This document shows positions 1 through 64,000 of a stretch of 64,000 nucleotides of DNA, one piece after another. The notes below the pieces were generated by a model. It was not told the DNA's origin and searched no databases. It worked only from the letters and a program-made list of their open reading frames with translations. Origin of the DNA: Bacillus sp. SB49 (lineage in GTDB: Bacteria; Bacillota; Bacilli; Bacillales; Halobacillaceae); NCBI RefSeq assembly GCF_000469135.2, contig NZ_CP048117.1, forward strand, positions 2,207,501 through 2,271,500, read 5' to 3'. A program made the position numbers and the translations under genes. Position 1 is the first letter of the stretch, and every line of letters begins with the position of its first letter.

Positions 1-116
1 TCCGCATCAGGATCGATATCGGTAATAGCAACGACCTGCATACGCTCAATTTCATTCAATAATTTAAGAAGAGCCGCGCCACCCTTCCCTGCACCAACAA
101 TCAACACACGTTTCAT
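1..116 (-). CDS. N-terminal fragment of a bkdR-like regulator (partial)
   Basis: Only the first 38 or so codons are inside the window; the gene runs off the left edge. The start is the ATG at 116. The translation opens with a nucleotide-binding-like glycine motif (VGAGKGGAALL) after a short beta strand. This N-terminus occurs in some Bacillaceae sigma-54-dependent activators. In B. subtilis the neighbour of yqzF in this position is bkdR, activator of branched-chain amino acid catabolism genes, and that synteny is the main reason for the suggestion. No catalytic or DNA-binding domain is visible, so it could be another NAD-binding or sensor protein. Confidence 0.5.
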   Translation of the reverse strand, partial: MKRVLIVGAGKGGAALLKLLNEIERMQVVAITDIDPDA

Positions 117-210
117 TTCACCACACCCTGCAATATTTTGCGTACTTTCATCCTATAACATTCTGCATGTTTTAGCAAGAAGACCAACAGTTCCCTCCCA
201 CGGCTCCATT

Positions 211-219
211 TGATATACT
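211..219 (+). promoter_or_regulatory. Candidate extended -10 promoter for the 251-3166 gene group
   Basis: TGATATACT reads as an extended -10 (TG-N-TATACT) 32 bp upstream of the DUF2627 start. There is no good -35 hexamer, which is common for extended -10 promoters. It would serve three genes that follow with gaps of 24 and 0 bp. Confidence 0.4.
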
Positions 220-250
220 TAACTTGGATTGAAACAAAGGAGCTGTGCTC

Positions 251-487
251 ATGCGCTTACTTGCCTTATTAGTGTTAGTCACACCGGGAATACTCGCTGT
301 CTATGGAATTAAATTAATCCGGGATGCTCTCTTCGGAGAATTCCACGAGATATATTTTCACATCGCTGTCCAAGGTCTTACCGGTTTGCTTTTTTTCCTC
401 GGCGGCCTTCTTTGGATCGGCGGTTTCATCTTATACAGAGACAGAAAAAGAGGACTGACAAAAGGTCGTTTCAAACAGGATCACTAA
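251..487 (+). CDS. yqzF: DUF2627 (YqzF-like) small membrane protein
   Basis: This 78-residue protein has two hydrophobic segments (about residues 3-22 and 36-60) joined by an acidic loop and followed by a basic tail, so both ends probably lie on the same side of the membrane. It resembles the uncharacterised DUF2627 family (B. subtilis YqzF), found next to bkdR in Bacillus. A GTG at 245 is in frame but lies only two bases from the AAAGGAG ribosome binding site at 236-242, whereas the ATG at 251 has normal spacing, so I use 251. Its function is unknown. Confidence 0.75.
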   Translation: MRLLALLVLVTPGILAVYGIKLIRDALFGEFHEIYFHIAVQGLTGLLFFLGGLLWIGGFILYRDRKRGLTKGRFKQDH

Positions 488-511
488 ACAGATACAAAGG
501 AGTTTTGCTCT

Positions 512-2419
512 GTGACAGAGTTCGAATTGTTTCGAAAGCAATATCCTTTTGACTTGCTTTCGGACGAGGAATTTGAAGAGATTTTCGGCAAAGCCGTAGT
601 CAAAGAATACAGCACCAATGAATTTATCATTCATGAAGATCAGGATGAAGACAGAATTGACATCCACTTCCTCGTATCCGGTCTTGCAAAAAACATCATG
701 CACCGATCCAATGGTCGCCAGCTCTCTGTAAGGTTCTACTACCCGGGAGACCTGGTAGGAGTGATGATTCTTCTTACGAGCGGAGAAATGCGCTTTTCTG
801 TCCAGGCGCTGGAACCGGTCAAAACGGTCTGCTTCGAGAGGGAATCGTTTTTACAAACGATGTCGAACAACACTCATTTCTCCAAGGTCGTCATGGATGG
901 AATCAGCCATTTAATGAAGAGCCTCTATGACGAGGTGAAGTATAAAAGTTCCACCACGGATGAGCAGGACGATCGTGAGCTTTACAAAAAGCGTGCAGAT
1001 GCCTATATGGAACTTCCAACGTTTATACACCCGGAATCCTCCATTGAAAAAGCAGCCCGCATGCTGCAGCAGCAGAAGATAGAAGCGCTTATTGTAAGCG
1101 ACGACCAAAGCTCGATGCTTGGGATGATCGGATACGGCCAGATTTTAAAGGCCTATTTTGAAAATGAGCACAAAAATCCCGTTCGGACTTACATGACGGA
1201 GGAGTCCTATGAGATTAACGAACAGGAATTCATCTACGATGCGCTGAGTTATTTGAAACACCATCCAACGGAAATCATACCGGTTCTCCACAAAGATAAG
1301 GTGGTTGGAATCCTCAGACAGTCTTCCTTCTTCACCATCAAAAACTCCGTTTATTTCGATTTAACATACAAAATATCAAACGCAGCCAGCATTGATGAAA
1401 TCCGTCCACTTTCTCCCATTTACAATGCAAGATTCCAGCAGTTTGTGTCCAGTCTGATTAAAGACAACATGTTTGCGTACGATATTGCTGAATTAATGAC
1501 CAACTACAACGACAGGCTGCACAAACAGGTCGTACAAATCGCGGAAGATGAAATGGTGAAAGAGGGGTACGGAGCACCTCCAATCAATTACTGCTTCCTG
1601 GTCATGGGAAGTGAGGGACGTAAAGAGCAAGCTTTCTCCACGGATCAGGACAATGCCATGATTCTCGCTGACTACAGCAGTTCCAAGCATAAAAAGACGA
1701 TAGAAGAATACTTCCGAATCTTTGCCGGTAAAATTAACGACATGCTGAATGAGTGCGGCTATCCTTATTGTACAGGCGGAATTATGGCAAGAGAAGATAA
1801 GTGGCGTCAGCAGACAAGCCAGTGGCACGCAAGTATCGACCGCTGGATTGCCAAAATGGATGCGGAAGAGATCCGCGATTTTACTATCTTCATGGATTTC
1901 CGTCCGATCATTGGAGATTATTCACTAGCCTATGATTTAAAAAAATATGTGACCAAGCGCGTTCAAAAATCATTGAACCTCCATCAACTGCTGATGAAGG
2001 ATACATTGAGATTCCGCGTCCCTGTCCAGCCCTTCGGACGGATTACCGGAATCGGAAAAAAACGGACATTAAATTTAAAGAAATCTGCAATTATGCAGAT
2101 TGTGAATGCCGTCAGGATATACAGCATGAAGTACGGCATCGAAGAAATCAATACCGTAAACAGGCTGGAGGCATTGGCTGAGCAGGAGCGCTTCCATCCA
2201 CGCGATGTGGAAAATGCAAAGACAGCCCTGCACAGGCTGATGTTGTTCCGGCTAAAAGCAAATCTAGATCAACTTGACGACGATGAACCATTGTCCAATG
2301 ATTTGAAGCTCGGCTCTCTGAAAAAAGAAGAGCGCCGCTCTTTAAAGGAAGCGCTGATCATCGCCAAACGACTGCAGCAAGTTTTAGAGTTGAGCTATAA
2401 CCGAAATCGGGTGGTATAG
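512..2419 (+). CDS. cNMP-binding / CBS pair / DUF294 nucleotidyltransferase-like signalling protein
   Basis: This 635-residue soluble protein has four parts. A cyclic-nucleotide-binding-type beta roll lies at about 15-130, a pair of CBS domains at about 165-280, a DUF294 putative nucleotidyltransferase at about 310-460, and the DUF294 C-terminal helical domain after it. The nucleotidyltransferase signature MGSEGRKEQAFSTDQDNAMI is intact, including the GS and the D-x-D of the metal site. Family members look like second-messenger or adenylate-sensing enzymes but the substrate is not known. The GTG start at 512 follows AAAGGAG at 496-502. The exonuclease gene begins directly after its stop codon, suggesting coupled translation and a shared job. 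Confidence 0.85.
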   Translation: MTEFELFRKQYPFDLLSDEEFEEIFGKAVVKEYSTNEFIIHEDQDEDRIDIHFLVSGLAKNIMHRSNGRQLSVRFYYPGDLVGVMILLTSGEMRFSVQALEPVKTVCFERESFLQTMSNNTHFSKVVMDGISHLMKSLYDEVKYKSSTTDEQDDRELYKKRADAYMELPTFIHPESSIEKAARMLQQQKIEALIVSDDQSSMLGMIGYGQILKAYFENEHKNPVRTYMTEESYEINEQEFIYDALSYLKHHPTEIIPVLHKDKVVGILRQSSFFTIKNSVYFDLTYKISNAASIDEIRPLSPIYNARFQQFVSSLIKDNMFAYDIAELMTNYNDRLHKQVVQIAEDEMVKEGYGAPPINYCFLVMGSEGRKEQAFSTDQDNAMILADYSSSKHKKTIEEYFRIFAGKINDMLNECGYPYCTGGIMAREDKWRQQTSQWHASIDRWIAKMDAEEIRDFTIFMDFRPIIGDYSLAYDLKKYVTKRVQKSLNLHQLLMKDTLRFRVPVQPFGRITGIGKKRTLNLKKSAIMQIVNAVRIYSMKYGIEEINTVNRLEALAEQERFHPRDVENAKTALHRLMLFRLKANLDQLDDDEPLSNDLKLGSLKKEERRSLKEALIIAKRLQQVLELSYNRNRVV

Positions 2420-3166
2420 TTGTTACCTGTTGACTTACAAATTATTAAATATATCTTTTTTGAGAAACCGATGTATCATTTTAAAATCAAACCATTTTTG
2501 AAATGGAACATTTATCAATCGCTGGAGGAAACATTGTCTCTATATGAAAAAGACACTCGTTTCCACCAAAAAAAATTGGAAGAATTGGATTTTACAATTT
2601 TCGATCTAGAAACAACCGGCTTCTTTCCGGAAATTGGTCATGAAATCATTTCTATAGGGGCCATCCGTTTAAACGGTCTTCATGCCTGCAGGAGTCGGAA
2701 GTTTCATCAAATCATCCGTCCTATCCGTCCTGTTAACAATCAAACATTACGCCTTACAGGACTCACTAAGCAACAGCTCATGGATGCAAGTCCTTTCATC
2801 GAAGGTTTCACAAATTTCCTGGAATTCAGTGAAGGGTCCGTCTTGGTCGCCCATCCGGCAAAGTTTGATATGCGTTTTCTGAGAGCTATGTTAAAACGAT
2901 GGAAGCTGCCGGACTATGAACCCCATGTATTGGATTCACAGATAATGGCACAATGGCTTCTGCCACACGTCAAACACCAGCTTGATCCATTATTAAAATA
3001 TGTAGGGATAGACAAACGGGAGCGCCACCACGCGTTGAATGATGCCATCATGACCGCAGAGTTGTTCCAATTCCTCCTCTCTAAAGCGATGAATCATGAT
3101 ATTCAGACACTGGATGACCTTTATACGGTATGCCGGAAACAACAAAAGGCGAAACAGCAATCGTAG
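2420..3166 (+). CDS. DEDDh-family 3'-5' exonuclease (DnaQ/PolC epsilon-like)
   Basis: The 248-residue protein carries the three exonuclease motifs of the DnaQ superfamily: FDLETTG near residue 62 (ExoI, D and E), a central VAHPAKFDMRF (ExoII), and HHALNDA (ExoIIIepsilon, H and D). It should hydrolyse DNA or RNA 3' ends with two metal ions. No polymerase domain is attached. The TTG at 2420 abuts the TAG of the previous gene with a GGTGG sequence 7 bp upstream. A later in-frame ATG at 2471 is an alternative start. The pairing with a DUF294 protein suggests a signalling or repair role, but this is inference. Confidence 0.85.
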   Translation: MLPVDLQIIKYIFFEKPMYHFKIKPFLKWNIYQSLEETLSLYEKDTRFHQKKLEELDFTIFDLETTGFFPEIGHEIISIGAIRLNGLHACRSRKFHQIIRPIRPVNNQTLRLTGLTKQQLMDASPFIEGFTNFLEFSEGSVLVAHPAKFDMRFLRAMLKRWKLPDYEPHVLDSQIMAQWLLPHVKHQLDPLLKYVGIDKRERHHALNDAIMTAELFQFLLSKAMNHDIQTLDDLYTVCRKQQKAKQQS

Positions 3167-3183
3167 CTGTTTCGCCTTTTTTT
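3144..3183 (+). terminator. Intrinsic terminator after the exonuclease gene
   Basis: A perfect 15-bp stem (3144-3158 with 3166-3180, core GGCGAAACAGC) with a 7-base loop is followed by T residues. The stem covers the exonuclease stop codon. Because the stem is flanked by A's on the other side, it can also stop aspartokinase transcripts from the minus strand. Confidence 0.9.
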
Positions 3184-3217
3184 CTGCCCCCGTCCATACA
3201 CAGAACGCCCATGCCTC

Positions 3218-4567
3218 TTATTCAAAGAAGGTATGATAAAGGGATTGAAGAGCATCCGAAAGCCCGGAGGATTTCACACCGAACATCATGGCTACTTCGG
3301 ATGATCCTTGATTAATCATTTCTATATTCACACCAGCCTCCCTGAAAGCAGATGCTGCTTGACTGGCAATGCCGACCGTTTGGTTCATCCCTTCCCCTAC
3401 AATCATAATCATAGCCATCTCTCGTTCAATCAGTACCGTGTCAACTTTCAACTCTTCTTTGATCCGATTTACCACCACTTCTTCCTTCTCTGGTGGAAGG
3501 TGATGTTCCCTGATGACAACAGACATGTCATCGATTCCCGAAGGAGCGTGCTCAAAGGAAACCTCTTCATCTTCCAGTATTTGAAGTAGTTTTCGACCGA
3601 ATCCGATCTCACGGTTCATCAAATATTTACTGACATATAAATTCAGAAAGCCGTCATCACTTGCAATTCCTACGACATGGCTTTCCCGCTCAGGCAGCTC
3701 TGCTACGATCATCGTCCCTGGAGCAGAAGGATTATTTGTGTTTTTTATGCATACCGGTATTTTCGCTTTAAAGGCCGGTATGAGAGCTTCGTCATGGAAG
3801 ACGGAAAAGCCTGCATAAGACAGCTCTCTCATTTCCCTGTAGGTTAAGGATGTCAACGGCTTTGGTTTGTCCACATACATTGGATTAACACAAAATACCG
3901 AATCAACATCAGTAAAGTTCTCATAAAGCTCGGCTTTTAACCCGGCAGCAACAATGGAACCGGTTATATCCGAACCTCCTCTGGAGAAAGTTACGATCTC
4001 TCCTTCCGGTGTAAACCCAAAGAATCCGGGTATGACTAAAATTTCGTTCCGACTTCTTAATTCATACAATCGATCGAAACTTTCCTCTAAAACGATGGCT
4101 CCTCCAGGCTCATCCCTGACGAGAATACCTGCGTCTTTGGGATTTACATAGGAAGCAGACAGACCTGACTTCTCCAAATAAGCACTGATGATACGTGCGG
4201 ATCCGTCTTCACCACAAGCTTTCAGGGAATCAAGCCCATGGCTGTGCTCCTCTTGTATCATCTGAACGGCGTTGTCGATTTGTTCTTTTACAGACTCCAT
4301 CACGCTTATCGAAAGGTCGAGCTCTTCTGTCATAGACCGGAAACGATCCAGAATTGTTTTATATACATCTTCTTTCATAACTCCTGCCTGTAAAGCCATT
4401 CCCAGCTCGATTAATAAATCGGTTACCTTTGTATCCTCTTTATATCGCTTGCCAGGCGCCGACACAACGACAACACGCCGGCTGTCATCCAATTCAATAA
4501 TCCCTTTTACTTTTTTGATTTGCCCCGCATCTGCTACAGAGCTGCCACCAAATTTAATAACTTTCAT
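3218..4567 (-). CDS. Aspartate kinase (aspartokinase III / ThrD-type)
   Basis: It phosphorylates L-aspartate, the first step to lysine, threonine and methionine. The 449-residue protein begins with the amino-acid kinase signature KFGGSSVAD, has a GGSDITGS nucleotide-site motif in the kinase domain, and ends with two ACT domains (from about 310) that normally bind feedback amino acids. Length and sequence match the monofunctional YclM/ThrD type rather than the LysC alpha/beta type with an internal start. It is convergent with the exonuclease gene. I see no lysine riboswitch or T-box in the 200-bp upstream region. Which amino acid inhibits it cannot be read from the sequence. Confidence 0.9.
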   Translation of the reverse strand: MKVIKFGGSSVADAGQIKKVKGIIELDDSRRVVVVSAPGKRYKEDTKVTDLLIELGMALQAGVMKEDVYKTILDRFRSMTEELDLSISVMESVKEQIDNAVQMIQEEHSHGLDSLKACGEDGSARIISAYLEKSGLSASYVNPKDAGILVRDEPGGAIVLEESFDRLYELRSRNEILVIPGFFGFTPEGEIVTFSRGGSDITGSIVAAGLKAELYENFTDVDSVFCVNPMYVDKPKPLTSLTYREMRELSYAGFSVFHDEALIPAFKAKIPVCIKNTNNPSAPGTMIVAELPERESHVVGIASDDGFLNLYVSKYLMNREIGFGRKLLQILEDEEVSFEHAPSGIDDMSVVIREHHLPPEKEEVVVNRIKEELKVDTVLIEREMAMIMIVGEGMNQTVGIASQAASAFREAGVNIEMINQGSSEVAMMFGVKSSGLSDALQSLYHTFFE

Positions 4568-4775
4568 ATGTACAACACCCCATTAGTGAACCAAAGTAAT
4601 TAATAATTAAGAATTGTACCACAAAATAAGAGGAGAATAGAATAGATATTTATGAAAAAAAAGATTATATAAAATATTTTCGACTTTATGTTGGGAATTT
4701 TTACATTATTTATGTATATCTGTTACATCTTTGTCTCATTTGCTTTATTATGGATATGAAAGGAGGAGTAGTCAG

Positions 4776-5048
4776 ATGGTGTTACGCAGAGATGGATTCG
4801 GAGGAACAAGGTATTATCCGGAGAACAGCGAAATTCATATCCTTTGTACATACATGGAAACGGGCCATCGCTATATCATCATCCACTACTTGGATCTTCC
4901 TTTCAGCTACAGACAGTTGAACCGGGATGGATTATTGTTCTTGGAGGAACATATTTATACGTGCCTGCTGCCTGAATTGGATCGGATTGATGAAGGGTTT
5001 TACGATGATATGTCCATGGCAGAAGAAATTGTCAGGATGATGAAATAA
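4776..5048 (+). CDS. Uncharacterised 90-residue protein beside spo0A
   Basis: I do not recognise this gene. The ATG at 4776 follows a very strong AAAGGAGGAG ribosome binding site at 4759-4768, and the codon use resembles the neighbours, so it is probably real. The protein is soluble, rich in aromatic residues and acidic at the C-terminus, with no signal peptide or membrane segment. An upstream in-frame start at 4731 lacks a binding site. It is convergent with spo0A and ends 37 bp from it. Confidence 0.7.
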   Translation: MVLRRDGFGGTRYYPENSEIHILCTYMETGHRYIIIHYLDLPFSYRQLNRDGLLFLEEHIYTCLLPELDRIDEGFYDDMSMAEEIVRMMK

Positions 5049-5049
5049 A

Positions 5050-5079
5050 AAACACGAGGGGAAATACCCCCTCGTGTTT
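5050..5079 (-). terminator. Terminator between spo0A and the 90-residue gene
   Basis: CACGAGGGG (5053-5061) pairs with CCCCTCGTG (5068-5076). On the minus strand the hairpin is followed by a run of six T's, making it a strong spo0A terminator. On the plus strand only TTT follows, so it acts less well for the upstream gene. Confidence 0.85.
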
Positions 5080-5084
5080 CGCGT

Positions 5085-5864
5085 TCAACTTGCTTTATGC
5101 TCCAGGCGGAGCCTGTCCGCTACCATTGCGATGAACTCTGAGTTCGTCGGTTTTGCTTTCGTATTGGAGATGGTGTAACCGAACAAGGAAGAGATCGCGT
5201 CAATGTTTCCACGATTCCAGGCTACTTCAATCGCATGACGGATCGCCCTTTCCACTCTGGAAGCCGTCGTGTTGTATTTCGTTGCAATATCAGGATAAAG
5301 GACTTTCGTAATGGAGCCGAGCAGTTCCAAATCGCGATACACCATCGTGATGGCCTCCCGCAGATATTGATACCCTTTAATATGCGCAGGGACACCGACT
5401 TCGTGAATGATATGCGTAATGCTCGTATCCAAGTCTGGTTTCTTGGACTTCGTAGACGTGTAGGTGTTTCCAAGTGCACGATTTATCGGATCTCCGGCAT
5501 GCTTGATCTGGCGGACCTGCTCTCCCAGGTGATCCAGGTCGAACGGTTTCATCATGAAGTAGGCAGCACCTAATTCCACCGCTTTTTTCGTCACTTCTTC
5601 CTGACCGAACGCTGTTAACATGATCACTTCCGGCTGCTTGTCCAGCTCTCTCAATTTATTCAAAACCGCTAATCCGTCCAAGTGAGGCATGATGATGTCG
5701 AGAATGAGCACATCGGGATTCTTTTCTTCGACCATTTGGAGACAATCTTTACCATTAAATGACGTCCCAATGACATCGATATCGTGCGTGTCCTCAAAAT
5801 AATCCTCAAGAAGCTTCACCAGCTCGCGATTATCATCAGCCAAACAAACTTGAATTTTTTCCAT
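5085..5864 (-). CDS. spo0A: Sporulation master response regulator Spo0A
   Basis: Spo0A receives phosphate from the Kin-Spo0F-Spo0B relay and binds 0A boxes to start sporulation. The 259 residues comprise a receiver domain (1-120) with D10, D11 and phosphorylation site D56 in LILDIIMP, T and K positions in MLTAFG and MKPFD, and a C-terminal DNA-binding domain (about 145-259) with the conserved [17 protein letters not shown] recognition region. The ATG at 5864 follows AAGGAGG. It lies next to spoIVB as in other endospore formers. The upstream region contains a sigma-H-like promoter and three 0A boxes, so it is probably autoregulated. Confidence 0.98.
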
Positions 5865-5912
5865 TAATTTTCCTCCTTACAAAATTGTCCTCTTTTCTCT
5901 GTAATTCATAAG

Positions 5913-6043
5913 TTCGACAGACAGGAAATCTAACCCTTTTTTATTATAACAAAAAAATTTTAATATTCGAGATTATCTCTTAAATGCTTTAAAATACTTT
6001 AAAAATCGCACTGTTTCGACATTGAGATCCTCCATTTGTCGAA
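5913..6043 (-). promoter_or_regulatory. spo0A control region: three 0A boxes, sigma-H-like promoter, extended -10
   Basis: 0A box cores TGTCGAA occur at 5913-5919 and 6015-6021 on the minus strand, and a full TTTGTCGAA lies at 6035-6043 on the plus strand. Between them, AAAGCATTT (5982-5990), 12 bases and CGAAT (5965-5969) match the sigma-H consensus RWAGGAWWT-N10-12-HGAAT with one mismatch. A sigma-A extended -10 (TGTTATAAT) sits at 5943-5951. This resembles the phosphorelay-responsive promoter organisation of B. subtilis spo0A. Confidence 0.65.
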
Positions 6044-6077
6044 TCATGTCGATGACGTTGCAGATATTTCTACCAAA

Positions 6078-6108
6078 AAAAAGAAGAACCCCGTTCAGGG
6101 TTCTTCTT
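6078..6108 (-). terminator. spoIVB terminator
   Basis: AAGAAGAACCC (6081-6091) pairs with GGGTTCTTCTT (6098-6108) around a 6-base loop. The stem includes the spoIVB stop codon and is followed on the minus strand by six T's. Confidence 0.9.
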
Positions 6109-7348
6109 AGCTTGCTTTTTGACCTTTTTCTTCATAAATATCGATTCCCGCTTCTTGCAGCATCCATTCGATGTGCACACCGTAACCACTAGTAGGATCG
6201 TTGACAAAAACATGCGTGACGGCACCGATAATTTTGCCATTCTGAATGATTGGACTTCCACTCATTCCTTGAACAATTCCTCCGGTTTTCTTCAACAGTT
6301 CTTTATCTGTAATCTTGACGATCATGCCTTTTGTAACGGCTGATTTCTTCGGCGTGTTGCTCACGATTTCCACATCGAAAGTCTGCATTCTTTCTCCATC
6401 CAGCACCGTCATGATTTGTGCGGGTCCTTCTTTAACCTCTTCCGCAAATCCGACTGGTAAGCCTTCAGGGTAAGCGCTGTTCTCCATATCGCCCTCTAGT
6501 TCGCCGAATATACCAAACGGCGTATTCTTGGTAATATTTCCGAGCTTATCGTCTTTCAATGAGAACTTAGCCCGCTTTTCTCCCGGGATTCCCCGACTTC
6601 CCTTTTCAATGGAAGTTACTTGGGATTTTACTATAGTACCTTCATGAATCTCGATCGGTTTTTTTGTATCCATATCCGAGATCACGTGCCCGAGCGCTCC
6701 ATATTTCTTACTTTGTGGATGGTAAAATGTCATCGTTCCGATTCCTGCAGCGGAATCTCTAATATACAGGCCGATCTGATACTCGTTTTCCTGCGCGTTG
6801 AACGCCGGTGTTAACGAAGTTTGAATCGTTTCTTCTCCACGTTTAATCGTAAGATCGACAGCATTTTCTTTCTCTCCTGACTCCTTGACGATGGAGGACA
6901 GCTGCTCCATGCTGTGAAGGTCCTTGCCATTACCTTTAAGGAGAATATCCCCCACATGGATATTCGCTTCTTCACCAGGAGAGGCTTTTTCCGCTCCTTC
7001 ACCACTAACTAAATGGTGGCCGACTACGAGGACGCCTTTCGTATGCAGTTCGACGCCTACCGACTGTCCTCCCGGTACGAGCCGGATGTCTTTCATCCCT
7101 TGTACGCTCGTCTTCTTAAGAGGAATTCCTGCAAACTCATGGAACACCTCGTCATCATCAGTAGATGAAAATGCCGTAAGTGCCTTGGAATCGTCATTCC
7201 AAACAGGTGTAGATACAGAATTGGCAGTCGTCACTTTCATTTCTGTTGGGATGGACAAATATTGTTGAACAGGTGTCAATAATGGTAACGTGAGCATGAA
7301 CAGCAGGAGAACAGAACCACATATATATTTCATTATCCTTACATTCAC
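6107..7348 (-). CDS. spoIVB: SpoIVB peptidase (S55 family)
   Basis: SpoIVB is made in the forespore, crosses into the intermembrane space and cleaves SpoIVFA, which frees the SpoIVFB protease to process pro-sigma-K. The 413-residue protein has an N-terminal membrane anchor (about 8-27), a PDZ domain (about 100-180), and an S55 serine protease domain with histidine H221 in GALGHVISD and the serine motif GMSGSP at 361-366. The GTG at 7348 is preceded by AAGGAG with 8-base spacing; the internal ATG six codons later has a weaker site. It lies between recN and spo0A, the usual arrangement. Confidence 0.96.
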   Translation of the reverse strand: MNVRIMKYICGSVLLLFMLTLPLLTPVQQYLSIPTEMKVTTANSVSTPVWNDDSKALTAFSSTDDDEVFHEFAGIPLKKTSVQGMKDIRLVPGGQSVGVELHTKGVLVVGHHLVSGEGAEKASPGEEANIHVGDILLKGNGKDLHSMEQLSSIVKESGEKENAVDLTIKRGEETIQTSLTPAFNAQENEYQIGLYIRDSAAGIGTMTFYHPQSKKYGALGHVISDMDTKKPIEIHEGTIVKSQVTSIEKGSRGIPGEKRAKFSLKDDKLGNITKNTPFGIFGELEGDMENSAYPEGLPVGFAEEVKEGPAQIMTVLDGERMQTFDVEIVSNTPKKSAVTKGMIVKITDKELLKKTGGIVQGMSGSPIIQNGKIIGAVTHVFVNDPTSGYGVHIEWMLQEAGIDIYEEKGQKAS

Positions 7349-7488
7349 GGGTTCACTCTCCTTCTAACTCCAGTACCAACTAAATGGCTTACTTATAATG
7401 TGGTCTTCCGCCCCTTTTTTTAAACGAGCATAATCACAGTAAATATAGTACCCATTCCCTGCCCATGTAAGATATCCCTTGAATAAAA

Positions 7489-7525
7489 CAAAATAGGCGC
7501 AGAAAAAGCATCTGCGCCTATTTTT
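7489..7525 (-). terminator. recN terminator
   Basis: AAATAGGCGCAGA (7491-7503) pairs perfectly with TCTGCGCCTATTT (7511-7523) around a 7-base loop. The minus strand continues with T's. Confidence 0.9.
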
Positions 7526-7537
7526 ACCTGATCCCTG

Positions 7538-9265
7538 TTATTTATTACGTTTATGTTTATCTGCCATAACGAGTAGTTCTTTTGCATGCTCGACTGTCGT
7601 TTCCGTCAATTCTGCGCCGGTAATCATTCGTGAGATTTCATCCGCCTGCTCTTCGTGTGTTAATTCCGAAGCAGCCGTGTGGGTTCGATCATTATCCACG
7701 CGCTTCTCAATCCTAATGTGCGTATCGGCCATTGCAGCTACTTGTGGCAGGTGGGAGATGCAGAGCACTTGGGATCCTTCGGAGATGCCGTATATCTTCT
7801 CAGCAATCGCCTGAGCTACTCTGCCGCTTACACCTGTGTCGACTTCATCGAATATGACGCTCGTTACTCCCTGGTGTCTGGAAAATATCCGCTTTAGTGC
7901 AAGCATTATACGTGACATTTCTCCACCGGAAGCGACTTTATGTAATTCTTTAAGCGGTTCTCCTGGATTTGTGGTAATGAGGAATTTCACAATATCCGTA
8001 CCGTTTGGCATCAGCTGAACCGGCTTACCTTCAAACATTGGATCCTGTTCTTTTCCTTCCTTCATACGGACATCAACCGCAAAAGATGCTTTCTCTAAAT
8101 ATAAATCGCGCAGCTCTTCATGAATGTATTCCCCTAGACGCGAAGCTGCTTCCATTCGTATGTCGTGGATTGCTTTCGCTTCCAATACGGCATCCTGACC
8201 AAGTTCATATATGTCTGATTCCATCTTACTTAAATGAGAGTCTTTGTTCTTAATCTCATCAATTTCTTCCTCAATCTTAGATGCGTATTGAAGCATATCA
8301 TCCACTGTACCACCATATTTTTTCTTCAAACGGTTGAGCTCATTCAACCTTGACTCCATTTGATTCAATCGTTCAGGATCAAATTCCAGTTCAGCCATTT
8401 GACTGCTCAACTGGAAGGTCATTTCTTCGATTAAATAATAAGAATTAGCCAATTCCTCTGATATTTTTGCGATGTTTTCATCGACATCCGCCGTGCTTTC
8501 CAAGGAAGTCATCGCATGACTAAGCCAATCGAGACCCCGCTGTTCACCATAAAGGGAATAATAGGCATCATGAATGCCTTGATAAATCTTCTCATAATTA
8601 AGCAGTTTCTTACGTTCCTCAGCCAGCTCTTCATCCTCTTTAGGTTCCATCTCCGCTTCCTGAAGTTCGCGAAGCTGAAATTCAAGAAGGTCAAGCCGCT
8701 GCGCCATCTCCTGCTCATTCTGACTCAAATCCTTATACCGTTTCCTCAATGTCCTGTACTTATCAAAGACCTTCTGATACTCCTCAAGCGTCGGACGAAT
8801 GCCTTCCCCGGCAAATACATCGAGAAGCTCTATGTGTCGATCAGGGTCCATCAATGACTGTGTTTCATGTTGGCTGTGTATATCAATGAGGGCCTGACCA
8901 AACTCCTTCATAATGCCAAGTGTAACAAGCTTTCCGTTTACGCGACATATGCTCTTTCCCTGATTTGTAATCGTCCTGTTCAAGACAACCATTCCATCAT
9001 CCTGAATGTCCACTCCAAACGCTTCCCCTGTACGGTAAATCGGGTGGTCGCGCTCCACGATAAATAAACCCTCTATTTCCGCCTTTTTCGTTCCATGCCG
9101 GACGAACTCTACAGAGCCTCTTCCGCCTGACAGCAGTTGAATAGCATCGATGATAATCGACTTACCGGCACCGGTCTCTCCAGTTAAAACGGTCAAACCT
9201 TCTTTAAATGTAATGGAAATCTGATCGATAATTGCAAAATCACGAATGGATAATTCCGTTAACAT
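7538..9265 (-). CDS. recN: DNA repair protein RecN
   Basis: RecN is an SMC-like ATPase that gathers broken DNA ends at the start of double-strand-break repair. The 575-residue protein has Walker A GETGAGKS near residue 30, long coiled-coil arms (about 155-370) with a central turn, the ABC signature region GGEMSRIMLA, and Walker B SVIFDEVDTGVSG. Its length is typical. The gene starts 15 bp after argR, and argR-recN is a conserved Bacillus pair, so the two are probably cotranscribed. I see no clear LexA box in front of it. Confidence 0.97.
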   Translation of the reverse strand: MLTELSIRDFAIIDQISITFKEGLTVLTGETGAGKSIIIDAIQLLSGGRGSVEFVRHGTKKAEIEGLFIVERDHPIYRTGEAFGVDIQDDGMVVLNRTITNQGKSICRVNGKLVTLGIMKEFGQALIDIHSQHETQSLMDPDRHIELLDVFAGEGIRPTLEEYQKVFDKYRTLRKRYKDLSQNEQEMAQRLDLLEFQLRELQEAEMEPKEDEELAEERKKLLNYEKIYQGIHDAYYSLYGEQRGLDWLSHAMTSLESTADVDENIAKISEELANSYYLIEEMTFQLSSQMAELEFDPERLNQMESRLNELNRLKKKYGGTVDDMLQYASKIEEEIDEIKNKDSHLSKMESDIYELGQDAVLEAKAIHDIRMEAASRLGEYIHEELRDLYLEKASFAVDVRMKEGKEQDPMFEGKPVQLMPNGTDIVKFLITTNPGEPLKELHKVASGGEMSRIMLALKRIFSRHQGVTSVIFDEVDTGVSGRVAQAIAEKIYGISEGSQVLCISHLPQVAAMADTHIRIEKRVDNDRTHTAASELTHEEQADEISRMITGAELTETTVEHAKELLVMADKHKRNK

Positions 9266-9280
9266 GAAAATACACCTCAG

Positions 9281-9730
9281 TTATAGCATATTTAGCAGCT
9301 GTTCGCTTATCGCCTCTGTCTGCTTCTCACTTCGACAAATAATCAAACACGTATCATCCCCGCATATCGTGCCCATGATCTCGTCCCAATCTAAATTATC
9401 CACCAATGCGCCAATGGCATTCGCATTCCCGGGCAGAGTCTTCAAAATGATGAAGTGACCTGCGCGGTCAATACTGACGAAAGCATCCATCATAAGTCTT
9501 TTCAGCTTTTCCAACGGGTTGAACCGCTGATCGGCAGGCAGGCTGTATTTATAACGACCATCCATCATAGGAACTTTGACAAGGTGCAGTTCTTTTATAT
9601 CACGGGATACCGTTGCTTGTGTGACGTTGTACCCCATTCCCTTTAAACGATCCACCAGTTCATCCTGCGTTTCAATATCGTCGTTTGTAATCAATTCCCT
9701 GATTTTGATATGACGTTGTCCTTTATTCAT
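9281..9730 (-). CDS. argR: Arginine repressor ArgR/AhrC
   Basis: ArgR represses arginine synthesis and activates its catabolism as an arginine-bound hexamer. The 149-residue protein has an N-terminal winged helix ([12 protein letters not shown] as recognition region) and a C-terminal arginine-binding and oligomerisation domain with the diagnostic [13 protein letters not shown]. The ATG at 9730 gives the N-terminus [12 protein letters not shown] shared with B. subtilis AhrC and is preceded by GGAGG with 6-base spacing. An upstream in-frame start at 9748 would add six residues and has no binding site. Confidence 0.97.
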
Positions 9731-9761
9731 GACCATCCTCCATTTCAAGTCCTTCCATAAG

Positions 9762-9787
9762 AAAAGGGCCGAAGCTCAGCCCTTTTT
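9762..9787 (-). terminator. Short terminator or attenuator between the TlyA-type gene and argR
   Basis: AAAAGGGC (9762-9769) pairs with GCCCTTTT (9779-9786). On the minus strand the stem is followed by TTTTC, a short T run, so read-through into argR is possible. Confidence 0.6.
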
Positions 9788-9792
9788 ATACA

Positions 9793-10617
9793 TTATGCGT
9801 TTTTGCCGTGCGCATCATGCGCTTCCTTGACAACTGCCTGAACATCGACATTATTGTTAATAACCGCTTGCCCCTGCTCCGTCAGACGAAGATGAACAAG
9901 AAATTCAATGTTTCCGTCTCCCCCGGTGATCGGAGAATACGTGAGTCCATAAACAGAATATCCGTACTTTGTAGCAAAATCAAGGATTGTTTCAACGACT
10001 TGACCATGAATGGCGGGATCTCTGACGATGCCCTTTTTCCCTACTTGTTCTCTCCCTGCTTCAAACTGGGGTTTGATAAGAGCTACGACATCGCCGCCCT
10101 TTTCTAAAATATCCGCCAGTACCGGCAGGATGATTCGAAGGGATATGAATGATACATCAATGGAAGCAAATTGAGGGGTGCCGTAGGACAAGTCCTCGGA
10201 CGTCATGTAACGGAAGTTGGTTCGTTCCATAACAACGACCTGGTCGTTGTTACGAAGCTTCCAATCCAACTGATTGTAACCGACGTCGACGGCATAACTC
10301 ATTTTCACACCGTTCTGTAGACCGCAATCGGTAAATCCTCCGGTGGAAGAGCCGATATCGATCATAACTTTGTCTCTAACTGACAAATCAAACACTTTCA
10401 AGGCTTTTTCCAGCTTCAGTCCTCCACGACTTACGTAAGGAATGGCTTTTCCCTTAACCGTCAGTTCCAGGTCTTCCTCCACCTTTTGGCCAGGCTTATC
10501 TAAACGGTTCTGCTCGTGAAAGACGAGACCGGCCATGATGGTGCGCTTGGCTTTCTCCCTCGTCTCCACGTAGCCTTTTTCAACTAACAAAACATCTAAT
10601 CGTACTTTTCTGCCCAT
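9793..10617 (-). CDS. yqxC: TlyA family rRNA (cytidine-2'-O)-methyltransferase
   Basis: TlyA proteins 2'-O-methylate cytidines in rRNA; the family was formerly called haemolysin A. The 274-residue protein has an N-terminal S4 RNA-binding domain (about 1-65, starting RLDVLLVEKGY) and an FtsJ-type methyltransferase domain with the SAM motif DIGSSTGGFTDCGLQ near residue 90 and the catalytic lysine context ALIKPQFE. It starts 7 bp after dxs ends and precedes argR and recN, the order also found in B. subtilis. The exact rRNA target in this organism is not known. Confidence 0.92.
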   Translation of the reverse strand: MGRKVRLDVLLVEKGYVETREKAKRTIMAGLVFHEQNRLDKPGQKVEEDLELTVKGKAIPYVSRGGLKLEKALKVFDLSVRDKVMIDIGSSTGGFTDCGLQNGVKMSYAVDVGYNQLDWKLRNNDQVVVMERTNFRYMTSEDLSYGTPQFASIDVSFISLRIILPVLADILEKGGDVVALIKPQFEAGREQVGKKGIVRDPAIHGQVVETILDFATKYGYSVYGLTYSPITGGDGNIEFLVHLRLTEQGQAVINNNVDVQAVVKEAHDAHGKNA

Positions 10618-10624
10618 ATCTTAG

Positions 10625-12517
10625 TTATGCCCTTTGCTGTTTAGTTGGGACCAATTCTTTTAGATTCTTGACGAGCGCATCCTCCGTCAATCCAATCTCT
10701 TCCCATAATTGACTTACACTTCCGTGTTCAATAAAACGGTCCGGAATTCCCATACGCTTCACAAATTGTCCGTTATACCCATTCTCTTCGGAAAATTCCA
10801 GGATGCTTGCTCCGAAACCGCCCTGAAGAACAGCTTCTTCGACTGTAATAATAGGTAGACCTTCCTTCATAATGTCATGGAGCATCGCATCATCAAGCGG
10901 TTTGATGAATCGGGCGTTGACAACCCGGACAGAGCGTCCTTCCTTCTCCATACGCCTGCTTGCTTCCAGAGCCATATCGATCGTAGTTCCGAAGGTGAGT
11001 ATAACAGCATCTTTACCTTCTTTAAGAACGTCCCAACTGCCGATCGGTATCGTCTTCTGAACACGATCCACTTCCACACCTTTTGCATTTCCACGTGGAT
11101 AGCGGATGGCAAACGGACCATCATCATAAGACGCGGCCGTATGAACGAGGTGCTGCGCCTCATTTTCGTCTTTAGGCATAGTAATGATCATATTCGGAAT
11201 GGAACGTAGAAACGCGACATCGAATACTCCCTGGTGTGTTTCTCCATCCGCACCGACAAGCCCGGCACGATCGATTCCAAGGATGACATTCAGTTTCATA
11301 CGGGCGATGTCATGGATCACCTGGTCGTAACTGCGTTGAAGGAATGTCGAGTAAATAGCCAAAAACGGCTTCATCCCCTGAGTTGCCAGCCCCGCAGACA
11401 GCGTGGTCGCATGTTGTTCTGCGATACCTACATCATAGAGCCTGTCCGGAAACTCCTCGCCGAATTTTTCAAGCTTGGAACCGAGAATCATTGCTGGTGT
11501 GACTGCAACAATACGATCATCTTTTCTTGCTTCCACCCGCAGAGCTTCACTGATGACCGAGCTCCATGCTGGAGGGGCATCTACAGGCTTGATTTTCTCC
11601 CCGGACTCGATCTTGTAAGGGCCCACGCCATGCCATTTGTCTTTCACATCATTCTCAGCCGGATGATAGCCTTTACCTTTTTGGGTCATGACATGGACGA
11701 TGACAGGACCATCTGTTTTCTTCGCATATTTGAGATTTTCGATAAGGTCGTCGAAATCATGCCCGTCCACAGGACCAAAATAAGTAAATCCCAGTTCCTC
11801 AAAAAACATGCCGGGAACGACGAAATATTTCATGCTGTCTTTCAATCGTTCAGCGACTTGGGCAATCTTACCGCCGACGGCTGGGATCTTCTTCATGATC
11901 CACTCTAAGTCGTCTTTTGCACGGTTATATTTCCCGGCACTTCTCATTCGAGCAAGTGCCCCGTGCAGCGCACCGACGTTTTTGGCGATGGACATTTCGT
12001 TATCATTTAAGATGACGGTTACATTCTTCTTCTCATCCCCTATATGGTTCAGCGCTTCCAAGGCCATTCCCCCTGTAAGGGCGCCGTCTCCAATAATCGG
12101 AAGGATCGAATGGTTTTCTTTTTTAAGGTCCCTTGCGATCGCCATTCCCATGGCTGCGGAAAGAGACGTGGAGCTGTGTCCCGTTTCCCAGACATCGTGT
12201 TCGCTCTCATCCCGCTTAGGGAATCCGCACAGACCTTTATATTGGCGAAGCGAGCCGAATTGGTCTGCTCTCCCTGTCAGGATTTTATGGATATAGGACT
12301 GGTGTCCGACGTCCCACAGCAGGCGGTCTTCCGGACTGTTGTACACTTTATGCAAAGCAAGCGTCAGTTCGACTACGCCGAGGTTAGCCCCCAGGTGCCC
12401 TCCTGTCGCTGCCAGATTTTCAATAAGGAATTGTCTTGTTTCCTGCGCTAGTACTTCTAGCTGCTTTGTATTCATTTCCTTTAGAAAGGAAGGATTTTTG
12501 ATTTTACACAGATCCAT
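10625..12517 (-). CDS. dxs: 1-deoxy-D-xylulose-5-phosphate synthase
   Basis: Dxs condenses pyruvate and glyceraldehyde 3-phosphate in a thiamine-diphosphate reaction that opens the MEP isoprenoid pathway. At 630 residues it is full length. Visible motifs are [13 protein letters not shown] (substrate and TPP histidines), [16 protein letters not shown] (GDG...N TPP and Mg site), and the pyrimidine-domain [15 protein letters not shown] with the catalytic glutamate. It lies 18 bp after the small membrane-protein gene oapA and in the same direction as ispA, so isoprenoid supply and the OLE RNA share a transcription unit. An AAGGGGG site precedes the ATG. Confidence 0.97.
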
Positions 12518-12535
12518 AAATGGACCCCCTTGTAT

Positions 12536-13135
12536 TTATCTTGATTTTTTTGCGGATGCCGCCGTTCCTGTTACTATTTTTACTTTCAGACGCTTTTCTA
12601 ACCATGCAATTACTTTTGCGGCTGTAAAGATAATCTTCGTGGAAGAGTGAATAGCAAAGGATTTCCCTAAAGCCTTCCCTCCGACCGTAAGCGCAGCGAC
12701 AATACTTGTCAGTGTGACAGAGATGACGATCTGCACGGTCGAACCTTCATTGTAGCCGAAGGAGTTGGCGAGTTGGATGACGACAACAGCAGATGCTGTT
12801 CCGCTGACTATACCAGATATATCCCCTATTACGTCGTTACAGAAACTAGCGAATCGATCCGCGTTTCTCACGATGACAATAGCTTCTTTCGCACCTGGGA
12901 CCTTTTCAGAGGCCATGGCATGAAACGGGGTTTCATCTGCAGCAGTGGCTGCTATGCCCAGCATATCGAAAACGACACCAATCAATACGATGATCAATAC
13001 AATGACGAGGCCGAAGATCCATATGACACCACTTAACACGGAAGAAGATATAACTGAAAAAATAGCCGCTAACACGAATGTGATAACGGCAATACTCAAA
13101 CTAAATTGTACGGCTCTTTTAAATTTATTGTCCAT
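12536..13135 (-). CDS. oapA: OapA-like OLE-RNA-associated membrane protein
   Basis: This 199-residue protein has about four hydrophobic segments (roughly 12-35, 37-62, 110-130, 135-155) and a very basic C-terminal tail ending in KSR. It lies immediately downstream of a long structured non-coding RNA and before dxs. That is the position of the OLE-associated protein OapA in Bacillus halodurans, which binds OLE RNA and carries it to the membrane. Automated annotation often labels such proteins as CorB-like Mg/Co transporters. The identification rests on position, size and topology; the basic tail fits RNA binding. Confidence 0.82.
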   Translation of the reverse strand: MDNKFKRAVQFSLSIAVITFVLAAIFSVISSSVLSGVIWIFGLVIVLIIVLIGVVFDMLGIAATAADETPFHAMASEKVPGAKEAIVIVRNADRFASFCNDVIGDISGIVSGTASAVVVIQLANSFGYNEGSTVQIVISVTLTSIVAALTVGGKALGKSFAIHSSTKIIFTAAKVIAWLEKRLKVKIVTGTAASAKKSR

Positions 13136-13204
13136 TCTATACCTCTATATATTAGAATTACATTTCATATGTAGGAAAGGAATGGTCATGAAACAGGTAA
13201 AAAT

Positions 13205-13790
13205 TGCGGCTTAGGTCTAGTAGGTTTTCCCAACTGAGTACCGAGTGTCACCACTCTGGCGGTTCCCCATTAAACTCAGCTCAGCTCCGTCTCCGAAAAC
13301 TGGACTAGATTGCCACTCAGTCCGCACTATAATTCCTGTTCCATGTCCATAAACGAACAGCCTAGGGGATTTCCCCGACAGCCTTTAGCCGTTCCTTAGC
13401 CTCTTTTGCAGTCATGATTTCATATAGTTTACGCATCAGCACCTCAGTGGCCATCTGAAGATGAACTGACATTCATGCTATAATCCCCTCAAACACCACT
13501 CAAGGCAGGCTACGCTGCGCACATAGAGACTACTCCATATGCTGCAGGTTCATACCCCATTTCATAACGGCATCTGGCTCAGATGCCATCACAAGAATGG
13601 GCCTCCGCGGAAGCAGGGTCAACGCCCACATGCCTTTGTGGATCGCCCTGCGACCTTAACTCCCAGCATCGACCCAAGGCTGGGCGCCTCAAGCCAACAC
13701 AAGGAACTTCATCGATGTGCCCTTCGGCGGATTTTTAGGCCCGCCTTCAGGAACGGAGGGCCGACTAGGATACTGCACCATTCCTTTATA
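13205..13790 (-). ncRNA. OLE RNA (ornate, large, extremophilic)
   Basis: The gap between ispA and oapA has no credible reading frame but is GC-rich and full of stems. On the minus strand GGCATCTG (13587-13580) and CAGATGCC (13576-13569) form a perfect hairpin, AGTG-GTGA-CACT (13255-13244) is a stem with a GNRA loop, and GGGGAAATCCCC forms another. ACTGAGT and ACTCAGT segments near 13312 and 13232 can pair. CTAGT at 13768-13764 can pair with ACTAG at 13221-13217 to close about 550 nt. Size, location in the isoprenoid operon and the adjacent OapA-like gene match OLE RNA of B. halodurans and relatives. Exact ends are estimates. Confidence 0.85.
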
Positions 13791-13842
13791 TAAATCAAAT
13801 ATACCATAGAATGATCAGCCGCTCAATCGAAAACATCCGGGA

Positions 13843-14721
13843 TCAATGGTCACGATCACTTAAGTACTCGATCAGTTGGGATAGAAACGTCCCTTCCACT
13901 CCGGCGTCTTTAAGTGCCTGTTTTGCTATACCGACATATTGCTCCTTCTGCTCCACGGCACCTTCGAGGCCAAGAAGTTGAGGGTAGGTGCTTTTATGAT
14001 TGCCTTCATCGCTTCCTGTCGGCTTTCCAATGACGGCTGCGTCTCCCGTTACGTCCAGGATATCGTCCTGAATTTGGAAAATAAGACCGAGTGCATCCGC
14101 CATTTTCTCCATGGCTGCACTTGCTTCGGAGGAAGCTCCTCCTAAATAAGCACCTGCCATGACAGAAAAACGGAGAAGCTGTCCCGTCTTATTTCTATGG
14201 ATACTTTCAAGCTCATCCAGCGTAATTTGTTTATTTTCACTGAGCATGTCCTGCATTTGTCCCTCGACCATGCCGGTGGCTCCACTTGCTTTTGCCAGTT
14301 CTTTAATCAGATACACACGCTCTCGATCGGAAAGCGCAGGATCTTCTGCAACGATCCGGGAGCTCATCGTAAGCAGTGCATCCCCTGCAAGAATCGCTGT
14401 CGCCTCGTCAAATTGTTTGTGATTGGTAGGCTGACCTCGACGCACATCATCATCATCCATTGCCGGAAGGTCATCGTGGATTAAAGAGTAGGTATGGATC
14501 ATTTCCAGGCTCGACGATACTCCCAATGTTTTTGTTTCTTCTACTCCAAACGCCTCGGCTGTCGCCATAAGCAGAATCGGCCGCAGTCGCTTCCCTCCTG
14601 CTCTTAACGAATACAGCATGGCATCCTGCAGCCTCCCGGGAGTCGAGTATTCGCGCAGGTACATATCCAAATAGTCATTGATTGTCTCACGTTTATCGCT
14701 GAGGTAATCCATTAATGCCAC
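13843..14721 (-). CDS. ispA: Farnesyl diphosphate synthase / polyprenyl synthetase
   Basis: It joins isopentenyl diphosphate to dimethylallyl and geranyl diphosphate to make farnesyl diphosphate. The 292-residue protein shows the first aspartate-rich motif DDLPAMDDDD (near residue 84), the second motif FQIQDDILD (near 214), and the RAGGKRLRP substrate-binding segment. The GTG at 14721 follows GGAGG with suitable spacing. It is 3 bp from xseB and 52 bp before the start of the OLE RNA region; ispA-OLE-oapA-dxs is the OLE locus order reported for B. halodurans. Confidence 0.96.
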   Translation of the reverse strand: MALMDYLSDKRETINDYLDMYLREYSTPGRLQDAMLYSLRAGGKRLRPILLMATAEAFGVEETKTLGVSSSLEMIHTYSLIHDDLPAMDDDDVRRGQPTNHKQFDEATAILAGDALLTMSSRIVAEDPALSDRERVYLIKELAKASGATGMVEGQMQDMLSENKQITLDELESIHRNKTGQLLRFSVMAGAYLGGASSEASAAMEKMADALGLIFQIQDDILDVTGDAAVIGKPTGSDEGNHKSTYPQLLGLEGAVEQKEQYVGIAKQALKDAGVEGTFLSQLIEYLSDRDH

Positions 14722-14724
14722 GGT

Positions 14725-14961
14725 TTATTCTTCCTCCTGGACGGAGAATGGTACAAATTCGCCATGCTCATTCATTATTTTCTGCATCTGCTCTTCCACA
14801 TTGCCCAATTTCTCGCTGCATAATTTAGAAAGCTTCATACCATCCTGATAATATTGGATAGCTTTCTCCAGAGGGACCTCCCCCGTCTCCAATTTCTCTA
14901 CAATGCCTTCTAACTGGTCCATCGCTTCTTCGAAACTGAGTTCATCTTTCTTCTCGGTCAT
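14725..14961 (-). CDS. xseB: Exodeoxyribonuclease VII small subunit
   Basis: XseB is the short helical subunit that assembles in several copies on XseA to form exonuclease VII, which degrades single-stranded DNA from both ends. The 78-residue acidic protein shows the family pattern [20 protein letters not shown] followed by [18 protein letters not shown]. Its ATG overlaps the TGA of xseA (ATGA at 14958-14961), so synthesis is translationally coupled to the large subunit. Confidence 0.95.
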
Positions 14962-16304
14962 TTTTCATCCTCCTTCACAGCGGTTACGTGACAATTAATG
15001 CTTCCATCCTGCACCTTAAGCGAGATTGCTTCCCCTTCTTTGACTTCAGAAGTCTTTTTTATGACCCCGCCCTGGTCGTTGAACGGGATCGCATATCCGC
15101 GTTTCATGATTTCCAGCGGGTTCAGGAGCGTCAACTTGTCTATGTGATTGTGGAAACGATCTTTTTTCGTTTTAATGATCTGATCCATTCTGGTGTTCAA
15201 CTGTTTTTCTGTCCGTTGGAGAGCTCGGGACCCGTCTCTGATTTTCATTTCCGGTCCCTGTTGACGGAGTCTCCTCGTCAAGGAAGTCCACCGCTCCAGC
15301 GTCTGTGTCTTGTTCTGTTCAATCCTGCGCGTCAATCGTTCGAGCATCCTGTCAAGATCCTGCTCCTTCTGTCTGAGCAGTTGTTCCGGATACTTAAAGG
15401 CATAGGATTTCTTAATGCGTTGAAGCCTTTGTAGAGACTCATCTTTCTTGACGATCATGGATCGATTCAAGCGGCGCTGCCGTCCTTGAACGGTCTCTCT
15501 CAGTTCTACAATCGACGGAACAGCTAATTCCGCTGCGCCTGTCGGAGTCGCAGCCCGGACGTCTGCCACGAAATCCGCAATGGTGGTATCCGTTTCGTGA
15601 CCGACGGCAGAAATAACAGGGATCCGGGAATCAGCAATTTCTCTCGCGACCTGCTCTTCATTAAATCCCCACAAATCTTCAATCGAACCCCCGCCCCTGC
15701 CGACAATCAACACGTCGCAGTCGAGGTGTTCGTTTGCATAACGGACTGCCTGAGCGACAGAGTCTGCCGCTCTCTCGCCCTGAACAAGAACGGGAAGAAT
15801 AGAGACAGGAACAATTGGGTAACGCCTCTTTATTGTCGTCAAGATGTCTCTTACAGCTGCTCCGGTTGGAGAAGTAATGACACCGATATGTTTCGGATAT
15901 GTAGGCAGAGGCTTTTTTCTCTCTACATCGAATAAGCCCTCTTTTTCCAATTTCTCCTTCAATTGTTCAAATGCAAAATACAAAGCTCCAATTCCGTCCG
16001 GCTGCATTTCCTTGATATACAATTGATACTGCCCCATCGGTTCATAGACGTTAATTTCACCTTTAACAAGTACGTTCATCCCATTTTCCGGAACGAACTT
16101 TAACGACCGGTTGCTGCCGGCGAACATGACTGCCTGAATACGCGCCTGTTCATCTTTCAGGGAAAGATACATGTGGCCGCGGCTGTGGTGCTTAAAATTA
16201 GAGATTTCCCCCCGCAGCCATACGGTTTTCAGATGAGGATCTCCCGACAGCTTCCGCTTAATGTACTTCGTAAGTGCCGTAACCGTTAAATATTGATCGC
16301 TCAC
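14958..16304 (-). CDS. xseA: Exodeoxyribonuclease VII large subunit
   Basis: XseA is the catalytic subunit of exonuclease VII. The 448-residue protein has an N-terminal OB fold (about 5-100) followed by the XseA catalytic domain, seen in [18 protein letters not shown], the glycine-rich [12 protein letters not shown], and [17 protein letters not shown] with the conserved H and D residues. A long coiled coil occupies about 270-400. The GTG at 16304 follows AAGGGGA. It lies 12 bp after folD ends. Confidence 0.97.
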
Positions 16305-16316
16305 AGTAAAATCCCC

Positions 16317-17174
16317 TTATTGATCGTAGTGATGGATGCGCTTGGCCGCTTTAATTGTATTATGGAGAAGCATAGTGATCGTCATAGGGCCGACTCCTTT
16401 TGGTACAGGAGTAATGTGGGAGGCTACTTCAAGAGCGGATTCGAAATCAACATCTCCTGTCAATTTCCCGTCCACACGGTTCACACCGACATCAATAACG
16501 ACAGCACCTTGTTTAATATCATCCCCGGACACAAGAGAAGCTTTCCCAGCTGCTACGATGAGTATATCTGCTTGTTTCGTATGATAGCGTAAATCTTTTG
16601 TCCGTGAATGGCAGTGGGTCACGGTCGCGTTTTTATTAAGAAGGAGCTGGCCCACCGGCTTGCCGACGAGGTTACTTCTCCCGACGATAACGACGTGCTT
16701 CCCTTCCAAATCAATGTTTGCTCGTTCAAGCATGACAACAATTCCATAAGGGGTGCATGGGAAAAAGGTGTCTTGACCAGTCATCATTTTCCCAACATTT
16801 GAAGGGTGGAATCCATCGACATCTTTTTCAGGAGCAATAGCTTCGATGATCTTCTGATCTGAAATATGGTCAGGAACCGGCAGTTGAACGAGGATCCCAT
16901 GAACCGTTTCATCGTGATTCAGACGATCGATCAGGGACAGGAGTTCCTCCTCTGTCGTTTCTTCCGGAAGCTCAATCAAATCAGAATCCAGACCGACTTT
17001 CTCTGAAGCGCGCTGCTTCCCTTTGACATAGGACATGGATGCAGGGTCTTCCCCGATTATGACAACAACCAATTTAGGATGAATCCGGCTTTCGTTTAAA
17101 GTACGTACTTCTTCTTTCATTTCCTGACGTAATTCTTCCGCTAACTGATTACCGTAAATAATTTCTGCTGACAT
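16317..17174 (-). CDS. folD: Methylenetetrahydrofolate dehydrogenase / cyclohydrolase
   Basis: FolD interconverts 5,10-methylene-, methenyl- and 10-formyl-tetrahydrofolate and so feeds purine and formyl-Met synthesis. The 285-residue protein has the catalytic SYVKGKQRASEKVG segment with the essential lysine, the substrate motif GILVQLPVPDH, the QDTFFPCTPYG segment, and the NADP motif VGRSNLVGKP. The ATG at 17174 follows AAGGGGGAA. It lies between nusB and xseA, as in B. subtilis. Confidence 0.97.
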   Translation of the reverse strand: MSAEIIYGNQLAEELRQEMKEEVRTLNESRIHPKLVVVIIGEDPASMSYVKGKQRASEKVGLDSDLIELPEETTEEELLSLIDRLNHDETVHGILVQLPVPDHISDQKIIEAIAPEKDVDGFHPSNVGKMMTGQDTFFPCTPYGIVVMLERANIDLEGKHVVIVGRSNLVGKPVGQLLLNKNATVTHCHSRTKDLRYHTKQADILIVAAGKASLVSGDDIKQGAVVIDVGVNRVDGKLTGDVDFESALEVASHITPVPKGVGPMTITMLLHNTIKAAKRIHHYDQ

Positions 17175-17197
17175 TTTCCCATTCCCCCTTGTTTGTG

Positions 17198-17575
17198 TTA
17201 AACCATTTTCGATAGAACGCCGTTGACAAACTTACCTGAATCTTCTTCACCGAAGATTTTAGCAAGCTCAATGGCTTCGTTGATAGCGACCTGAGTCGGC
17301 ACATCTTCCTTGTAGCGCATTTCGTAGGCTGCCATTCTGAGTACCGTCTTTTCCACTTTTGGAAGACGCGGCAGTGTCCAGTTATCCAAATGCTCAGAGA
17401 TCCATCCGTCCAGCTCGTCCCTGTTCTTCATAACACCGTGCACCAGGTCATGAAGGAAGGGGTCTACTTCCTGATCTTCGATTACGTGCCGGATCGCCTC
17501 ATCGGTATCGATTTCACTCGTAATCGTTTGGAAAAGCGCCTGAAAGGCTTTTTCGCGTGCTGTGCGTCGTTTCAT
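17198..17575 (-). CDS. nusB: Transcription antitermination factor NusB
   Basis: NusB with S10 (NusE) binds boxA RNA and supports rRNA antitermination. The 125-residue all-helical protein begins MKRRTAREKAFQALFQ and carries EKTVLRMAAYEM and the C-terminal VAINEAIELAKIFGEEDSGKFVNGVL signature region, split here by ordinary linker residues. The ATG at 17575 is used because the one at 17581 overlaps the AAAGGAG binding site. The gene lies 159 bp from yqhY and 23 bp before folD. Confidence 0.96.
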   Translation of the reverse strand: MKRRTAREKAFQALFQTITSEIDTDEAIRHVIEDQEVDPFLHDLVHGVMKNRDELDGWISEHLDNWTLPRLPKVEKTVLRMAAYEMRYKEDVPTQVAINEAIELAKIFGEEDSGKFVNGVLSKMV

Positions 17576-17734
17576 TTTCATTCTCCTTTAAGTAATATCC
17601 GTTTGCATAATAACATTTTAGCGGAATAAAAGCTATCAGAACAGGAATGTTCGATGATGACAGAACATTTCGATTTTTCCTCTGCAAAAAAAGAAAAATC
17701 AGAAAAGGAGGACCCCTTTCTGATTTTTAACTCA

Positions 17735-18136
17735 TTAAATTTCTTCCATATCTGTATCTTCTTCTTTTGTCTCCATCTGGACGCCTACAATATGAACATT
17801 GATTTCGCTGATATCCAATGCCGTCATATTCTTCAACGCCTGACGGGTGTTATCCTGAATCTTTTGAGCGGTATCAGGTATAGATATTCCATAGTCCATG
17901 ACGACATAGGTGTCGATTAAGATACCTTCTTCCGTCAATTCGACTTTCACACCTTTTCCGTGATTCTTCTTGCCGAGGCGCTCTGCTACTCCGGAGGCAA
18001 AGTTCCCGCGCATAGAAGCGACACCAGCGACTTCTGAAACAGCAATTCCGGCAATGACTTCGATCACTTCCGGTGCAATCTCGACGTTACCGAGAGTCGA
18101 GCCGTCTGTGACATTTAACAATTGCTTTTCACTCAC
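17735..18136 (-). CDS. yqhY: Asp23/Gls24 family protein YqhY
   Basis: YqhY is a small envelope-stress-family protein encoded beside accC in many Firmicutes and linked to control of acetyl-CoA carboxylase activity. The 133-residue protein has the Asp23 core from GNVEIAPEVIEVIAGIA through the alternating strand KVELTEEGILIDTYVVMDYG to the INVHIVGV strand, and ends in an acidic tail. The GTG at 18136 has correct spacing from GGGGAG; the GTG at 18145 overlaps that site. It starts 14 bp after accC ends, so it belongs to the acc transcript. Confidence 0.9.
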   Translation of the reverse strand: MSEKQLLNVTDGSTLGNVEIAPEVIEVIAGIAVSEVAGVASMRGNFASGVAERLGKKNHGKGVKVELTEEGILIDTYVVMDYGISIPDTAQKIQDNTRQALKNMTALDISEINVHIVGVQMETKEEDTDMEEI

Positions 18137-18150
18137 TACGATCACTCCCC

Positions 18151-19509
18151 TTAAGATTCATCCTTCATTATAGTATATTTCTCCAGGAACTTTGTATTAA
18201 AGTCTCCGCCTACAAAAACTTCGTGTTCCATTAAGCGCTGATGGAAAGGAATAGTTGTATGAACGCCTTCAATGACGAACTCATCGAGGGCACGCTTCAT
18301 GCGACGAACCGCTTCATCACGATCTTTTCCGTATGCGATCAGCTTAGCGACCATGGAATCATAATAAGGAGGAATGCTGTAACCCGGGTAGGCAGCTGAA
18401 TCGACACGCACACCAAGACCGCCTGGCGGAAGGTACATCTCGATCTTCCCTGCAGAAGGCATAAAATTCTTCGCTGGGTTTTCGGCATTAATACGGCATT
18501 CAATTGCCCATCCGTCAAAAGTAATATCTTCTTGTTTAAAGCTTAGTTTCTCATTATTAGCAATCAAGAGCATTTCTTTAATCAAGTCGACGCCCGTCAC
18601 CATTTCTGTAACCGGGTGTTCTACTTGAATCCTTGTGTTCATTTCCATGAAATAGAAAGAGTCCGCTGCCTGATCAAAGATAAATTCTACCGTGCCCGCT
18701 CCAGAGTAGTCGACAGCCAATGCGGCTTTAACAGCTGCATCTCCCATCTTCGCACGCATTTCTTCAGAGATTGCCGGAGAAGGCGTTTCTTCTACAAGCT
18801 TCTGAAGACGGCGCTGGATGGAACAATCACGCTCCCCTAAATGGACGGCGTTTCCATGATTGTCCGCCAACACCTGGATTTCCACGTGACGGAAATCTTC
18901 AATGAATTTCTCAATATACACACCAGGATTACCGAAAGCCGTTTCCGCTTCCTGCTGCGTCATACGGATTCCTGTTTTCAGTTCTTCTTCATCACGGGCT
19001 ACGCGGATACCTTTACCACCGCCGCCGGCAGTCGCTTTGATGATAACCGGATACCCGATTTCTTCTGCGACCTTCAGACCGGCTTCCACATTTTCAATGA
19101 TTCCTGCAGATCCGGGAACAACCGGTACACCTGCTTCTTTCATTGTTTCTCTCGCTACATCTTTCGTACCCATCTTCTGGATAGCATAGGCGGACGGTCC
19201 GACGAAGGTGATATTGCACTCTTCGCACATTTCCGCGAATTCGGCGTTTTCCGCAAGGAAGCCGTACCCCGGATGAATGGCATCCGTACCTGTCGATGTC
19301 GCGACACTCAAAATATTTGTATAACTCAAGTAGCTGTCTTTACTGAGTTTAGGACCAACACAGTAGGCTTCATCCGCCAACTGCACGTGTAGAGCTTCTT
19401 TATCGGCCTCCGAATAAACGGCAACCGTTTCTATACCCATTTCTTTGCAGGCACGGATGATCCGAACTGCGATTTCTCCTCGGTTTGCAATCAGAACTTT
19501 TTTAATCAA
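18151..19509 (-). CDS. accC: Acetyl-CoA carboxylase biotin carboxylase subunit
   Basis: AccC uses ATP and bicarbonate to carboxylate biotin on AccB in the committed step of fatty acid synthesis. The protein is about 452 residues with the N-terminal [19 protein letters not shown] domain, an ATP-grasp domain with glycine-rich [12 protein letters not shown], catalytic [14 protein letters not shown], and the [11 protein letters not shown] segment. The TTG at 19509 gives the typical [12 protein letters not shown] start and sits properly from the GGGGGA site. An ATG three codons upstream (19518) touches that site and is the alternative. It starts 16 bp after accB ends. Confidence 0.96.
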
Positions 19510-19525
19510 ACGTCTCATCCCCCGA

Positions 19526-20023
19526 TTACTTAGACTTTACACGGAATAGCGGTTGTCCGTATTCTACGAGTTCACCGTCTTTGACGAGAATTTCGACAAT
19601 CTCTCCAGAGACTTCCGCTTCGATTTCGTTAAATAGTTTCATCGCTTCGACGATACATACGACGGAATCTTCTTTCACTTCATCGCCGACCTTCACATAA
19701 GCTCCCTGATCCGGTGACGGTGATTGATAGAACGTCCCCACCATTGGTGAAGTCACTTCTGCATCATAGTCCGCTTTTGGAGCCGCCGCCTCTTGTTGGG
19801 CAGCCTCAGGTTTGCTTTCCTGCTGTGGTGCAGCCTGAACAGCTTCCGGCTGTGCTTCTGGAACTGCTTGGACCGGCTGTGAAGTTTGAACCGGTGCAGA
19901 AACGACTTGTCCCTGCTGTTTCTTCATTGTTACTTTCGTTCCGTTCGTTTCATACTCGAACTCATCGATATTAGATTGATCAATTAGTTTAATGATTTCA
20001 CGGATTTCTTGTACCTTTAACAT
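19526..20023 (-). CDS. accB: Biotin carboxyl carrier protein of acetyl-CoA carboxylase
   Basis: AccB carries the biotin that shuttles carboxyl groups in acetyl-CoA carboxylase. The 165-residue protein has a short N-terminal domain, an Ala/Pro/Gln-rich linker (about 40-85), and a biotinyl domain whose modified lysine lies in [10 protein letters not shown]. The ATG at 20023 has proper spacing from AAAGGGG; the upstream in-frame GTG at 20032 overlaps that site. It is the first gene of the accB-accC-yqhY unit and begins after the spoIIIA operon terminator. Confidence 0.96.
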
Positions 20024-20132
20024 ATGTGGCACCCCTTTATGTAGTTAACTTTTTATAACTGGTACTAATAACTCCTCTTAACATTCTATTATAAAGTACC
20101 ACATCCCTGCAACTTGCCTTCTGTTATACGTG

Positions 20133-20161
20133 AAAAAACCCGCTCCTAAAGGAACGGGTTT
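20133..20161 (-). terminator. spoIIIA operon terminator
   Basis: AAACCCG (20136-20142) pairs with CGGGTTT (20155-20161), with an inner TCC/GGA extension across one mismatch. On the minus strand the hairpin ends in TTTTTT. It separates spoIIIAH from accB. Confidence 0.85.
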
Positions 20162-20166
20162 CGCTC

Positions 20167-20715
20167 TTATTTACTGGATGGCTGGAATTGAACCTGGACT
20201 TTCTTCTCTCCAAATTCATCGGATACCATCTTATTGATCTGATTGGCTTCTGTCTTGGTTAATTCATCCGCCTGAACCGTCACATGGACGACTTCATCTT
20301 CGGCCCGGACGAGAACATCATCATATTCCGCGCTGGCAAGAATGGTATTTTCAATGATGGATTCCTTAGACTGGTTCGACTTGATGGTTTCCATTTTCTC
20401 CAATGCATCATTCTTCTCCTGAGTGGTGAAATCACTGGAAGCAACAATCTCGGACAGCTGTTCTTGCAGCTGATCGCGTTCGTTCTGCATATCCAGACGA
20501 ATAGCAGAAAACAATTCATCTGTAGACATCTGGGAAATAGAGGCACCGTCACCGCTCGTCTCTACGTCTTCTGCATTCTCCCCTGTCATCTCTGCCCATT
20601 CATCTTCCTGAATAAATGCCATTTCACCATTATCCGGGGAGGTCATGTAGTAGACGCTCAGGACAATCAACAAGCTCAACATCGTTAACAACCATACTGT
20701 TTGTTTTTTCACCAA
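20167..20715 (-). CDS. spoIIIAH: Stage III sporulation protein AH
   Basis: SpoIIIAH sits in the mother-cell engulfing membrane and binds forespore SpoIIQ to form the feeding-tube channel. The 182-residue protein has one N-terminal transmembrane segment (about 8-25), an acidic linker, and a C-terminal ring-building domain of the YscJ/FliF type (about 75-180) rich in alternating helices and strands. The gene follows spoIIIAG by 12 bp and is the last gene of the operon, with a terminator after it. Confidence 0.95.
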   Translation of the reverse strand: MVKKQTVWLLTMLSLLIVLSVYYMTSPDNGEMAFIQEDEWAEMTGENAEDVETSGDGASISQMSTDELFSAIRLDMQNERDQLQEQLSEIVASSDFTTQEKNDALEKMETIKSNQSKESIIENTILASAEYDDVLVRAEDEVVHVTVQADELTKTEANQINKMVSDEFGEKKVQVQFQPSSK

Positions 20716-20727
20716 GGGAATCCCTCC

Positions 20728-21357
20728 TTATTTTTTAGGCAGCACCGAAATACGGTGGGTAGGAACATCCAATACTTTAGAGACCGCCTCCACAACCCAG
20801 GCTTTCACTTTCATTTGATCCACCCCTTCAGCGGTCACAAATACGCCGCTTACTTCCGGTTTGGATGTCTGGGTGAGCAGCGGTACTTCCCGGTCTCCTT
20901 GCCTCACGAGCACTAGCTGCTGTTCACGAGAATAATCCTCAATTTCCCTTTCGCCTCCGTTCTTATCGTTTTCTTTCGTCGTCTGCTTCCCGATGATCAA
21001 GTTCTTGTCATACACTTTTTTATGAGTGGAGGATAAATTGATCATAATATCAACATTGCTCACCCCTTGAATATTTTCGAGCAGCGGAAGGAGCTGCTTC
21101 TCATATTCCGTCTCCAGTTGTGTGATGGAATCGGTCATTTCCGCCCCTTCCGCAGCCGCCTGACCGGTACCTGCCTGCTGGGCTGTACTCTGCTCCAGAT
21201 CGCCGGGCGACGGCTGGTCCGAAGACTGAAACCAGTTGCTCGTCAGGATGATCAACACCCCGATAATTCCGAGAGCGATCAAATATTTGGGCTTATGGAG
21301 CTTTCTCCCTTCTTTACTAGACAAAGGTTGCAACAGCTTCTTCCACCATTTATCCAT
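20728..21357 (-). CDS. spoIIIAG: Stage III sporulation protein AG
   Basis: SpoIIIAG forms a large ring in the mother-cell side of the SpoIIIA-SpoIIQ complex. The 209-residue protein has a basic N-terminus (MDKWWKKLLQP), one transmembrane segment (about 27-43), a low-complexity linker, and a ring-building domain with ISVLP near the end. The ATG at 21357 has GGAGG six bases upstream and overlaps the spoIIIAF stop by 8 bp; a longer in-frame start at 21381 lacks a site. Confidence 0.95.
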   Translation of the reverse strand: MDKWWKKLLQPLSSKEGRKLHKPKYLIALGIIGVLIILTSNWFQSSDQPSPGDLEQSTAQQAGTGQAAAEGAEMTDSITQLETEYEKQLLPLLENIQGVSNVDIMINLSSTHKKVYDKNLIIGKQTTKENDKNGGEREIEDYSREQQLVLVRQGDREVPLLTQTSKPEVSGVFVTAEGVDQMKVKAWVVEAVSKVLDVPTHRISVLPKK

Positions 21358-21952
21358 TCTCTTCCTCCCAGCGGATATCAATTTGTTCTTTGTCCAAGTC
21401 TAATTGTTCGGCCACCCATTGTTGAATTTCTTCATCGTTTCCCCGAGCTTCCGTTTGCTTTTCCTCTTTGATTGAAATGTCCACCTCTTCCACCGCTTCT
21501 CTTTCCTTTTCACTGGAAAGAGTTAAGGTCAACTTGTCCAACGTCTCCATGCCGTAGGGCTCCTGATAAAAGCTCATTTCCACATCAGCGAGAGTCATTT
21601 GATAGTTTTCCTCCAACGGTTGTTCCAGCTCGGCAGATAAAGCTTGGGTAACTTGTTCTAATTTATATGCATCTTGTCCCTCGAGTATTTCCTTTTTCTT
21701 CGATTCTATTTCTTCATCAAGCATCTCTCCATCCACTTGTTCGTCAAGCGCTGCATTCGTCTCCCTCATCAACACTTCAGGATCGACGTTCAATAACCGG
21801 AAAAGAGGCCCGAGGAAGATCAGCAGCAGAAGGATGGACATGACGAGCCTGGCATACTTCTTCATGACCCCGGAAGGCAAGAGCGCATCTGCTACAATCG
21901 CCAGAATAAGAAACAGCACAATTCTCGTAATCCATTCTACGAAAGCTTCCAA
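21350..21952 (-). CDS. spoIIIAF: Stage III sporulation protein AF
   Basis: SpoIIIAF is a mother-cell membrane component of the SpoIIIA channel. The 200-residue protein has two N-terminal transmembrane segments (about 8-26 and 33-52) with the conserved ALLPSGVMKKYARLVMSILL context, then a long acidic coiled domain outside the membrane. Its 3' end overlaps spoIIIAG, and it starts 13 bp after spoIIIAE, so translation is probably coupled along the operon. Confidence 0.94.
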   Translation of the reverse strand: MEAFVEWITRIVLFLILAIVADALLPSGVMKKYARLVMSILLLLIFLGPLFRLLNVDPEVLMRETNAALDEQVDGEMLDEEIESKKKEILEGQDAYKLEQVTQALSAELEQPLEENYQMTLADVEMSFYQEPYGMETLDKLTLTLSSEKEREAVEEVDISIKEEKQTEARGNDEEIQQWVAEQLDLDKEQIDIRWEEENG

Positions 21953-21965
21953 ACTTAAAGCCCCC

Positions 21966-23144
21966 TTACCTGATCATCATCGTTATATTACTCGCTGCAA
22001 CCATAATGACAATTACAAGAAAGAACATCATCGAAACCATCAGCAATGCTGCAAATATATAAAAAATGTGCCGGCTTACAACAGCCATCGCCTCAATAAC
22101 GGGACCATCTCCAAGCGGTTGCAGAAGTGCGGCAGCAATTTTGTAAATAATAGCAATGGCGAGTACCTTCAAGGCCGGGAAAATGGCAATTCCAAGCAGA
22201 ATAACCACTCCGGCAATTCCTAACGTATTCTTCAGCACAAGGGATGCGCCTAAGATCGTGTCCGTAGCATCTGTAAACAGACGGCCGATTACCGGGACGA
22301 AATTACCGGTAACGAACCTTGCCGTCTTCATGGTAATTCCGTCCTGCACAGCGGTAACCGTCCCCTGTACAGAAATGACACCTAGAAAGATAGTTAAAAA
22401 CACGCCCATGACAGCAAGCCCCGTTTTCCTAAGCAGTTCTGCAAGCTGATCGACCTTGTAATCATCATTCAACGTACCTACAATAAGCAGGAGGGCAGAG
22501 GATGCAAACAAAGGGATCAACAAATATTTCACAAGCAGTCCGCTTGACTGCACAAGTGCAATAATGATCGGATGAAAGAAAGATATAGACATAAGGTTCG
22601 TGAATGAAGCCATGATCCCAAGTAAAAGTGGCAGAAGACCGATCATGAATCCACTCATCCGCTCAATGGTATCCAGCGTATAAGTAATCACCTGCCGAAA
22701 GCTCTCCAAAGCCAGCGTGATAAGCACCAGATATATGACCATGTAAGCAATTCTGCTGACAACAGAGTTCTCGAAGGCCGACTGAATGGACCGAAGCAGG
22801 GTACTGAATAACGTAAGGAATAACAACGTTGCCAAGAGCTTCCCATTGACCATCAATTCCTGAAAAAAGAACTTCAAAATACCGGAATACCATTTCGACG
22901 CTTCGATTGTGCTCTCTTTGTCAATGAAATCCCTGAAATTCTCCCCGTTGAAAGCCGGGAGATACTCCCCATACTGCCGTTGAACATCCAGCCAGTTCTG
23001 TTCGAGCTCGTCCACCGATAAGTGATCAAGCATATCTGACCCATCATCCGTTTCTACCGAGGATGGAGAGGGGGATGCAGAGGAAACAACAGGGAAGCTC
23101 CCCCAACATAGACAAAGGAAAATCACGGCAATTATCTGTTTCAT
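21966..23144 (-). CDS. spoIIIAE: Stage III sporulation protein AE
   Basis: SpoIIIAE is the main polytopic membrane protein of the SpoIIIA complex. The 392-residue protein has a signal peptide (about 1-23), a Ser-rich acidic stretch, and about seven transmembrane segments between 90 and 390, with the family motif FVPVIGRLFTDATDTILG. The ATG at 23144 follows AGGAGGGG; an upstream ATG at 23162 overlaps the spoIIIAD stop but has no good site. Confidence 0.95.
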   Translation of the reverse strand: MKQIIAVIFLCLCWGSFPVVSSASPSPSSVETDDGSDMLDHLSVDELEQNWLDVQRQYGEYLPAFNGENFRDFIDKESTIEASKWYSGILKFFFQELMVNGKLLATLLFLTLFSTLLRSIQSAFENSVVSRIAYMVIYLVLITLALESFRQVITYTLDTIERMSGFMIGLLPLLLGIMASFTNLMSISFFHPIIIALVQSSGLLVKYLLIPLFASSALLLIVGTLNDDYKVDQLAELLRKTGLAVMGVFLTIFLGVISVQGTVTAVQDGITMKTARFVTGNFVPVIGRLFTDATDTILGASLVLKNTLGIAGVVILLGIAIFPALKVLAIAIIYKIAAALLQPLGDGPVIEAMAVVSRHIFYIFAALLMVSMMFFLVIVIMVAASNITMMIR

Positions 23145-23158
23145 TGCACCCCTCCTCT

Positions 23159-23551
23159 TCATGCCCCTGGAATGAATCCGATAATCGTCTCAATAACGGC
23201 CGTGATGATCGGGATGGCCAGCATTAGAATGAACAACTTTCCAGCCAGTTCTACTTTGGATGCCAGGGCGTTTAATCCTGCGTCGCGAATCAACTGGGCA
23301 CCGAATTCCGCAATATAGGCGATGCCGATTATTTTCAGGATGGTTTTGAAATAAACCGGCTCTACCTGCGCCTGGTTGGCCATATAGGATAACAGAGAGA
23401 ATATGTGCTGTATTTGATCAAGGATCGTCAGAAAAATAATGAGGACCGTAAATAATAACAGCAGGAAAGCAATCGTCGATTTGTGTTCCTGAAGCAGGAT
23501 GATCAAGAGTGCCGCGACCAGTCCTAAAGCAACGACTTGAATAATATCCAT
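23159..23551 (-). CDS. spoIIIAD: Stage III sporulation protein AD
   Basis: SpoIIIAD is a small polytopic protein of the SpoIIIA channel. Its 130 residues hold about four hydrophobic segments, with the family-type KIIGIAYIAEFGAQLIRDAG loop near residue 72. The gene starts 3 bp after spoIIIAC and its stop touches the longer reading frame of spoIIIAE, as expected in this tightly packed operon. Confidence 0.94.
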   Translation of the reverse strand: MDIIQVVALGLVAALLIILLQEHKSTIAFLLLLFTVLIIFLTILDQIQHIFSLLSYMANQAQVEPVYFKTILKIIGIAYIAEFGAQLIRDAGLNALASKVELAGKLFILMLAIPIITAVIETIIGFIPGA

Positions 23552-23554
23552 GAC

Positions 23555-23761
23555 CTACCCTTGATATAGAAATACCGATTTGATTTGCTGAAAAAGATCG
23601 GCCAAACGATGGAGAACGATAAATAATACGATAATGAAACCGGTCAGCGTGACAGCTTGCGCGATTTCCTCTTTCCCCATCTGTTTTAAAATACTGTGAA
23701 TCATTGCTACGATTATCCCGACACCGGCTATTTGAAAAAGGATCGTTGCATCCTGAAGCAC
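23555..23761 (-). CDS. spoIIIAC: Stage III sporulation protein AC
   Basis: SpoIIIAC is a 68-residue membrane protein with two hydrophobic segments (about 8-25 and 32-52), similar to the first half of SpoIIIAD and to small export-apparatus proteins. It carries IAGVGIIVAMIHSILKQMGK, typical of the family. It lies 17 bp after spoIIIAB and 3 bp before spoIIIAD. Confidence 0.94.
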   Translation of the reverse strand: MLQDATILFQIAGVGIIVAMIHSILKQMGKEEIAQAVTLTGFIIVLFIVLHRLADLFQQIKSVFLYQG

Positions 23762-23778
23762 AATGTTTCGTCCTCCTT

Positions 23779-24294
23779 TTACATAATTAAGATTATGACT
23801 AACAGACCACTCAAAACTCCCATCCCTCTTGCCATCTTCTGGTACTGCTCCACCCCTTCCATTGCCTCATGAAGCTCTCTGTCAAGATGATGAAGGGTCA
23901 GCTGAATCTGTTTCTGCTGCTGCTCCAAGTCATGCTGTCCAAGTGTCCTTCCAAACTGATGAAGAATTTCCAGTTCCGTCTTACCAAGTGCATTCTGTGA
24001 CCAGTGCCTTTGAAGATGTCCTGACCACCATGAAGGAAAATCATCGCAGTCATCTATATTCTCCACCATTTCTTGAAAGAACCGAGCGATCGGGTCCGGC
24101 AGCTGTTTCGATAAGTTCTCACATACTTCCCACAAAGACGAATGTCCGAAGACCATTTCTGCTTCTATCATCTGAAGAGCACTCTTCCACTGTCTGATTT
24201 GGCCGGGCCGCTTACGAAAACGAGAGGCGATGTCAAACCCTGTCCACGTGGTGACAGTCAGAATAATGACGGCTCCGATCCACTGCACGATCAT
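23779..24294 (-). CDS. spoIIIAB: Stage III sporulation protein AB
   Basis: SpoIIIAB is a membrane protein thought to be the platform partner of the SpoIIIAA ATPase, and its fold resembles type II secretion GspF domains. With the ATG at 24294 (AAAGGAT upstream) it has exactly 171 residues, the usual family length. It has a transmembrane helix at each end (about 3-20 and 152-170) with a helical domain between them. It overlaps the 3' end of spoIIIAA by 62 bp. Confidence 0.95.
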   Translation of the reverse strand: MIVQWIGAVIILTVTTWTGFDIASRFRKRPGQIRQWKSALQMIEAEMVFGHSSLWEVCENLSKQLPDPIARFFQEMVENIDDCDDFPSWWSGHLQRHWSQNALGKTELEILHQFGRTLGQHDLEQQQKQIQLTLHHLDRELHEAMEGVEQYQKMARGMGVLSGLLVIILIM

Positions 24295-25210
24295 CCCATC
24301 CTTTCCATCCCGCCAGCTTTTTGCCGGATTCATCCAGAATAACTACGCCTCCATTTCTTTCCGGAGACATTCGTTCCAACACAACATACCGTTCAAAGAC
24401 TTGTTCCTCGACCAAGCTTCGTGCCGAAGGGCGTTTCCTCACGCCATCCAACGTCCGGCCATGTATACTGCAAATGACTTGTACACCGGTGTAAGAAGCT
24501 TCCCTGACGGCATCCGCATCCTCCAGACCGCCGATTTCATCGACGATGAGGACGTCGGGCGACATGGAACGGATCATCATCATCATACCGGCTGCTTTCG
24601 GACAGCCGTCCATGACGTCCGTTCTGACTCCTACCTCCAACTGGGGGACGCCTCTTAAACTTGCAGCAATTTCAGAACGCTCGTCCACGACTGCCACCTT
24701 GCACCCCCGGTATCCCGTATGATCCGAACCAATCCATTTGCTTAAGGCCCGGAGCAGGGTCGTTTTTCCTGAATGGGGAGGGCCTATAATCATCGTGCTT
24801 TTCCACCTTCCATCTGCATATAAAAACGGGAGGAGAGAAGAGACCTGTCCAGCCACTTCTCTAGCGACTCGGATGTTCATGAAAGTGATATGCTTTAATG
24901 TATCGATCCGGTGTCCGGAAGTGTTCACCTTCCCTGCCAGACCGACTCTATGTCCACCTTCAATCGTCAAGAACCCTTCTTTCAGTTCATCTTGGAGCCG
25001 ATAGAGAGAAAATTGGCTGATCTGGTTGAGCACAAAGGCAAGGTGTTCCGCTGTAACGATAATTCCTTTCACACTGGTATGGCTTGCTCCATCTAACACT
25101 TCTAATGGATGATTGACCCTCAAGCGAATTTCCTGCACCTTCCCCCAGGAAACATCATTCATCAGAAATCGTTGGAAAGAAGGAGGAAACAATCGGACAA
25201 TCTCTTTCAT
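24233..25210 (-). CDS. spoIIIAA: Stage III sporulation protein AA (ATPase)
   Basis: SpoIIIAA is the cytoplasmic ATPase of the SpoIIIA secretion-like channel and belongs to the AAA / type II-IV secretion ATPase group. The 325-residue protein has Walker A GPPHSGKTTLLR near residue 140 and Walker B DVLIVDEIGG near 220. B. subtilis SpoIIIAA is about 307 residues, so this copy has a slightly longer C-terminus that overlaps spoIIIAB. It is the first gene of the operon and is preceded by a GGAGGGAGAGG site and a sigma-E-type promoter. Confidence 0.96.
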   Translation of the reverse strand: MKEIVRLFPPSFQRFLMNDVSWGKVQEIRLRVNHPLEVLDGASHTSVKGIIVTAEHLAFVLNQISQFSLYRLQDELKEGFLTIEGGHRVGLAGKVNTSGHRIDTLKHITFMNIRVAREVAGQVSSLLPFLYADGRWKSTMIIGPPHSGKTTLLRALSKWIGSDHTGYRGCKVAVVDERSEIAASLRGVPQLEVGVRTDVMDGCPKAAGMMMMIRSMSPDVLIVDEIGGLEDADAVREASYTGVQVICSIHGRTLDGVRKRPSARSLVEEQVFERYVVLERMSPERNGGVVILDESGKKLAGWKGWDDRAVDRSRHYSDCHHVDRV

Positions 25211-25240
25211 TCCTCTCCCTCCTTTAATTGGTTTACTTCA

Positions 25241-25269
25241 TATGTATGCCTATACTTCCGGGTTATGAC
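25241..25269 (-). promoter_or_regulatory. Sigma-E-type promoter of the spoIIIA operon
   Basis: On the minus strand GTCATAA (25269-25263), 14 bases and CATACATA (25248-25241) match the sigma-E pattern (ATA-type -35, CATACAnT-type -10). The -10 ends about 30 bp before the spoIIIAA start. Known spoIIIA operons are transcribed by sigma-E in the mother cell. Confidence 0.75.
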
Positions 25270-25324
25270 AGGTGAGAGAAGAAAAAATAGAGGTTTAATA
25301 GAGGATTCTGATAGAGCTTACGGA

Positions 25325-25355
25325 ACAAAAAAAGCCCTTCCCGCATGGGAAGGGC
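25325..25355 (-). terminator. efp terminator
   Basis: GCCCTTCCC (25334-25342) pairs with GGGAAGGGC (25347-25355) around a 4-base loop, followed on the minus strand by seven T's. Confidence 0.9.
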
Positions 25356-25366
25356 TGCAGCATGCA

Positions 25367-25924
25367 TTAAGCACGCGAAACGTATTTACCTTCAGTTGTG
25401 CTGATAAGCAGTACATCTCCTTCATTGATGAAGAAAGGTACTTGTACGGACAATCCGGTTTCCAGCGTAGCCGGCTTCGTACCGCCGCTTGCTGTGTCCC
25501 CTTTGATACCAGGTTCCGTTTCAGTTACCGTCAGTTCAACGTTCTTCGGAAGCTCTACTCCGATCACTTCACTCTGGTAGGACTGAATTTGGACTTCCAT
25601 GTTCTCTTTCAAATAGTTTAGCTCTGTTTCAATCGTTGCACCAGGAATCTCTACTTGCTCATATGTTTCCATATCCATAAACGCATGCATGTTCCCATTT
25701 GCATAGAGATACTGCATTTTTCGGTTTTCAATATGAGCACGCTCTACTTTTTCTCCACCACGGAACGTTTTCTCCGTAATGTTGCCGTTACGAAGGTTAC
25801 GGAGTTTTGAGCGGACGAATGCGGCACCTTTTCCAGGCTTGACGTGCTGGAACTCCATAACCTGCCAGATATTACCATCCACTTCGATTGTTAATCCTGT
25901 TCGAAAATCGTTTACTGAAATCAT
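25367..25924 (-). CDS. efp: Elongation factor P
   Basis: EF-P enters the ribosomal E site and rescues ribosomes stalled at polyproline. The 185-residue protein has three KOW/OB-like beta domains, with the loop [12 protein letters not shown] containing the lysine (K32) that is modified in many bacteria. Its C-terminus [17 protein letters not shown] is typical. The ATG at 25924 follows AAAGGAGGA. It is the end of the aroQ-yqhT-efp unit and has its own terminator. Confidence 0.98.
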
Positions 25925-25942
25925 GATGATTCCTCCTTTAAA

Positions 25943-27004
25943 TTACAACGTGATCAATTCTTTGGTTGTGGTGTTCAGGCGTTCATTACCGGTCGCAGTG
26001 ACGATCAGATCATCTTCAATCCGACATCCACCTACCTCAGGAATATAAATACCAGGTTCCACCGTAACGACCATGCCCTCTTCGAGAATCTGATCCGAAC
26101 GGAAGGAAAGCCCCGGCCCTTCATGGACATCAAGACCTATTCCATGACCTGTCGAGTGTCCGAAGTAATCGCCGTATCCTTTTTCCTTAATATAATCACG
26201 ACACAATGCGTCTGCCTGTCTACCGGTTATGCCTGCTTTTATTCCTTTCATACCTCTAAGCTGTGCCTCTAAAACTGTATCATAAATGTCTCTTAGCTTA
26301 TCGCTGATTTCACCGACAGCGACTGTCCGTGTCATATCTGAGCTGTAACCTTTGTACACAGCCCCGAAATCAAGAGTGACCAGCTCCCCGGATTGAATCG
26401 TCTTCTCAGAAGCCGCTCCGTGCGGTAATGCGGAACGGTAGCCGGATGCGACAATGATATCGAAGCTTGAGGAGGCTGCTCCCTGTTTACGCATGAAGAA
26501 CTCGAGTTCATTTGATACATCTATTTCTTTGACACCAGGCTTTATGTAATTGAGGATATGTTCAAAGGCATCATCCGCAATCTTGACGGCATCCTTTAAT
26601 ATACTAATCTCCTCATCCGTCTTTATCAAGCGTAATTTTTCAATCAATCCGGAAGTCGGAACTAGTTCCGCGCTTAATGCTTGTTTATACTGCTCATATT
26701 GACTATATGTAACATAATCTTTTTCAAAGGCGATTTTATGAAGGTTTAACTGCTGGGATAGTTCCGCAACCGCCTCGTGGAGCGGTTTCTTATGTTCAAC
26801 GATACGAAAATCAGGCGCTTCGTTCCCTGCCTGTTCCGTATATCGGAAGTCCGTGACAAGAACGGACTCTTGTGCTGTAATCAGTAGCGCTCCTGACGAC
26901 CCCGTAAACCCAGACAAGTATCGTCTGTTCATTTCACTCATGACAAGAATCCCGTCTAATTCCCGGGAGGCAACAGCCTTCCTTAGACTTGACAACTTAC
27001 TCAT
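25943..27004 (-). CDS. yqhT: M24 family Xaa-Pro dipeptidase YqhT
   Basis: This predicted metallopeptidase cleaves dipeptides or short peptides with proline in the second position. The 353-residue protein has a creatinase N-terminal domain (about 1-130) and a pita-bread catalytic domain. Metal-site motifs are visible as TLDFGAVYKGYSSDMTRT, the STGHGIGLDVHEGP histidines, and VTVEPGIYIPEVGGCRIEDD. It lies 2 bp after aroQ and 18 bp before efp. Pairing with EF-P, which handles proline-rich translation, is conserved in Bacillus. Confidence 0.93.
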   Translation of the reverse strand: MSKLSSLRKAVASRELDGILVMSEMNRRYLSGFTGSSGALLITAQESVLVTDFRYTEQAGNEAPDFRIVEHKKPLHEAVAELSQQLNLHKIAFEKDYVTYSQYEQYKQALSAELVPTSGLIEKLRLIKTDEEISILKDAVKIADDAFEHILNYIKPGVKEIDVSNELEFFMRKQGAASSSFDIIVASGYRSALPHGAASEKTIQSGELVTLDFGAVYKGYSSDMTRTVAVGEISDKLRDIYDTVLEAQLRGMKGIKAGITGRQADALCRDYIKEKGYGDYFGHSTGHGIGLDVHEGPGLSFRSDQILEEGMVVTVEPGIYIPEVGGCRIEDDLIVTATGNERLNTTTKELITL

Positions 27005-27006
27005 AA

Positions 27007-27462
27007 TTAATTTCTCCCTTCCTTTTCTATCTTGTCAATAATCCCCATTACGGCAAGGCGATATCCATCGATACCGAATCCGACGATTTGACCCGCACAA
27101 ACAGGAGCCAGCATGGATGTGTGCCGAAATGTCTCACGGCTGTGTACATTGGATATATGAATTTCAATCACAGGAGGGGTAATAGCACTGATCGCATCCC
27201 TCAGGGCAATACTTGTGTGTGTATAAGCAGCCGGATTAATGATGATCCCCGCAGCCTTTTCCTCAGCAAGCTGTATGCGATCAACCAACTCTCCCTCGTG
27301 ATTCGACTGAAAGTCCTCTACTTCATACCCGGCTTCCCATGCCGTGTCCTTCACTAATTGAACGACATCCTCCAGCGTGTCGTGCCCGTAAGTATCGGGC
27401 TCTCTCTTGCCGAGCATGTTCAAGTTCGGACCGTTGATCAAGAAAATACGTTTATTCCCCAT
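27007..27462 (-). CDS. aroQ: 3-dehydroquinate dehydratase, type II
   Basis: AroQ converts 3-dehydroquinate to 3-dehydroshikimate in aromatic amino acid synthesis. The 151-residue protein has the type II signature INGPNLNMLGKREPDTYG near the N-terminus with the active-site tyrosine, the FQSNHEGELVDRI segment, NPAAYTHTS, and VIEIHISNVHSRE with the catalytic histidine. It is the first gene of a unit with yqhT and efp. Confidence 0.96.
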   Translation of the reverse strand: MGNKRIFLINGPNLNMLGKREPDTYGHDTLEDVVQLVKDTAWEAGYEVEDFQSNHEGELVDRIQLAEEKAAGIIINPAAYTHTSIALRDAISAITPPVIEIHISNVHSRETFRHTSMLAPVCAGQIVGFGIDGYRLAVMGIIDKIEKEGRN

Positions 27463-27504
27463 TCCTAGACCCCCACTAAACGATTCAATTACACTTCCAG
27501 TTTA

Positions 27505-28020
27505 TCACACTCTCCCCTGCTTTGAATAAGATTTCGAAGTCTCGCTCGACTCTCTATACTCATAAGAAATGGAATACCCTATGAATACGCCGTATAAAAT
27601 AAATAAACAGCCCGTCGTCACCCACGTATCGCTGTCCATCTCCAAAAAGGTTGGCACCGCCGGAAAGACCGGTGTCAGAACGAGGAATACTACGGCCCAG
27701 ATTATCCCTCCATACAACATCCCCGGCCAAAGTCCATTTTTGTTTTTAAGTAAAAAATAATAGACCAGCGCGGTTAGAATGGATAGGATGCCTGTAAGCA
27801 GGATGGCAAGTACTTCCGAGAGCCATGTCCCCGTCCAGTCCGTTTGAAAAAAAGACCGAAAGAAGAAGGAAGCGGCGGACACTTCGGCGAAATGGAAGTA
27901 ATAAGCAATTGTTCCCAATCCACTCCACAATATTCCCGCTACAAAACCTGTAATCAACGCTTTTCCTAACACACTCTGCTGTGGTTCTTGCTGTCTTTGA
28001 TCTTTCTGTTTATCTGCCAT
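27505..28020 (-). CDS. yqhR: Conserved membrane protein YqhR
   Basis: YqhR is an uncharacterised Bacillus membrane protein. This 171-residue version has a polar N-terminus, about four transmembrane segments (roughly 20-42, 64-90, 96-118, 132-152), and a Ser-rich tail. The aligned position between yqhP and aroQ matches B. subtilis. The ATG follows AGGAGGT. B. subtilis has yqhQ upstream, but there is no such gene here. Confidence 0.85.
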   Translation of the reverse strand: MADKQKDQRQQEPQQSVLGKALITGFVAGILWSGLGTIAYYFHFAEVSAASFFFRSFFQTDWTGTWLSEVLAILLTGILSILTALVYYFLLKNKNGLWPGMLYGGIIWAVVFLVLTPVFPAVPTFLEMDSDTWVTTGCLFILYGVFIGYSISYEYRESSETSKSYSKQGRV

Positions 28021-28333
28021 TTCTCATACCTCCTATACTCATTTTAACCAACCGCTATTATTTCATGCCTGAGCACGGGCAAATGCTGGAGATTAAGGGA
28101 GGAATGTTATAAAATAAAGGTACGATCCTCCATTGGAAAACCCTGAATGTACAGATGAATAAGGCAGACAATATTTGCATAAAACGATGAAATAAGGAAA
28201 CAATTTGAATAACACATATAAGCACACAAGAAAGCATTTTCCATGATAAAGATGTCCCTGTTTAGGGTATAGACAATCAACGGGTGTTTCAGAAGATGAC
28301 CCATGACCCTTATATTAGAAAGGAGGAACATAT
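28021..28333. other. Intergenic region between yqhR and yqhP
   Basis: This 313-bp stretch separates the divergent genes yqhR and yqhP. It is AT-rich and contains their ribosome binding sites. An AAGGGAGGA motif near 28094 precedes only a two-codon frame. I find no terminator, repeat or credible gene; the reading frame on the minus strand from 28331 has no binding site. Confidence 0.5.
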
Positions 28334-28735
28334 ATGCGTAAGTGGATGACTCCTGTCATGTACACGCTCATCGGCCTTGCTGTCTTCTTCGTGGCTGTCC
28401 AGCTGTTCACCAACACATCCAGCTTTCTGAACTCCATCCTGATGATGGTCGGTTTCGCCGTATTGATTTATGGTGCTATTTATTTCCTTTTCCTCCGCAA
28501 CCGAGGATTTGGAGGCGGCGGGAACCGTAATGAGATGAAGAAATATAAACAAGCGGTTAAACAATCCAAACAAAAGTATAAACAGCCTGCTCCTGTAGTT
28601 AAGAAGAAAACAGCAGTCAAAGCACAAAGCAAGCCTTCCCCTTTAGGTAAGCGCGGAAGAAAAAGAAGCAGCGGTCCACAGCTTCGCGTTATAGAAGGAA
28701 ATAAGAGCAAAGACAAAAATCGAGCCACTTTTTAA
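28334..28735 (+). CDS. yqhP: SA1362 family protein YqhP
   Basis: The 133-residue protein has two N-terminal transmembrane segments (about 9-28 and 32-54), then a Gly-rich linker and a long basic, Lys-rich cytoplasmic tail. This fits the uncharacterised SA1362 / YqhP family, which occurs in this position beside yqhO in Bacillus. The ATG at 28334 has a strong AAAGGAGG site. A perfect terminator covers its 3' end. Its function is unknown; the basic tail could touch nucleic acid or membrane lipids. Confidence 0.85.
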   Translation: MRKWMTPVMYTLIGLAVFFVAVQLFTNTSSFLNSILMMVGFAVLIYGAIYFLFLRNRGFGGGGNRNEMKKYKQAVKQSKQKYKQPAPVVKKKTAVKAQSKPSPLGKRGRKRSSGPQLRVIEGNKSKDKNRATF

Positions 28736-28749
28736 TGGCTCGATTTTTT
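28715..28749 (+). terminator. Bidirectional terminator between yqhP and yqhO
   Basis: AAAATCGAGCCA (28716-28727) pairs with TGGCTCGATTTT (28736-28747), flanked by A's on the left and T's on the right, so it can serve both converging genes. Confidence 0.9.
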
Positions 28750-28762
28750 CATGTATTCTTAT

Positions 28763-29650
28763 TCATCTGCTCCAACGCTTAAGAAACTTCCGCGCATGGA
28801 CATGCCCGAGTTCAATTAGAGCTTCCTTCTCCGCGTCCGATAAATGGAAATCAGTGGTTTCCACATCATTTACCGGAATGAAAATAACGTCTTTGCTCAT
28901 CGTTTTGGAAATGTAGCGTGCATCATGTGCCTGCTGCATCGTCTTAAAAAGGGCGTGGAACATTTGTATCGCATTGCTGATTTGCTGCTCCGGCAGTTTA
29001 TCCGGTTCGTCACTCAGCTTCATTCCGATGATAGGCCTCGTACGGCATCCGTCGGCTTTTTCCCATATCCATAATGGAAAGTTGCTCAAAACTCCTCCGT
29101 CAATAATAAAAGACTTCCCCCGTTTGCCATGAATCTTGACAGGAATGAAAAAATAAGGGAGGCCTGAACTCATCCGAACGGCTTTCGCTACAGAAAAGGT
29201 GGCAGGATCAATCCCATAGACTTTCTTTAGATCATCGGGCAGAACTACGATCCTTCCAAGGGTCAAGTCGGAACAGATGACCTTCAGGGAACCTTCAGGG
29301 AGGTCTGCGAACGTCCGTATTCCTTTCTCCTCCAGCCATTCAGACAGTAGCGCTTCCAGCTTGTTCCCCTTATATAACCCCATCCGGAAATAGAGGAGCA
29401 GCCACTTCAAGAAGGGGAAGAGCCGGTCTGTAATCGACACATCTACCAATTGTTCAAAAGAGAGTTTCTCCACTCGTTGCCTTATTTCTGTCGAAGTGAA
29501 TCCAGCTGCTGTCAGCGATGCCAGAATCGCTCCGGCGGAGGTACCGGCCAGACGACGGAATTTGTACCCTTGTTCCTCGAGCTCTTCCAAGGCCCCGATA
29601 AACGCCAGAGCCTTTATGCCGCCTCCCGAAAATACTCCATCCACTTTCAT
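28763..29650 (-). CDS. yqhO: Patatin-like phospholipase YqhO
   Basis: This is a predicted lipid acyl hydrolase with a Ser-Asp dyad. The 295-residue protein has the oxyanion motif SGGGIKALA near residue 8, nucleophile GTSAG near 39, and the aspartate in IDGGVLSN. A hydrophobic segment near residue 80-95 may contact membrane. It lies next to mntR as in B. subtilis. The natural substrate is not known. Confidence 0.92.
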   Translation of the reverse strand: MKVDGVFSGGGIKALAFIGALEELEEQGYKFRRLAGTSAGAILASLTAAGFTSTEIRQRVEKLSFEQLVDVSITDRLFPFLKWLLLYFRMGLYKGNKLEALLSEWLEEKGIRTFADLPEGSLKVICSDLTLGRIVVLPDDLKKVYGIDPATFSVAKAVRMSSGLPYFFIPVKIHGKRGKSFIIDGGVLSNFPLWIWEKADGCRTRPIIGMKLSDEPDKLPEQQISNAIQMFHALFKTMQQAHDARYISKTMSKDVIFIPVNDVETTDFHLSDAEKEALIELGHVHARKFLKRWSR

Positions 29651-29770
29651 ACTGCCTCACCCCACTTTAGTTCATTATAAACGCGACAAATGGAATTTAG
29701 AACAACCGGGACCTAATCCCTATGTAATAAAAAAAGACGCATGGAATCTTTCCAAGCGCCTCTTGATGTC

Positions 29771-30202
29771 TTATTCTTCATTTTGTTCTTCATTCTTCTT
29801 CTGCACTTCACGGAGGGCCTTCATACGTTCAGGGTTTTCATCAAAGTACTGCACCAAATCTCCAATCCTGTCGATTGAATTCCAGCTCATATGGTGCTCA
29901 ATCCCTTCCACATCCTCGTAAATGTTCTCATGATCGACCCCTATGATTTCAAGAAACTGCTCCAGTAATTCATGTCTGTACACCAGTCTCTTTCCTACTT
30001 TTTTCCCTTTGGCCGTCAGAATCAAACCCCGGTATTTTTCGTAATTCAAGTAGTGATCGCGGTCCAGTTTCTGCACCATTTTGGTGACGGATGACGGGTG
30101 AACCTGGAGATTCTCTGCGATATCCGACACGCGGGCATATCCTTTTTCTTCTATTAATATATATATTTGTTCAATATAGTCTTCCATGCTTGGTGTTGGC
30201 AT
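29771..30202 (-). CDS. mntR: Manganese transport regulator MntR
   Basis: MntR is a DtxR-family repressor of manganese uptake genes that responds to Mn2+. The 143-residue protein has an N-terminal winged helix ([14 protein letters not shown] as recognition helix) and a metal-binding dimerisation domain with the H/E-rich [14 protein letters not shown] and [20 protein letters not shown]. The ATG at 30202 gives [14 protein letters not shown], matching known MntR starts, and follows GGGGG. The in-frame upstream start at 30241 has no site. It carries no SH3-like C-terminal domain, as usual for MntR. Confidence 0.97.
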
Positions 30203-30330
30203 GATGAACCCCCAATTACCATTGTATGTACAAATGGGCACGACCCTACCGATAATGGTCTGGTGATCTGTTTCCCAATATAAAATGATACACTAGTTTA
30301 ACCTGAGTGACAAGGAATGCTGCACCCAGA

Positions 30331-30374
30331 AAAAAGGAAGCATCGGACAGCCTGTCCGATGCTTCTTCCTTTTT
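30331..30374 (-). terminator. nrdJ terminator
   Basis: A long inverted repeat (AGCATCGGACAG at 30339-30350 with its complement to 30363, extended by GGA/TCC) overlaps the nrdJ 3' end. On the minus strand it ends in TTTTTTC. Confidence 0.85.
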
Positions 30375-32946
30375 ACAGTCCGCACTTCAATTGCGCATTA
30401 CAGTTCGTGCACGTATTGCATCCGCCGATGTCTTCTACCGTTCCTTGACGGCAGACCGGGCAGGTGTCACCGACTTCCGATCCAATCGTCACATTTGTTT
30501 TGTCGAGCTCCTGAATCGTATCCATGAGAACGACACGCGGCGTCTTCTCCTCTTCTTCAAAGAGTTCTGTCTGTTCGCCGTCGAAATCATTCTCTTCTGC
30601 TTTCAACGTAAGCACCTGGCTGTCACGGCTTCCATCCACATACACCGTACCGCCTTTCGCTCCTCCGCGGTATAGGCGTTGATAGACGCTCTCTACCTGT
30701 TCGACCGTGTATCCTTTCGGTGCGTTTACCGTCTTGGAAATACTGCTGTCGACCCAGCGTTGGATAATGCACTGCGTATCTGCATGTGCTTCGGGGCTGA
30801 GAGTCATTGCGGTTACGAACCATTCCGGAAGCTCGTTTGGATCCTGTTCCGGGTGTTCATCCAAATATTCCTGAAGAATATCTGCTTTCACTTCAATAAA
30901 CTTACCTAGACGTCCGCTTCGGTAGTAAGAGAAGGAGAAATAAGGTTCCAGACCAGTACTAACGCCCACCATTGTGCCTGTACTACCTGTCGGAGCAACA
31001 GTCAACAAATGGGAGTTGCGGATACCGTAAGTCAATACATCTTCACGGATATCCTCAGGCATGTCTTTCATATAACCTGTGTTGATAAAACGCTCACGAA
31101 GCTCCTTTGTTTCTTCTTCTGTCTCTCCGATCAGAAACGGGAAACTTCCTTTCTCTTTCGCGAGTTCAATCGATGCACGATAAGCCGTGGTCGCAATGGT
31201 TTCAAAGATTTCATCGACAAGTTTATTTCCTTCTTCGGAACCGTAGACGGATTCACAGTAAATAAGGAGATCGTGGAGCCCCATTACCCCTAATCCAATA
31301 CGACGTTCACCAAGAGCCTGCTTCTTATTCTCTTCCAGGAAGTATGGCGTTGCGTCAATAACGTTATCCTGCATACGCACACCACGCTCGACCGTTTGTT
31401 TCAGCTTAGCGAAATCGACCTGCTTGTTAGCCTTATCGGCGACACCGGCCAAGTTTACGGCAGCAAGGTTACAAACGCTGAACGGCGCTAACGGCTGCTC
31501 TCCACAAGGGTTTGTCGCAACGACTTTTTGACCATAAGCGGTCGCATTAGTTTTCTCATTGGCATTGTCGATGAAGAAGATACCCGGCTCTGCTGAGTAC
31601 GTAGCACAAATATTAATCAAGTTCCAAAGTTCTTTCGCCTTGACTGTACGGTACGTACGGACTCCAAAACCACGTTCCTCCCATTCACGGACGTCGCCGC
31701 TGTTGTGCCATTCTTCGTTATACACACGCATTTCCTCTTCTGTGTAATTCTCCACGTCCGGGAATCGCAGTTCGTAGGCAGCGTCCTGATCGACAGCTTC
31801 CATAAATTCTTTTGTGACACAGACGGAGATATTGGCTCCCGTCAAAAACTCGGAATTATGAACGGTATAAGTGCCGCCGATTTGAAGCTTTTCTTCTGCT
31901 TCGCGGATGCTTTGGTCCGTAAAGCCCCCTTGTCCTTGGATATGCTTGTAATTCACGACGCTCTGATAGAGATCTTTCTCCGTCTCCGTAAGTGGGGTGA
32001 ATTTAAGCTTGTCCTTGGCAAGCTGCTTAATTTGTTCATCTTCTGTATTTTCGATCAGGTAACGCAGGATTCGTGGATTCTGCATTTTAGAAATGATGAA
32101 TTCAAGAATATCCGGATGCCAGTCTGAAAGCATAATCATCTGCGCACCGCGTCTCGATCCACCTTGTTCAACCAAGTGCGTTAATTTCGCAATGTCATCA
32201 AGCCAGGAAACGGATCCGGATGATTTACCGTTCACTCCACGGGCCAGCGTATTGCGTGGGCGCAGTGTGGAACCATTCGTACCGACACCGCCTCCTCGTG
32301 ACATAATTTCCATCACCTGTTTTCTGTGATCGGATATGCCTTCCCTGGAATCCTGGATATAAGGCATCACGTAACAGTTGAAATACGTAACATCCGTTTG
32401 GGAACCGGCACCATAAAGCACACGGCCGGCCGGGATGAAATTCATATCAGAAAGTTCTTCGTAGAATTTCCCGAAACTTTCCTGTTTCTTAAGCGGATCT
32501 GTTTCCACTTCGGACAGGCCTGTCGCATTCCGAAGAGCGATCTGTTCGTAATATACCTCTAACGGTTTATCAATCGTGTCAAGGTTTCTGCGGATCAATC
32601 CTGACTCCTGCTCTTCCGGTCTGTCAAGGACGCTTAGGAATTCATCTTCGACACGGACAACAGCTTCGTGCTTCTCCCAATCAATCTCATGAATGAAGCC
32701 AAAGCCTCGAGCCGGGAACTTAGGATCGTCTTTGACCGTGAGAACAACAAAGTCTCCCTCCGACAATGTAAGTTTCTCTGTATCTTTGAATGCATAGCGG
32801 TCCAACATGACAAGCCGGGACACGCCTTTGTGTGTAATAGACATGTTTTCTGTAATTTCATGTACTTGCGGAAACTGACGGATATCTGCGTTCAGTCTTT
32901 CCACATTAATCTTTGTATGGACATCGGTGGAGGTTGACGTCTGCAT
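30373..32946 (-). CDS. nrdJ: Adenosylcobalamin-dependent (class II) ribonucleotide reductase
   Basis: NrdJ reduces ribonucleotides to deoxyribonucleotides using a radical from adenosylcobalamin, without needing oxygen or a second subunit. The 857-residue protein has an N-terminal strand-rich domain, the first redox cysteine in TYFNCYVMP, the radical-site motif NPCGEQ (N479, C481, E483), and the LLTVAPTGSTGT phosphate-binding loop. The C-terminus is a zinc-ribbon-like tail with CPVC and CTNC pairs that re-reduces the active site. The ATG at 32946 follows GGGAGAG; an earlier start at 32991 has no site. No intein is present. Two NrdR-like boxes lie upstream. Confidence 0.96.
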   Translation of the reverse strand: MQTSTSTDVHTKINVERLNADIRQFPQVHEITENMSITHKGVSRLVMLDRYAFKDTEKLTLSEGDFVVLTVKDDPKFPARGFGFIHEIDWEKHEAVVRVEDEFLSVLDRPEEQESGLIRRNLDTIDKPLEVYYEQIALRNATGLSEVETDPLKKQESFGKFYEELSDMNFIPAGRVLYGAGSQTDVTYFNCYVMPYIQDSREGISDHRKQVMEIMSRGGGVGTNGSTLRPRNTLARGVNGKSSGSVSWLDDIAKLTHLVEQGGSRRGAQMIMLSDWHPDILEFIISKMQNPRILRYLIENTEDEQIKQLAKDKLKFTPLTETEKDLYQSVVNYKHIQGQGGFTDQSIREAEEKLQIGGTYTVHNSEFLTGANISVCVTKEFMEAVDQDAAYELRFPDVENYTEEEMRVYNEEWHNSGDVREWEERGFGVRTYRTVKAKELWNLINICATYSAEPGIFFIDNANEKTNATAYGQKVVATNPCGEQPLAPFSVCNLAAVNLAGVADKANKQVDFAKLKQTVERGVRMQDNVIDATPYFLEENKKQALGERRIGLGVMGLHDLLIYCESVYGSEEGNKLVDEIFETIATTAYRASIELAKEKGSFPFLIGETEEETKELRERFINTGYMKDMPEDIREDVLTYGIRNSHLLTVAPTGSTGTMVGVSTGLEPYFSFSYYRSGRLGKFIEVKADILQEYLDEHPEQDPNELPEWFVTAMTLSPEAHADTQCIIQRWVDSSISKTVNAPKGYTVEQVESVYQRLYRGGAKGGTVYVDGSRDSQVLTLKAEENDFDGEQTELFEEEEKTPRVVLMDTIQELDKTNVTIGSEVGDTCPVCRQGTVEDIGGCNTCTNCNAQLKCGL

Positions 32947-33010
32947 CTTGCATCTCTCCCTTACTAAATAAAAAATCGATATAAGTAACATACCACATTT
33001 TCAAAAATAT

Positions 33011-33057
33011 AATCAATATCTTGTGCCCTTTTTCAGAATATATTCAATATCTTGTGT
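33011..33057 (-). promoter_or_regulatory. Two NrdR-like boxes upstream of nrdJ
   Basis: CACAAGATATTGA occurs twice on the minus strand, at 33025-33013 and 33056-33044, exactly 31 bp apart. This fits the ACACnAnATATTGTGT-like NrdR box and the three-helical-turn spacing usual for NrdR operators. The proximal box overlaps a plausible -35 (TTGATT) with a TATGTT -10 18 bp later, which would allow repression. Confidence 0.7.
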
Positions 33058-33238
33058 TTTGAACAAAAAGGTAGAAATTTGTCAATCTAATAATATTACG
33101 AGCGAAGCCGATTTGAAAAGCAATCCGAAGCAAAAACAGCCGATTATCCTTCTTTTCCATTTATTCATCTGTTGCATTCCCACTTCCATCGGAAAACCAT
33201 GATGGCGCATGTTTTTGCTTAAACACGGAAAAATATTT

Positions 33239-33267
33239 TTGAAATGCAAACGATTCCCTCCTATAAT
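33239..33267 (+). promoter_or_regulatory. Sigma-A promoter of yqhL
   Basis: TTGAAA (33239-33244) and TATAAT (33262-33267) are separated by exactly 17 bp, with the -10 ending 33 bp before the yqhL start. This is a near-consensus housekeeping promoter. Confidence 0.75.
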
Positions 33268-33300
33268 AGATAGAGAAAGAGAGAAAAGGGGGAGGCACAT

Positions 33301-33681
33301 ATGGATTTATGGATTTTAATCGGTGCACTGGTCTTGATCATTGCTTTTGGATTATATAGATACTTCAAAGCTAGAAAAATCATGACGACACTGACGGAAG
33401 AACAGTTCCGCGAAGGATACAGAAAAGCCCAGCTCATCGACGTCCGGGAACCGAAAGAATACGAAGGCGGACATATACTGGGCGCGAGAAATATTCCACT
33501 ATCGCAGCTGCGCAATCGTCTTGTTGAAATCCGCAAAGATAAGCCGGTGTACCTGTACTGCCAAAGCGGTGCCAGGTCTGCACGTGCAGCTATGCTGCTG
33601 CATAAAAACGGCTACAAAGATTTGAACATGCTGCAGAGCGGATTCAAAAAATGGTCCGGAAAGATCAAAACGAAGAAGTAA
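33301..33681 (+). CDS. yqhL: Membrane-anchored rhodanese-like protein YqhL
   Basis: The 126-residue protein has an N-terminal transmembrane helix (about 2-20) and a rhodanese domain with the active-site loop CQSGAR (cysteine near residue 85) and the entry motif LIDVREPKEYEGGHI. It probably transfers sulfane sulfur at the membrane; the acceptor is unknown. The ATG at 33301 follows GGGGGAGG. It sits between nrdJ and gcvPB. B. subtilis also has yqhL next to gcvPB. Confidence 0.9.
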   Translation: MDLWILIGALVLIIAFGLYRYFKARKIMTTLTEEQFREGYRKAQLIDVREPKEYEGGHILGARNIPLSQLRNRLVEIRKDKPVYLYCQSGARSARAAMLLHKNGYKDLNMLQSGFKKWSGKIKTKK

Positions 33682-33725
33682 TATCCTGCCGGGAGATTAC
33701 TCATTATCCCAATCATGATAGAAAA

Positions 33726-33762
33726 AAGCAAACCGGAGTCCTTGAAGGGACTCCGGTTATTT
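33726..33762. terminator. Bidirectional terminator between yqhL and gcvPB
   Basis: AACCGGAGTCC (33731-33741) pairs with GGACTCCGGTT (33748-33758). Six A's precede it (T's for gcvPB) and ATTTTC follows it (for yqhL), so it serves both converging units. Confidence 0.9.
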
Positions 33763-35226
33763 TCATTCGCCTTTCCGGTATTTCAATACCGGTTTCCTTG
33801 CCGCCTGTGTTTCATCCATGCGGCTCACGATTGTCGTATGAGGAGCTTCCTGAACAATTTCAGGATTCTCTTCTGCTTCTTTGGCTATTTGAATCATCAC
33901 ATCGATAAAGCCGTCCAGCGTTTCCTTGGATTCGGTTTCCGTCGGTTCGATCATCATTGCTTCCTCGACGTTAATCGGGAAATAGATGGTCGGTGGATGG
34001 TACCCAAAATCAAGCAGGCGTTTTGCTATGTCCAACGTCCGTACTCCGAGCTTCTTCTGACGTCTGCCAGATAAAATAAATTCATGCTTACAATGACGGT
34101 CAAATGGAAGGTCATAATACTCCTGAAGGCGGCGCATCATGTAGTTGGCATTTATGACAGCATACTCACTTACCTTCTTCAAGCCTTCCGCCCCCATTGT
34201 ACGTATATACGTGTAGGCACGAACGTTGATGCCGAAATTACCGTAATACGGCTTCACCCGGCCGATAGAATCCGGTCGATCATAATCAAAGATGTACTGA
34301 CCGCCCTGTTTCACCAGAATCGGCTTAGGCAGGTACGCCGCCAGTTCTGCAGTTACCCCTACAGGCCCGGAACCAGGTCCTCCCCCGCCGTGTGGACCTG
34401 TAAACGTCTTATGCAGATTCAAGTGGACGACGTCAAATCCCATATCCCCGGGGCGGGCATAACCTAAAACAGCATTCAGATTGGCACCGTCATAATAAAG
34501 CTTTCCGCCTGCTTCATGAACGATCGCTGCCATTTCTTCAATATCCTCTTCAAACAGACCAAGCGTGTTCGGGTTTGTCAGCATTAAGGCGGCCGTCTCT
34601 TCATCGACCACACGTTTTAAATCTTCCAGATCGACGAGCCCGCGATCATCGGATTTAACGGTTACAGCTTCAAATCCTGCGACTGTTGCGGAGGCTGGGT
34701 TCGTTCCATGCGCAGAATCCGGAACGATAACTTTCGTACGGTTGTAATCCCCATTCGCTTCATGGTAGGCACGAATCATCATTAATCCCGTCCACTCTCC
34801 ATGCGCACCCGCTGCCGGTTGCAGAGTGACGGTATCCATCCCGGTTATAGCAGCAAGCGATTCTTGAAGGTCGTACATTAAATGCAGGGCACCTTGTACC
34901 GTCTCCTCCGGCTGATACGGGTGGATGTGGCTGAAGCCAGGAAAGCGGGCAACATCTTCATTCATTTTAGGATTATACTTCATCGTACAGGAGCCGAGTG
35001 GATAAAAACCGGAGTCGACCCCGTGATTCCGTTTAGAAAGTCCCGTATAATGCCTTATAATTTGAAGTTCACTTACTTCCGGGAGATCCGGTTCCTGTTT
35101 CCGAACATATTTCTCGCCGATCATACCTTCCACGTCCACTTCCGGTACATCCAACTCCGGAAGACTGAATCCGGTACGGCTTTCTTGACTCAATTCAAAA
35201 ATTAACGGAAAGTCCTGATTAGCCAC
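33763..35226 (-). CDS. gcvPB: Glycine dehydrogenase (decarboxylating) subunit 2
   Basis: GcvPB with GcvPA forms the P protein of the glycine cleavage system, which decarboxylates glycine and passes aminomethyl to lipoyl-H protein. The 487-residue subunit carries the pyridoxal phosphate lysine in [19 protein letters not shown] and the [10 protein letters not shown] segment. The GTG at 35226 follows GGGGGA and overlaps the gcvPA stop by 8 bp, so translation is coupled. The long open frame upstream to 35361 lies inside gcvPA and is not used. Confidence 0.97.
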
Positions 35227-36568
35227 GAATATCCCCCATTTCCTTAACAAATTGATCAATTTCTTCTTTTGTCCTGATTTCTGTAACAGCAAGCAGCATG
35301 TGTTCAGACAATCCTTCTGACATCCGACCGAGATCGTACCCTCCGATGAAACCTTTCGCAAGGAGTTTTTTGTTTACTTCCGCAATATTACGGCCGACGT
35401 TTACAACGACCTCATTAAAGAAAGCGTCCTTGTATGGAAGTTCAAAACCCGCTGCCTCCAACTGGTTTTTCATATAGGCAGCTTTCTGTATATTCATCCG
35501 CGCCATCTTCTTCAAGCCCTGCTTGCCCAGGGAGCTCATCGCTACAGATGCTGCCAGAGCGTTTAGTGCCTGATTCGAACAGATGTTGGAAGTAGCTTTG
35601 TCCCTCCGGATATGCTGCTCCCGAGCCTGAAGCGTGAGCACAAAGCCACGTCTGCCATCTTCATCTACCGTCTGGCCGACCAGTCTGCCAGGTACTTTGC
35701 GCATCAGTTTCTTCGTCGTGGCGAAGTATCCGCAGTGTGGGCCCCCAAACTGAGCAGGGATACCAAATACCTGCGCATCACCAACAACGATATCTGCTCC
35801 AAATTCACCAGGAGGTGTCAGATAACCCAGCGCAAGAGGATTGCTGGAAGCAATAAGCATCGCTTTTTTCTCCTGATCCACAATGGAGCGGATCTCGGCT
35901 AAGGGTTCGATTTGACCGAAGAAGTTCGGATATTGAACGACGACACTTGCTACATTCTCATCTAATTCTCTCTCCAGCTGTTCCAAATCTGTCTTTCCTT
36001 CTTTGTGATCGATTTCAATGACTTCAAGGCCGGGACCTTTCACATAAGATCGAATAACGTCAAGGGATTCCGGATGGATCGCTTTCGATACGAGCACTTT
36101 CTTTTTCTTCGTCTGGCCGGCTGATAAGTTTACGGCTTCTGCAAGTGCCGTTCCGCCGTCATACATAGAAGAGTTCGCTACATCCATCCCCGTCAATTCA
36201 CTGATCATTGTTTGAAACTCAAAAATTGCCTGGAGTTCACCTTGAGAAATCTCCGGCTGGTACGGTGTATAGGCCGTATAAAATTCAGAACGGGAAATAA
36301 CATGATCGACGATCGACGGGATATAGTGATCGTAGACTCCCGCACCCAAGAAGGAAACATGGGATTTCAAATGAACGTTTTGTTCTGCGAGATTGGACAG
36401 CTCTTTCGTCAATTGGAACTCATTCTTCGGATCCTTTATATCGAGGTCTCCTTTGAAACGTACACTTTCCGGTATATCGGAAAACAGCTCATCGGAGTGC
36501 TCCACTCCGATTGCTGCAAGCATTTCTTTCTTATCCTTCTCCGTCATGGGCAGGTAACGAAATTCCAT
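35219..36568 (-). CDS. gcvPA: Glycine dehydrogenase (decarboxylating) subunit 1
   Basis: GcvPA is the other half of the split P protein. The 449-residue subunit begins [17 protein letters not shown] and has [31 protein letters not shown], and [10 protein letters not shown] typical of the family. The ATG at 36568 has GGGGG upstream with good spacing; an ATG at 36586 lies too near the gcvT stop and has no site. It follows gcvT by 22 bp. Confidence 0.97.
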
Positions 36569-36590
36569 ACGTAGTTCCCCCTTCATTTAA

Positions 36591-37691
36591 TTATCGTTTA
36601 TAAAATGGTGTAGTGACGACTTTCGCCTTTAAACGGCGTTTCCGCACTTGGACAATGACTTCCGTGCCAGGTTCCGTAAACTCTTTCTTCAATAAGGCAA
36701 GTCCAATGTTTTTTCCTAAAGTCGGAGACTGGGTACCTGTCGTTACAAAACCGATATTCTCTTCTCCGACGAACACTTCATAATGCGTACGCGGTATGCC
36801 TTTATCGATCATTTCAATTCCTACAAGCTTCCTTTGAGGACCGTTTCCCTTCTGTTCTTTCAACACGTTCTTTCCTATGAAGTCCGCATCCTTGTTCACT
36901 TTTACCGCAAAGCCAAGACCTGCTTCCATCGGAGTAATATCCGCACTTAACTCCTGGCCGTATAACGCCAGATTCGCTTCAAATCGAAGCGTATCCCTCG
37001 CCCCCAGCCCGATCGGCTGTAATCCGTGCGGCTCACCGGCAGTAAGAAGCGCCTGCCACAGCTCCCTTCCAGCTTCTGCAGGAAGGTATATTTCAAACCC
37101 ATCCTCGCCGGTGTATCCGGTCCGTGAGACAATAGCTTCTTTTGATACACCTTTCAAGCGGACATCGGATAGAAAACGAAAGAACTTAATGGAAGAAACG
37201 TCGCTGTCCGTCAATGTCTGCAAGATCTCTTCTGCTTTGGGACCCTGGACAGCAAGTTGAACGTATTCATCCGATACATCCTGGATTGTCACATCGCCTG
37301 TCTGGTGATCTTTCAACCACTGATAGTCCTTTTCTCTGTTCGCTGCATTGACGACGAGCAAGTATTTCGCTTCGTCCAGATGATAGACGATCAAATCATC
37401 GACCGTTCCACCGTTCTCATAGCACATGATCGTATACTGGGCCTTCCCCGGTTCCAATTTAGAAACATCATTCGTCAACATTTTCTGTAGAAAAGGAAGA
37501 CTGCCCGGTCCTTCCACCATCACTTCTCCCATATGGGATACATCGAACAACCCGGCAGCCGTTCGTGTAGCCTCATGCTCCTCCTTGATACTCGTAAATT
37601 GGACAGGTAAATCCCAACCTCCGAAATCAATCGTTTTTGCTCCGAGTTCTTTGTATTCAGGGAACAAAGGGGTACGCTTCAACTCTGTCAT
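36591..37691 (-). CDS. gcvT: Aminomethyltransferase (glycine cleavage T protein)
   Basis: GcvT moves the aminomethyl carbon to tetrahydrofolate and releases ammonia. The 366-residue protein shows [11 protein letters not shown], the [16 protein letters not shown] region, the catalytic-site [13 protein letters not shown], and [17 protein letters not shown]. The ATG at 37691 follows AAGGAG; a GTG nine bases upstream is too close to that site. It is the first gene of gcvT-gcvPA-gcvPB and lies behind a glycine riboswitch, so glycine should raise expression. The H protein gene is not in this window. Confidence 0.97.
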
Positions 37692-37724
37692 CCAAACCAC
37701 TCCTTATGCAATGTGATCATCCAT

Positions 37725-37761
37725 AAAAAAAGAGACTCCTCCTGTAATCAAGGGAGTCTCT
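37725..37761 (-). terminator. Riboswitch-controlled terminator before gcvT
   Basis: AGAGACTCC (37731-37739) pairs with GGAGTCTCT (37753-37761) and the minus strand continues with TTTTTTT. It overlaps the end of the second glycine aptamer, as expected for an expression platform where ligand binding prevents termination. Confidence 0.85.
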
Positions 37762-37955
37762 GTCCATGTAAGCCAGAAAGTTTCACGTACGGATTCCTAT
37801 ATCCGTCCGCTTGCTTCTTGGGCGGTCTGCTTCTTCGCAGACGCTCTCCAGAGTTGCGTCCTGTAAAGGTCTTTTTGCCTGAGAGATTCACAAAGATTGT
37901 TTGCTCCTTCGGCGCCACGGTAGTAGTCTCTCCCATTACAGTCATCCGCTTTCGT
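37757..37955 (-). promoter_or_regulatory. Tandem glycine riboswitch
   Basis: The minus-strand leader of gcvT shows both glycine aptamers. The first runs from GGGAGAGACTAC through GCGCCGAAGGAGCAAAC, AATCTCTCAGGCAAAAAGAC and ends at ACTCTGGAGAG. The second follows with CGCCCAAGAAGCAAGCGG, GTGAAACTTTCTGGC and ends at GGACAGAG. The conserved cores and the short linker between them are intact. Cooperative glycine binding normally turns on glycine cleavage genes. Confidence 0.92.
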
Positions 37956-38026
37956 ATTTTATTAGATTGCAGCGGGCATACTATTTTATAGCTTATGGAT
38001 GCGGTTTTCACTTCAAATTCAGCTAC

Positions 38027-38035
38027 ATTATATCA
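38027..38035 (-). promoter_or_regulatory. Extended -10 promoter of the gcv riboswitch transcript
   Basis: TGATATAAT on the minus strand is a perfect extended -10 (TG-N-TATAAT), about 70 bp before the first aptamer. The -35 region is weak. Confidence 0.55.
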
Positions 38036-38122
38036 CGCATTCTTTACAAAAGACATGGGAATTCAACAAATTATTCACAATCTTTACGAAAGGCAAACTA
38101 TTAGAAAAAGGAGCGATTCCAT

Positions 38123-39766
38123 ATGATTCAAATTCATCCAGATGAAGCGTTTTTACACACATTATCCGGTCATTTGGACTCTTCGGAAAGACTGAGTTCC
38201 TGGGAGGGGTTCAAACTTGCCTATAAAGCGGCACAGTTCCAAACGGTCCCACACTTTGATGGTCTGCTTTCCCTTGAACACCTTCCCCATATCGACTTCA
38301 TGGAACATCAGATAGAAGCTGCCTCCAAGGTCATCCACCATATGCATGGCAGGGCGATTCTGGCTGATGAAGTGGGGCTCGGTAAGACACTGGAAGCAGG
38401 GCTGATTTTGAAAGAGCTTATGATCAGAGGGCGGGCGAAGAAAGTATTGATTCTCACGCCTGCATCTCTCGTGAACCAATGGATACAGGAATTGAACGAG
38501 AAATTCTATATTCAGGCCGCTTCTCCCAGGAAAAAACATGCATCGTGGAAAGAATGGGAAATAACGGTCACATCGATTGATATGGCGAAAAGAGAACAGC
38601 ATAAAGAGGAAATACTTAATATTGATTACGACCTGGTGATCATTGATGAGGCACATAAACTAAAGAATCACCAGACGAAGAACTATCAATTTGTCCAGTC
38701 GTTGAAAAAGACTTACTGCCTGTTACTCACGGCAACACCGATACAGAACAAACTGAGCGACCTGTTCAATCTCGTCTCTATATTGAAACCAGGATATTTG
38801 GGAAACCTGACAGATTTCAAAAAGAAATACCAGAAGAATGCCGATCAAGACGAACGTACAGAACACATTCATTCTCTTGTTGGAAAATTAATGATTCGGA
38901 ACCGGCGGAAGGATACAGGACTGGATGCTTCCAAGCGGAAAGTGACGAATGAACGCCTGGAATTCTCCGAGGAAGAGGCAAAAGTCTACCAAAGCCTCGA
39001 GACATTGAAAGCCTCACACCCTTCGTTTACGTGGCTGACCCTTGCGAAAGAATTATGTTCTTCCAGAGAAGCCTGTTTCCTGTCGCTTCAAGAATTAAAG
39101 AAGAAAGCACCGGAAGGGAAAAGCGCCTTGTATGATGACATCATGGAGGCGGTCGGTAGTCTCCCCCACCATGTGAAAGCGAAGCGAATGATCGAAAAAA
39201 TTGAACAGACAAAAGAAAAGTTCATTATTTTCACAGAGTATCGGGCAACCCAGTTCTATCTCCAGTGGTACCTGCAGCAGCACGGAATTACCTCGGTCCC
39301 ATTCAGCGGAAAGTTCAATAAAGGGAAGCGGGACTGGATGAAGCAGCTGTTCAGAGATAAGGCTCAAGTCATGGTAGCAACCGAAGCGGGCGGAGAAGGT
39401 ATTAATCTGCAGTTCTGTCACCACATGATCAACTACGACCTGCCTTGGAACCCGATGCGCCTCGAACAAAGAATCGGCAGGATTCACCGGTTCGGTCAAG
39501 AAAACGACGTCAAGATTTATAACTTTGCCATCAAAAATACGATTGAAGACCATATCATGAATATGCTTTATGAGAAAATTGAAGTCTTTAAGAATGCGGT
39601 CGGAGACCTGGACCACATTCTGGAGCAAATACCTGGAGGGTCATTCGATCAGCAGATACAGTCGATCCTTAAGCAGTCGGAGAGTCAAGGCGAAGTGAAT
39701 ATAAAACTGAACAATCTGGTCAGCTACGTAGAATACAGCGTAAATGAGAGGAGAGAATCCAGTTGA
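38123..39766 (+). CDS. yqhH: SNF2-family DNA/RNA helicase YqhH
   Basis: This 547-residue protein is a RapA/SNF2-type ATPase. It has motif I ADEVGLGKTLEAG near residue 80, DEAH box VIIDEAHKLKN, motif III LLTATPIQN, and C-terminal motifs EAGGEGINLQFCHHMINYDLPWNP and RIGRIHRFGQ. It may remodel transcription or nucleoprotein complexes; the substrate is not known. The ATG at 38123 follows AAAAAGGAG. It is divergent from gcvT and overlaps yqhG by 4 bp, so the two are an operon, as in B. subtilis. Confidence 0.94.
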   Translation: MIQIHPDEAFLHTLSGHLDSSERLSSWEGFKLAYKAAQFQTVPHFDGLLSLEHLPHIDFMEHQIEAASKVIHHMHGRAILADEVGLGKTLEAGLILKELMIRGRAKKVLILTPASLVNQWIQELNEKFYIQAASPRKKHASWKEWEITVTSIDMAKREQHKEEILNIDYDLVIIDEAHKLKNHQTKNYQFVQSLKKTYCLLLTATPIQNKLSDLFNLVSILKPGYLGNLTDFKKKYQKNADQDERTEHIHSLVGKLMIRNRRKDTGLDASKRKVTNERLEFSEEEAKVYQSLETLKASHPSFTWLTLAKELCSSREACFLSLQELKKKAPEGKSALYDDIMEAVGSLPHHVKAKRMIEKIEQTKEKFIIFTEYRATQFYLQWYLQQHGITSVPFSGKFNKGKRDWMKQLFRDKAQVMVATEAGGEGINLQFCHHMINYDLPWNPMRLEQRIGRIHRFGQENDVKIYNFAIKNTIEDHIMNMLYEKIEVFKNAVGDLDHILEQIPGGSFDQQIQSILKQSESQGEVNIKLNNLVSYVEYSVNERRESS

Positions 39767-40569
39767 ATGAAACAAACCCGCACGAAAGTTTCGTCCAATC
39801 TTTCTTTGAAACATACGGTTGTTCCATTATAGACAAAGCTAAAGGACATTTTACGGTCCAGCTGACCAGTGAAATGGATGAAGAGATTATGAACCGCCCG
39901 TTCTACTGGCATTATATGAAGAAAATGAACCGGGATGGAGACCCGATGCAGTTGACCTTCACCGATACCAACCATACGGAAAAAGAAGGAATTTATCTTC
40001 ATGCCGGCACTCCGAAGCTGCACTCGCTCTATCATACGGCCATTAAGAAAGGGAAGACGGCTCGTTTGTACGAAGTCATCGATACCCCTGGTACAAACAG
40101 GGCGATGAGTCCATGGCTCATCTTAAACCTGCAGCTCCAATACAGAGGAAAACAAGCTAAGGACGAACCTTTATCCATTGGTATAAACCTCATTCACGGG
40201 ACGCTTATGGTCGGAATGATGGAGCGGATCATGCCGCTGCGGTTTGAATCAACCGTATCCGACTATACGTTCCCGATGACACCTGTGATTTCCTTGAAGA
40301 ACGCCTATGTACGCATACAAAAGCATCTGGAACAGCATATTCAAGCGAGAACGAATAAATGGGCGGAAGAATCCATTTTAGAATGGAATAAAGAGAGAGA
40401 GTTGTTGGAAACATTTTATCAGTCGGAAGACATTGACCTCGATTCTTTCACAAGGGAAAGAGAACAGCTCGACATCCGCTACAAACCGAGAATTGAGTGG
40501 GACGTTATAAACGGCGGTCTTTTTTACCTATCGCAGAATACGAGTGCCGAGTGGCTGACCAAACGATAA
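39763..40569 (+). CDS. yqhG: Conserved protein YqhG
   Basis: YqhG is an uncharacterised Bacillus protein always paired with yqhH. The 268-residue soluble protein has a beta-rich first half and a charged helical C-terminal half (about 190-245) and no membrane segment. The TTG at 39763 overlaps the yqhH stop (TTGA) and has AGGAGAG upstream with 9-base spacing. Coupling suggests YqhG works with or on the helicase. I recognise no catalytic motif. Confidence 0.85.
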   Translation: MNETNPHESFVQSFFETYGCSIIDKAKGHFTVQLTSEMDEEIMNRPFYWHYMKKMNRDGDPMQLTFTDTNHTEKEGIYLHAGTPKLHSLYHTAIKKGKTARLYEVIDTPGTNRAMSPWLILNLQLQYRGKQAKDEPLSIGINLIHGTLMVGMMERIMPLRFESTVSDYTFPMTPVISLKNAYVRIQKHLEQHIQARTNKWAEESILEWNKERELLETFYQSEDIDLDSFTREREQLDIRYKPRIEWDVINGGLFYLSQNTSAEWLTKR

Positions 40570-40735
40570 CAAAACAGTCGGCGGAAGAGAAGAACCTCTC
40601 ATCCGCCGCGTCTGCGTTTGGTGAGCGGGAATCCACAAACGGATAAGACATAGAGAAAAGGCATACGGGCCAGTGGAAGCGCTCATTTTACTTGATTCGC
40701 CTTCCCTTCCTGCATATCACTTCTTCAACAAGCTG
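40570..40735. other. Structured non-coding gap after yqhG
   Basis: The gap contains two imperfect hairpins. CGGCGGA and TCCGCCG (40579-40608) enclose an inner AGAG/CTCT. A second has outer GTCT with AGAC and inner CGTTTG with CAAACG (40610-40650). No T run follows on the plus strand, so it is not a normal terminator. No reading frame is credible. In B. subtilis this position holds sin and tasA genes, which are absent. Confidence 0.45.
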
Positions 40736-40766
40736 AAAAAAGCCGCTGATTTCTCAGCGGCTTTTT
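40736..40766 (-). terminator. yqzE terminator
   Basis: AAAAAGCCGCTGA (40737-40749) pairs with TCAGCGGCTTTTT (40754-40766) around a 4-base loop; the minus strand ends in T's. Confidence 0.9.
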
Positions 40767-40771
40767 CGGTT

Positions 40772-40957
40772 TCAAGGATTTGTAATCCTTCTTTTTCTTT
40801 TAAACAACTTCCAAGCAAAGGGAAGAATGCCGAACCAATACGAGGATGATTTCTTGGAAGGTTTCTCTTCCTTCCTCAACCTTTTTTCTTCTTTAGACAA
40901 ATGCATGTACTTGACCATTTCTTCTGTCAAAAATTTCACATAATCATTCTTGTCCAT
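40772..40957 (-). CDS. yqzE: YqzE family small protein
   Basis: This 61-residue protein matches the pattern of B. subtilis YqzE: an N-terminal NDYVKFLTEEMVKYM helix, a KEEKRLRKEEKPSKK basic-acidic stretch, and the C-terminal YWFGILPFAWKLFKR segment that could lie on a membrane. The ATG follows AGAGGGA. In B. subtilis yqzE is near comG, and it is adjacent here too. Its function is unknown. Confidence 0.85.
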   Translation of the reverse strand: MDKNDYVKFLTEEMVKYMHLSKEEKRLRKEEKPSKKSSSYWFGILPFAWKLFKRKRRITNP

Positions 40958-41006
40958 TTGAATCCCTCTTTTTTAACCGTTTGGTTCTAGTATGTACCTA
41001 TCACCA

Positions 41007-41489
41007 TTATTTTAGACGCAATTGTATTTCCTCCGCTATTACCTGTGGTGATTTCTTATCTACATCAATGGTGATATCCGCCACTTCCTTATAATAAGGA
41101 AGGCGTTCTTGAAACCGCTTCTGCTTGTCAGAAGATGCACCGGACCACAAAGGACGATTTTTATCGCCGGCGAGACGTGCTGTGATCGTCTCCCACTCCG
41201 CCCTTAAATAAACGACGGTTCCTTCTGCAAGAATTCTTCGATTTTCCTCCTGGAGAATGACGCCTCCCCCGGTGGAAACAATGCCGTCCCCGTGAAGCCC
41301 TTTTAGAAAACGCGTTTCCGCAGAACGGAAATACGCTTCTCCGTATCGCTCGAACATCTCAGGAATCGTCATCCCTTCCAGACGTTCGATTTCTCTGTCC
41401 ATCTCCACCGCTTTGTACCCGGTTGCTTCTCCAAGCTGTTCTGCTACGGTCGTTTTTCCGCTTCCCATGAAACCTACGATAAAAATCAT
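41007..41489 (-). CDS. aroK: Shikimate kinase
   Basis: AroK phosphorylates shikimate at the 3-position with ATP. The 160-residue protein shows Walker A GFMGSGKTTV at residue 6, the shikimate-binding D34/R-type segment VEMDREIERLEG, the FRSAETRFL arginine, and the glycine-rich STGGGVILQEENR. The last part has the lid-type RPLW. It lies between yqzE and the divergent comG operon and is probably a single-gene unit. Confidence 0.95.
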   Translation of the reverse strand: MIFIVGFMGSGKTTVAEQLGEATGYKAVEMDREIERLEGMTIPEMFERYGEAYFRSAETRFLKGLHGDGIVSTGGGVILQEENRRILAEGTVVYLRAEWETITARLAGDKNRPLWSGASSDKQKRFQERLPYYKEVADITIDVDKKSPQVIAEEIQLRLK

Positions 41490-41587
41490 TGACGGGCCCC
41501 CTTTTTATTTTTTCCTGAAGCAGGATTTACTCGATCATTGTCGAATATAATTCTATGTATAAATTTAGAAATGAGGTGATTATTCAT

Positions 41588-42598
41588 TTGAACTCCGTCG
41601 CCACCCGCGCAAACGACCTCGTCCTCTCCGCGATTCAGCAGTCTGCCTCCGATATCCATTTCACACCTTACTCCGAGAACGCGAACGTCCATTTCCGCAT
41701 CCATGGGGAACGAATTTTCCACTCGAAACTTCCACTGCCTATGTATCAGAAAATCCTTTCCTATTACAAGTTCACTTCCGGTATGGACATTGGTGAACAG
41801 AAGCGCCCCCAGAACGGCACCATCCCTTACAGAAACAACCACTCGATTTTCGATCTCCGTCTCTCCACTCTTCCCATTACCGGAACGGAGAGTCTCGCCA
41901 TTCGCATACTGAATCCGATGAACCATATGCCACTCGAACAACTCTTCCTCTTCCCTCATCAGCGGAACCGTCTGGAATCCTGGCTTCGTCACCGAAGCGG
42001 AATGATCCTGTTTACCGGACCGACAGGGAGTGGAAAAACAACCACCCTGTACGCCTTGATTCAATCCCTCATGACACAGAGCTCCTTCCAGGCCATCACG
42101 CTTGAAGATCCCATCGAGAAGAATCTGAACAACATTATTCAGGTCCAGGTAAATGAACGGGCCGGTGTTACCTATGACACCGGTCTCAAAGCGGCACTTC
42201 GTCATGATCCTGATCTATTGATGGTCGGAGAAATCAGGGACCAGGCAACAGCAAAATTCGCTTTTCGAGCAGCGCTCAGCGGACACCTCGTCATCAGTAC
42301 GATTCACGCAATGAATGCCTATGGAACCATTCACCGTTTGAAGGAGATGGACATCCAGCAGGCGGAATTGGAGCAGTCCCTCATTGCTATCACCGCTCAG
42401 CAGCTCGTTCCAATTACGGCAAACAAACAGCTGCCGAAACGAGCGGCTATTCTCGAAATGCTTGAAGGAGAGCTCCTACGCCGGGCGATGCTCGGGACCG
42501 CACCTTCCCCACATCTTTTTCATTCATTCCAGAAACTGAGGAGGAAAGCCTATGCTCTCGGCTTTATTGAGAAAAAGGAAGCAGGTCCGCTCCTCTGA
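41588..42598 (+). CDS. comGA: Competence pseudopilus ATPase ComGA
   Basis: ComGA is a PilB/GspE-type ATPase that drives assembly of the competence pilus used in DNA uptake. The 336-residue protein has Walker A GPTGSGKTTTLYAL near residue 140, the Asp box ITLEDPIEK, Walker B RHDPDLLMVGEIRD, and the His box SGHLVISTIHA. It lacks the four-Cys metal motif of many GspE proteins. The TTG at 41588 is chosen for the AGGTGAT site; the ATG at 41555 has none. I see no clear ComK box upstream. It overlaps comGB by 47 bp. Confidence 0.95.
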   Translation: MNSVATRANDLVLSAIQQSASDIHFTPYSENANVHFRIHGERIFHSKLPLPMYQKILSYYKFTSGMDIGEQKRPQNGTIPYRNNHSIFDLRLSTLPITGTESLAIRILNPMNHMPLEQLFLFPHQRNRLESWLRHRSGMILFTGPTGSGKTTTLYALIQSLMTQSSFQAITLEDPIEKNLNNIIQVQVNERAGVTYDTGLKAALRHDPDLLMVGEIRDQATAKFAFRAALSGHLVISTIHAMNAYGTIHRLKEMDIQQAELEQSLIAITAQQLVPITANKQLPKRAAILEMLEGELLRRAMLGTAPSPHLFHSFQKLRRKAYALGFIEKKEAGPLL

Positions 42599-43604
42599 TC
42601 GAAGGCTGCCGGATCATTTGCAAATCCTGTTCCTTCATAGACTCAGTCATATCCTCAGTAAGGGATATCCTCTGCTTGAGGCTTTAAGAATGACCGGTTG
42701 GGACGCACGATTAAAGCCTGTCGCAGAGTCACTGATTACAGCACTTGGAAGAGGAGATACGATTGATCAGGCCTATAAACACGCCCGCTTCTCAAAAACC
42801 GTAACCAACTTTCTATATTTCAGCAACATCCACTTCGACCTGCCTCACATCTTCCGTCAGACCAAACAGCTTATGGAAATGAAGAAAGAATACAAAGAAA
42901 GAATCACCCGCGTCCTCCGATACCCTCTTCTGCTCTTAGTTTTCCTCATTGGTGCTTTTACAATCATGAAAAGGACCGTCTTGCCTAATTTCATCCAACT
43001 CTTTGAAGGAGAGTCCACCAGCACTTTGTGGCTGCTGATGGGGGTCGATTATTTCATGACCGGAATGGTAATCATTTTCCTGCTCCTGGGCGGTTCTCTT
43101 GTATCTCTCCTGTTTATATTACCGAGGATGTCCGTACAAAACAAGTTGGATTTCTATCAGCGTTTTCCAGTACTGCGCGTTTATTACTCCTATTCTGCCT
43201 CCTATTCCTTCACTACCCACCTTCACTCCTTACTGCGTGCGGGATTGACCTTAAAGCAATCGATGGAAACGATGCGGGACCATCACGGGGATGAGGTTTT
43301 GTCCACTTACAGTAAAGAGATCCTCCTTCAGCTGGGCGAGGGAAAGTCTTTTGGACAGGCATTACACAGCTGCCCGTTATTCCGAACAGAGCTGACTGAT
43401 ATCTTCCACCACACCAACGATGTGGAAGCACTGCAAAGCGAACTGGAAATACTGGCTGAATTTTTCATTGAACATATTCAGAGTAAGATTACGACTTGGA
43501 TCCAGAGAATACAGCCGATATTTTTCGTTCTGGTAGCTGTGGTGATCATAAGTATTTATGCATCCATCATGCTTCCTCTATATGGATGGATGAATCAACT
43601 ATAA
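42552..43604 (+). CDS. comGB: Competence pseudopilus inner-membrane protein ComGB
   Basis: ComGB is the GspF/PilC-type polytopic platform of the pseudopilus. The 350-residue protein has two GspF domains (about 25-130 and 215-330) and three transmembrane segments (about 123-142, 168-192, 322-345). The start ATG at 42552 follows GAGGAAAG and lies within the comGA 3' end. Confidence 0.95.
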   Translation: MLSALLRKRKQVRSSDRRLPDHLQILFLHRLSHILSKGYPLLEALRMTGWDARLKPVAESLITALGRGDTIDQAYKHARFSKTVTNFLYFSNIHFDLPHIFRQTKQLMEMKKEYKERITRVLRYPLLLLVFLIGAFTIMKRTVLPNFIQLFEGESTSTLWLLMGVDYFMTGMVIIFLLLGGSLVSLLFILPRMSVQNKLDFYQRFPVLRVYYSYSASYSFTTHLHSLLRAGLTLKQSMETMRDHHGDEVLSTYSKEILLQLGEGKSFGQALHSCPLFRTELTDIFHHTNDVEALQSELEILAEFFIEHIQSKITTWIQRIQPIFFVLVAVVIISIYASIMLPLYGWMNQL

Positions 43605-43624
43605 CGAAAAGGAGTCGTTCAAAC

Positions 43625-43924
43625 ATGAAAAATGAAAAAGGATTCACACTAATCGAGATGCTTATCGTGCTGCTGGTCATTTCCGTACTGCTTATCATCA
43701 CGATTCCAAACATGACCAAGAATAGTCAGAATATCCGCGACAAAGGATGCGAGGCACTCACAGCGACGGCGGAAGCCCAGGCAGAAGCCTATTTTCTTGA
43801 TAATGATGCCTATCCAACGACGATAGACGTATTAAAAACCGAGGGATATTTGAAAGAAACAAAGTGTCCGAATGGAGATACCTTAACGATTACAGACGGC
43901 AAAGTTGATCATGCCCCTTCCTAA
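43625..43924 (+). CDS. comGC: Major competence pseudopilin ComGC
   Basis: ComGC is the main pilus subunit. The 99-residue pre-pilin has the cleavage site KGFTLIEM at its N-terminus followed by a hydrophobic helix (about 9-28). It has two cysteines (CEAL and KCPNG) that can form a disulfide. The ATG at 43625 follows AAAAGGAG and is the correct start; a longer frame from 43496 lies inside comGB. The prepilin peptidase ComC is not in this window. Confidence 0.95.
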   Translation: MKNEKGFTLIEMLIVLLVISVLLIITIPNMTKNSQNIRDKGCEALTATAEAQAEAYFLDNDAYPTTIDVLKTEGYLKETKCPNGDTLTITDGKVDHAPS

Positions 43925-44357
43925 TTCACAGAGCGGTTACACGTTTACAGAAACAGTCCTCGTCCTGTTATCATGGTCCATCCTCCTCCTCTGTATCGCA
44001 CCTCTGCACCATCACACCCTCCACCACGTTCAAGAAAAGCTCTTTCTGCAGCAATTCCAGGAAGACGTCCTGTTATCCCAGCAGCTGACTCAATATAAAC
44101 ACCCCTACTTCACCCTTTACTTCTATGAAACGAACAATCAGTACGCTTTATATGACAGCAAGGAAAAACGAATGGTATTTCAGCGCACATTACCAGCTGA
44201 TTGGAGAATCAATATGCTGACACTCAAGCCTCAAGTAAAGTTTAATCAAAGAGGAATCATTCAATCCCCGGGAACCATGAAGTTCACCTCTCGAGACACG
44301 TCATACAAAGTCACCTTTCCATTCGGAACGAGCAGGGTGAGAATAGATGAAGAATGA
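43911..44357 (+). CDS. comGD: Minor pseudopilin ComGD
   Basis: The 148-residue protein starts with a short leader and the prepilin-like SGYTFTETVLVL then a hydrophobic helix, and has a beta-rich C-terminal half. It should be a minor subunit of the competence pilus. The ATG at 43911 lies 14 bp inside comGC and has no strong ribosome binding site, so its synthesis probably relies on coupling to comGC. Confidence 0.9.
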   Translation: MPLPNSQSGYTFTETVLVLLSWSILLLCIAPLHHHTLHHVQEKLFLQQFQEDVLLSQQLTQYKHPYFTLYFYETNNQYALYDSKEKRMVFQRTLPADWRINMLTLKPQVKFNQRGIIQSPGTMKFTSRDTSYKVTFPFGTSRVRIDEE

Positions 44358-44673
44358 AGGTTTTACGCTCCTTGAAACAATCGCCGCTTTCAGCACGGTC
44401 ATGGTCATCTGTCTTACCGTCCTGCCTGCTCTGACTCAACTCCGCTCTGATCAAAAAGAGCTTGCCATGGAAAGAGAAATGGCAGTCCGACTATATGATG
44501 AACTTCAGCTGCATACAGATGAAAAACCTCTTTCCTTTCATTATACCGGAACACAGCCGACCGCTTATGAAATCCAATTATGGAAAAGCGATTCCATCCT
44601 GACCGGCTGTATTACCTGGCAAAGGAAAGATAAAGAGACTAAGGAGTTTTGCTTACATGCCCCGTCTTCATGA
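44347..44673 (+). CDS. comGE: Minor pseudopilin ComGE
   Basis: The 108-residue protein begins MKNEGFTLLETIAAFS, a typical type IV prepilin N-terminus, followed by a hydrophobic helix and a short C-terminal domain. The ATG at 44347 follows GGTGAG and overlaps comGD by 11 bp. It is assigned mainly from motif and order. Confidence 0.9.
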   Translation: MKNEGFTLLETIAAFSTVMVICLTVLPALTQLRSDQKELAMEREMAVRLYDELQLHTDEKPLSFHYTGTQPTAYEIQLWKSDSILTGCITWQRKDKETKEFCLHAPSS

Positions 44674-45073
44674 GTCTAATGGGTTTACTTTTCTGGAAGC
44701 ACTGTTCAGCCTCACTATCATTACCATCATCCTTTTCTTATCGACTCCTTTACTCACTTCTATCCGCAACCCTTCTTACTATGAAGAACAGGCTTCGCTC
44801 CACCTGTTTCACTTCATACAGGAAGAGATCAATGCCTCTAAAAGCTTCTCTTTAAACGGCAACACCCTTCAAATTGTTTCTTGGGATGACCGGATCATTC
44901 AAATTGAGCAATACGGCACCATCGTACGTAGAACCGTAAATGGAACAGGTCACGAAACATTACTCACTCCAGTTGAATCTTTCACTATACACGATAATGG
45001 TCCATCCACCCTTACTTTGGAGGTACAGATCCATGAGGACAGTAGGTTTCAACGACTCATACATCTGCCTTAA
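44657..45073 (+). CDS. comGF: Minor pseudopilin ComGF
   Basis: The 138-residue protein has the prepilin motif SNGFTFLEALFSL, a hydrophobic helix, and a beta-strand-rich C-terminal domain typical of ComGF. The ATG at 44657 follows AAGGAG and overlaps comGE by 17 bp. Confidence 0.9.
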   Translation: MPRLHESNGFTFLEALFSLTIITIILFLSTPLLTSIRNPSYYEEQASLHLFHFIQEEINASKSFSLNGNTLQIVSWDDRIIQIEQYGTIVRRTVNGTGHETLLTPVESFTIHDNGPSTLTLEVQIHEDSRFQRLIHLP

Positions 45074-45431
45074 AAAAAAACGAGAGGAAGGAGTTATCTT
45101 TCCATGGGCATTGTTAATATGCCTGGTGCTTTGCTCCGCCTTACTGACGACAACAGCCATGTATAAGAACCAGCTTAGCAATACAGAGATGACCAAACGC
45201 GCCCTCACCTCCCAATACCTTGTGCAGTCGACACAGAGCATTTTAAACGATGCACTTGTTTCTACTCCAGACCGTGAATCAACCTATACATTCGTTCGAC
45301 AGCTTCCCGAGGGGGAAATCAAATCGGTCTGCACAAAAGATCAGATAGGCGGGTGGATTTGCAACTGGACCATTTCCCTATCAGACGAATCTGTAAAATC
45401 AGTTGTCACTTATCAAGACCCCTCCAAATGA
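45033..45431 (+). CDS. comGG: Competence protein ComGG
   Basis: ComGG is the last pseudopilus component of the operon. The 132-residue protein has one hydrophobic segment (about 22-42) after a basic LKKKREEG stretch, and no clear prepilin cleavage motif of the GFTLxE type, as is common for ComGG. The ATG at 45033 follows GGAGG and overlaps comGF by 41 bp; a longer frame from 44940 has no site. Identity rests mainly on position. Confidence 0.85.
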   Translation: MRTVGFNDSYICLKKKREEGVIFPWALLICLVLCSALLTTTAMYKNQLSNTEMTKRALTSQYLVQSTQSILNDALVSTPDRESTYTFVRQLPEGEIKSVCTKDQIGGWICNWTISLSDESVKSVVTYQDPSK

Positions 45432-45534
45432 GGAACGGGGCCGGTGTTCCCTCTTTATTTCTTTGCTGCAGAACATGTACATGCACATTTGAATGATGGC
45501 CCCTCCTTATGGATTAGGGATACTTTTACAAACA

Positions 45535-45571
45535 AAAAGAGCGCTTTTCTATTTAGAAAGGCGCTCCTTTT
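45535..45571. terminator. Bidirectional terminator between comGG and mgsR
   Basis: GAGCGCTTTTCT (45539-45550) pairs with AGAAAGGCGCTC (45555-45566) with one mismatch, flanked by A's and T's, so it can stop both converging transcripts. Confidence 0.8.
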
Positions 45572-45580
45572 GTATATGGT

Positions 45581-45964
45581 TTATGAAATGATAGCCGTAT
45601 ATTCCAAACGATTATTGGTAATTCCTCTCAAACCATCGAGGTCATAGCCGATAACCAATTTTTCTCCGTTGGTTAGGATCGGTCTTCTAAGCAGTTTAGG
45701 CTTTTCTGTAACAAGTTCGAGAAATTCGTTTAATGTCATATCCTCTACATCCATGTTCAACATTTTATATTCCTTGCTGCGTTTAGCCAGTATTTCATCA
45801 ATTCCATGGGTCGTCAGTGCTAGTATTCTCTTCAATTCATCCTTCGTAGGAGTCTCACGAAATAGGTGCTGTTCGTTAAAATCCACCCCTTGGCTCTTCA
45901 ACCATGACTTAGTCCGTCTACAAGATGTACAACTTGGGTATGTGTAGAATTTTAACTCTTCCAT
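45581..45964 (-). CDS. mgsR: Spx/MgsR family regulator
   Basis: This 127-residue ArsC-like protein has the CTSC redox motif near residue 12, then the Spx pattern RRPILTNGEKLVIGYD near 93-110. By length and position beside yqgY and yqgX it corresponds to MgsR (YqgZ), which controls a subset of the sigma-B general stress regulon by contacting RNA polymerase. Overlapping sigma-A and sigma-B-type promoters lie upstream. It could also be described simply as an Spx paralogue. Confidence 0.88.
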   Translation of the reverse strand: MEELKFYTYPSCTSCRRTKSWLKSQGVDFNEQHLFRETPTKDELKRILALTTHGIDEILAKRSKEYKMLNMDVEDMTLNEFLELVTEKPKLLRRPILTNGEKLVIGYDLDGLRGITNNRLEYTAIIS

Positions 45965-46000
45965 TTTTTTCGCTCCTCGCTTTTTTTGGTACGCCTCTAT

Positions 46001-46039
46001 TGTATAGTACCTGTATAACCTTTGTACAATATTTGAAAC
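46001..46039 (-). promoter_or_regulatory. Overlapping sigma-B-like and sigma-A-like promoters of mgsR
   Basis: GTTTCA (46039-46034), 13 bases and GGTTAT (46020-46015) fit the sigma-B pattern GTTTAA-N12-14-GGGTAT. The same stretch holds TTGTAC (46029-46024), 17 bases and TATACA (46006-46001), a sigma-A promoter. B. subtilis mgsR is known to be sigma-B dependent. Confidence 0.6.
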
Positions 46040-46206
46040 CTATTTCGACATAAAATTCGAAAATAATTTTAATTTTGAGTGAATATGCCGACGAAAAATG
46101 CACAAACTGAAAGAAGGTATTTATGTATGCGTTTTATTTACAATTTTTACTGGTTCGGATATAATTACAGTTGATACTCTAACGCGCGAGAAGGAGGGGG
46201 AAAAGC

Positions 46207-46452
46207 ATGGACCGTATGTTCCGGGTGCTGGCTTTCTGGACAGGGATCTTCACTGTCATGTTCTTTGCCGGCGATATGATGGAAGCAGCACTATTGTCAC
46301 TTGCTCAAACGGCATTTTTCCTTACTATTGGTTATCTGAAGCTGTCTGAACGTATGTATGTCTACATATTCTTCTCATACTTGACAGTCTTTATGATCGG
46401 TTTCACGTATTATACTTCATTCATTCTCGTACCAACATTCGGAGGGCACTGA
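46207..46452 (+). CDS. yqgY: DUF2626 membrane protein YqgY
   Basis: The 81-residue protein consists of three hydrophobic segments (about 3-20, 24-44, 49-72) with a short GGH end, as in the uncharacterised DUF2626 family (B. subtilis YqgY). The ATG at 46207 follows AGAAGGAGGGGG. It is convergent with yqgX and followed by a strong terminator. Confidence 0.85.
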   Translation: MDRMFRVLAFWTGIFTVMFFAGDMMEAALLSLAQTAFFLTIGYLKLSERMYVYIFFSYLTVFMIGFTYYTSFILVPTFGGH

Positions 46453-46491
46453 AAAAAACCTGTTATCCAGTTGAGGATAACAGGTTTTTTT
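46451..46491. terminator. Bidirectional terminator between yqgY and yqgX
   Basis: AAAAAAACCTGTTATCC (46452-46468) pairs with GGATAACAGGTTTTTTT (46475-46491) around 6 bases. It is flanked by A and T runs for both directions. Confidence 0.93.
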
Positions 46492-46502
46492 CATAGTGCG
46501 AT

Positions 46503-47126
46503 TCATTTAAGGAACGGATTGGTGCCTAATTCTTCTCCAACGGTCGTCGGCATCCCGTGTCCCGGGAAGATTCTCATATCATTTCGAAGAGTGAGCAATT
46601 GTTCTTGTATACTGCGATTCAACAAGGAACGATCGCCTCCCGGAAGATCTGTCCTGCCGATTCCGCCCTGGAATAAGGTGTCCCCGGCAATTGTCAGTCG
46701 CTGGTTCCGGAAAACATAGGAGACGCTTCCCGGAGAATGACCGGGAGTATGTCGGACCTCAAAAGGCATGCCCGCAATCTCCATTGGACCCACTTCGATG
46801 AACTGATCGGCAGGTGCTGCTGTTATCTCTCCCAATCCGAACAGCTTCGATCCGTTCTTATCAGGATTCTGCAGCCAGTCCGCCTCTTCCTTATGTACAT
46901 AAACAGGAGCATGATAGGCTTCTCTCAGTTGATCAACGGCACCTATATGGTCGAAATGAGCGTGAGTGAGAAGGATAGCCTCTACCTCGAGTTCCCGCTC
47001 TTTCAAGTAATCATCCAACTTATTGAAATCTCCACCAGGATCAAAAACAACTGCTTTTTTGTTTTCATGAATGATATAAGCGTTGGTAGCCACCGGACCC
47101 AGTGGTAATCTGGAAATTTTAATCAA
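46503..47126 (-). CDS. yqgX: MBL-fold hydrolase YqgX (glyoxalase II-like)
   Basis: This is a metallo-beta-lactamase-fold hydrolase. The 207-residue protein has the metal motif THAHFDHIG near residue 57, RHTPGHSPGSVSY, the aspartate in IAGDTLFQGGIGR, and a C-terminal FPGHGMPTT. B. subtilis YqgX has been linked to bacillithiol-type methylglyoxal detoxification. The TTG at 47126 has AGGTG six bases upstream and gives the usual N-terminus MIKISRLPLGPVATNAYI; the open frame upstream to 47240 has no site. Confidence 0.9.
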   Translation of the reverse strand: MIKISRLPLGPVATNAYIIHENKKAVVFDPGGDFNKLDDYLKERELEVEAILLTHAHFDHIGAVDQLREAYHAPVYVHKEEADWLQNPDKNGSKLFGLGEITAAPADQFIEVGPMEIAGMPFEVRHTPGHSPGSVSYVFRNQRLTIAGDTLFQGGIGRTDLPGGDRSLLNRSIQEQLLTLRNDMRIFPGHGMPTTVGEELGTNPFLK

Positions 47127-47285
47127 AACATACACCTCACTGATAATTTTCAAAATACACAGAATGCAACTCGACTTTTTCAAAATTTTCCTATAAAATG
47201 AAAGATAGAATATACTCGATACATATAGTATAACATCCATGCCTAGTGGATGATAATAAAGAAAAGAGCTTTGGAGGTGCTGATC

Positions 47286-47453
47286 ATGGTAACAGCTATA
47301 CTTCTTTTACTCGCAACTATCTTATGTATCTTCGCAGTCTTAAGAGAGCTGAAAACAAAGAACTTTTTCGCTGTCGTCTTTGCAGGTGCATCCGCGTTGG
47401 TTTTTGGATGGTTCTCCGTCATGACGATTTGGCACAACCTTTTTGTGGCATGA
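47286..47453 (+). CDS. yqgW: DUF2759 small membrane protein YqgW
   Basis: The 55-residue protein has two transmembrane segments with a KTKNFFAV turn between them, matching the DUF2759 family (B. subtilis YqgW). The ATG at 47286 follows TTGGAGG; a frame extending back to 47246 has no site. It is divergent from yqgX and ends 10 bp before a strong terminator. Its function is unknown. Confidence 0.8.
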   Translation: MVTAILLLLATILCIFAVLRELKTKNFFAVVFAGASALVFGWFSVMTIWHNLFVA

Positions 47454-47457
47454 ACGA

Positions 47458-47497
47458 CAAATAGGCGGCCTTCCCAATGGAAGGCCGCTTATTTGTG
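47458..47497. terminator. Bidirectional terminator between yqgW and the fetB-like gene
   Basis: GCGGCCTTCC (47465-47474) pairs with GGAAGGCCGC (47479-47488), extended by CAAATA/TATTTG arms. A strong stem, with T's following on each strand. Confidence 0.85.
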
Positions 47498-47502
47498 CTT
47501 AA

Positions 47503-48291
47503 TCAGGATCGGTTGTTACGTATCTCCTCTTCTGTTTCAAGCAGCTGTTTATTCTGATTGAAGAAGTAACGGTACATGGCAAGTGTAATAAACATCGCAC
47601 TAAGGGAGACAGATGAAAAGATACTTAGCGATATGACGAGCTGATACTTAATAGCCATTACCGGTGAGACTCCCCCAAGGATTAGTCCGGTCATCATCCC
47701 CGGCAGTTGAACAAGACCTATCGTTTTTAAACGATCCACGTTTGGAATGAGAGAAGCGTGCAGCGTTTTTTGGACGATCATATGGGAAGCCTGCTTTGGT
47801 TCAGCCCCGAGGGACAACGCTGCAAGGATCCGTCCGTTGTTTTCTTTGTATTCCTCCTTCATCCGTTCGAGCGCGAGTCCCATTGCTGTCATACTGTTTC
47901 CAATAACCATCCCGCTCATTGGTACGACCTCCGAGGGTTCAAAATTGATCATATCAAACACCAGCCAAAGTGTTAATACTCCGACCTCAATAACCAAAAG
48001 CCCGAAAAATAGGATGAAACCTACATAAGGGAGCTCCTTTCCCCTCTGTCTGGCATGAAATGTAGCGATGATAATCATAACGGTCAACATGAAGGGAATG
48101 CCGTATGCGGCAGGGAGATCGAATAAATAAGTCAGGATATAGCCGATGGCAAACAGTTGAACCGTCCCGCGAAGCGTCGACCAAATGACACTTTTACTGA
48201 CACCCAGTTGATAATAATAAGATAAGGCAAGTGGAACGATTACAAAAATAATCAGGAATAGCAAAGATTGGTTAGATATCTCAGGCGTCAA
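47503..48291 (-). CDS. FetB/YjkA family (UPF0014) ABC permease
   Basis: This 262-residue membrane protein has about six to seven transmembrane segments and the family features VIPLxL-type N-terminus, GMVIGNSMTAMGLALER, and SLGAEPKQA, which are typical of the UPF0014 permeases such as E. coli FetB and B. subtilis YjkA. FetAB affects iron homeostasis and oxidative stress resistance. The TTG at 48291 follows AAGGATGTGAG. It is 14 bp downstream of its ATPase partner. Confidence 0.88.
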   Translation of the reverse strand: MTPEISNQSLLFLIIFVIVPLALSYYYQLGVSKSVIWSTLRGTVQLFAIGYILTYLFDLPAAYGIPFMLTVMIIIATFHARQRGKELPYVGFILFFGLLVIEVGVLTLWLVFDMINFEPSEVVPMSGMVIGNSMTAMGLALERMKEEYKENNGRILAALSLGAEPKQASHMIVQKTLHASLIPNVDRLKTIGLVQLPGMMTGLILGGVSPVMAIKYQLVISLSIFSSVSLSAMFITLAMYRYFFNQNKQLLETEEEIRNNRS

Positions 48292-48305
48292 AAGTACTCA
48301 CATCC

Positions 48306-48992
48306 TTAATCTTCAAGAAATTGAGAAAGTTTTTCTGTTTTCGGATGGTCCAGCATATCCGGGAAGGGGCCGTCTTCCTGCAGATGTCCATCTGCAATAA
48401 AAAGACCACGGTCTCCCAGGCGGCGTGCCTGAGAGAGATTGTGTGTAACCATCAGCATCGTTAAAGAATGTTCATGAATCAATTCCTCCAGCACCTCTTC
48501 GATCTCTTCCGCCGTCCGGTAATCCAGAGCACTGGTCGGCTCATCCAGAAGCAGAACGTCCGGAGAATTCGCGAGGGTTCTAGCAAGAGACACGCGCTGC
48601 ATTTCACCGCCGGACAGCTGTTCCACGTCCCGATTGAGATAGCTGGATGGCAGCTGCACATACTCCATCAGCTTTTTCCCCTCTTTATCATTCCATTCTC
48701 CAGACAGACTTGGTCCATATTTAATATTGTCAAGAACCGTTCCTGGAAAAAGGTTCGGAGATTGAAGAACAAGTCCTACTTCTTTACGAAGTTTAGTTAT
48801 CGAATAATTCTCAATCGGTTCTCCTTTGAAATAAATTTCTCCTTTTTGCGGATCGCTCAAGCGGTTCAGCAGGAACAATAGAGTGCTTTTCCCTGCACCT
48901 GAAGGTCCGAAGAGAATGACTTTTTCATTCTTCTCCATCGTGAAGTTGATGTCTTCCAAAGGATCTTGATACACATGCTTCAATTGGAACAT
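48306..48992 (-). CDS. FetA/YjkB family ABC transporter ATPase
   Basis: The 228-residue ATPase has Walker A GPSGAGKST near residue 32, Q loop VLQSPNLFPGTV, signature LSGGEMQRVSLAR, Walker [13 protein letters not shown], and a switch histidine in MVTHNL. It would power the UPF0014 permease encoded after it. The ATG at 48992 follows GGGGGAA; a longer frame from 49067 has no site. Substrate specificity (iron export or similar) is inferred from the pair. Confidence 0.9.
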   Translation of the reverse strand: MFQLKHVYQDPLEDINFTMEKNEKVILFGPSGAGKSTLLFLLNRLSDPQKGEIYFKGEPIENYSITKLRKEVGLVLQSPNLFPGTVLDNIKYGPSLSGEWNDKEGKKLMEYVQLPSSYLNRDVEQLSGGEMQRVSLARTLANSPDVLLLDEPTSALDYRTAEEIEEVLEELIHEHSLTMLMVTHNLSQARRLGDRGLFIADGHLQEDGPFPDMLDHPKTEKLSQFLED

Positions 48993-49090
48993 AAGGCTTC
49001 CCCCATTTCTTAAATCACTATGTATATATGTAACCATACCCCCATATGCACAAAAATATGTAGACAAACCACCCCGCGCAGAATTTCACA

Positions 49091-49125
49091 TAAAAAACCC
49101 CTACTCCCATAGGGAATAAGGGTTT
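49091..49125 (-). terminator. yqgS terminator
   Basis: AAACCC (49095-49100) pairs with GGGTTT (49120-49125), with inner TCCC/GGGA and TA/TA pairs across small mismatches. The minus strand then reads TTTTTTA. Confidence 0.75.
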
Positions 49126-49131
49126 GTCATA

Positions 49132-51012
49132 TCATTTTCCGGTCTTCTGAAAATCGTAAAAACGGAACAAATCTCCATAGATAATATTATCAGAATAACT
49201 TAATTCTTTATTCACTGCCTCTTTTGTTTGATCACATGCGTCCTTCTGATTTTCCGGAAGAGGTTCTCCCGTTTCCCTGTCATAGCATGTTTCACTTGCA
49301 TAGACGTAATCATTCGTCACGAAGCTTCCATCTCTCATTGCGACAAAATCTTTTTTCCTTTCCCCGAACATGTTGTCTCCAAAGGTCATATCCTCCGAAG
49401 CATCGATACCGAGAAGGTGAAGCAATGTCGGCTTGACATCGATTTGGCCGACCACTTTCTCATTGATCCCACCTTGTTCATACCCGGGAATATGGACCAT
49501 GAAAGGGACACGCTGGAGTTGAGTCTGGACATAAGGAGTCACTTCCTCTCCCAGGAACTGTCCCATGGCTTTGTTATGGAAATCACTGATACCATAATGA
49601 TCCCCCATAAGAACAATAATGGAGTCTTCATATATCCCTGAATCCTTTAGCTGTTGAAAGAATTGCTCCAGGGCCTCATCCGTATAACGAGCCGTCTGCA
49701 CATAGGCATTAAGGGTGTTTGAATTGGAATCGTATGGGTCGATATGTGCTTTTTCTTCCGGCAGTTCGAAAGGAAAATGGTGCGTAAGTGTAATGAACTT
49801 ACTGTAAAACGGCTTCTCCTGCGCTTGTAAATACTTGATTGACTGCTCAAAGAAAGCTTTGTCTTCCAGCCCCCATCCGAACGAATTGTCCGGTGTGATC
49901 TGGTAGGAGTTCTCATCGTAAAATTCGTCATATCCGATGTTGTCGTACATGACATCCCTGTTCCAGAAGCTGGCGTTGTTTGCATGAAAAACAGACGTTT
50001 CATACCCGTTATTGTTCAGTATTTCCGGTAAAGCGTGGTATTCATTATCGGCATTGGTGAAGTAGACCGCTCCTCTTCCCAAAGGATAAAGGGAGTTTTC
50101 AACGATGAATTCAGAATCCGATGTTTTTCCCTGTGCGGTTTGATGATAGAAATTATTAAAGAATATGGTATCATCCTGTTCTTTCAATTCATCAAGGAAA
50201 GGCGTAATCTCTTTCCCGTTCACTTCCGAATCAAGCAGGAAATTCTGGAAAGATTCCACACTGACGAAAATGACATTTTTATTTTCAGCGATACCAAAAA
50301 GCTCATCTTTCTTATCCACCGTATCCGGCGAAGTCTCCTCAATGTAGGATTCAATCTCACTGATTTCACTTCCATCGGCGAATACGCGCTGTGCCTTGGT
50401 CTTCGTCTGCATCGTCGCGTCATAAAGATGATAGTTGTAAATCCCGATGTTCTTCACCAGGTATTCTCTGTCAAACGTCCTCACGAACAGCATGGGCCTT
50501 TCAATTTCAGCAAGAACCACGTTGCCGGCGAGCAGCAGGAACGTAATCGCTGTTGCTGCAATCTTGCCGTTCTTTGGAAGTCTGACGGTCAAATCGAACT
50601 TTTTCGTACTCAAATACCAGACAACCGCCACATCAAGGAACAGAAAGATATCTTCCCAGTGGATCAGTGTCAGGATGCTTCCTGACAAATCGGCTGCGTT
50701 ATTTCCTTGGAATAATACCGGGAGGGTAATGAAGTCCGTGAAATTTCTATAAAAAATCAGATTAAAAAACAATACCAAAGTTCCGAGTAACGTCGTCCAT
50801 CTCAAATATTTCCGCTGGCTATTAGGCTTAAACCAAACACTGACAGCGAAAACGAGATAGGCGCTTGCAATCGGGTTAAAGAACAAGATGAATTCCTGCA
50901 TCGGATTTTCTATTGATAAATCAAAAAAGAACCGATAAACCAGGTAGGTTTTCAGCCCGAACAGTAATGTCGCAATCACAAAAAGCGGAATGCGATTATT
51001 TCTTACCTGCAT
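49132..51012 (-). CDS. yqgS: Lipoteichoic acid synthase family protein YqgS
   Basis: LTA synthases polymerise glycerol phosphate from phosphatidylglycerol outside the membrane. The 626-residue protein has five transmembrane segments in the first 190 residues and an extracellular sulfatase-fold domain. NVIFVSVESF (metal-binding E) and the catalytic threonine in TAQGKTSDSEF are seen near 250-300, and the MGDHYG and HHFPFE metal and substrate motifs follow. Position next to glcK matches B. subtilis yqgS, a minor LTA synthase. The ATG at 51012 follows GAGGAGGAG; the frame to 51093 has no site. Confidence 0.93.
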   Translation of the reverse strand: MQVRNNRIPLFVIATLLFGLKTYLVYRFFFDLSIENPMQEFILFFNPIASAYLVFAVSVWFKPNSQRKYLRWTTLLGTLVLFFNLIFYRNFTDFITLPVLFQGNNAADLSGSILTLIHWEDIFLFLDVAVVWYLSTKKFDLTVRLPKNGKIAATAITFLLLAGNVVLAEIERPMLFVRTFDREYLVKNIGIYNYHLYDATMQTKTKAQRVFADGSEISEIESYIEETSPDTVDKKDELFGIAENKNVIFVSVESFQNFLLDSEVNGKEITPFLDELKEQDDTIFFNNFYHQTAQGKTSDSEFIVENSLYPLGRGAVYFTNADNEYHALPEILNNNGYETSVFHANNASFWNRDVMYDNIGYDEFYDENSYQITPDNSFGWGLEDKAFFEQSIKYLQAQEKPFYSKFITLTHHFPFELPEEKAHIDPYDSNSNTLNAYVQTARYTDEALEQFFQQLKDSGIYEDSIIVLMGDHYGISDFHNKAMGQFLGEEVTPYVQTQLQRVPFMVHIPGYEQGGINEKVVGQIDVKPTLLHLLGIDASEDMTFGDNMFGERKKDFVAMRDGSFVTNDYVYASETCYDRETGEPLPENQKDACDQTKEAVNKELSYSDNIIYGDLFRFYDFQKTGK

Positions 51013-51267
51013 GATGGCTCCTCCTCTATAGCAATAGCGGTTCTGCACGTTGTTATCGTGCCCCGCATGATCCTTTAGCTTATTCCACTCCATAAGATTA
51101 TTAAACAGCTTCGTCTTATATGACGAGTATCATACGCTAAAAGTTTCAAAAAAATATTTTTCCATCATTTGTAACCGAACATAATCCATCTCCTATCATA
51201 ATAAAGGAAAACTAAAAAGGGAAGCCTTATCCCTATAATTTTGAAAGGAAAAATTTGTTTTATAAAA

Positions 51268-51299
51268 AGAAAAAGGAGCTGATCACTCAGCTCCTTTTT
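51268..51299 (-). terminator. glcK terminator
   Basis: AAAAAGGAGCTGA (51270-51282) pairs with TCAGCTCCTTTTT (51287-51299) around a 4-base loop, with more T's on the minus strand. Confidence 0.92.
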
Positions 51300-51301
51300 C
51301 T

Positions 51302-52261
51302 TTATCGATTTTTTTTGACTAAATAGGCACCACCGATTACTCCTGCATCATTCCCTAATTGGGCGATACCGAAGGACGAAGCTTGCGCCGTCCGCTTCAG
51401 TGCATATTTTCTATACGCTTCCTCCAGCGGCTTGAGCAGAATGTCGCCGGCTTTGGAAACGCCCCCGCCAATGACGATTTTCTCCGGATTAATGGCAATG
51501 GCCAGGTTGGCGATGGCCATCCCCAGGGTCTCTGTCACTTCATGCACGACTTGGGCAGCTGAAGCATCTTTATTTGCTGCTGCTTCAAAGACTGCTTTCG
51601 CAGATAGTTCCCCTTTATTGATAAGATCGTTCAATATAGAAGTCTTGTCCTTATTGGCAGCAATCGTTGCTTTACGAACAATTCCAGTAGCAGATGTTTC
51701 CGTTTCCAAACAGCCGGTCTTTCCACAGTTACATGGCGCCCCGCCTGAAGGCAGGACGGTCACATGGCCGAGTTCAGCCGCTGTTCCATTTGCGCCGTTT
51801 AAGATATTGCCGTTCGCAATAATGCCGCCACCGACGCCGGTTCCGATCGTTACTGCAATCAATTCTTTGCATCCCTGCCCGGCTCCGAGCCAATTTTCCC
51901 CGAGAGCGGCCAGGTTGGCATCATTATCGACCCAGACAGGTAAACCAGTCAATTCCTTCAAGTGCATACCGAAATCGAAATCTTTCCAGCCGATATTGAC
52001 CGCTTCATGTATGAAGCCGGTTTCTGTATCAACAAAACCGGGAGCTCCTGCACCTATACCGGCTACCTGTTCCCTGTCAATTCCGCTTTCCTGCAATTTG
52101 GAAGCGATTGCTTCTGCAATATCAGCAGGTATAGATGCCCCCATGTCTGTGGTGTTCGTAGGTATCTCCCATTTCGTAAGAATGTCGCCGTCCTCTTTAA
52201 TAACAGCCAGTTTTACGGTCGTGCCTCCGATATCCGCACCTATGTAATAGGTTTGTGTCAT
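51302..52261 (-). CDS. glcK: Glucokinase (ROK family)
   Basis: GlcK phosphorylates glucose at C6 with ATP. The 319-residue protein has the N-terminal phosphate motif GADIGGTTVKLAV, the ROK signature with zinc ligands CNCGKTGCLET near residue 180, catalytic WVDNDANLAALGE, and the second phosphate motif VTIGTGVGGGII. The ATG at 52261 follows GGGGAGAGG and overlaps the yqgQ stop (ATGA), so the two are translationally coupled, as in B. subtilis. Confidence 0.96.
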   Translation of the reverse strand: MTQTYYIGADIGGTTVKLAVIKEDGDILTKWEIPTNTTDMGASIPADIAEAIASKLQESGIDREQVAGIGAGAPGFVDTETGFIHEAVNIGWKDFDFGMHLKELTGLPVWVDNDANLAALGENWLGAGQGCKELIAVTIGTGVGGGIIANGNILNGANGTAAELGHVTVLPSGGAPCNCGKTGCLETETSATGIVRKATIAANKDKTSILNDLINKGELSAKAVFEAAANKDASAAQVVHEVTETLGMAIANLAIAINPEKIVIGGGVSKAGDILLKPLEEAYRKYALKRTAQASSFGIAQLGNDAGVIGGAYLVKKNR

Positions 52262-52476
52262 GATGTTCCCTCTCCCCTCAATCGTTCTCTCTCTTCTGCC
52301 ATTTCACTACGCAGCAGTAAAATGGCCATTTGGTAATCATGGGAGGACATGCATTGGGCCTTATACAACTCCCTGATTTCCTCTTCCATCAACTCGAGAT
52401 CGGCAATACGATCTCCGATATAAATAAATGTTCCAAACTTTTTTAAGTATTGCTGAATATCATAAATCGTTTTCAC
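52258..52476 (-). CDS. yqgQ: YqgQ family (DUF910) protein
   Basis: YqgQ is a small helical protein of unknown function always found before glcK. This 72-residue copy shows IYDIQQYLKKFGTFIYIGDR and ELMEEEIRELYKAQ, the family core, which resembles single-stranded-nucleic-acid-binding folds seen in its structure. The GTG at 52476 follows AAAGGTGAT. Confidence 0.9.
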   Translation of the reverse strand: MKTIYDIQQYLKKFGTFIYIGDRIADLELMEEEIRELYKAQCMSSHDYQMAILLLRSEMAEERERLRGEGTS

Positions 52477-52522
52477 GAAGCATCACCTTTATCCATTATA
52501 CCAAGTCCATCGCATTCTGAAA

Positions 52523-52557
52523 ATAATAAAACCCCGATACCATTAACGGTCGGGGTC
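52523..52557 (-). terminator. Terminator of the spoVAF-like gene
   Basis: ACCCCGA (52531-52537) pairs with TCGGGGT (52550-52556), with a weak inner CC/GG pairing. On the minus strand it is followed by a T-rich tract (TTTATTATTTT). It overlaps the gene's stop. Confidence 0.75.
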
Positions 52558-53994
52558 TTGGGGATGCAGGAACGCAGGCCGTCTGTTTTTGAGAGGGATC
52601 GGTGAACGGAGCAGGACATCCCGCAACGGCTTCCAGGCGAAAGGAAGAAACGGCCACAAATAAGGAGTCTTAAAGGTCTGCATGTTCGCAAGATACAATA
52701 TCCAAAACGTCACACCTATGACATACCCTTTCACTCCGAACACACCGGTAAACAACAACAGCGCCATTCGTGAGAGTCTGTCTGCGAGACCGATTTCATA
52801 GCTCGGTGTTGCAAACGTACCCACGGCAGCGAGTGCTAAATAGAGGACGACTTCACTCGAGAACAAGCCGACTTCGACGGCAACCTGTCCGATTAAGATC
52901 GCCGCTACAAGACCAAGTGCTGTCCCGAGCGATGATGGTGTATGGATGGCCGCCATACGCAGCATGTCAATACCGATCTCGGCAATCAGGAACTGGATGA
53001 TCAGCGGAATGATTCCCGCCTCTGATGGACCAATAAATGACAATAATTCCGGCAGTAATTCCGGCTGTTTAGAGAAAAGGAAATATAAAGGTAATACAAA
53101 GATAGACGCAAAGAATGCAAAGAAACGAACCCAGCGCAAATATGCGCCGACAAGCGGTTTCTGCCGGTATTCCTCCGCGTGCTGCAAGTGATGAAAAAAA
53201 GTAGCCGGCGTAATCATTACACTTGGTGATCCGTCAATGATGACCAGAATATGCCCTTCATATAGATGGGCGGCGGCTGTATCCGGTCTTTCCGTATATC
53301 GAATGACAGGGTAAGGATTCCAATATCTCCCACTGATATATTCTTCGATCGTTTTCTCCGCCATTGGAAGAGCATCCGTATCGATCTCTTTCAACACACG
53401 CTGGAGGTGCTCGACGCGTTCTGTGTCTGCGATGTCTTTAATATAGCAGATACACACATCCGTTTGGGAACGTCTTCCAATCTGCAAGTACTCCATCCGA
53501 AGGGAGCGATCCCTCACTCTTCTCCGTGTTAGTGCCGTATTAAAAACGATCGTCTCAACAAAACCGTCCCTGGATCCTCGAACCACCCGCTCTAAATCGG
53601 GCTCCTGGGGGCCGCGTACCGGATACGTCCTGGCATCGATGAGTATGACTTCATCCACACCTTCCACGACAAGCGCCGTTGGTCCTGCCAATACCGTATC
53701 TGCTGCTTTATTTAAATCCTTTTGCTTATCCAGTTCTATATAAGGAAGGTGTGTTCGAAGCAGGCGTTCCAGCGGATCAGGCTCAAGCTGATCTTTATCA
53801 AGCTCCGATAGTAACTTCATTAAATAGTGGAGTATATCATCTTTCACAAAGCCGTCGACCATGAACAGGGACATGCCCCTGCCTGCGTAGACGAGATCAA
53901 GGTGGATCATGTCAAAGCTCTCATCCACACCGAGCCGCTCTTTCATATAGGAAACATTTTTTGAGTAGTCCTGAAATAACCGTTGTTCCTCCAC
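52543..53994 (-). CDS. spoVAF: GerA-family spore germination protein, SpoVAF-like
   Basis: GerA-family A-subunits are membrane proteins of germinant or DPA-channel complexes. The 483-residue protein has an N-terminal soluble domain (about 1-240) with the family GFVETIVFNTALTRRRVRD segment and PYPVIRYTERPD, then about five to six transmembrane segments with FIGPSEAGIIPLIIQFLIAE. The short N-terminus and the motif PSVMITPATFFHHLQHAEEY resemble SpoVAF, which works with the DPA channel, rather than GerAA receptors. The GTG at 53994 follows AGGAGG; a start at 54051 has no site. No B/C partners are nearby. It is an extra gene relative to B. subtilis here. Confidence 0.85.
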   Translation of the reverse strand: MEEQRLFQDYSKNVSYMKERLGVDESFDMIHLDLVYAGRGMSLFMVDGFVKDDILHYLMKLLSELDKDQLEPDPLERLLRTHLPYIELDKQKDLNKAADTVLAGPTALVVEGVDEVILIDARTYPVRGPQEPDLERVVRGSRDGFVETIVFNTALTRRRVRDRSLRMEYLQIGRRSQTDVCICYIKDIADTERVEHLQRVLKEIDTDALPMAEKTIEEYISGRYWNPYPVIRYTERPDTAAAHLYEGHILVIIDGSPSVMITPATFFHHLQHAEEYRQKPLVGAYLRWVRFFAFFASIFVLPLYFLFSKQPELLPELLSFIGPSEAGIIPLIIQFLIAEIGIDMLRMAAIHTPSSLGTALGLVAAILIGQVAVEVGLFSSEVVLYLALAAVGTFATPSYEIGLADRLSRMALLLFTGVFGVKGYVIGVTFWILYLANMQTFKTPYLWPFLPFAWKPLRDVLLRSPIPLKNRRPAFLHPQDPDR

Positions 53995-54148
53995 AGCATT
54001 TCCTCCTTCTTCCTTGCTACCGGTTAGTTTTTTCCAAACAAGAGGAATCATGCATGGACGATCAAGGAATTCACAGGCATGTCCCGGAGAAAAACATCAT
54101 ATCCTCCCTATATAGAATAGCTTTCAGCCTTCAAGGGAGTTGGTAGTG

Positions 54149-55009
54149 GTGAAGAAGGTATGGATTTATTGGGTGCTGGGTTTGCTCGTATTAGCCGCCA
54201 CCATCGCTGTGTTCACACAATCTTACACGGAAGAAGCAGTCATTAAATATTTCCCGCTGGATGAGACAACGGCATTCAAATCTTTTGGGACGAGTCTGGA
54301 ATTTTCCGGCCAGGAAGACGAAGATGAATATGAAGTGGTTTGGGAAGTTTCTTCCGAGAGCGAAAAACCGATGTATCTGCGTCAGGATGTTTCCCTTCTA
54401 TATGTAAATGGAAGACTAAAAGGAGTGGTGAGCAAATGGGAGGAGAACGCGTCCATCATCAAGAAGAAAACGAGCATCCACGGAGAGGACAGTCAGAAAT
54501 ATCAAGCGGTATCGTTCCATCACGGTGAGCTTCATCTAGGGGAGGAAGCAATCAGGAGCATTCAGGCAACATCCGGAGATGAGCTCTACGTCATCGATTC
54601 TCCGCATACGAAGCGCACCTCTTTTACATCCCCGGAAACACCGGAGGAAGAAGAGTGGAAACAACGGCTCGATCATACCATTAATCAACAGATCCGCGCC
54701 CAGTGGGATGAGCTTCTCGCTCACTTTCAAGTGAAAGAAAGCGACTATACCGCTGTTCCCCTCACACGCCTGGCAGACTTTGAAGATAAAGAACTTCCAG
54801 GAGTTCCTAAAGGGCAGTCAGAGAGGATTAAGGGACAGCTTTGGGAAGGATTGTATAAGAACTACATTCTGGGTATCCATGATACGAATTCCAGCCACCC
54901 GATCCAAAGCTATATCCCACTCCTTCTCTTCGATAAAAAGGGGAAGCATGTAATGGTTCTGTATGAAGACGACACAGGTAAGAAACATCAGCTGCTCCAA
55001 TATTATTGA
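54149..55009 (+). CDS. Uncharacterised membrane-anchored protein
   Basis: I do not recognise this gene. The 286-residue product has an N-terminal transmembrane segment (about 4-22) and a charged, probably extracytoplasmic domain rich in Glu and Lys without cysteines or repeats. It has no lipobox. GTG codons at 54146 and 54149 both sit suitably behind GGGAG; I chose 54149, which gives MKKVWIYWVLG. It is divergent from the spoVAF-like gene and its stop overlaps the gluP stop by 7 bp. The location between two membrane genes suggests a Bacillaceae-specific envelope or spore role, but this is a guess. Confidence 0.65.
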   Translation: MKKVWIYWVLGLLVLAATIAVFTQSYTEEAVIKYFPLDETTAFKSFGTSLEFSGQEDEDEYEVVWEVSSESEKPMYLRQDVSLLYVNGRLKGVVSKWEENASIIKKKTSIHGEDSQKYQAVSFHHGELHLGEEAIRSIQATSGDELYVIDSPHTKRTSFTSPETPEEEEWKQRLDHTINQQIRAQWDELLAHFQVKESDYTAVPLTRLADFEDKELPGVPKGQSERIKGQLWEGLYKNYILGIHDTNSSHPIQSYIPLLLFDKKGKHVMVLYEDDTGKKHQLLQYY

Positions 55010-56535
55010 TTGAGTTCCTGATAAAACCGATGGAAATCTTCATTGCCGGGAACCAACTGGGCAGCCTCTCTCGCATGAGAGGCTGCTTTCTCTATATCTC
55101 CCTGCTCTTCATACAGAAGAGCGAGATTATAATGAGCTTCGGCCATATCCGGAGCTAGATCTACGACTTTATTCAGATCCTTCTCTGCAAGAGCGGTCTC
55201 CCCTTCTTGAAAATACGCATAAGAACGGTTAAACAAAAGCTCCGCTTCATACAAGTCAGGGGCCTCCAACGCATCTGTCGTACGATCGATGACCTCCTGA
55301 AACTCCCCTTGTTCATTTAGTTCCTGCGTTTTCTGTACTTCAGAAAAGACCTGGCCGCCGTTGAATGTGCCATTCCATCCGAGAAGGACCATCGCCCCAA
55401 GAGCTGCTGCAAATACGAGCACCGACACCGTCCGCAGCCCTGGCCGCTTCTGTTTCGGCAGCTGACTGATCGCCGCTGCGATAAAACCGCCGATTAACCC
55501 ACCCATATGAGCTCCGTTATCAATTTGTGGAACAAATAGTCCGAAAGCGATGTTCAGTCCGATAATAAACAGCAGATTCCAGCCCATCGTCTGAAAGAAC
55601 AACCGTCTGTTCCAAACTCCGAAATACAGCAGGGCACCAAACAATCCGAATATCGCCCCGGAAGCACCTGCGGAGACTTGTGGGTTAAGCATAAAGCTGG
55701 CAACACTTCCGAATACTCCGGCAAGCAGATAGATAATGATATAACGCCACGATCCGTAAATACGCTCCACTGCCGTTCCTATATAATAGAGCGCAAGCAT
55801 GTTCATCATCAAGTGGATAAGACCAATATGAAGGAACATGGAAGTCACGAGCCTCCACCATTCCCCCTCCATGATTGCAGGATTAAATTTCGCTCCATAC
55901 TCAATGAGGGTTTCCACGTTTGTACTTCCCCCCGCCCACTCCAGTAAAAGAAACAGGGCGACGTTCACAGCCAAAAGCAGATAAGTGACGAACGGCTTTC
56001 CATTTCCGAACAGCTCTTGTACTTCCTGTTTCTTTCTTTCATGATGAGCTACAATCTGACGCTGCAGCTGAGGAATGGCAGCCTCTTTCTGATCTGCATC
56101 CCAATCTCCGGTCTCTTCCATCGGCGTCAAGCCTAATTGATCATAGAATTTTGCTGTCCCTTCCCTCTTGTTCTCATCATGGAGATAGTAAAGCTCCGTC
56201 GTCGTCTTAAAAGAGGACGTGATTTCGGATACATCCTCCCAGTCATCAACCGGCGGATGCTCGGATATATAAATGGAATGAAAGACGACTTTCGCCCCGC
56301 GGAACAGCTGTTTATTTTGATTAAGCTGGGTGAGGGTGATTTCCAAATCTCTTTTCCATTCACTTCTCCAATTGATTTGTTTATGTTTCATGCGGACGAC
56401 ATGATTTTTCCGTTTGTATTGTTTCTCAAGCCAGACTTCCCCTGCTTGAGTATTCATATGTAAAACTTGGAAACCTTTGTTTAACACTAAATCATAGGTC
56501 ATTTTCCATAAGTGAAACTCCTGTTCGATAAACAC
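55003..56535 (-). CDS. gluP: Rhomboid protease GluP (YqgP)
   Basis: GluP is an intramembrane serine protease linked in B. subtilis to turnover of the Mg2+ transporter MgtE. The 510-residue protein has an N-terminal soluble domain (about 1-175), a seven-helix rhomboid core (about 180-390) with the catalytic GASGAIFG serine and NGAHMGGLIGG histidine, and TPR repeats at the C-terminus (about 400-510). The GTG at 56535 has AGGGGGG eight bases upstream and gives MFIEQEFHLWKMTYDLV, matching known GluP starts. The open frame to 56826 is an artefact across yqgO. Confidence 0.93.
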   Translation of the reverse strand: MFIEQEFHLWKMTYDLVLNKGFQVLHMNTQAGEVWLEKQYKRKNHVVRMKHKQINWRSEWKRDLEITLTQLNQNKQLFRGAKVVFHSIYISEHPPVDDWEDVSEITSSFKTTTELYYLHDENKREGTAKFYDQLGLTPMEETGDWDADQKEAAIPQLQRQIVAHHERKKQEVQELFGNGKPFVTYLLLAVNVALFLLLEWAGGSTNVETLIEYGAKFNPAIMEGEWWRLVTSMFLHIGLIHLMMNMLALYYIGTAVERIYGSWRYIIIYLLAGVFGSVASFMLNPQVSAGASGAIFGLFGALLYFGVWNRRLFFQTMGWNLLFIIGLNIAFGLFVPQIDNGAHMGGLIGGFIAAAISQLPKQKRPGLRTVSVLVFAAALGAMVLLGWNGTFNGGQVFSEVQKTQELNEQGEFQEVIDRTTDALEAPDLYEAELLFNRSYAYFQEGETALAEKDLNKVVDLAPDMAEAHYNLALLYEEQGDIEKAASHAREAAQLVPGNEDFHRFYQELNQ

Positions 56536-56602
56536 AACCGATTCCCCCCTCTTCCCGTTCATCATACCATGACGGCATTCAAGCGGGCTAATAGCGTGCA
56601 CA

Positions 56603-56635
56603 AAAAAAGCCATCAGGAAACCTGACAGCTTTACT
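56603..56635 (-). terminator. Terminator after the yqgO-like gene
   Basis: On the minus strand AAAGC-tg-TCAGG-ttt-CCTGA-tg-GCTTT forms a stem with one internal mismatch pair, followed by seven T's. It begins at the yqgO stop codon, supporting that small gene. Confidence 0.8.
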
Positions 56636-56822
56636 CTCCACCTCTTCGAAACATTTGGCTCAGCATTCTTTCTCTGATCCAAGGAATGTTCATCGAGAAA
56701 CGGACCAGTATTCTCCTTAATACAGGGACCTTCGCCACCACATCGAGAACCATATACCGGTAGCGATACAGCGTACTGATCATGGTGCTCACGAAAACCG
56801 CCCAACGGAAGAAACGGCGCAT
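56631..56822 (-). CDS. yqgO: Small basic protein (YqgO-like)
   Basis: This 63-residue, very basic protein (many Arg) has a hydrophobic N-terminal helix (about 5-20) and an amphipathic remainder ending RRGGE. The ATG at 56822 follows GAGGTGG, and a terminator follows its stop. B. subtilis has a small gene yqgO between gluP and yqgN, so the name is from synteny and is tentative. Its function is unknown; a membrane-surface role is possible. Confidence 0.65.
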   Translation of the reverse strand: MRRFFRWAVFVSTMISTLYRYRYMVLDVVAKVPVLRRILVRFSMNIPWIRERMLSQMFRRGGE

Positions 56823-56903
56823 CCAAACCACCTCGACTCTTTTCTGTGATATCCCTATTTTCCGCAGGCGGATGTAGTCTTATTCATGAAAAGTTAAGTT
56901 CCT

Positions 56904-57473
56904 TCACTTTTCAACTGTGGAACGGATGCCTGACTCTGTCAGAATATAATGGACAGGCTGATCATAAGATTCGATGGGAAGCCTTTCCTGCTGCTGCATT
57001 TCCGCTGCCATCATCATCGTAGTCCCTCGGAAATCCTCCAGGAAACGATCATAATAGCCCCCTCCGTACCCAATCCGGTATCCTTCCGCGTCATACAACA
57101 GCCCTGGTACGAGAAGAAGATCGATCTGCATTTTGTCGACCATTTCGGCTCGCTCGGGATCCGGCTCTAAAAGACCGAAATACACTTTTTCCAGCTGGTC
57201 GTAATCTTCCAGGCGGTAAAATGCCATCTGTTTCGTATCAGGGAAGCACTTCGGTATAACAATCGTTTTGTCATCCCGCCACCCTTCCTCAATGATCCCT
57301 TTAGTCGACCATTCGTGAGCCTGGGAGAGCGTCCCCCCTATGACGTCGGCTGTCTTCCATAAAGAACTGCGGAACAGGTTCTCCTGCATAGATGCCTCCA
57401 GCTTCTCTCTATCCCCGGCACCAATCCCTTTAAGCAGACGCTTTCCTCTGAAACGTAGCTCTGTCTTGTCCAC
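56904..57473 (-). CDS. yqgN: 5-formyltetrahydrofolate cyclo-ligase
   Basis: This enzyme converts 5-formyl-THF to methenyl-THF with ATP. The 189-residue protein has the N-terminal FRGKRLLKGI helix, the central TIVIPKCFPDTKQMAFYRL segment, and the motif GYRIGYGGGYYDRFL, the signature of the family. The GTG at 57473 follows GGGAGAGG; the frame start at 57500 has no site. It follows rpmG by 55 bp. Confidence 0.94.
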   Translation of the reverse strand: MDKTELRFRGKRLLKGIGAGDREKLEASMQENLFRSSLWKTADVIGGTLSQAHEWSTKGIIEEGWRDDKTIVIPKCFPDTKQMAFYRLEDYDQLEKVYFGLLEPDPERAEMVDKMQIDLLLVPGLLYDAEGYRIGYGGGYYDRFLEDFRGTTMMMAAEMQQQERLPIESYDQPVHYILTESGIRSTVEK

Positions 57474-57500
57474 AACGTCCTCTCCCTTCTTTTGATACAA

Positions 57501-57527
57501 AAAAAACAGTAGGAAAAAATCCTACTG
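57501..57527 (-). terminator. rpmG terminator
   Basis: CAGTAGGA (57507-57514) pairs with TCCTACTG (57520-57527) around AAAAA, followed on the minus strand by T's. Confidence 0.85.
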
Positions 57528-57528
57528 C

Positions 57529-57678
57529 TTACTTCGTTTCACGGTGAAGCGTGTGTTTACCTAGGCGTGGGCTGTATTTCATAAGCTCCAGACGCTCTGT
57601 GTTTTTACGCTTGTTTTTCGTAGTAATATAATTGCGGTCACCAGTTTCAGTGCAAGCAAGTGTAATATTTACGCGCAT
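57529..57678 (-). CDS. rpmG: 50S ribosomal protein L33
   Basis: L33 is a small large-subunit ribosomal protein. This 49-residue reading frame (below the usual ORF cutoff) reads [20 protein letters not shown] then [17 protein letters not shown] and ends with HTLHRETK. It has only one cysteine (residue 9), so it is the zinc-independent C-minus form. The ATG at 57678 follows AGGAGGA. It lies just before the yqgN gene, as in B. subtilis. Confidence 0.95.
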
Positions 57679-57857
57679 GTGTATTCCTCCTAATCATCAT
57701 CGAATTCACTGTCTATCCTTCACTATCAGACTTAATCATAATAACAAAAAGAAACTTTCCTTTCAAGTATATATTCACGGAAAACATCGGAAAACCCATA
57801 GTCACCGGAGACCATCTATGATATAACTAATTTTGGAGAAAAAAAAGGAGTGGTTTT

Positions 57858-58244
57858 ATGATATCCATCATTAGTACCATCGTCATCATTGCCGCGGTCC
57901 TGTTCATCCTCTCATTTTTCATGAAAGATCGTGTGAAGGAAGTAGAGAAGCAGGTAGAGCAGGTCTCTCTTACGATGATGCAGAACAATTATCAAATGAA
58001 AAAGAAAATGAAGGTCCTGGAAGAAGAACTTTTAAGTGATCATATAGTGGAAGATAAAGCTCCGCGCCCGGCTTCCCCGCGTCCGTCCGCGCCTGTTCCC
58101 GAAGACCTTCCGGCTGAAGAAACCGTACTGCATATGTACAGAAAAGGCTATAAGACACATTACATAGCGAAACAGACAAAACTCAGTGAACATACGGTGG
58201 AGTCCTTGATTGAGGAAGAGAAAGCGGCAGGTGTGAAGCAATGA
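57858..58244 (+). CDS. Uncharacterised membrane-anchored coiled-coil protein
   Basis: I do not recognise this family by name. The 128-residue protein has an N-terminal transmembrane helix (about 3-22), a coiled coil (about 24-60, VKEVEKQVEQVSLTMM), a Pro-rich linker (about 66-85), and a C-terminal helix-turn-helix-like segment (VLHMYRKGYKTHYIAKQTK then LSEHTVESLI). This could be a membrane-tethered DNA- or protein-binding domain. The ATG at 57858 follows AAAAGGAG. It overlaps the next gene by 4 bp (ATGA). Confidence 0.75.
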   Translation: MISIISTIVIIAAVLFILSFFMKDRVKEVEKQVEQVSLTMMQNNYQMKKKMKVLEEELLSDHIVEDKAPRPASPRPSAPVPEDLPAEETVLHMYRKGYKTHYIAKQTKLSEHTVESLIEEEKAAGVKQ

Positions 58245-58684
58245 AGACGTCACTCAGAGCCTTCTCCCTGGGATTGATGACTTCCGCTCTTATCCTTGCA
58301 GGATTCCTTTGGATTACGGACGAACCGGTTAAGAAAGTGGAGAGCAGGCAGCTGCCTGCGAAAGAGGAAATGATCAGCCAGCTGGAAGATGATGGGTATG
58401 CCGTTATGACCAGCGACGAAAGGGCTGCCCTTACTGCTGAACAGCCTGTGGAAGCTGCCAAGCCTGATACAGCTGTCCACACATTTTCCCTTGATATAAC
58501 AGCAGGAACTACGCTCCCTGATATTATTGAGAAACTGGCCCGAACAAACATCCTTCAAGACCCGGACGCTCTCTCCGACTACATGGAGGAGAACGATTAC
58601 AGCCGATATATACGCCAGGGTACCGTTACCGTCAATTCCAACATGTCTATGGAAGAAATAGCGGAAGCCATCTCTACTAAATAA
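58241..58684 (+). CDS. Uncharacterised MltG/YceG-like short protein
   Basis: The 147-residue protein has an N-terminal signal or anchor (about 7-25), a charged Glu-rich linker, and a C-terminal domain (about 85-147) with DITAGTTLPDIIEKLARTNI and a YIRQGTVTVNSNMSMEEIA repeat. That recalls the LysM-like substrate-binding subdomain that precedes the catalytic part of endolytic murein transglycosylase MltG. The catalytic domain is absent, so it may bind peptidoglycan or act as a partner. It is coupled to the upstream gene and followed by a strong terminator. Confidence 0.75.
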   Translation: MKTSLRAFSLGLMTSALILAGFLWITDEPVKKVESRQLPAKEEMISQLEDDGYAVMTSDERAALTAEQPVEAAKPDTAVHTFSLDITAGTTLPDIIEKLARTNILQDPDALSDYMEENDYSRYIRQGTVTVNSNMSMEEIAEAISTK

Positions 58685-58716
58685 TGAAAAGGCCGCCTTT
58701 TGGCGGCCTTTTCATT
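58683..58716. terminator. Bidirectional terminator before phoU
   Basis: AATGAAAAGGCCGCC (58683-58697) pairs with GGCGGCCTTTTCATT (58702-58716) around TTTT. The stem is perfect and serves both the unknown gene pair and phoU. Confidence 0.93.
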
Positions 58717-59374
58717 ATTTATTCAAATCAAGCGTCTTCCCTTTAACCAGGTAATAAATGTTCTCTCCAATGTTCGTGATATGATCAGCGAAACGCTCGA
58801 TATACCGCGCCACATAGGAAACCTGCATGATATGCTGGATCTGTTCCGGGTTAATCGCCGTCAATTCAAGTGTTTCTCGTGTAATTTTCCCGTATTTGTC
58901 ATCCACGATATCATCCATTTCCTGAAGCTTCCTCGCAAGAGAAATATCTTCGTACTCGAAAGCCTTGATGGCGAGGTCAACCATGTCCATCGCCATGACC
59001 GCCATTTCCCTAAGTTCCGGGTTGATAGCTATCCCATGATTTTCACCAAGATGAAGCGTTGCCTTCGCAATGTTCGTGGAATGGTCTGCCATTCTTTCCA
59101 AATCTGCAGATATCTTGATGGAAATGATGATCTTACGCAGATCCCTGGCAACAGGCTGCTGCTTTGCCAGCATAAGAATCGCTTCGTCATTAATTTTTTC
59201 TTCTTTTAAATCAATCCATTCATCCTCTTCCATGATCTTCCTTGCTCCCTCCAGGTCTCCCTCGTAGAAAACATGGATAGCCGTGTCCAAAGATTCTTTC
59301 GTCGATAAAGCCAAATCCTGAATCTGTTTCTTTAAACCATCAAGTGCTTCTTCAAAGTGTGTTCGTGTCGTCAT
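58715..59374 (-). CDS. phoU: Phosphate regulator PhoU
   Basis: PhoU modulates Pst transport and Pho signalling. The 219-residue all-helical protein has two three-helix PhoU domains (about 10-95 and 115-205) with the metal-site ERMADHSTNIAKAT and ERFADHITNIGE motifs. The ATG at 59374 follows AAGGGGGA; a longer frame from 59470 overlaps pstB and has no site. It ends the pstSCAB-phoU operon and is 19 bp from pstB. Confidence 0.97.
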   Translation of the reverse strand: MTTRTHFEEALDGLKKQIQDLALSTKESLDTAIHVFYEGDLEGARKIMEEDEWIDLKEEKINDEAILMLAKQQPVARDLRKIIISIKISADLERMADHSTNIAKATLHLGENHGIAINPELREMAVMAMDMVDLAIKAFEYEDISLARKLQEMDDIVDDKYGKITRETLELTAINPEQIQHIMQVSYVARYIERFADHITNIGENIYYLVKGKTLDLNK

Positions 59375-59393
59375 AGTATCCCCCTTTTGTTTC

Positions 59394-60233
59394 TTAACCG
59401 AAACGGCCTGTAATGTAATCTTCTGTACGTTTATCCCTAGGGGTTTGGAACAGGTCATCCGTAGCGGCATATTCGATTAATTCCCCGTTTAGGAAGAAAG
59501 CTGTCTTGTCAGATATACGCGCAGCCTGCTGCATATTGTGAGTGACGATGATGATGCTGTATTTCTTCTTCAACTCCTGAACGAGCTCTTCGACCTTAGC
59601 CGTAGAAATAGGATCCAGGGCGGAAGTCGGCTCATCCATTAAAATGACATCCGGTTCCACGGCAAGAGCACGAGCAATACATACACGCTGCTGCTGACCA
59701 CCGGACAAACCATAGGCATTTTCGTTCAGACGATCTTTAAGCTCATCCCAAATAGCAGCGCCCTTTAAACTTTTTTCTACGATTTCGTCCAGCACCGCTT
59801 TCTTCTTGATTCCATGGATACGCGGTCCGTAAGCAACGTTGTCATAGATGGATTTTGGAAAAGGGTTCGGCTTTTGGAAAACCATACCGACTTTCGTCCG
59901 CAAGTATTCCTTCTTGAATTTACTGTTGAATATTTCTTCATCCCGGTATTTAATACTTCCGGATGTCTTTACAATCGGCACCATTTCCACCATACGGTTC
60001 AACGTTTTCAGGAATGTAGATTTCCCACAACCCGATGGGCCGATAATTGCCGTCACATTTCGTTCCGGAATCTCCATATTCACATCGTACAGTGCTTGGT
60101 CTGATCCGTACCAAAGGTTCAAATTCTCCACTTCCATGATGTTCTTCATGCTTTCCTTGCTACCATGGTCCGCAGTCTGATCCACCGCTGGTGTCGTTTG
60201 GTTCTTTTTTGTTTTATCCATGACTTTCATCAT
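59394..60233 (-). CDS. pstB: Phosphate ABC transporter ATPase PstB
   Basis: PstB powers high-affinity phosphate uptake. The 279-residue protein has Walker [17 protein letters not shown] near residue 65, [16 protein letters not shown], Walker [14 protein letters not shown], and [12 protein letters not shown]. Its N-terminus is longer and polar. The ATG at 60233 follows GAGGAGGG. There is a single pstB here, whereas B. subtilis has two. Confidence 0.97.
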
Positions 60234-60254
60234 GAGAAACCCTCCTCATCCAAG

Positions 60255-61133
60255 TTAAAAACGTTTTTGATATTTGTTTCTGATTACAACGGCAATAGAG
60301 TTCATGAGCAACAATACGGCAAGAAGAATGATGATCCCGGCCCCTGCAACAAACTGCCATTCTTCCTGCGGGCGGCCCGTCCAGTTATAAATTTGAATCG
60401 GCATGACCGTGTACTTCGCAAGCAGCGATTCCGGCAGCGTATAGATCGCTGTGGCCGCTCCGACGATGATGAGCGGAGCCGTTTCTCCGATGGCTCTGGA
60501 AAGGGCGATGATTGTTCCCGTCAGAATACCAGGTACGGCAGCCGGCAGGATTACCCGCTGAATCGTCTGCCATTTGGAAGCTCCCATTCCGTATGACGCT
60601 TCTTTAATTTCCGCCGGTACAGACCGGATGGATTCCTGCGTAGCTACAACGATGACCGGAAGAATCAAGAGAGCCATCGTCAATCCTCCAGCAAGCAAGG
60701 TATAACCGAAGCTGAACATGTAAACGAAAAATGTCAGACCCAGTAGACCAAACACGATAGATGGAACGCCGGCAAGGTTCTGGATATTGACACGGATGAA
60801 ATCCGTCATCTTATTCTTCGGTGCATATTCCTCTAAATAAATGGCCGTAGCCACGCCTATGACCACTGATACAATCGCAACAATGATCATAAGAAAGATC
60901 GAACCGATGAGACCGGCATAAATTCCTGCTTCTTCCGGATAGGGAGCAGGAAAGTTAGAAATGTAATCCCAGCTTAAATAGCCAATTCCTTGAGTCAATA
61001 CACGATAAAAGAGCAGGACGAGGAAGATGAGTCCTACAGCGGTCGCAAGCCCGAACAGTGCCATCATGATTTTATTGACAGCTACTCTTCCTTCCATTCG
61101 TCTCTTTATGGTTTGTTCCTTTTGTCCAAGCAT
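60255..61133 (-). CDS. pstA: Phosphate ABC transporter permease PstA
   Basis: PstA is one of the two membrane permeases. The 292-residue protein has six transmembrane segments and the EAA-type loop EIKEASYGMGASKWQTIQRV, with SRAIGETAPLIIVGAA after it. The ATG at 61133 follows GGGAGG and overlaps the pstC stop. Confidence 0.96.
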   Translation of the reverse strand: MLGQKEQTIKRRMEGRVAVNKIMMALFGLATAVGLIFLVLLFYRVLTQGIGYLSWDYISNFPAPYPEEAGIYAGLIGSIFLMIIVAIVSVVIGVATAIYLEEYAPKNKMTDFIRVNIQNLAGVPSIVFGLLGLTFFVYMFSFGYTLLAGGLTMALLILPVIVVATQESIRSVPAEIKEASYGMGASKWQTIQRVILPAAVPGILTGTIIALSRAIGETAPLIIVGAATAIYTLPESLLAKYTVMPIQIYNWTGRPQEEWQFVAGAGIIILLAVLLLMNSIAVVIRNKYQKRF

Positions 61134-62080
61134 CAATATTCCTCCCTGAACCTGCGTGATATAAATTGTGCAATTAGGTTCATGACAAGCGTAAAGACGA
61201 ACAACGTCATTCCTACAGCATAAAGGCTGTAATAAATCGTAGAGCCAAACGTCGTATCACCCGTTGCCGCCTGCACAATAAACGCCGTCATCGTCTGAAT
61301 GGATTCCGTAGGGTTGAATGTCATATTAGGGGTGGCACCTGCCGCAATCGTTACAATCATCGTTTCCCCAATAGCCCGCGATACAGCGAGAACGACGGAA
61401 GCGACAATTCCAGAGAATGCAGCTGGAAGGACCACTTTAAAGACAACTTCCAACTTGGTTGCACCGAGTCCATACGCACCTTCCCGAAGCGCGTTCGGCA
61501 CGGAATTCATTGCATCTTCCGACAAAGAGGCGATCATGGGAATAATCATAATTCCAACGACGACACCTGCACTCATGGCGTTGAATATTCCTAAGTCAGG
61601 AATGAAGGACTGAAACAAAGGTGTAATGAACGTCAATGCGAAATATCCATAAACGACCGTAGGAATACCAGCCAACACTTCCAGAATCGGCTTGATAATC
61701 CTTCTTACTCGATCACTTGCGTACTCACTCAAGAAAATAGCGGACATTAATCCGAGCGGAACTGCTACAACTGTAGCGATCAATGTAATCAAAAGCGTTC
61801 CACCGATCAATGGTGCAATCCCATATTCCCCGGACCACGGGGACCACTGGGTTCCTGTATAAAAATCAAAGAGATTCACCTCGGAGAAAAATCCGATAGA
61901 CTCCCGTAACAATGTGAACAAAATACCTGCTGTTGTCAGTACACTAACGGCTGCACACAATAGAAGGAAGAACGGGATGACACGTTCCATACGCTCCCCC
62001 ATGGTTTTCTTTCTTTTGTTCTCTTCTATCATCTGTTGGACATCAATCATTTTCCCCTCTGATTGCAATCCTTTGTCCAT
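61133..62080 (-). CDS. pstC: Phosphate ABC transporter permease PstC
   Basis: PstC is the second permease. The 315-residue protein has six transmembrane segments after a polar N-terminus, and the EAA-type loop NALREGAYGLGATKLEVVFKV, with SRAIGETMIVTIAAGA. The ATG at 62080 follows GAGAGGAG; the start at 62098 lies upstream of that site. It follows pstS with an 80-bp gap that contains a hairpin without a T tract. Confidence 0.96.
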   Translation of the reverse strand: MDKGLQSEGKMIDVQQMIEENKRKKTMGERMERVIPFFLLLCAAVSVLTTAGILFTLLRESIGFFSEVNLFDFYTGTQWSPWSGEYGIAPLIGGTLLITLIATVVAVPLGLMSAIFLSEYASDRVRRIIKPILEVLAGIPTVVYGYFALTFITPLFQSFIPDLGIFNAMSAGVVVGIMIIPMIASLSEDAMNSVPNALREGAYGLGATKLEVVFKVVLPAAFSGIVASVVLAVSRAIGETMIVTIAAGATPNMTFNPTESIQTMTAFIVQAATGDTTFGSTIYYSLYAVGMTLFVFTLVMNLIAQFISRRFREEY

Positions 62081-62108
62081 CTTCAAAACTCCTCTCATCC
62101 ATAAGGCA

Positions 62109-62134
62109 AGGTGAGACCATAATCAGTCTCACCT
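62109..62134 (-). other. pstS-pstC intercistronic hairpin
   Basis: AGGTGAGAC (62109-62117) pairs perfectly with GTCTCACCT (62126-62134) around an 8-base loop. No T tract follows on the minus strand, so it is not a normal terminator. It could protect the pstS transcript 3' end and favour PstS over the membrane proteins. Confidence 0.65.
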
Positions 62135-62159
62135 CTCCTTGTTCAGTTTTCCAAATTTA

Positions 62160-63134
62160 TTATTCCGTCCAGCCTTTTACTGTTTCCAGCTGTTCTTGAT
62201 ACTTCTCTTCAGGCAGAGCTACATAACCAACTTCTTCTGCTGCCTTACCGGCATTCTCAAGCAGGTATGTTGTGAAATCCTGAACCTGCTCCTTCTCTTT
62301 GTATGCATCCACGTTTACGTAAGTGAACAATGGACGGGAAAGCGGTGTGTAAGAACCATCCTGAATCGTTTCTGGATTCGGTTTAACTGCTTCTCCACCA
62401 TCCTCAGAAATTCCAAGAACCTTAAGCTTGTCTTCATTCTCTGCATAATACGCATATCCGAAGAATCCGATCGCATTTGGATCATTCTCAATTCCGCGTA
62501 CTAGGACGTTGTCGTCTTCAGAAAGGGTCGTGTTCTTGCCTTCTTTCATCGGCTCTTCTTCAAGAATGACTTCATTGAAGTAGTCGAACGTACCGGAATC
62601 GTGACCAGGGCTGAAGATTTTGATTTGCTCATCCGGCCATTCCGGATTGATGTCAGACCAAGTTTGTACATCCGAAGAATCAAGGAAGATCTGCTTCAGC
62701 TGATCGATTGTCAATTCATCGACGAAGTCGTTTTCTTTACTTACTACGACGGAAAGACCATCATAGGCAAGTTCAAGCTCTTCCAACTGTACATCGTTTT
62801 CTTCTGCTGCAGCCATCTCTTCTTCCTTAATAGGACGGGAAGCATTGCTCAAGTCGATTTCTCCGACCGTTGATTTCTTGAATCCGCCGCCTGATCCGGA
62901 AGCGTTAACTGTCACATTGACATCCGGATTGTCCTGGTTATACGTATATGTCAGGTTTTCCATGATTGGAAATACAGTAGATGAACCGTCAATGGCGATT
63001 GGACCGGATACTCCGTCTCCACTTTCGGAATCAGAACCTTCTGCAGATGAATCGTTGTCCGACCCACACGCTGCCAATACACCCATTACAAGCATTAATA
63101 CAGAAAGTAGTGCAAATTTCTTCAAGTTGTTCAT
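62160..63134 (-). CDS. pstS: Phosphate-binding lipoprotein PstS
   Basis: PstS captures phosphate outside the membrane. The 324-residue protein has a lipoprotein signal (about 1-23) with lipobox VLAACG, then a Ser/Asp/Glu-rich linker and a two-lobed binding domain with the phosphate-binding motifs GSSTVFPI, ASGSGGGFKKS and SPGHDSGTFDYF. The very acidic composition fits a halophile. The ATG at 63134 follows AGGGGGAG. It is the first gene of the pst operon and is preceded by a PhoP box. Confidence 0.97.
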   Translation of the reverse strand: MNNLKKFALLSVLMLVMGVLAACGSDNDSSAEGSDSESGDGVSGPIAIDGSSTVFPIMENLTYTYNQDNPDVNVTVNASGSGGGFKKSTVGEIDLSNASRPIKEEEMAAAEENDVQLEELELAYDGLSVVVSKENDFVDELTIDQLKQIFLDSSDVQTWSDINPEWPDEQIKIFSPGHDSGTFDYFNEVILEEEPMKEGKNTTLSEDDNVLVRGIENDPNAIGFFGYAYYAENEDKLKVLGISEDGGEAVKPNPETIQDGSYTPLSRPLFTYVNVDAYKEKEQVQDFTTYLLENAGKAAEEVGYVALPEEKYQEQLETVKGWTE

Positions 63135-63196
63135 TTCTTTTCTCCCCCTATTTCTTTTCAGATCTATGTAGGCGGCCCCGGCCGACCCACAACTAC

Positions 63197-63250
63197 ATCA
63201 TAACGGGGGTATTTTAAGGACATATGAACTATACGTAAAGGTTTTGTAAA
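63197..63250 (-). promoter_or_regulatory. PhoP-controlled pstS promoter (Pho box)
   Basis: On the minus strand TTTACA (63250-63245), TTTACG (63239-63234), TTCATA (63228-63223) and TTAAAA (63217-63212) recur at exact 11-bp steps, the pattern of PhoP direct repeats (TTHACA-N5). A TATGAT -10 lies at 63202-63197 with no good -35, as usual for activated promoters. Phosphate starvation should induce pst. Confidence 0.85.
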
Positions 63251-63253
63251 TAG

Positions 63254-63282
63254 AAAAAAAGAGCGATGCTTTCGCATCACTC
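63254..63282 (-). terminator. pbpA terminator
   Basis: GAGCGATGC (63261-63269) pairs with GCATCACTC (63274-63282) with one G-U pair, followed on the minus strand by seven T's. It overlaps the 3' end of the penicillin-binding protein gene. Confidence 0.85.
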
Positions 63283-64000
63283 TTCTTCGGTCGTCTGCTC
63301 TTCTTCTGTTCCTTGTACCTGTTCTTCATCTCCGCTCATCGTCAAGCCCTTCTCTGCGCGCTCTTCCTTCAGATCGAAGTAGGCTTTGCCGATCCGGGCA
63401 CCGATGTTGTTACTGACATTGAACGTACTGTTGGCGTCTTCACCGACGTGCGGCGTAACGACGGAAAAGGCGATTTCCGGATCATCGTAAGGCGCATAAC
63501 CTACCAGCACTTTGTTCAATAATTCCTCTACATACGTATTGCCGCCCTGCCCGTCCGGGACGGTAGCCGGCGCTTCCGCCGTTCCGGTTTTCCCTGCCAT
63601 TTTATACTTTTTATAGGCAGGACTGGAGAACACGCTGCTCGCCGTTCCCCCGCTCGTCTGGAACACTTGGCGGAACCCTTCCTGCACCCGTTCGATATAG
63701 GAGGGATCCATATCGATACGATTCAAGACCTTTGGATCATAGTCTTTGTATATCGGTCCCAGCCCCTCCTGTTGGGAAGGGTCGTGAATGCTCTTCACAA
63801 GATGCGGCTGAATACGGTAACCGCCATTAGCGATCGTGGATACATACTGATTGAGCTGCATCGCTGTATAACTGTGGAACTGACCGATAGAGAAATCGAG
63901 AATCTCTCCTGGATTTGAAATCTCTCCATTTACACCGGTCGATTCATATGGGAAATCTATTCCGGTCTTTACACCTAGACCGAATTGATTGAAATTATAA
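63277..64000 (-). CDS. pbpA: Penicillin-binding protein 2 (PbpA-type), 3' part
   Basis: The gene is cut by the right edge; about 240 C-terminal codons are present. It is a class B transpeptidase that crosslinks peptidoglycan. Visible are FSIGQFHSYTAMQL of the transpeptidase core and the KTG motif in MAGKTGTAEAP, followed by VGYAPYDDPEIAFSVV and a Glu/Gln-rich acidic tail. The reading frame is open to position 64000, so the internal ATG at 63861 is not the start. The active-site SxxK and SxN motifs lie outside the window. Position beside pstS matches B. subtilis pbpA. Confidence 0.93.
   Translation of the reverse strand, partial: YNFNQFGLGVKTGIDFPYESTGVNGEISNPGEILDFSIGQFHSYTAMQLNQYVSTIANGGYRIQPHLVKSIHDPSQQEGLGPIYKDYDPKVLNRIDMDPSYIERVQEGFRQVFQTSGGTASSVFSSPAYKKYKMAGKTGTAEAPATVPDGQGGNTYVEELLNKVLVGYAPYDDPEIAFSVVTPHVGEDANSTFNVSNNIGARIGKAYFDLKEERAEKGLTMSGDEEQVQGTEEEQTTEEE

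Follow-up and report, generated by a model that had tools for sequence, protein, structure and literature searches.

The question raised by this locus is what occupies the gap of about 700 bp between ispA and the gene of a small membrane protein in the window (the whole stretch of 64,000 nucleotides that was analysed), for which a sequence-only reading had proposed OLE RNA on the minus strand and an OapA-like protein as its neighbour. We ran the Infernal check, and cmscan matched the Rfam OLE model (RF01071, gathering score 50 bits) on the minus strand from 13797 to 13166 at full length, i.e. over model positions 1-616 of 616, with 490.6 bits and an E-value of 6.4e-141. A covariance-model search returned this single match in the host genome and none in any of 14 control genomes. 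We are highly confident that the minus strand from 13797 to 13166 is the OLE RNA gene of Halobacillus. The gap had also been described as lacking credible coding, and indeed there is no minus-strand ORF of at least 70 aa between ispA and the 199-aa ORF; on the plus strand, an 84-aa ORF (13539-13793) lies inside the gap and an 89-aa ORF (12945-13214) enters it from within oapA. The two local structures pointed out beforehand, an 8-bp hairpin at 13587-13569 (GGCATCTG-AGC-CAGATGCC) and a GNRA-capped stem at 13256-13243 (GAGTG-GTGA-CACTC), are both in place.

The neighbours are likewise those that had been named. On the minus strand, the gene order is exonuclease VII small subunit, ispA (farnesyl diphosphate synthase, 13843..14721, NF045485), OLE, oapA (12536..13135, directly downstream of ole), dxs (10625..12517, TIGR00204), tlyA, ahrC/argR (9281..9748, NF003281) and a 575-aa ORF (7538-9265) that we take to be recN. 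The identification is in this sense an ordinary one, namely a known RNA class in its classic ispA-ole-oapA-dxs operon, and a literature search for OLE RNA together with Halobacillus gave no match. Elsewhere in the window, at 37758-37945 on the minus strand, there is a tandem glycine riboswitch (RF00504, 71.4 + 36.5 bits), and the genes directly downstream of it are presumably gcvT and gcvP. ArgR is reported as an OLE-binding protein in passages of PMC10898510. Because ArgR binds OLE RNA, we considered an ARG-box-like palindrome in P9 (CATGAATGTCAGTTCATC, 13477-13460, minus strand), which is not kept in the 21 other Halobacillus OLE genes aligned and was therefore set aside.

The 199-aa product of oapA is a CNNM-like membrane protein with a DxxxD motif. 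It scored 23.7 bits against Pfam CNNM, under the cut-off of 28.4, and had no match in NCBIfam, no match to the CBS or CorC_HlyC domains of Pfam, and none in a sequence search of solved structures. Weak CNNM similarity is a published trait of OapA, according to PMC11332333. Alignment with 33 of 80 fetched relatives left 20 invariant columns, which include D101 and D105 (the DxxxD motif) and GGKxxGK; the closest named OapA relative, from Halobacillus litoralis, is 83% identical, and an AlphaFold2 model built from the 33-relative alignment is all-helical with a mean pLDDT of 80. The sub-threshold CNNM similarity, the invariant DxxxD and GGKxxGK motifs and the presence of OLE upstream of 79 of the 80 relatives bear out the identity of the protein as OapA. 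In the 80th locus (L079), the OapA match begins 69 bases from the contig end.

OLE is common in the surroundings of the host. Of 22 Halobacillus genomes, 21 gave a match, and family-wide it was 43 of 44 genomes; the assembly of the one family genome without a match (G019) comprises about 1000 contigs and is 6% contaminated. In a phylum sample drawn evenly from genomes of at least 90% completeness, 290 of 398 had a match. One OLE, that of Bacillus fonticola (L060), was recovered as two separate nhmmer pieces spanning about 490 nt and is possibly a shortened form without part of domain 1. Among 304 OLE loci with at least 700 nt of downstream sequence each, OapA is directly downstream in 296, and in 217 of 225 when the loci fetched by OapA similarity are excluded. 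Of the eight loci without adjacent OapA, seven (L312, L324-L328 and L331, in genomes G205, G359, G091, G157, G208, G055 and G046) have OapA elsewhere in the genome. The eighth (L279, genome G346) has an OLE at 475 bits in a 99% complete genome in which the OapA search found no match, and it is a possible real exception to strict OLE-OapA co-occurrence.

The tight linkage to oapA, together with the position of P1, whose end lies only 41 nt ahead of oapA on that strand, could also mean that the structure is a cis-regulatory leader controlling oapA or dxs and not a free RNA. We regard this as very improbable, since OLE is kept in seven of the eight unlinked cases with OapA elsewhere in the genome, a pattern scan between OLE and oapA finds no terminator-like site, and the full-length match is to a class whose RNA-level mutations give stress phenotypes in Halalkalibacterium halodurans (PMC12054373). 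Even less credible, to the point of being negligible, is that the window's OLE is a decayed, non-functional copy: it does have the lowest score of 21 in the genus (490.6 bits vs 496.1-518.6), but the whole model is aligned with few non-standard pairs, the long invariant stretches of the genus are retained, and the frames of oapA, oapB and oapC are open.

Directly upstream of the OLE gene, a pattern scan found a promoter-like element on the minus strand at 13798..13826, consisting of TTGAGC, a 17-nt spacing and an extended -10 element, TG-G-TATATT. The scan is weak alone, with three such patterns found in the region vs 2.7 +/- 1.9 in shuffles. In the alignment of the 304 sequences, however, the stretch upstream of P1 reads T-R-T-G-N-TATAAT, with identities of 71 to 93% for the six -10 bases and of 53 to 74% for TTGA at the -35 place. 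An extended -10 occurs within 45 nt upstream of 138 of 189 testable OLE genes, vs 2 of 189 at an internal control position, and of all 22 Halobacillus OLE genes. These figures lead us to predict that OLE genes have a conserved extended -10 promoter of their own directly upstream. The passages of PMC10898510 and PMC12054373 on promoters speak of none for ole, and an own ole promoter may already be known from the founding papers.

To assess the fold of the RNA, we used a discovery alignment of 222 OLE RNAs, 79 from OapA loci and 143 from genomes, which includes some near-duplicates and has an effective number of 134. Covarying pairs were scored with an R-scape-like script. All 57 pairs with an E-value of at most 1 sit in nested helices. 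They cover P1, P2 and P3 (helix names P1-P4 were assigned from published papers), all three of which are left unpaired in the structure line of the Rfam model. These predicted long-range closures are supported by covariation and pairing counts, all coordinates being on the minus strand. The 5' strand of P1 (13777..13786) pairs with 13186-13177, and that of P2 (13765..13775, CAG...CCTAG) with 13365-13358, each of the eight P2 pairs forming in at least 302 of 304 sequences and the pair 13769/13361 co-changing about 22 times on the tree. In P3, 13750..13762 pairs with 13395-13380, with covariation at 13754/13391 and others and with each pair forming in 250 to 299 of 297-304 sequences; PMC12265935 proposes that it is a membrane-spanning helix.

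A different long-range closure, between CTAGT and ACTAG, had been suggested by the sequence-only reading. Both strings are present, at 13768-13764 and 13221-13217, but their pairing is unsupported, as other partners covary: the 200 best covarying pairs listed include none of the five that it would need, the 5' CTAG pairs with CTAG at 13365-13362 in P2, and ACTAG pairs with a local CTAGT at 13308-13304, where 13307/13218 and 13304/13221 covary. Each CTAGT/ACTAG pair is possible in 276 to 304 of the 304 sequences because the strands are nearly invariant.

Two features of domain 1 correspond to contacts in the published cryo-EM dimers of OLE from Clostridium acetobutylicum (PMC12286853) and C. 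botulinum (9LCR, as cited in passages of PMC12265935). The A-rich P4 loop of dimer bridge B1 has its counterpart in the P4 hairpin with an AAAAA loop at 13726..13745 (CTAAAAAT, which 286 of the 304 RNAs have at some position), and dimer bridge B3 in the palindromic GGCC of loop L9.3 at 13449..13452, with TGGCCA occurring at some position in 119 of the 304. According to these same sources, the two structures resolve domain 1 only, whereas the contacts that we propose below are in domain 2. The CCUCCU anti-Shine-Dalgarno mimic that H. halodurans OLE has in P6 is absent from the window's OLE, which has CCCTGCTTCC instead. CCTCC occurs at this place in only 30 of 304 sequences, and H. halodurans mutants with an altered mimic still bind bS21, as stated in passages of PMC12054373. 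The mimic is not a defining feature of the OLE class.

Domain 1 is solved, whereas the structure of domain 2 is still to be determined according to PMC12265935, whose authors suggest that some interactions required for it to fold are absent. Here, the two strongest covarying non-helix pairs in 304 OLE RNAs both lie in domain 2. One links 13225, an A and the sole variable base of GGGAAA-N-CC, to 13203, the U of CAA-N-N-UUUACC; the pair would cross the helix 13309-13304/13221-13216 and would therefore be tertiary. The other links 13311, the A of GGYAAUC, to 13303, the C after helix strand 13309-13304 (all on the minus strand). In the discovery set, 13225-13203 was the best non-helix pair with an E-value of 4.85, which is not significant alone, and 13311-13303 was weak, with a non-significant E-value of about 150. 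The pairing rule for 13225-13203 was predicted before further sequences were fetched as a held-out set; 13311-13303 was first noticed in that set, which is therefore no blind test for it.

The held-out set comprised 83 OLE RNAs from genera not among the genomes giving the 143 discovery RNAs, or 82 after one partial sequence was dropped; identity to the discovery sequences stays at or below 95% for all 82, with two above 85%. Among 202,929 non-helix pairs in these 82 RNAs, 13225-13203 ranked first and 13311-13303 second. At 13225-13203, a purine stands opposite a pyrimidine in 73 of 82 sequences, vs a maximum of 65 in 100,000 permutations that ignored kinship. Counting against pairing, of the 11 held-out sequences in which the equivalent of 13225 is G, 6 have A or G as its partner. 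In all 304 sequences, the pair is A-U in 150, A.C in 62, U-A in 53, G-C in 8, G.A in 7, U.G in 7, C.A in 4 and others in 13, with a purine opposite a pyrimidine in 286. Alignment-free extraction, in which 230 of 304 sequences fit the motif and 74 were missed, agrees with this, a purine standing opposite a pyrimidine in 218 of 230; the corresponding extraction for 13311-13303 (190 sequences) was biased by its own pattern and was left unused. The composition of 13311-13303 is A.C 223, G.U 29, A-U 23, A.A 18, G.G 9 and others 2, and it ranks first of 161,058 pairs for co-change on the tree of the 304 sequences. The 13225-13203 pairing would mostly be A-U, A.C or U-A, and 13311-13303 would be an A.C pair changing to G.U. 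The longer GGGAAA/UUUACC complementarity around 13225-13203 is nearly invariant and for that reason beyond a covariation test.

Lesser hints came from 13324/13207 with 13312 as a triple (co-change rank 3 of 161,058, held-out rank 46 of 202,929), 13721 with 13508 in domain 1 (ranks 4 and 181) and 13318 with 13211 (ranks 5 and 331). The published dimer contact L5-L6 (alignment positions 148 and 194) reaches 47.1 in the combined set and ranks only 807 of 161,058 for co-change and 3,609 of 202,929 in the held-out set; the two tests therefore miss some real contacts.

Shared ancestry or base composition might produce such covariations without any contact; other pairs (alignment positions 500/528 and 142/340) do show a clade-linked correlation, and 13311-13303 was weak in the discovery set. 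For 13225/13203, however, there are about 27 double changes on the tree (vs about 20 each for two accepted helix pairs), coincident changes in the 304 sequences number 14.7 where 2.4 are expected (second of 161,058), the pair comes first again when the held-out set is restricted to the 63 RNAs with no more than 80% identity to any from discovery, and it scores 144 against 22.8 for the next best partner, so that we consider an origin without contact improbable. Harder to weigh is whether the covariations link the two monomers of an OLE dimer instead of two parts of one chain. Low-resolution density suggests that domain 2 dimerises too (passages of PMC12265935), and 13311 and 13303, on one strand at either side of a 6-bp helix, would be awkwardly placed for a contact in a single chain; sequence offers nothing against the idea, as covariation fits a contact within a chain and one between chains alike. 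We see a link between monomers as a genuine possibility, though one we would not favour.

The most far-reaching interpretation, to which we give a probability of roughly 0.55, is that OLE has a conserved tertiary core in domain 2 that has not been described before, in which the GGGAAA-N-CCU junction strand would reach back and pair with the CAA-N-N-UUUACC loop, probably helped by the second contact. From the covariation we infer that 13225, in the GGGAAANCCU strand, contacts 13203, in the internal loop that separates the two basal helices; the second contact, 13311 with 13303, is probable. Used as a restraint, the contact predicts that the GGGAAANCCU strand adjoins the CAANNUUUACC loop. Such a core would fold the outer arm, which bears the OapB site by published papers, onto the base of domain 2, within or between chains. 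Extended Data Fig. 8a of Kretsch et al. plots R-scape pairs for OLE, some of them outside the consensus, and 13225-13203 and 13311-13303 may be plotted there, unlabelled.

The three partners reported essential in H. halodurans, plus bS21, are all encoded in the host genome. OapB is a KOW protein (G000:C1:187257) scoring 114.9 bits against PDB 7k9b, 'OLE-associated protein B', and its gene has neighbours that we take to be map and infA. OapC/YbxF is an open 82-aa frame (NF010125 at 115.3 bits, cut-off 113; PDB 4lck/3v7e), followed by what is presumably rpsL; an apparent stop inside oapC ('1 TAA' in the genome search) turned out to be the natural stop of the open YbxF frame. bS21 was found as PF01165, and the gene next after rpsU (bS21), at G000:C1:2308726 (L233), reads as yqeY. 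The products of rpsU and yqeY are both discussed as OLE partners in passages of PMC12054373.

Host and H. halodurans thus have in common a full-length Rfam match, the ispA-ole-oapA-dxs neighbourhood and genes for OapA, OapB, OapC and bS21. Modelled on H. halodurans, a mechanism may be sketched whose correctness as a whole we put at even odds. Within the ispA-ole-oapA-dxs cluster, a promoter of its own immediately before the gene would account for at least part of OLE transcription. Two OLE RNAs would dimerise via domain 1, through the A-rich P4 loop, kissing of the P5/P6 loops and the GGCC of L9.3, and OapA dimers would bind beside P2/P4a, holding P3 at or through the membrane. OapC would bind the kink-turn at P5, bS21 would bind P6 and OapB domain 2, and the particle might serve as a membrane-bound stress-response scaffold tied to Mg2+ handling and translation. 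The host has the RNA next to oapA, with P1-P3, the P4 loop and the L9.3 palindrome, and the four partner genes; dimer, membrane location and stress role we infer from published work on other species.

With regard to transporters, OapA weakly matches the CNNM domain of MpfA and CorB, which have a CNNM-CBS-CorC_HlyC architecture; in contrast to them, it has no CBS or CorC_HlyC match and has DxxxD, and the MpfA-type proteins are encoded by separate genes. Besides OLE, the host genome encodes three proteins of this MpfA-type architecture, whereas H. halodurans is reported to be without mpfA in passages of PMC11332333. The published tendency is for OLE-bearing genomes to have at most one MpfA. In genomes other than the host, we counted strong CNNM matches only (above 100 bits in Halobacillus, an E-value of at most 1e-20 elsewhere). 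On this count, seven Halobacillus genomes have one, ten have two, four have three and one has four, with at least two in 15 of the 21 OLE-positive ones. The remaining 22 genomes of the family are all OLE-positive and 17 have at least two, giving 32 of 43 OLE-bearing genomes in the family. Outside the class, 40 OLE-positive genomes agree with the published tendency (none in 28, one in 10, two in 2), and one OLE-negative genome has one; within the host's order and class, 15 of 17 genomes lacking OLE have at least two. The family is an exception to the anticorrelation of OLE and MpfA and not its disproof. With three MpfA-type transporters alongside OLE, the notion of OLE as a replacement for MpfA is too simple for this family.

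To our knowledge, among conserved bacterial RNAs to which no biochemical activity has been assigned, OLE is one of the largest. Beyond the ordinary identification, what merits the attention of specialists are the proposed contacts in domain 2, the promoter and the counts of MpfA-type proteins. The 13225-13203 covariation could be put to a direct test by compensatory mutation and would supply a distance restraint when domain 2 is modelled, and with a conserved promoter upstream of OLE, as predicted here, OLE output could be set apart from the isoprenoid operon. Furthermore, the occurrence of OLE beside at least two MpfA-type proteins, as judged from strong CNNM matches, in most genomes of one family provides a natural test of the idea that the two replace each other.
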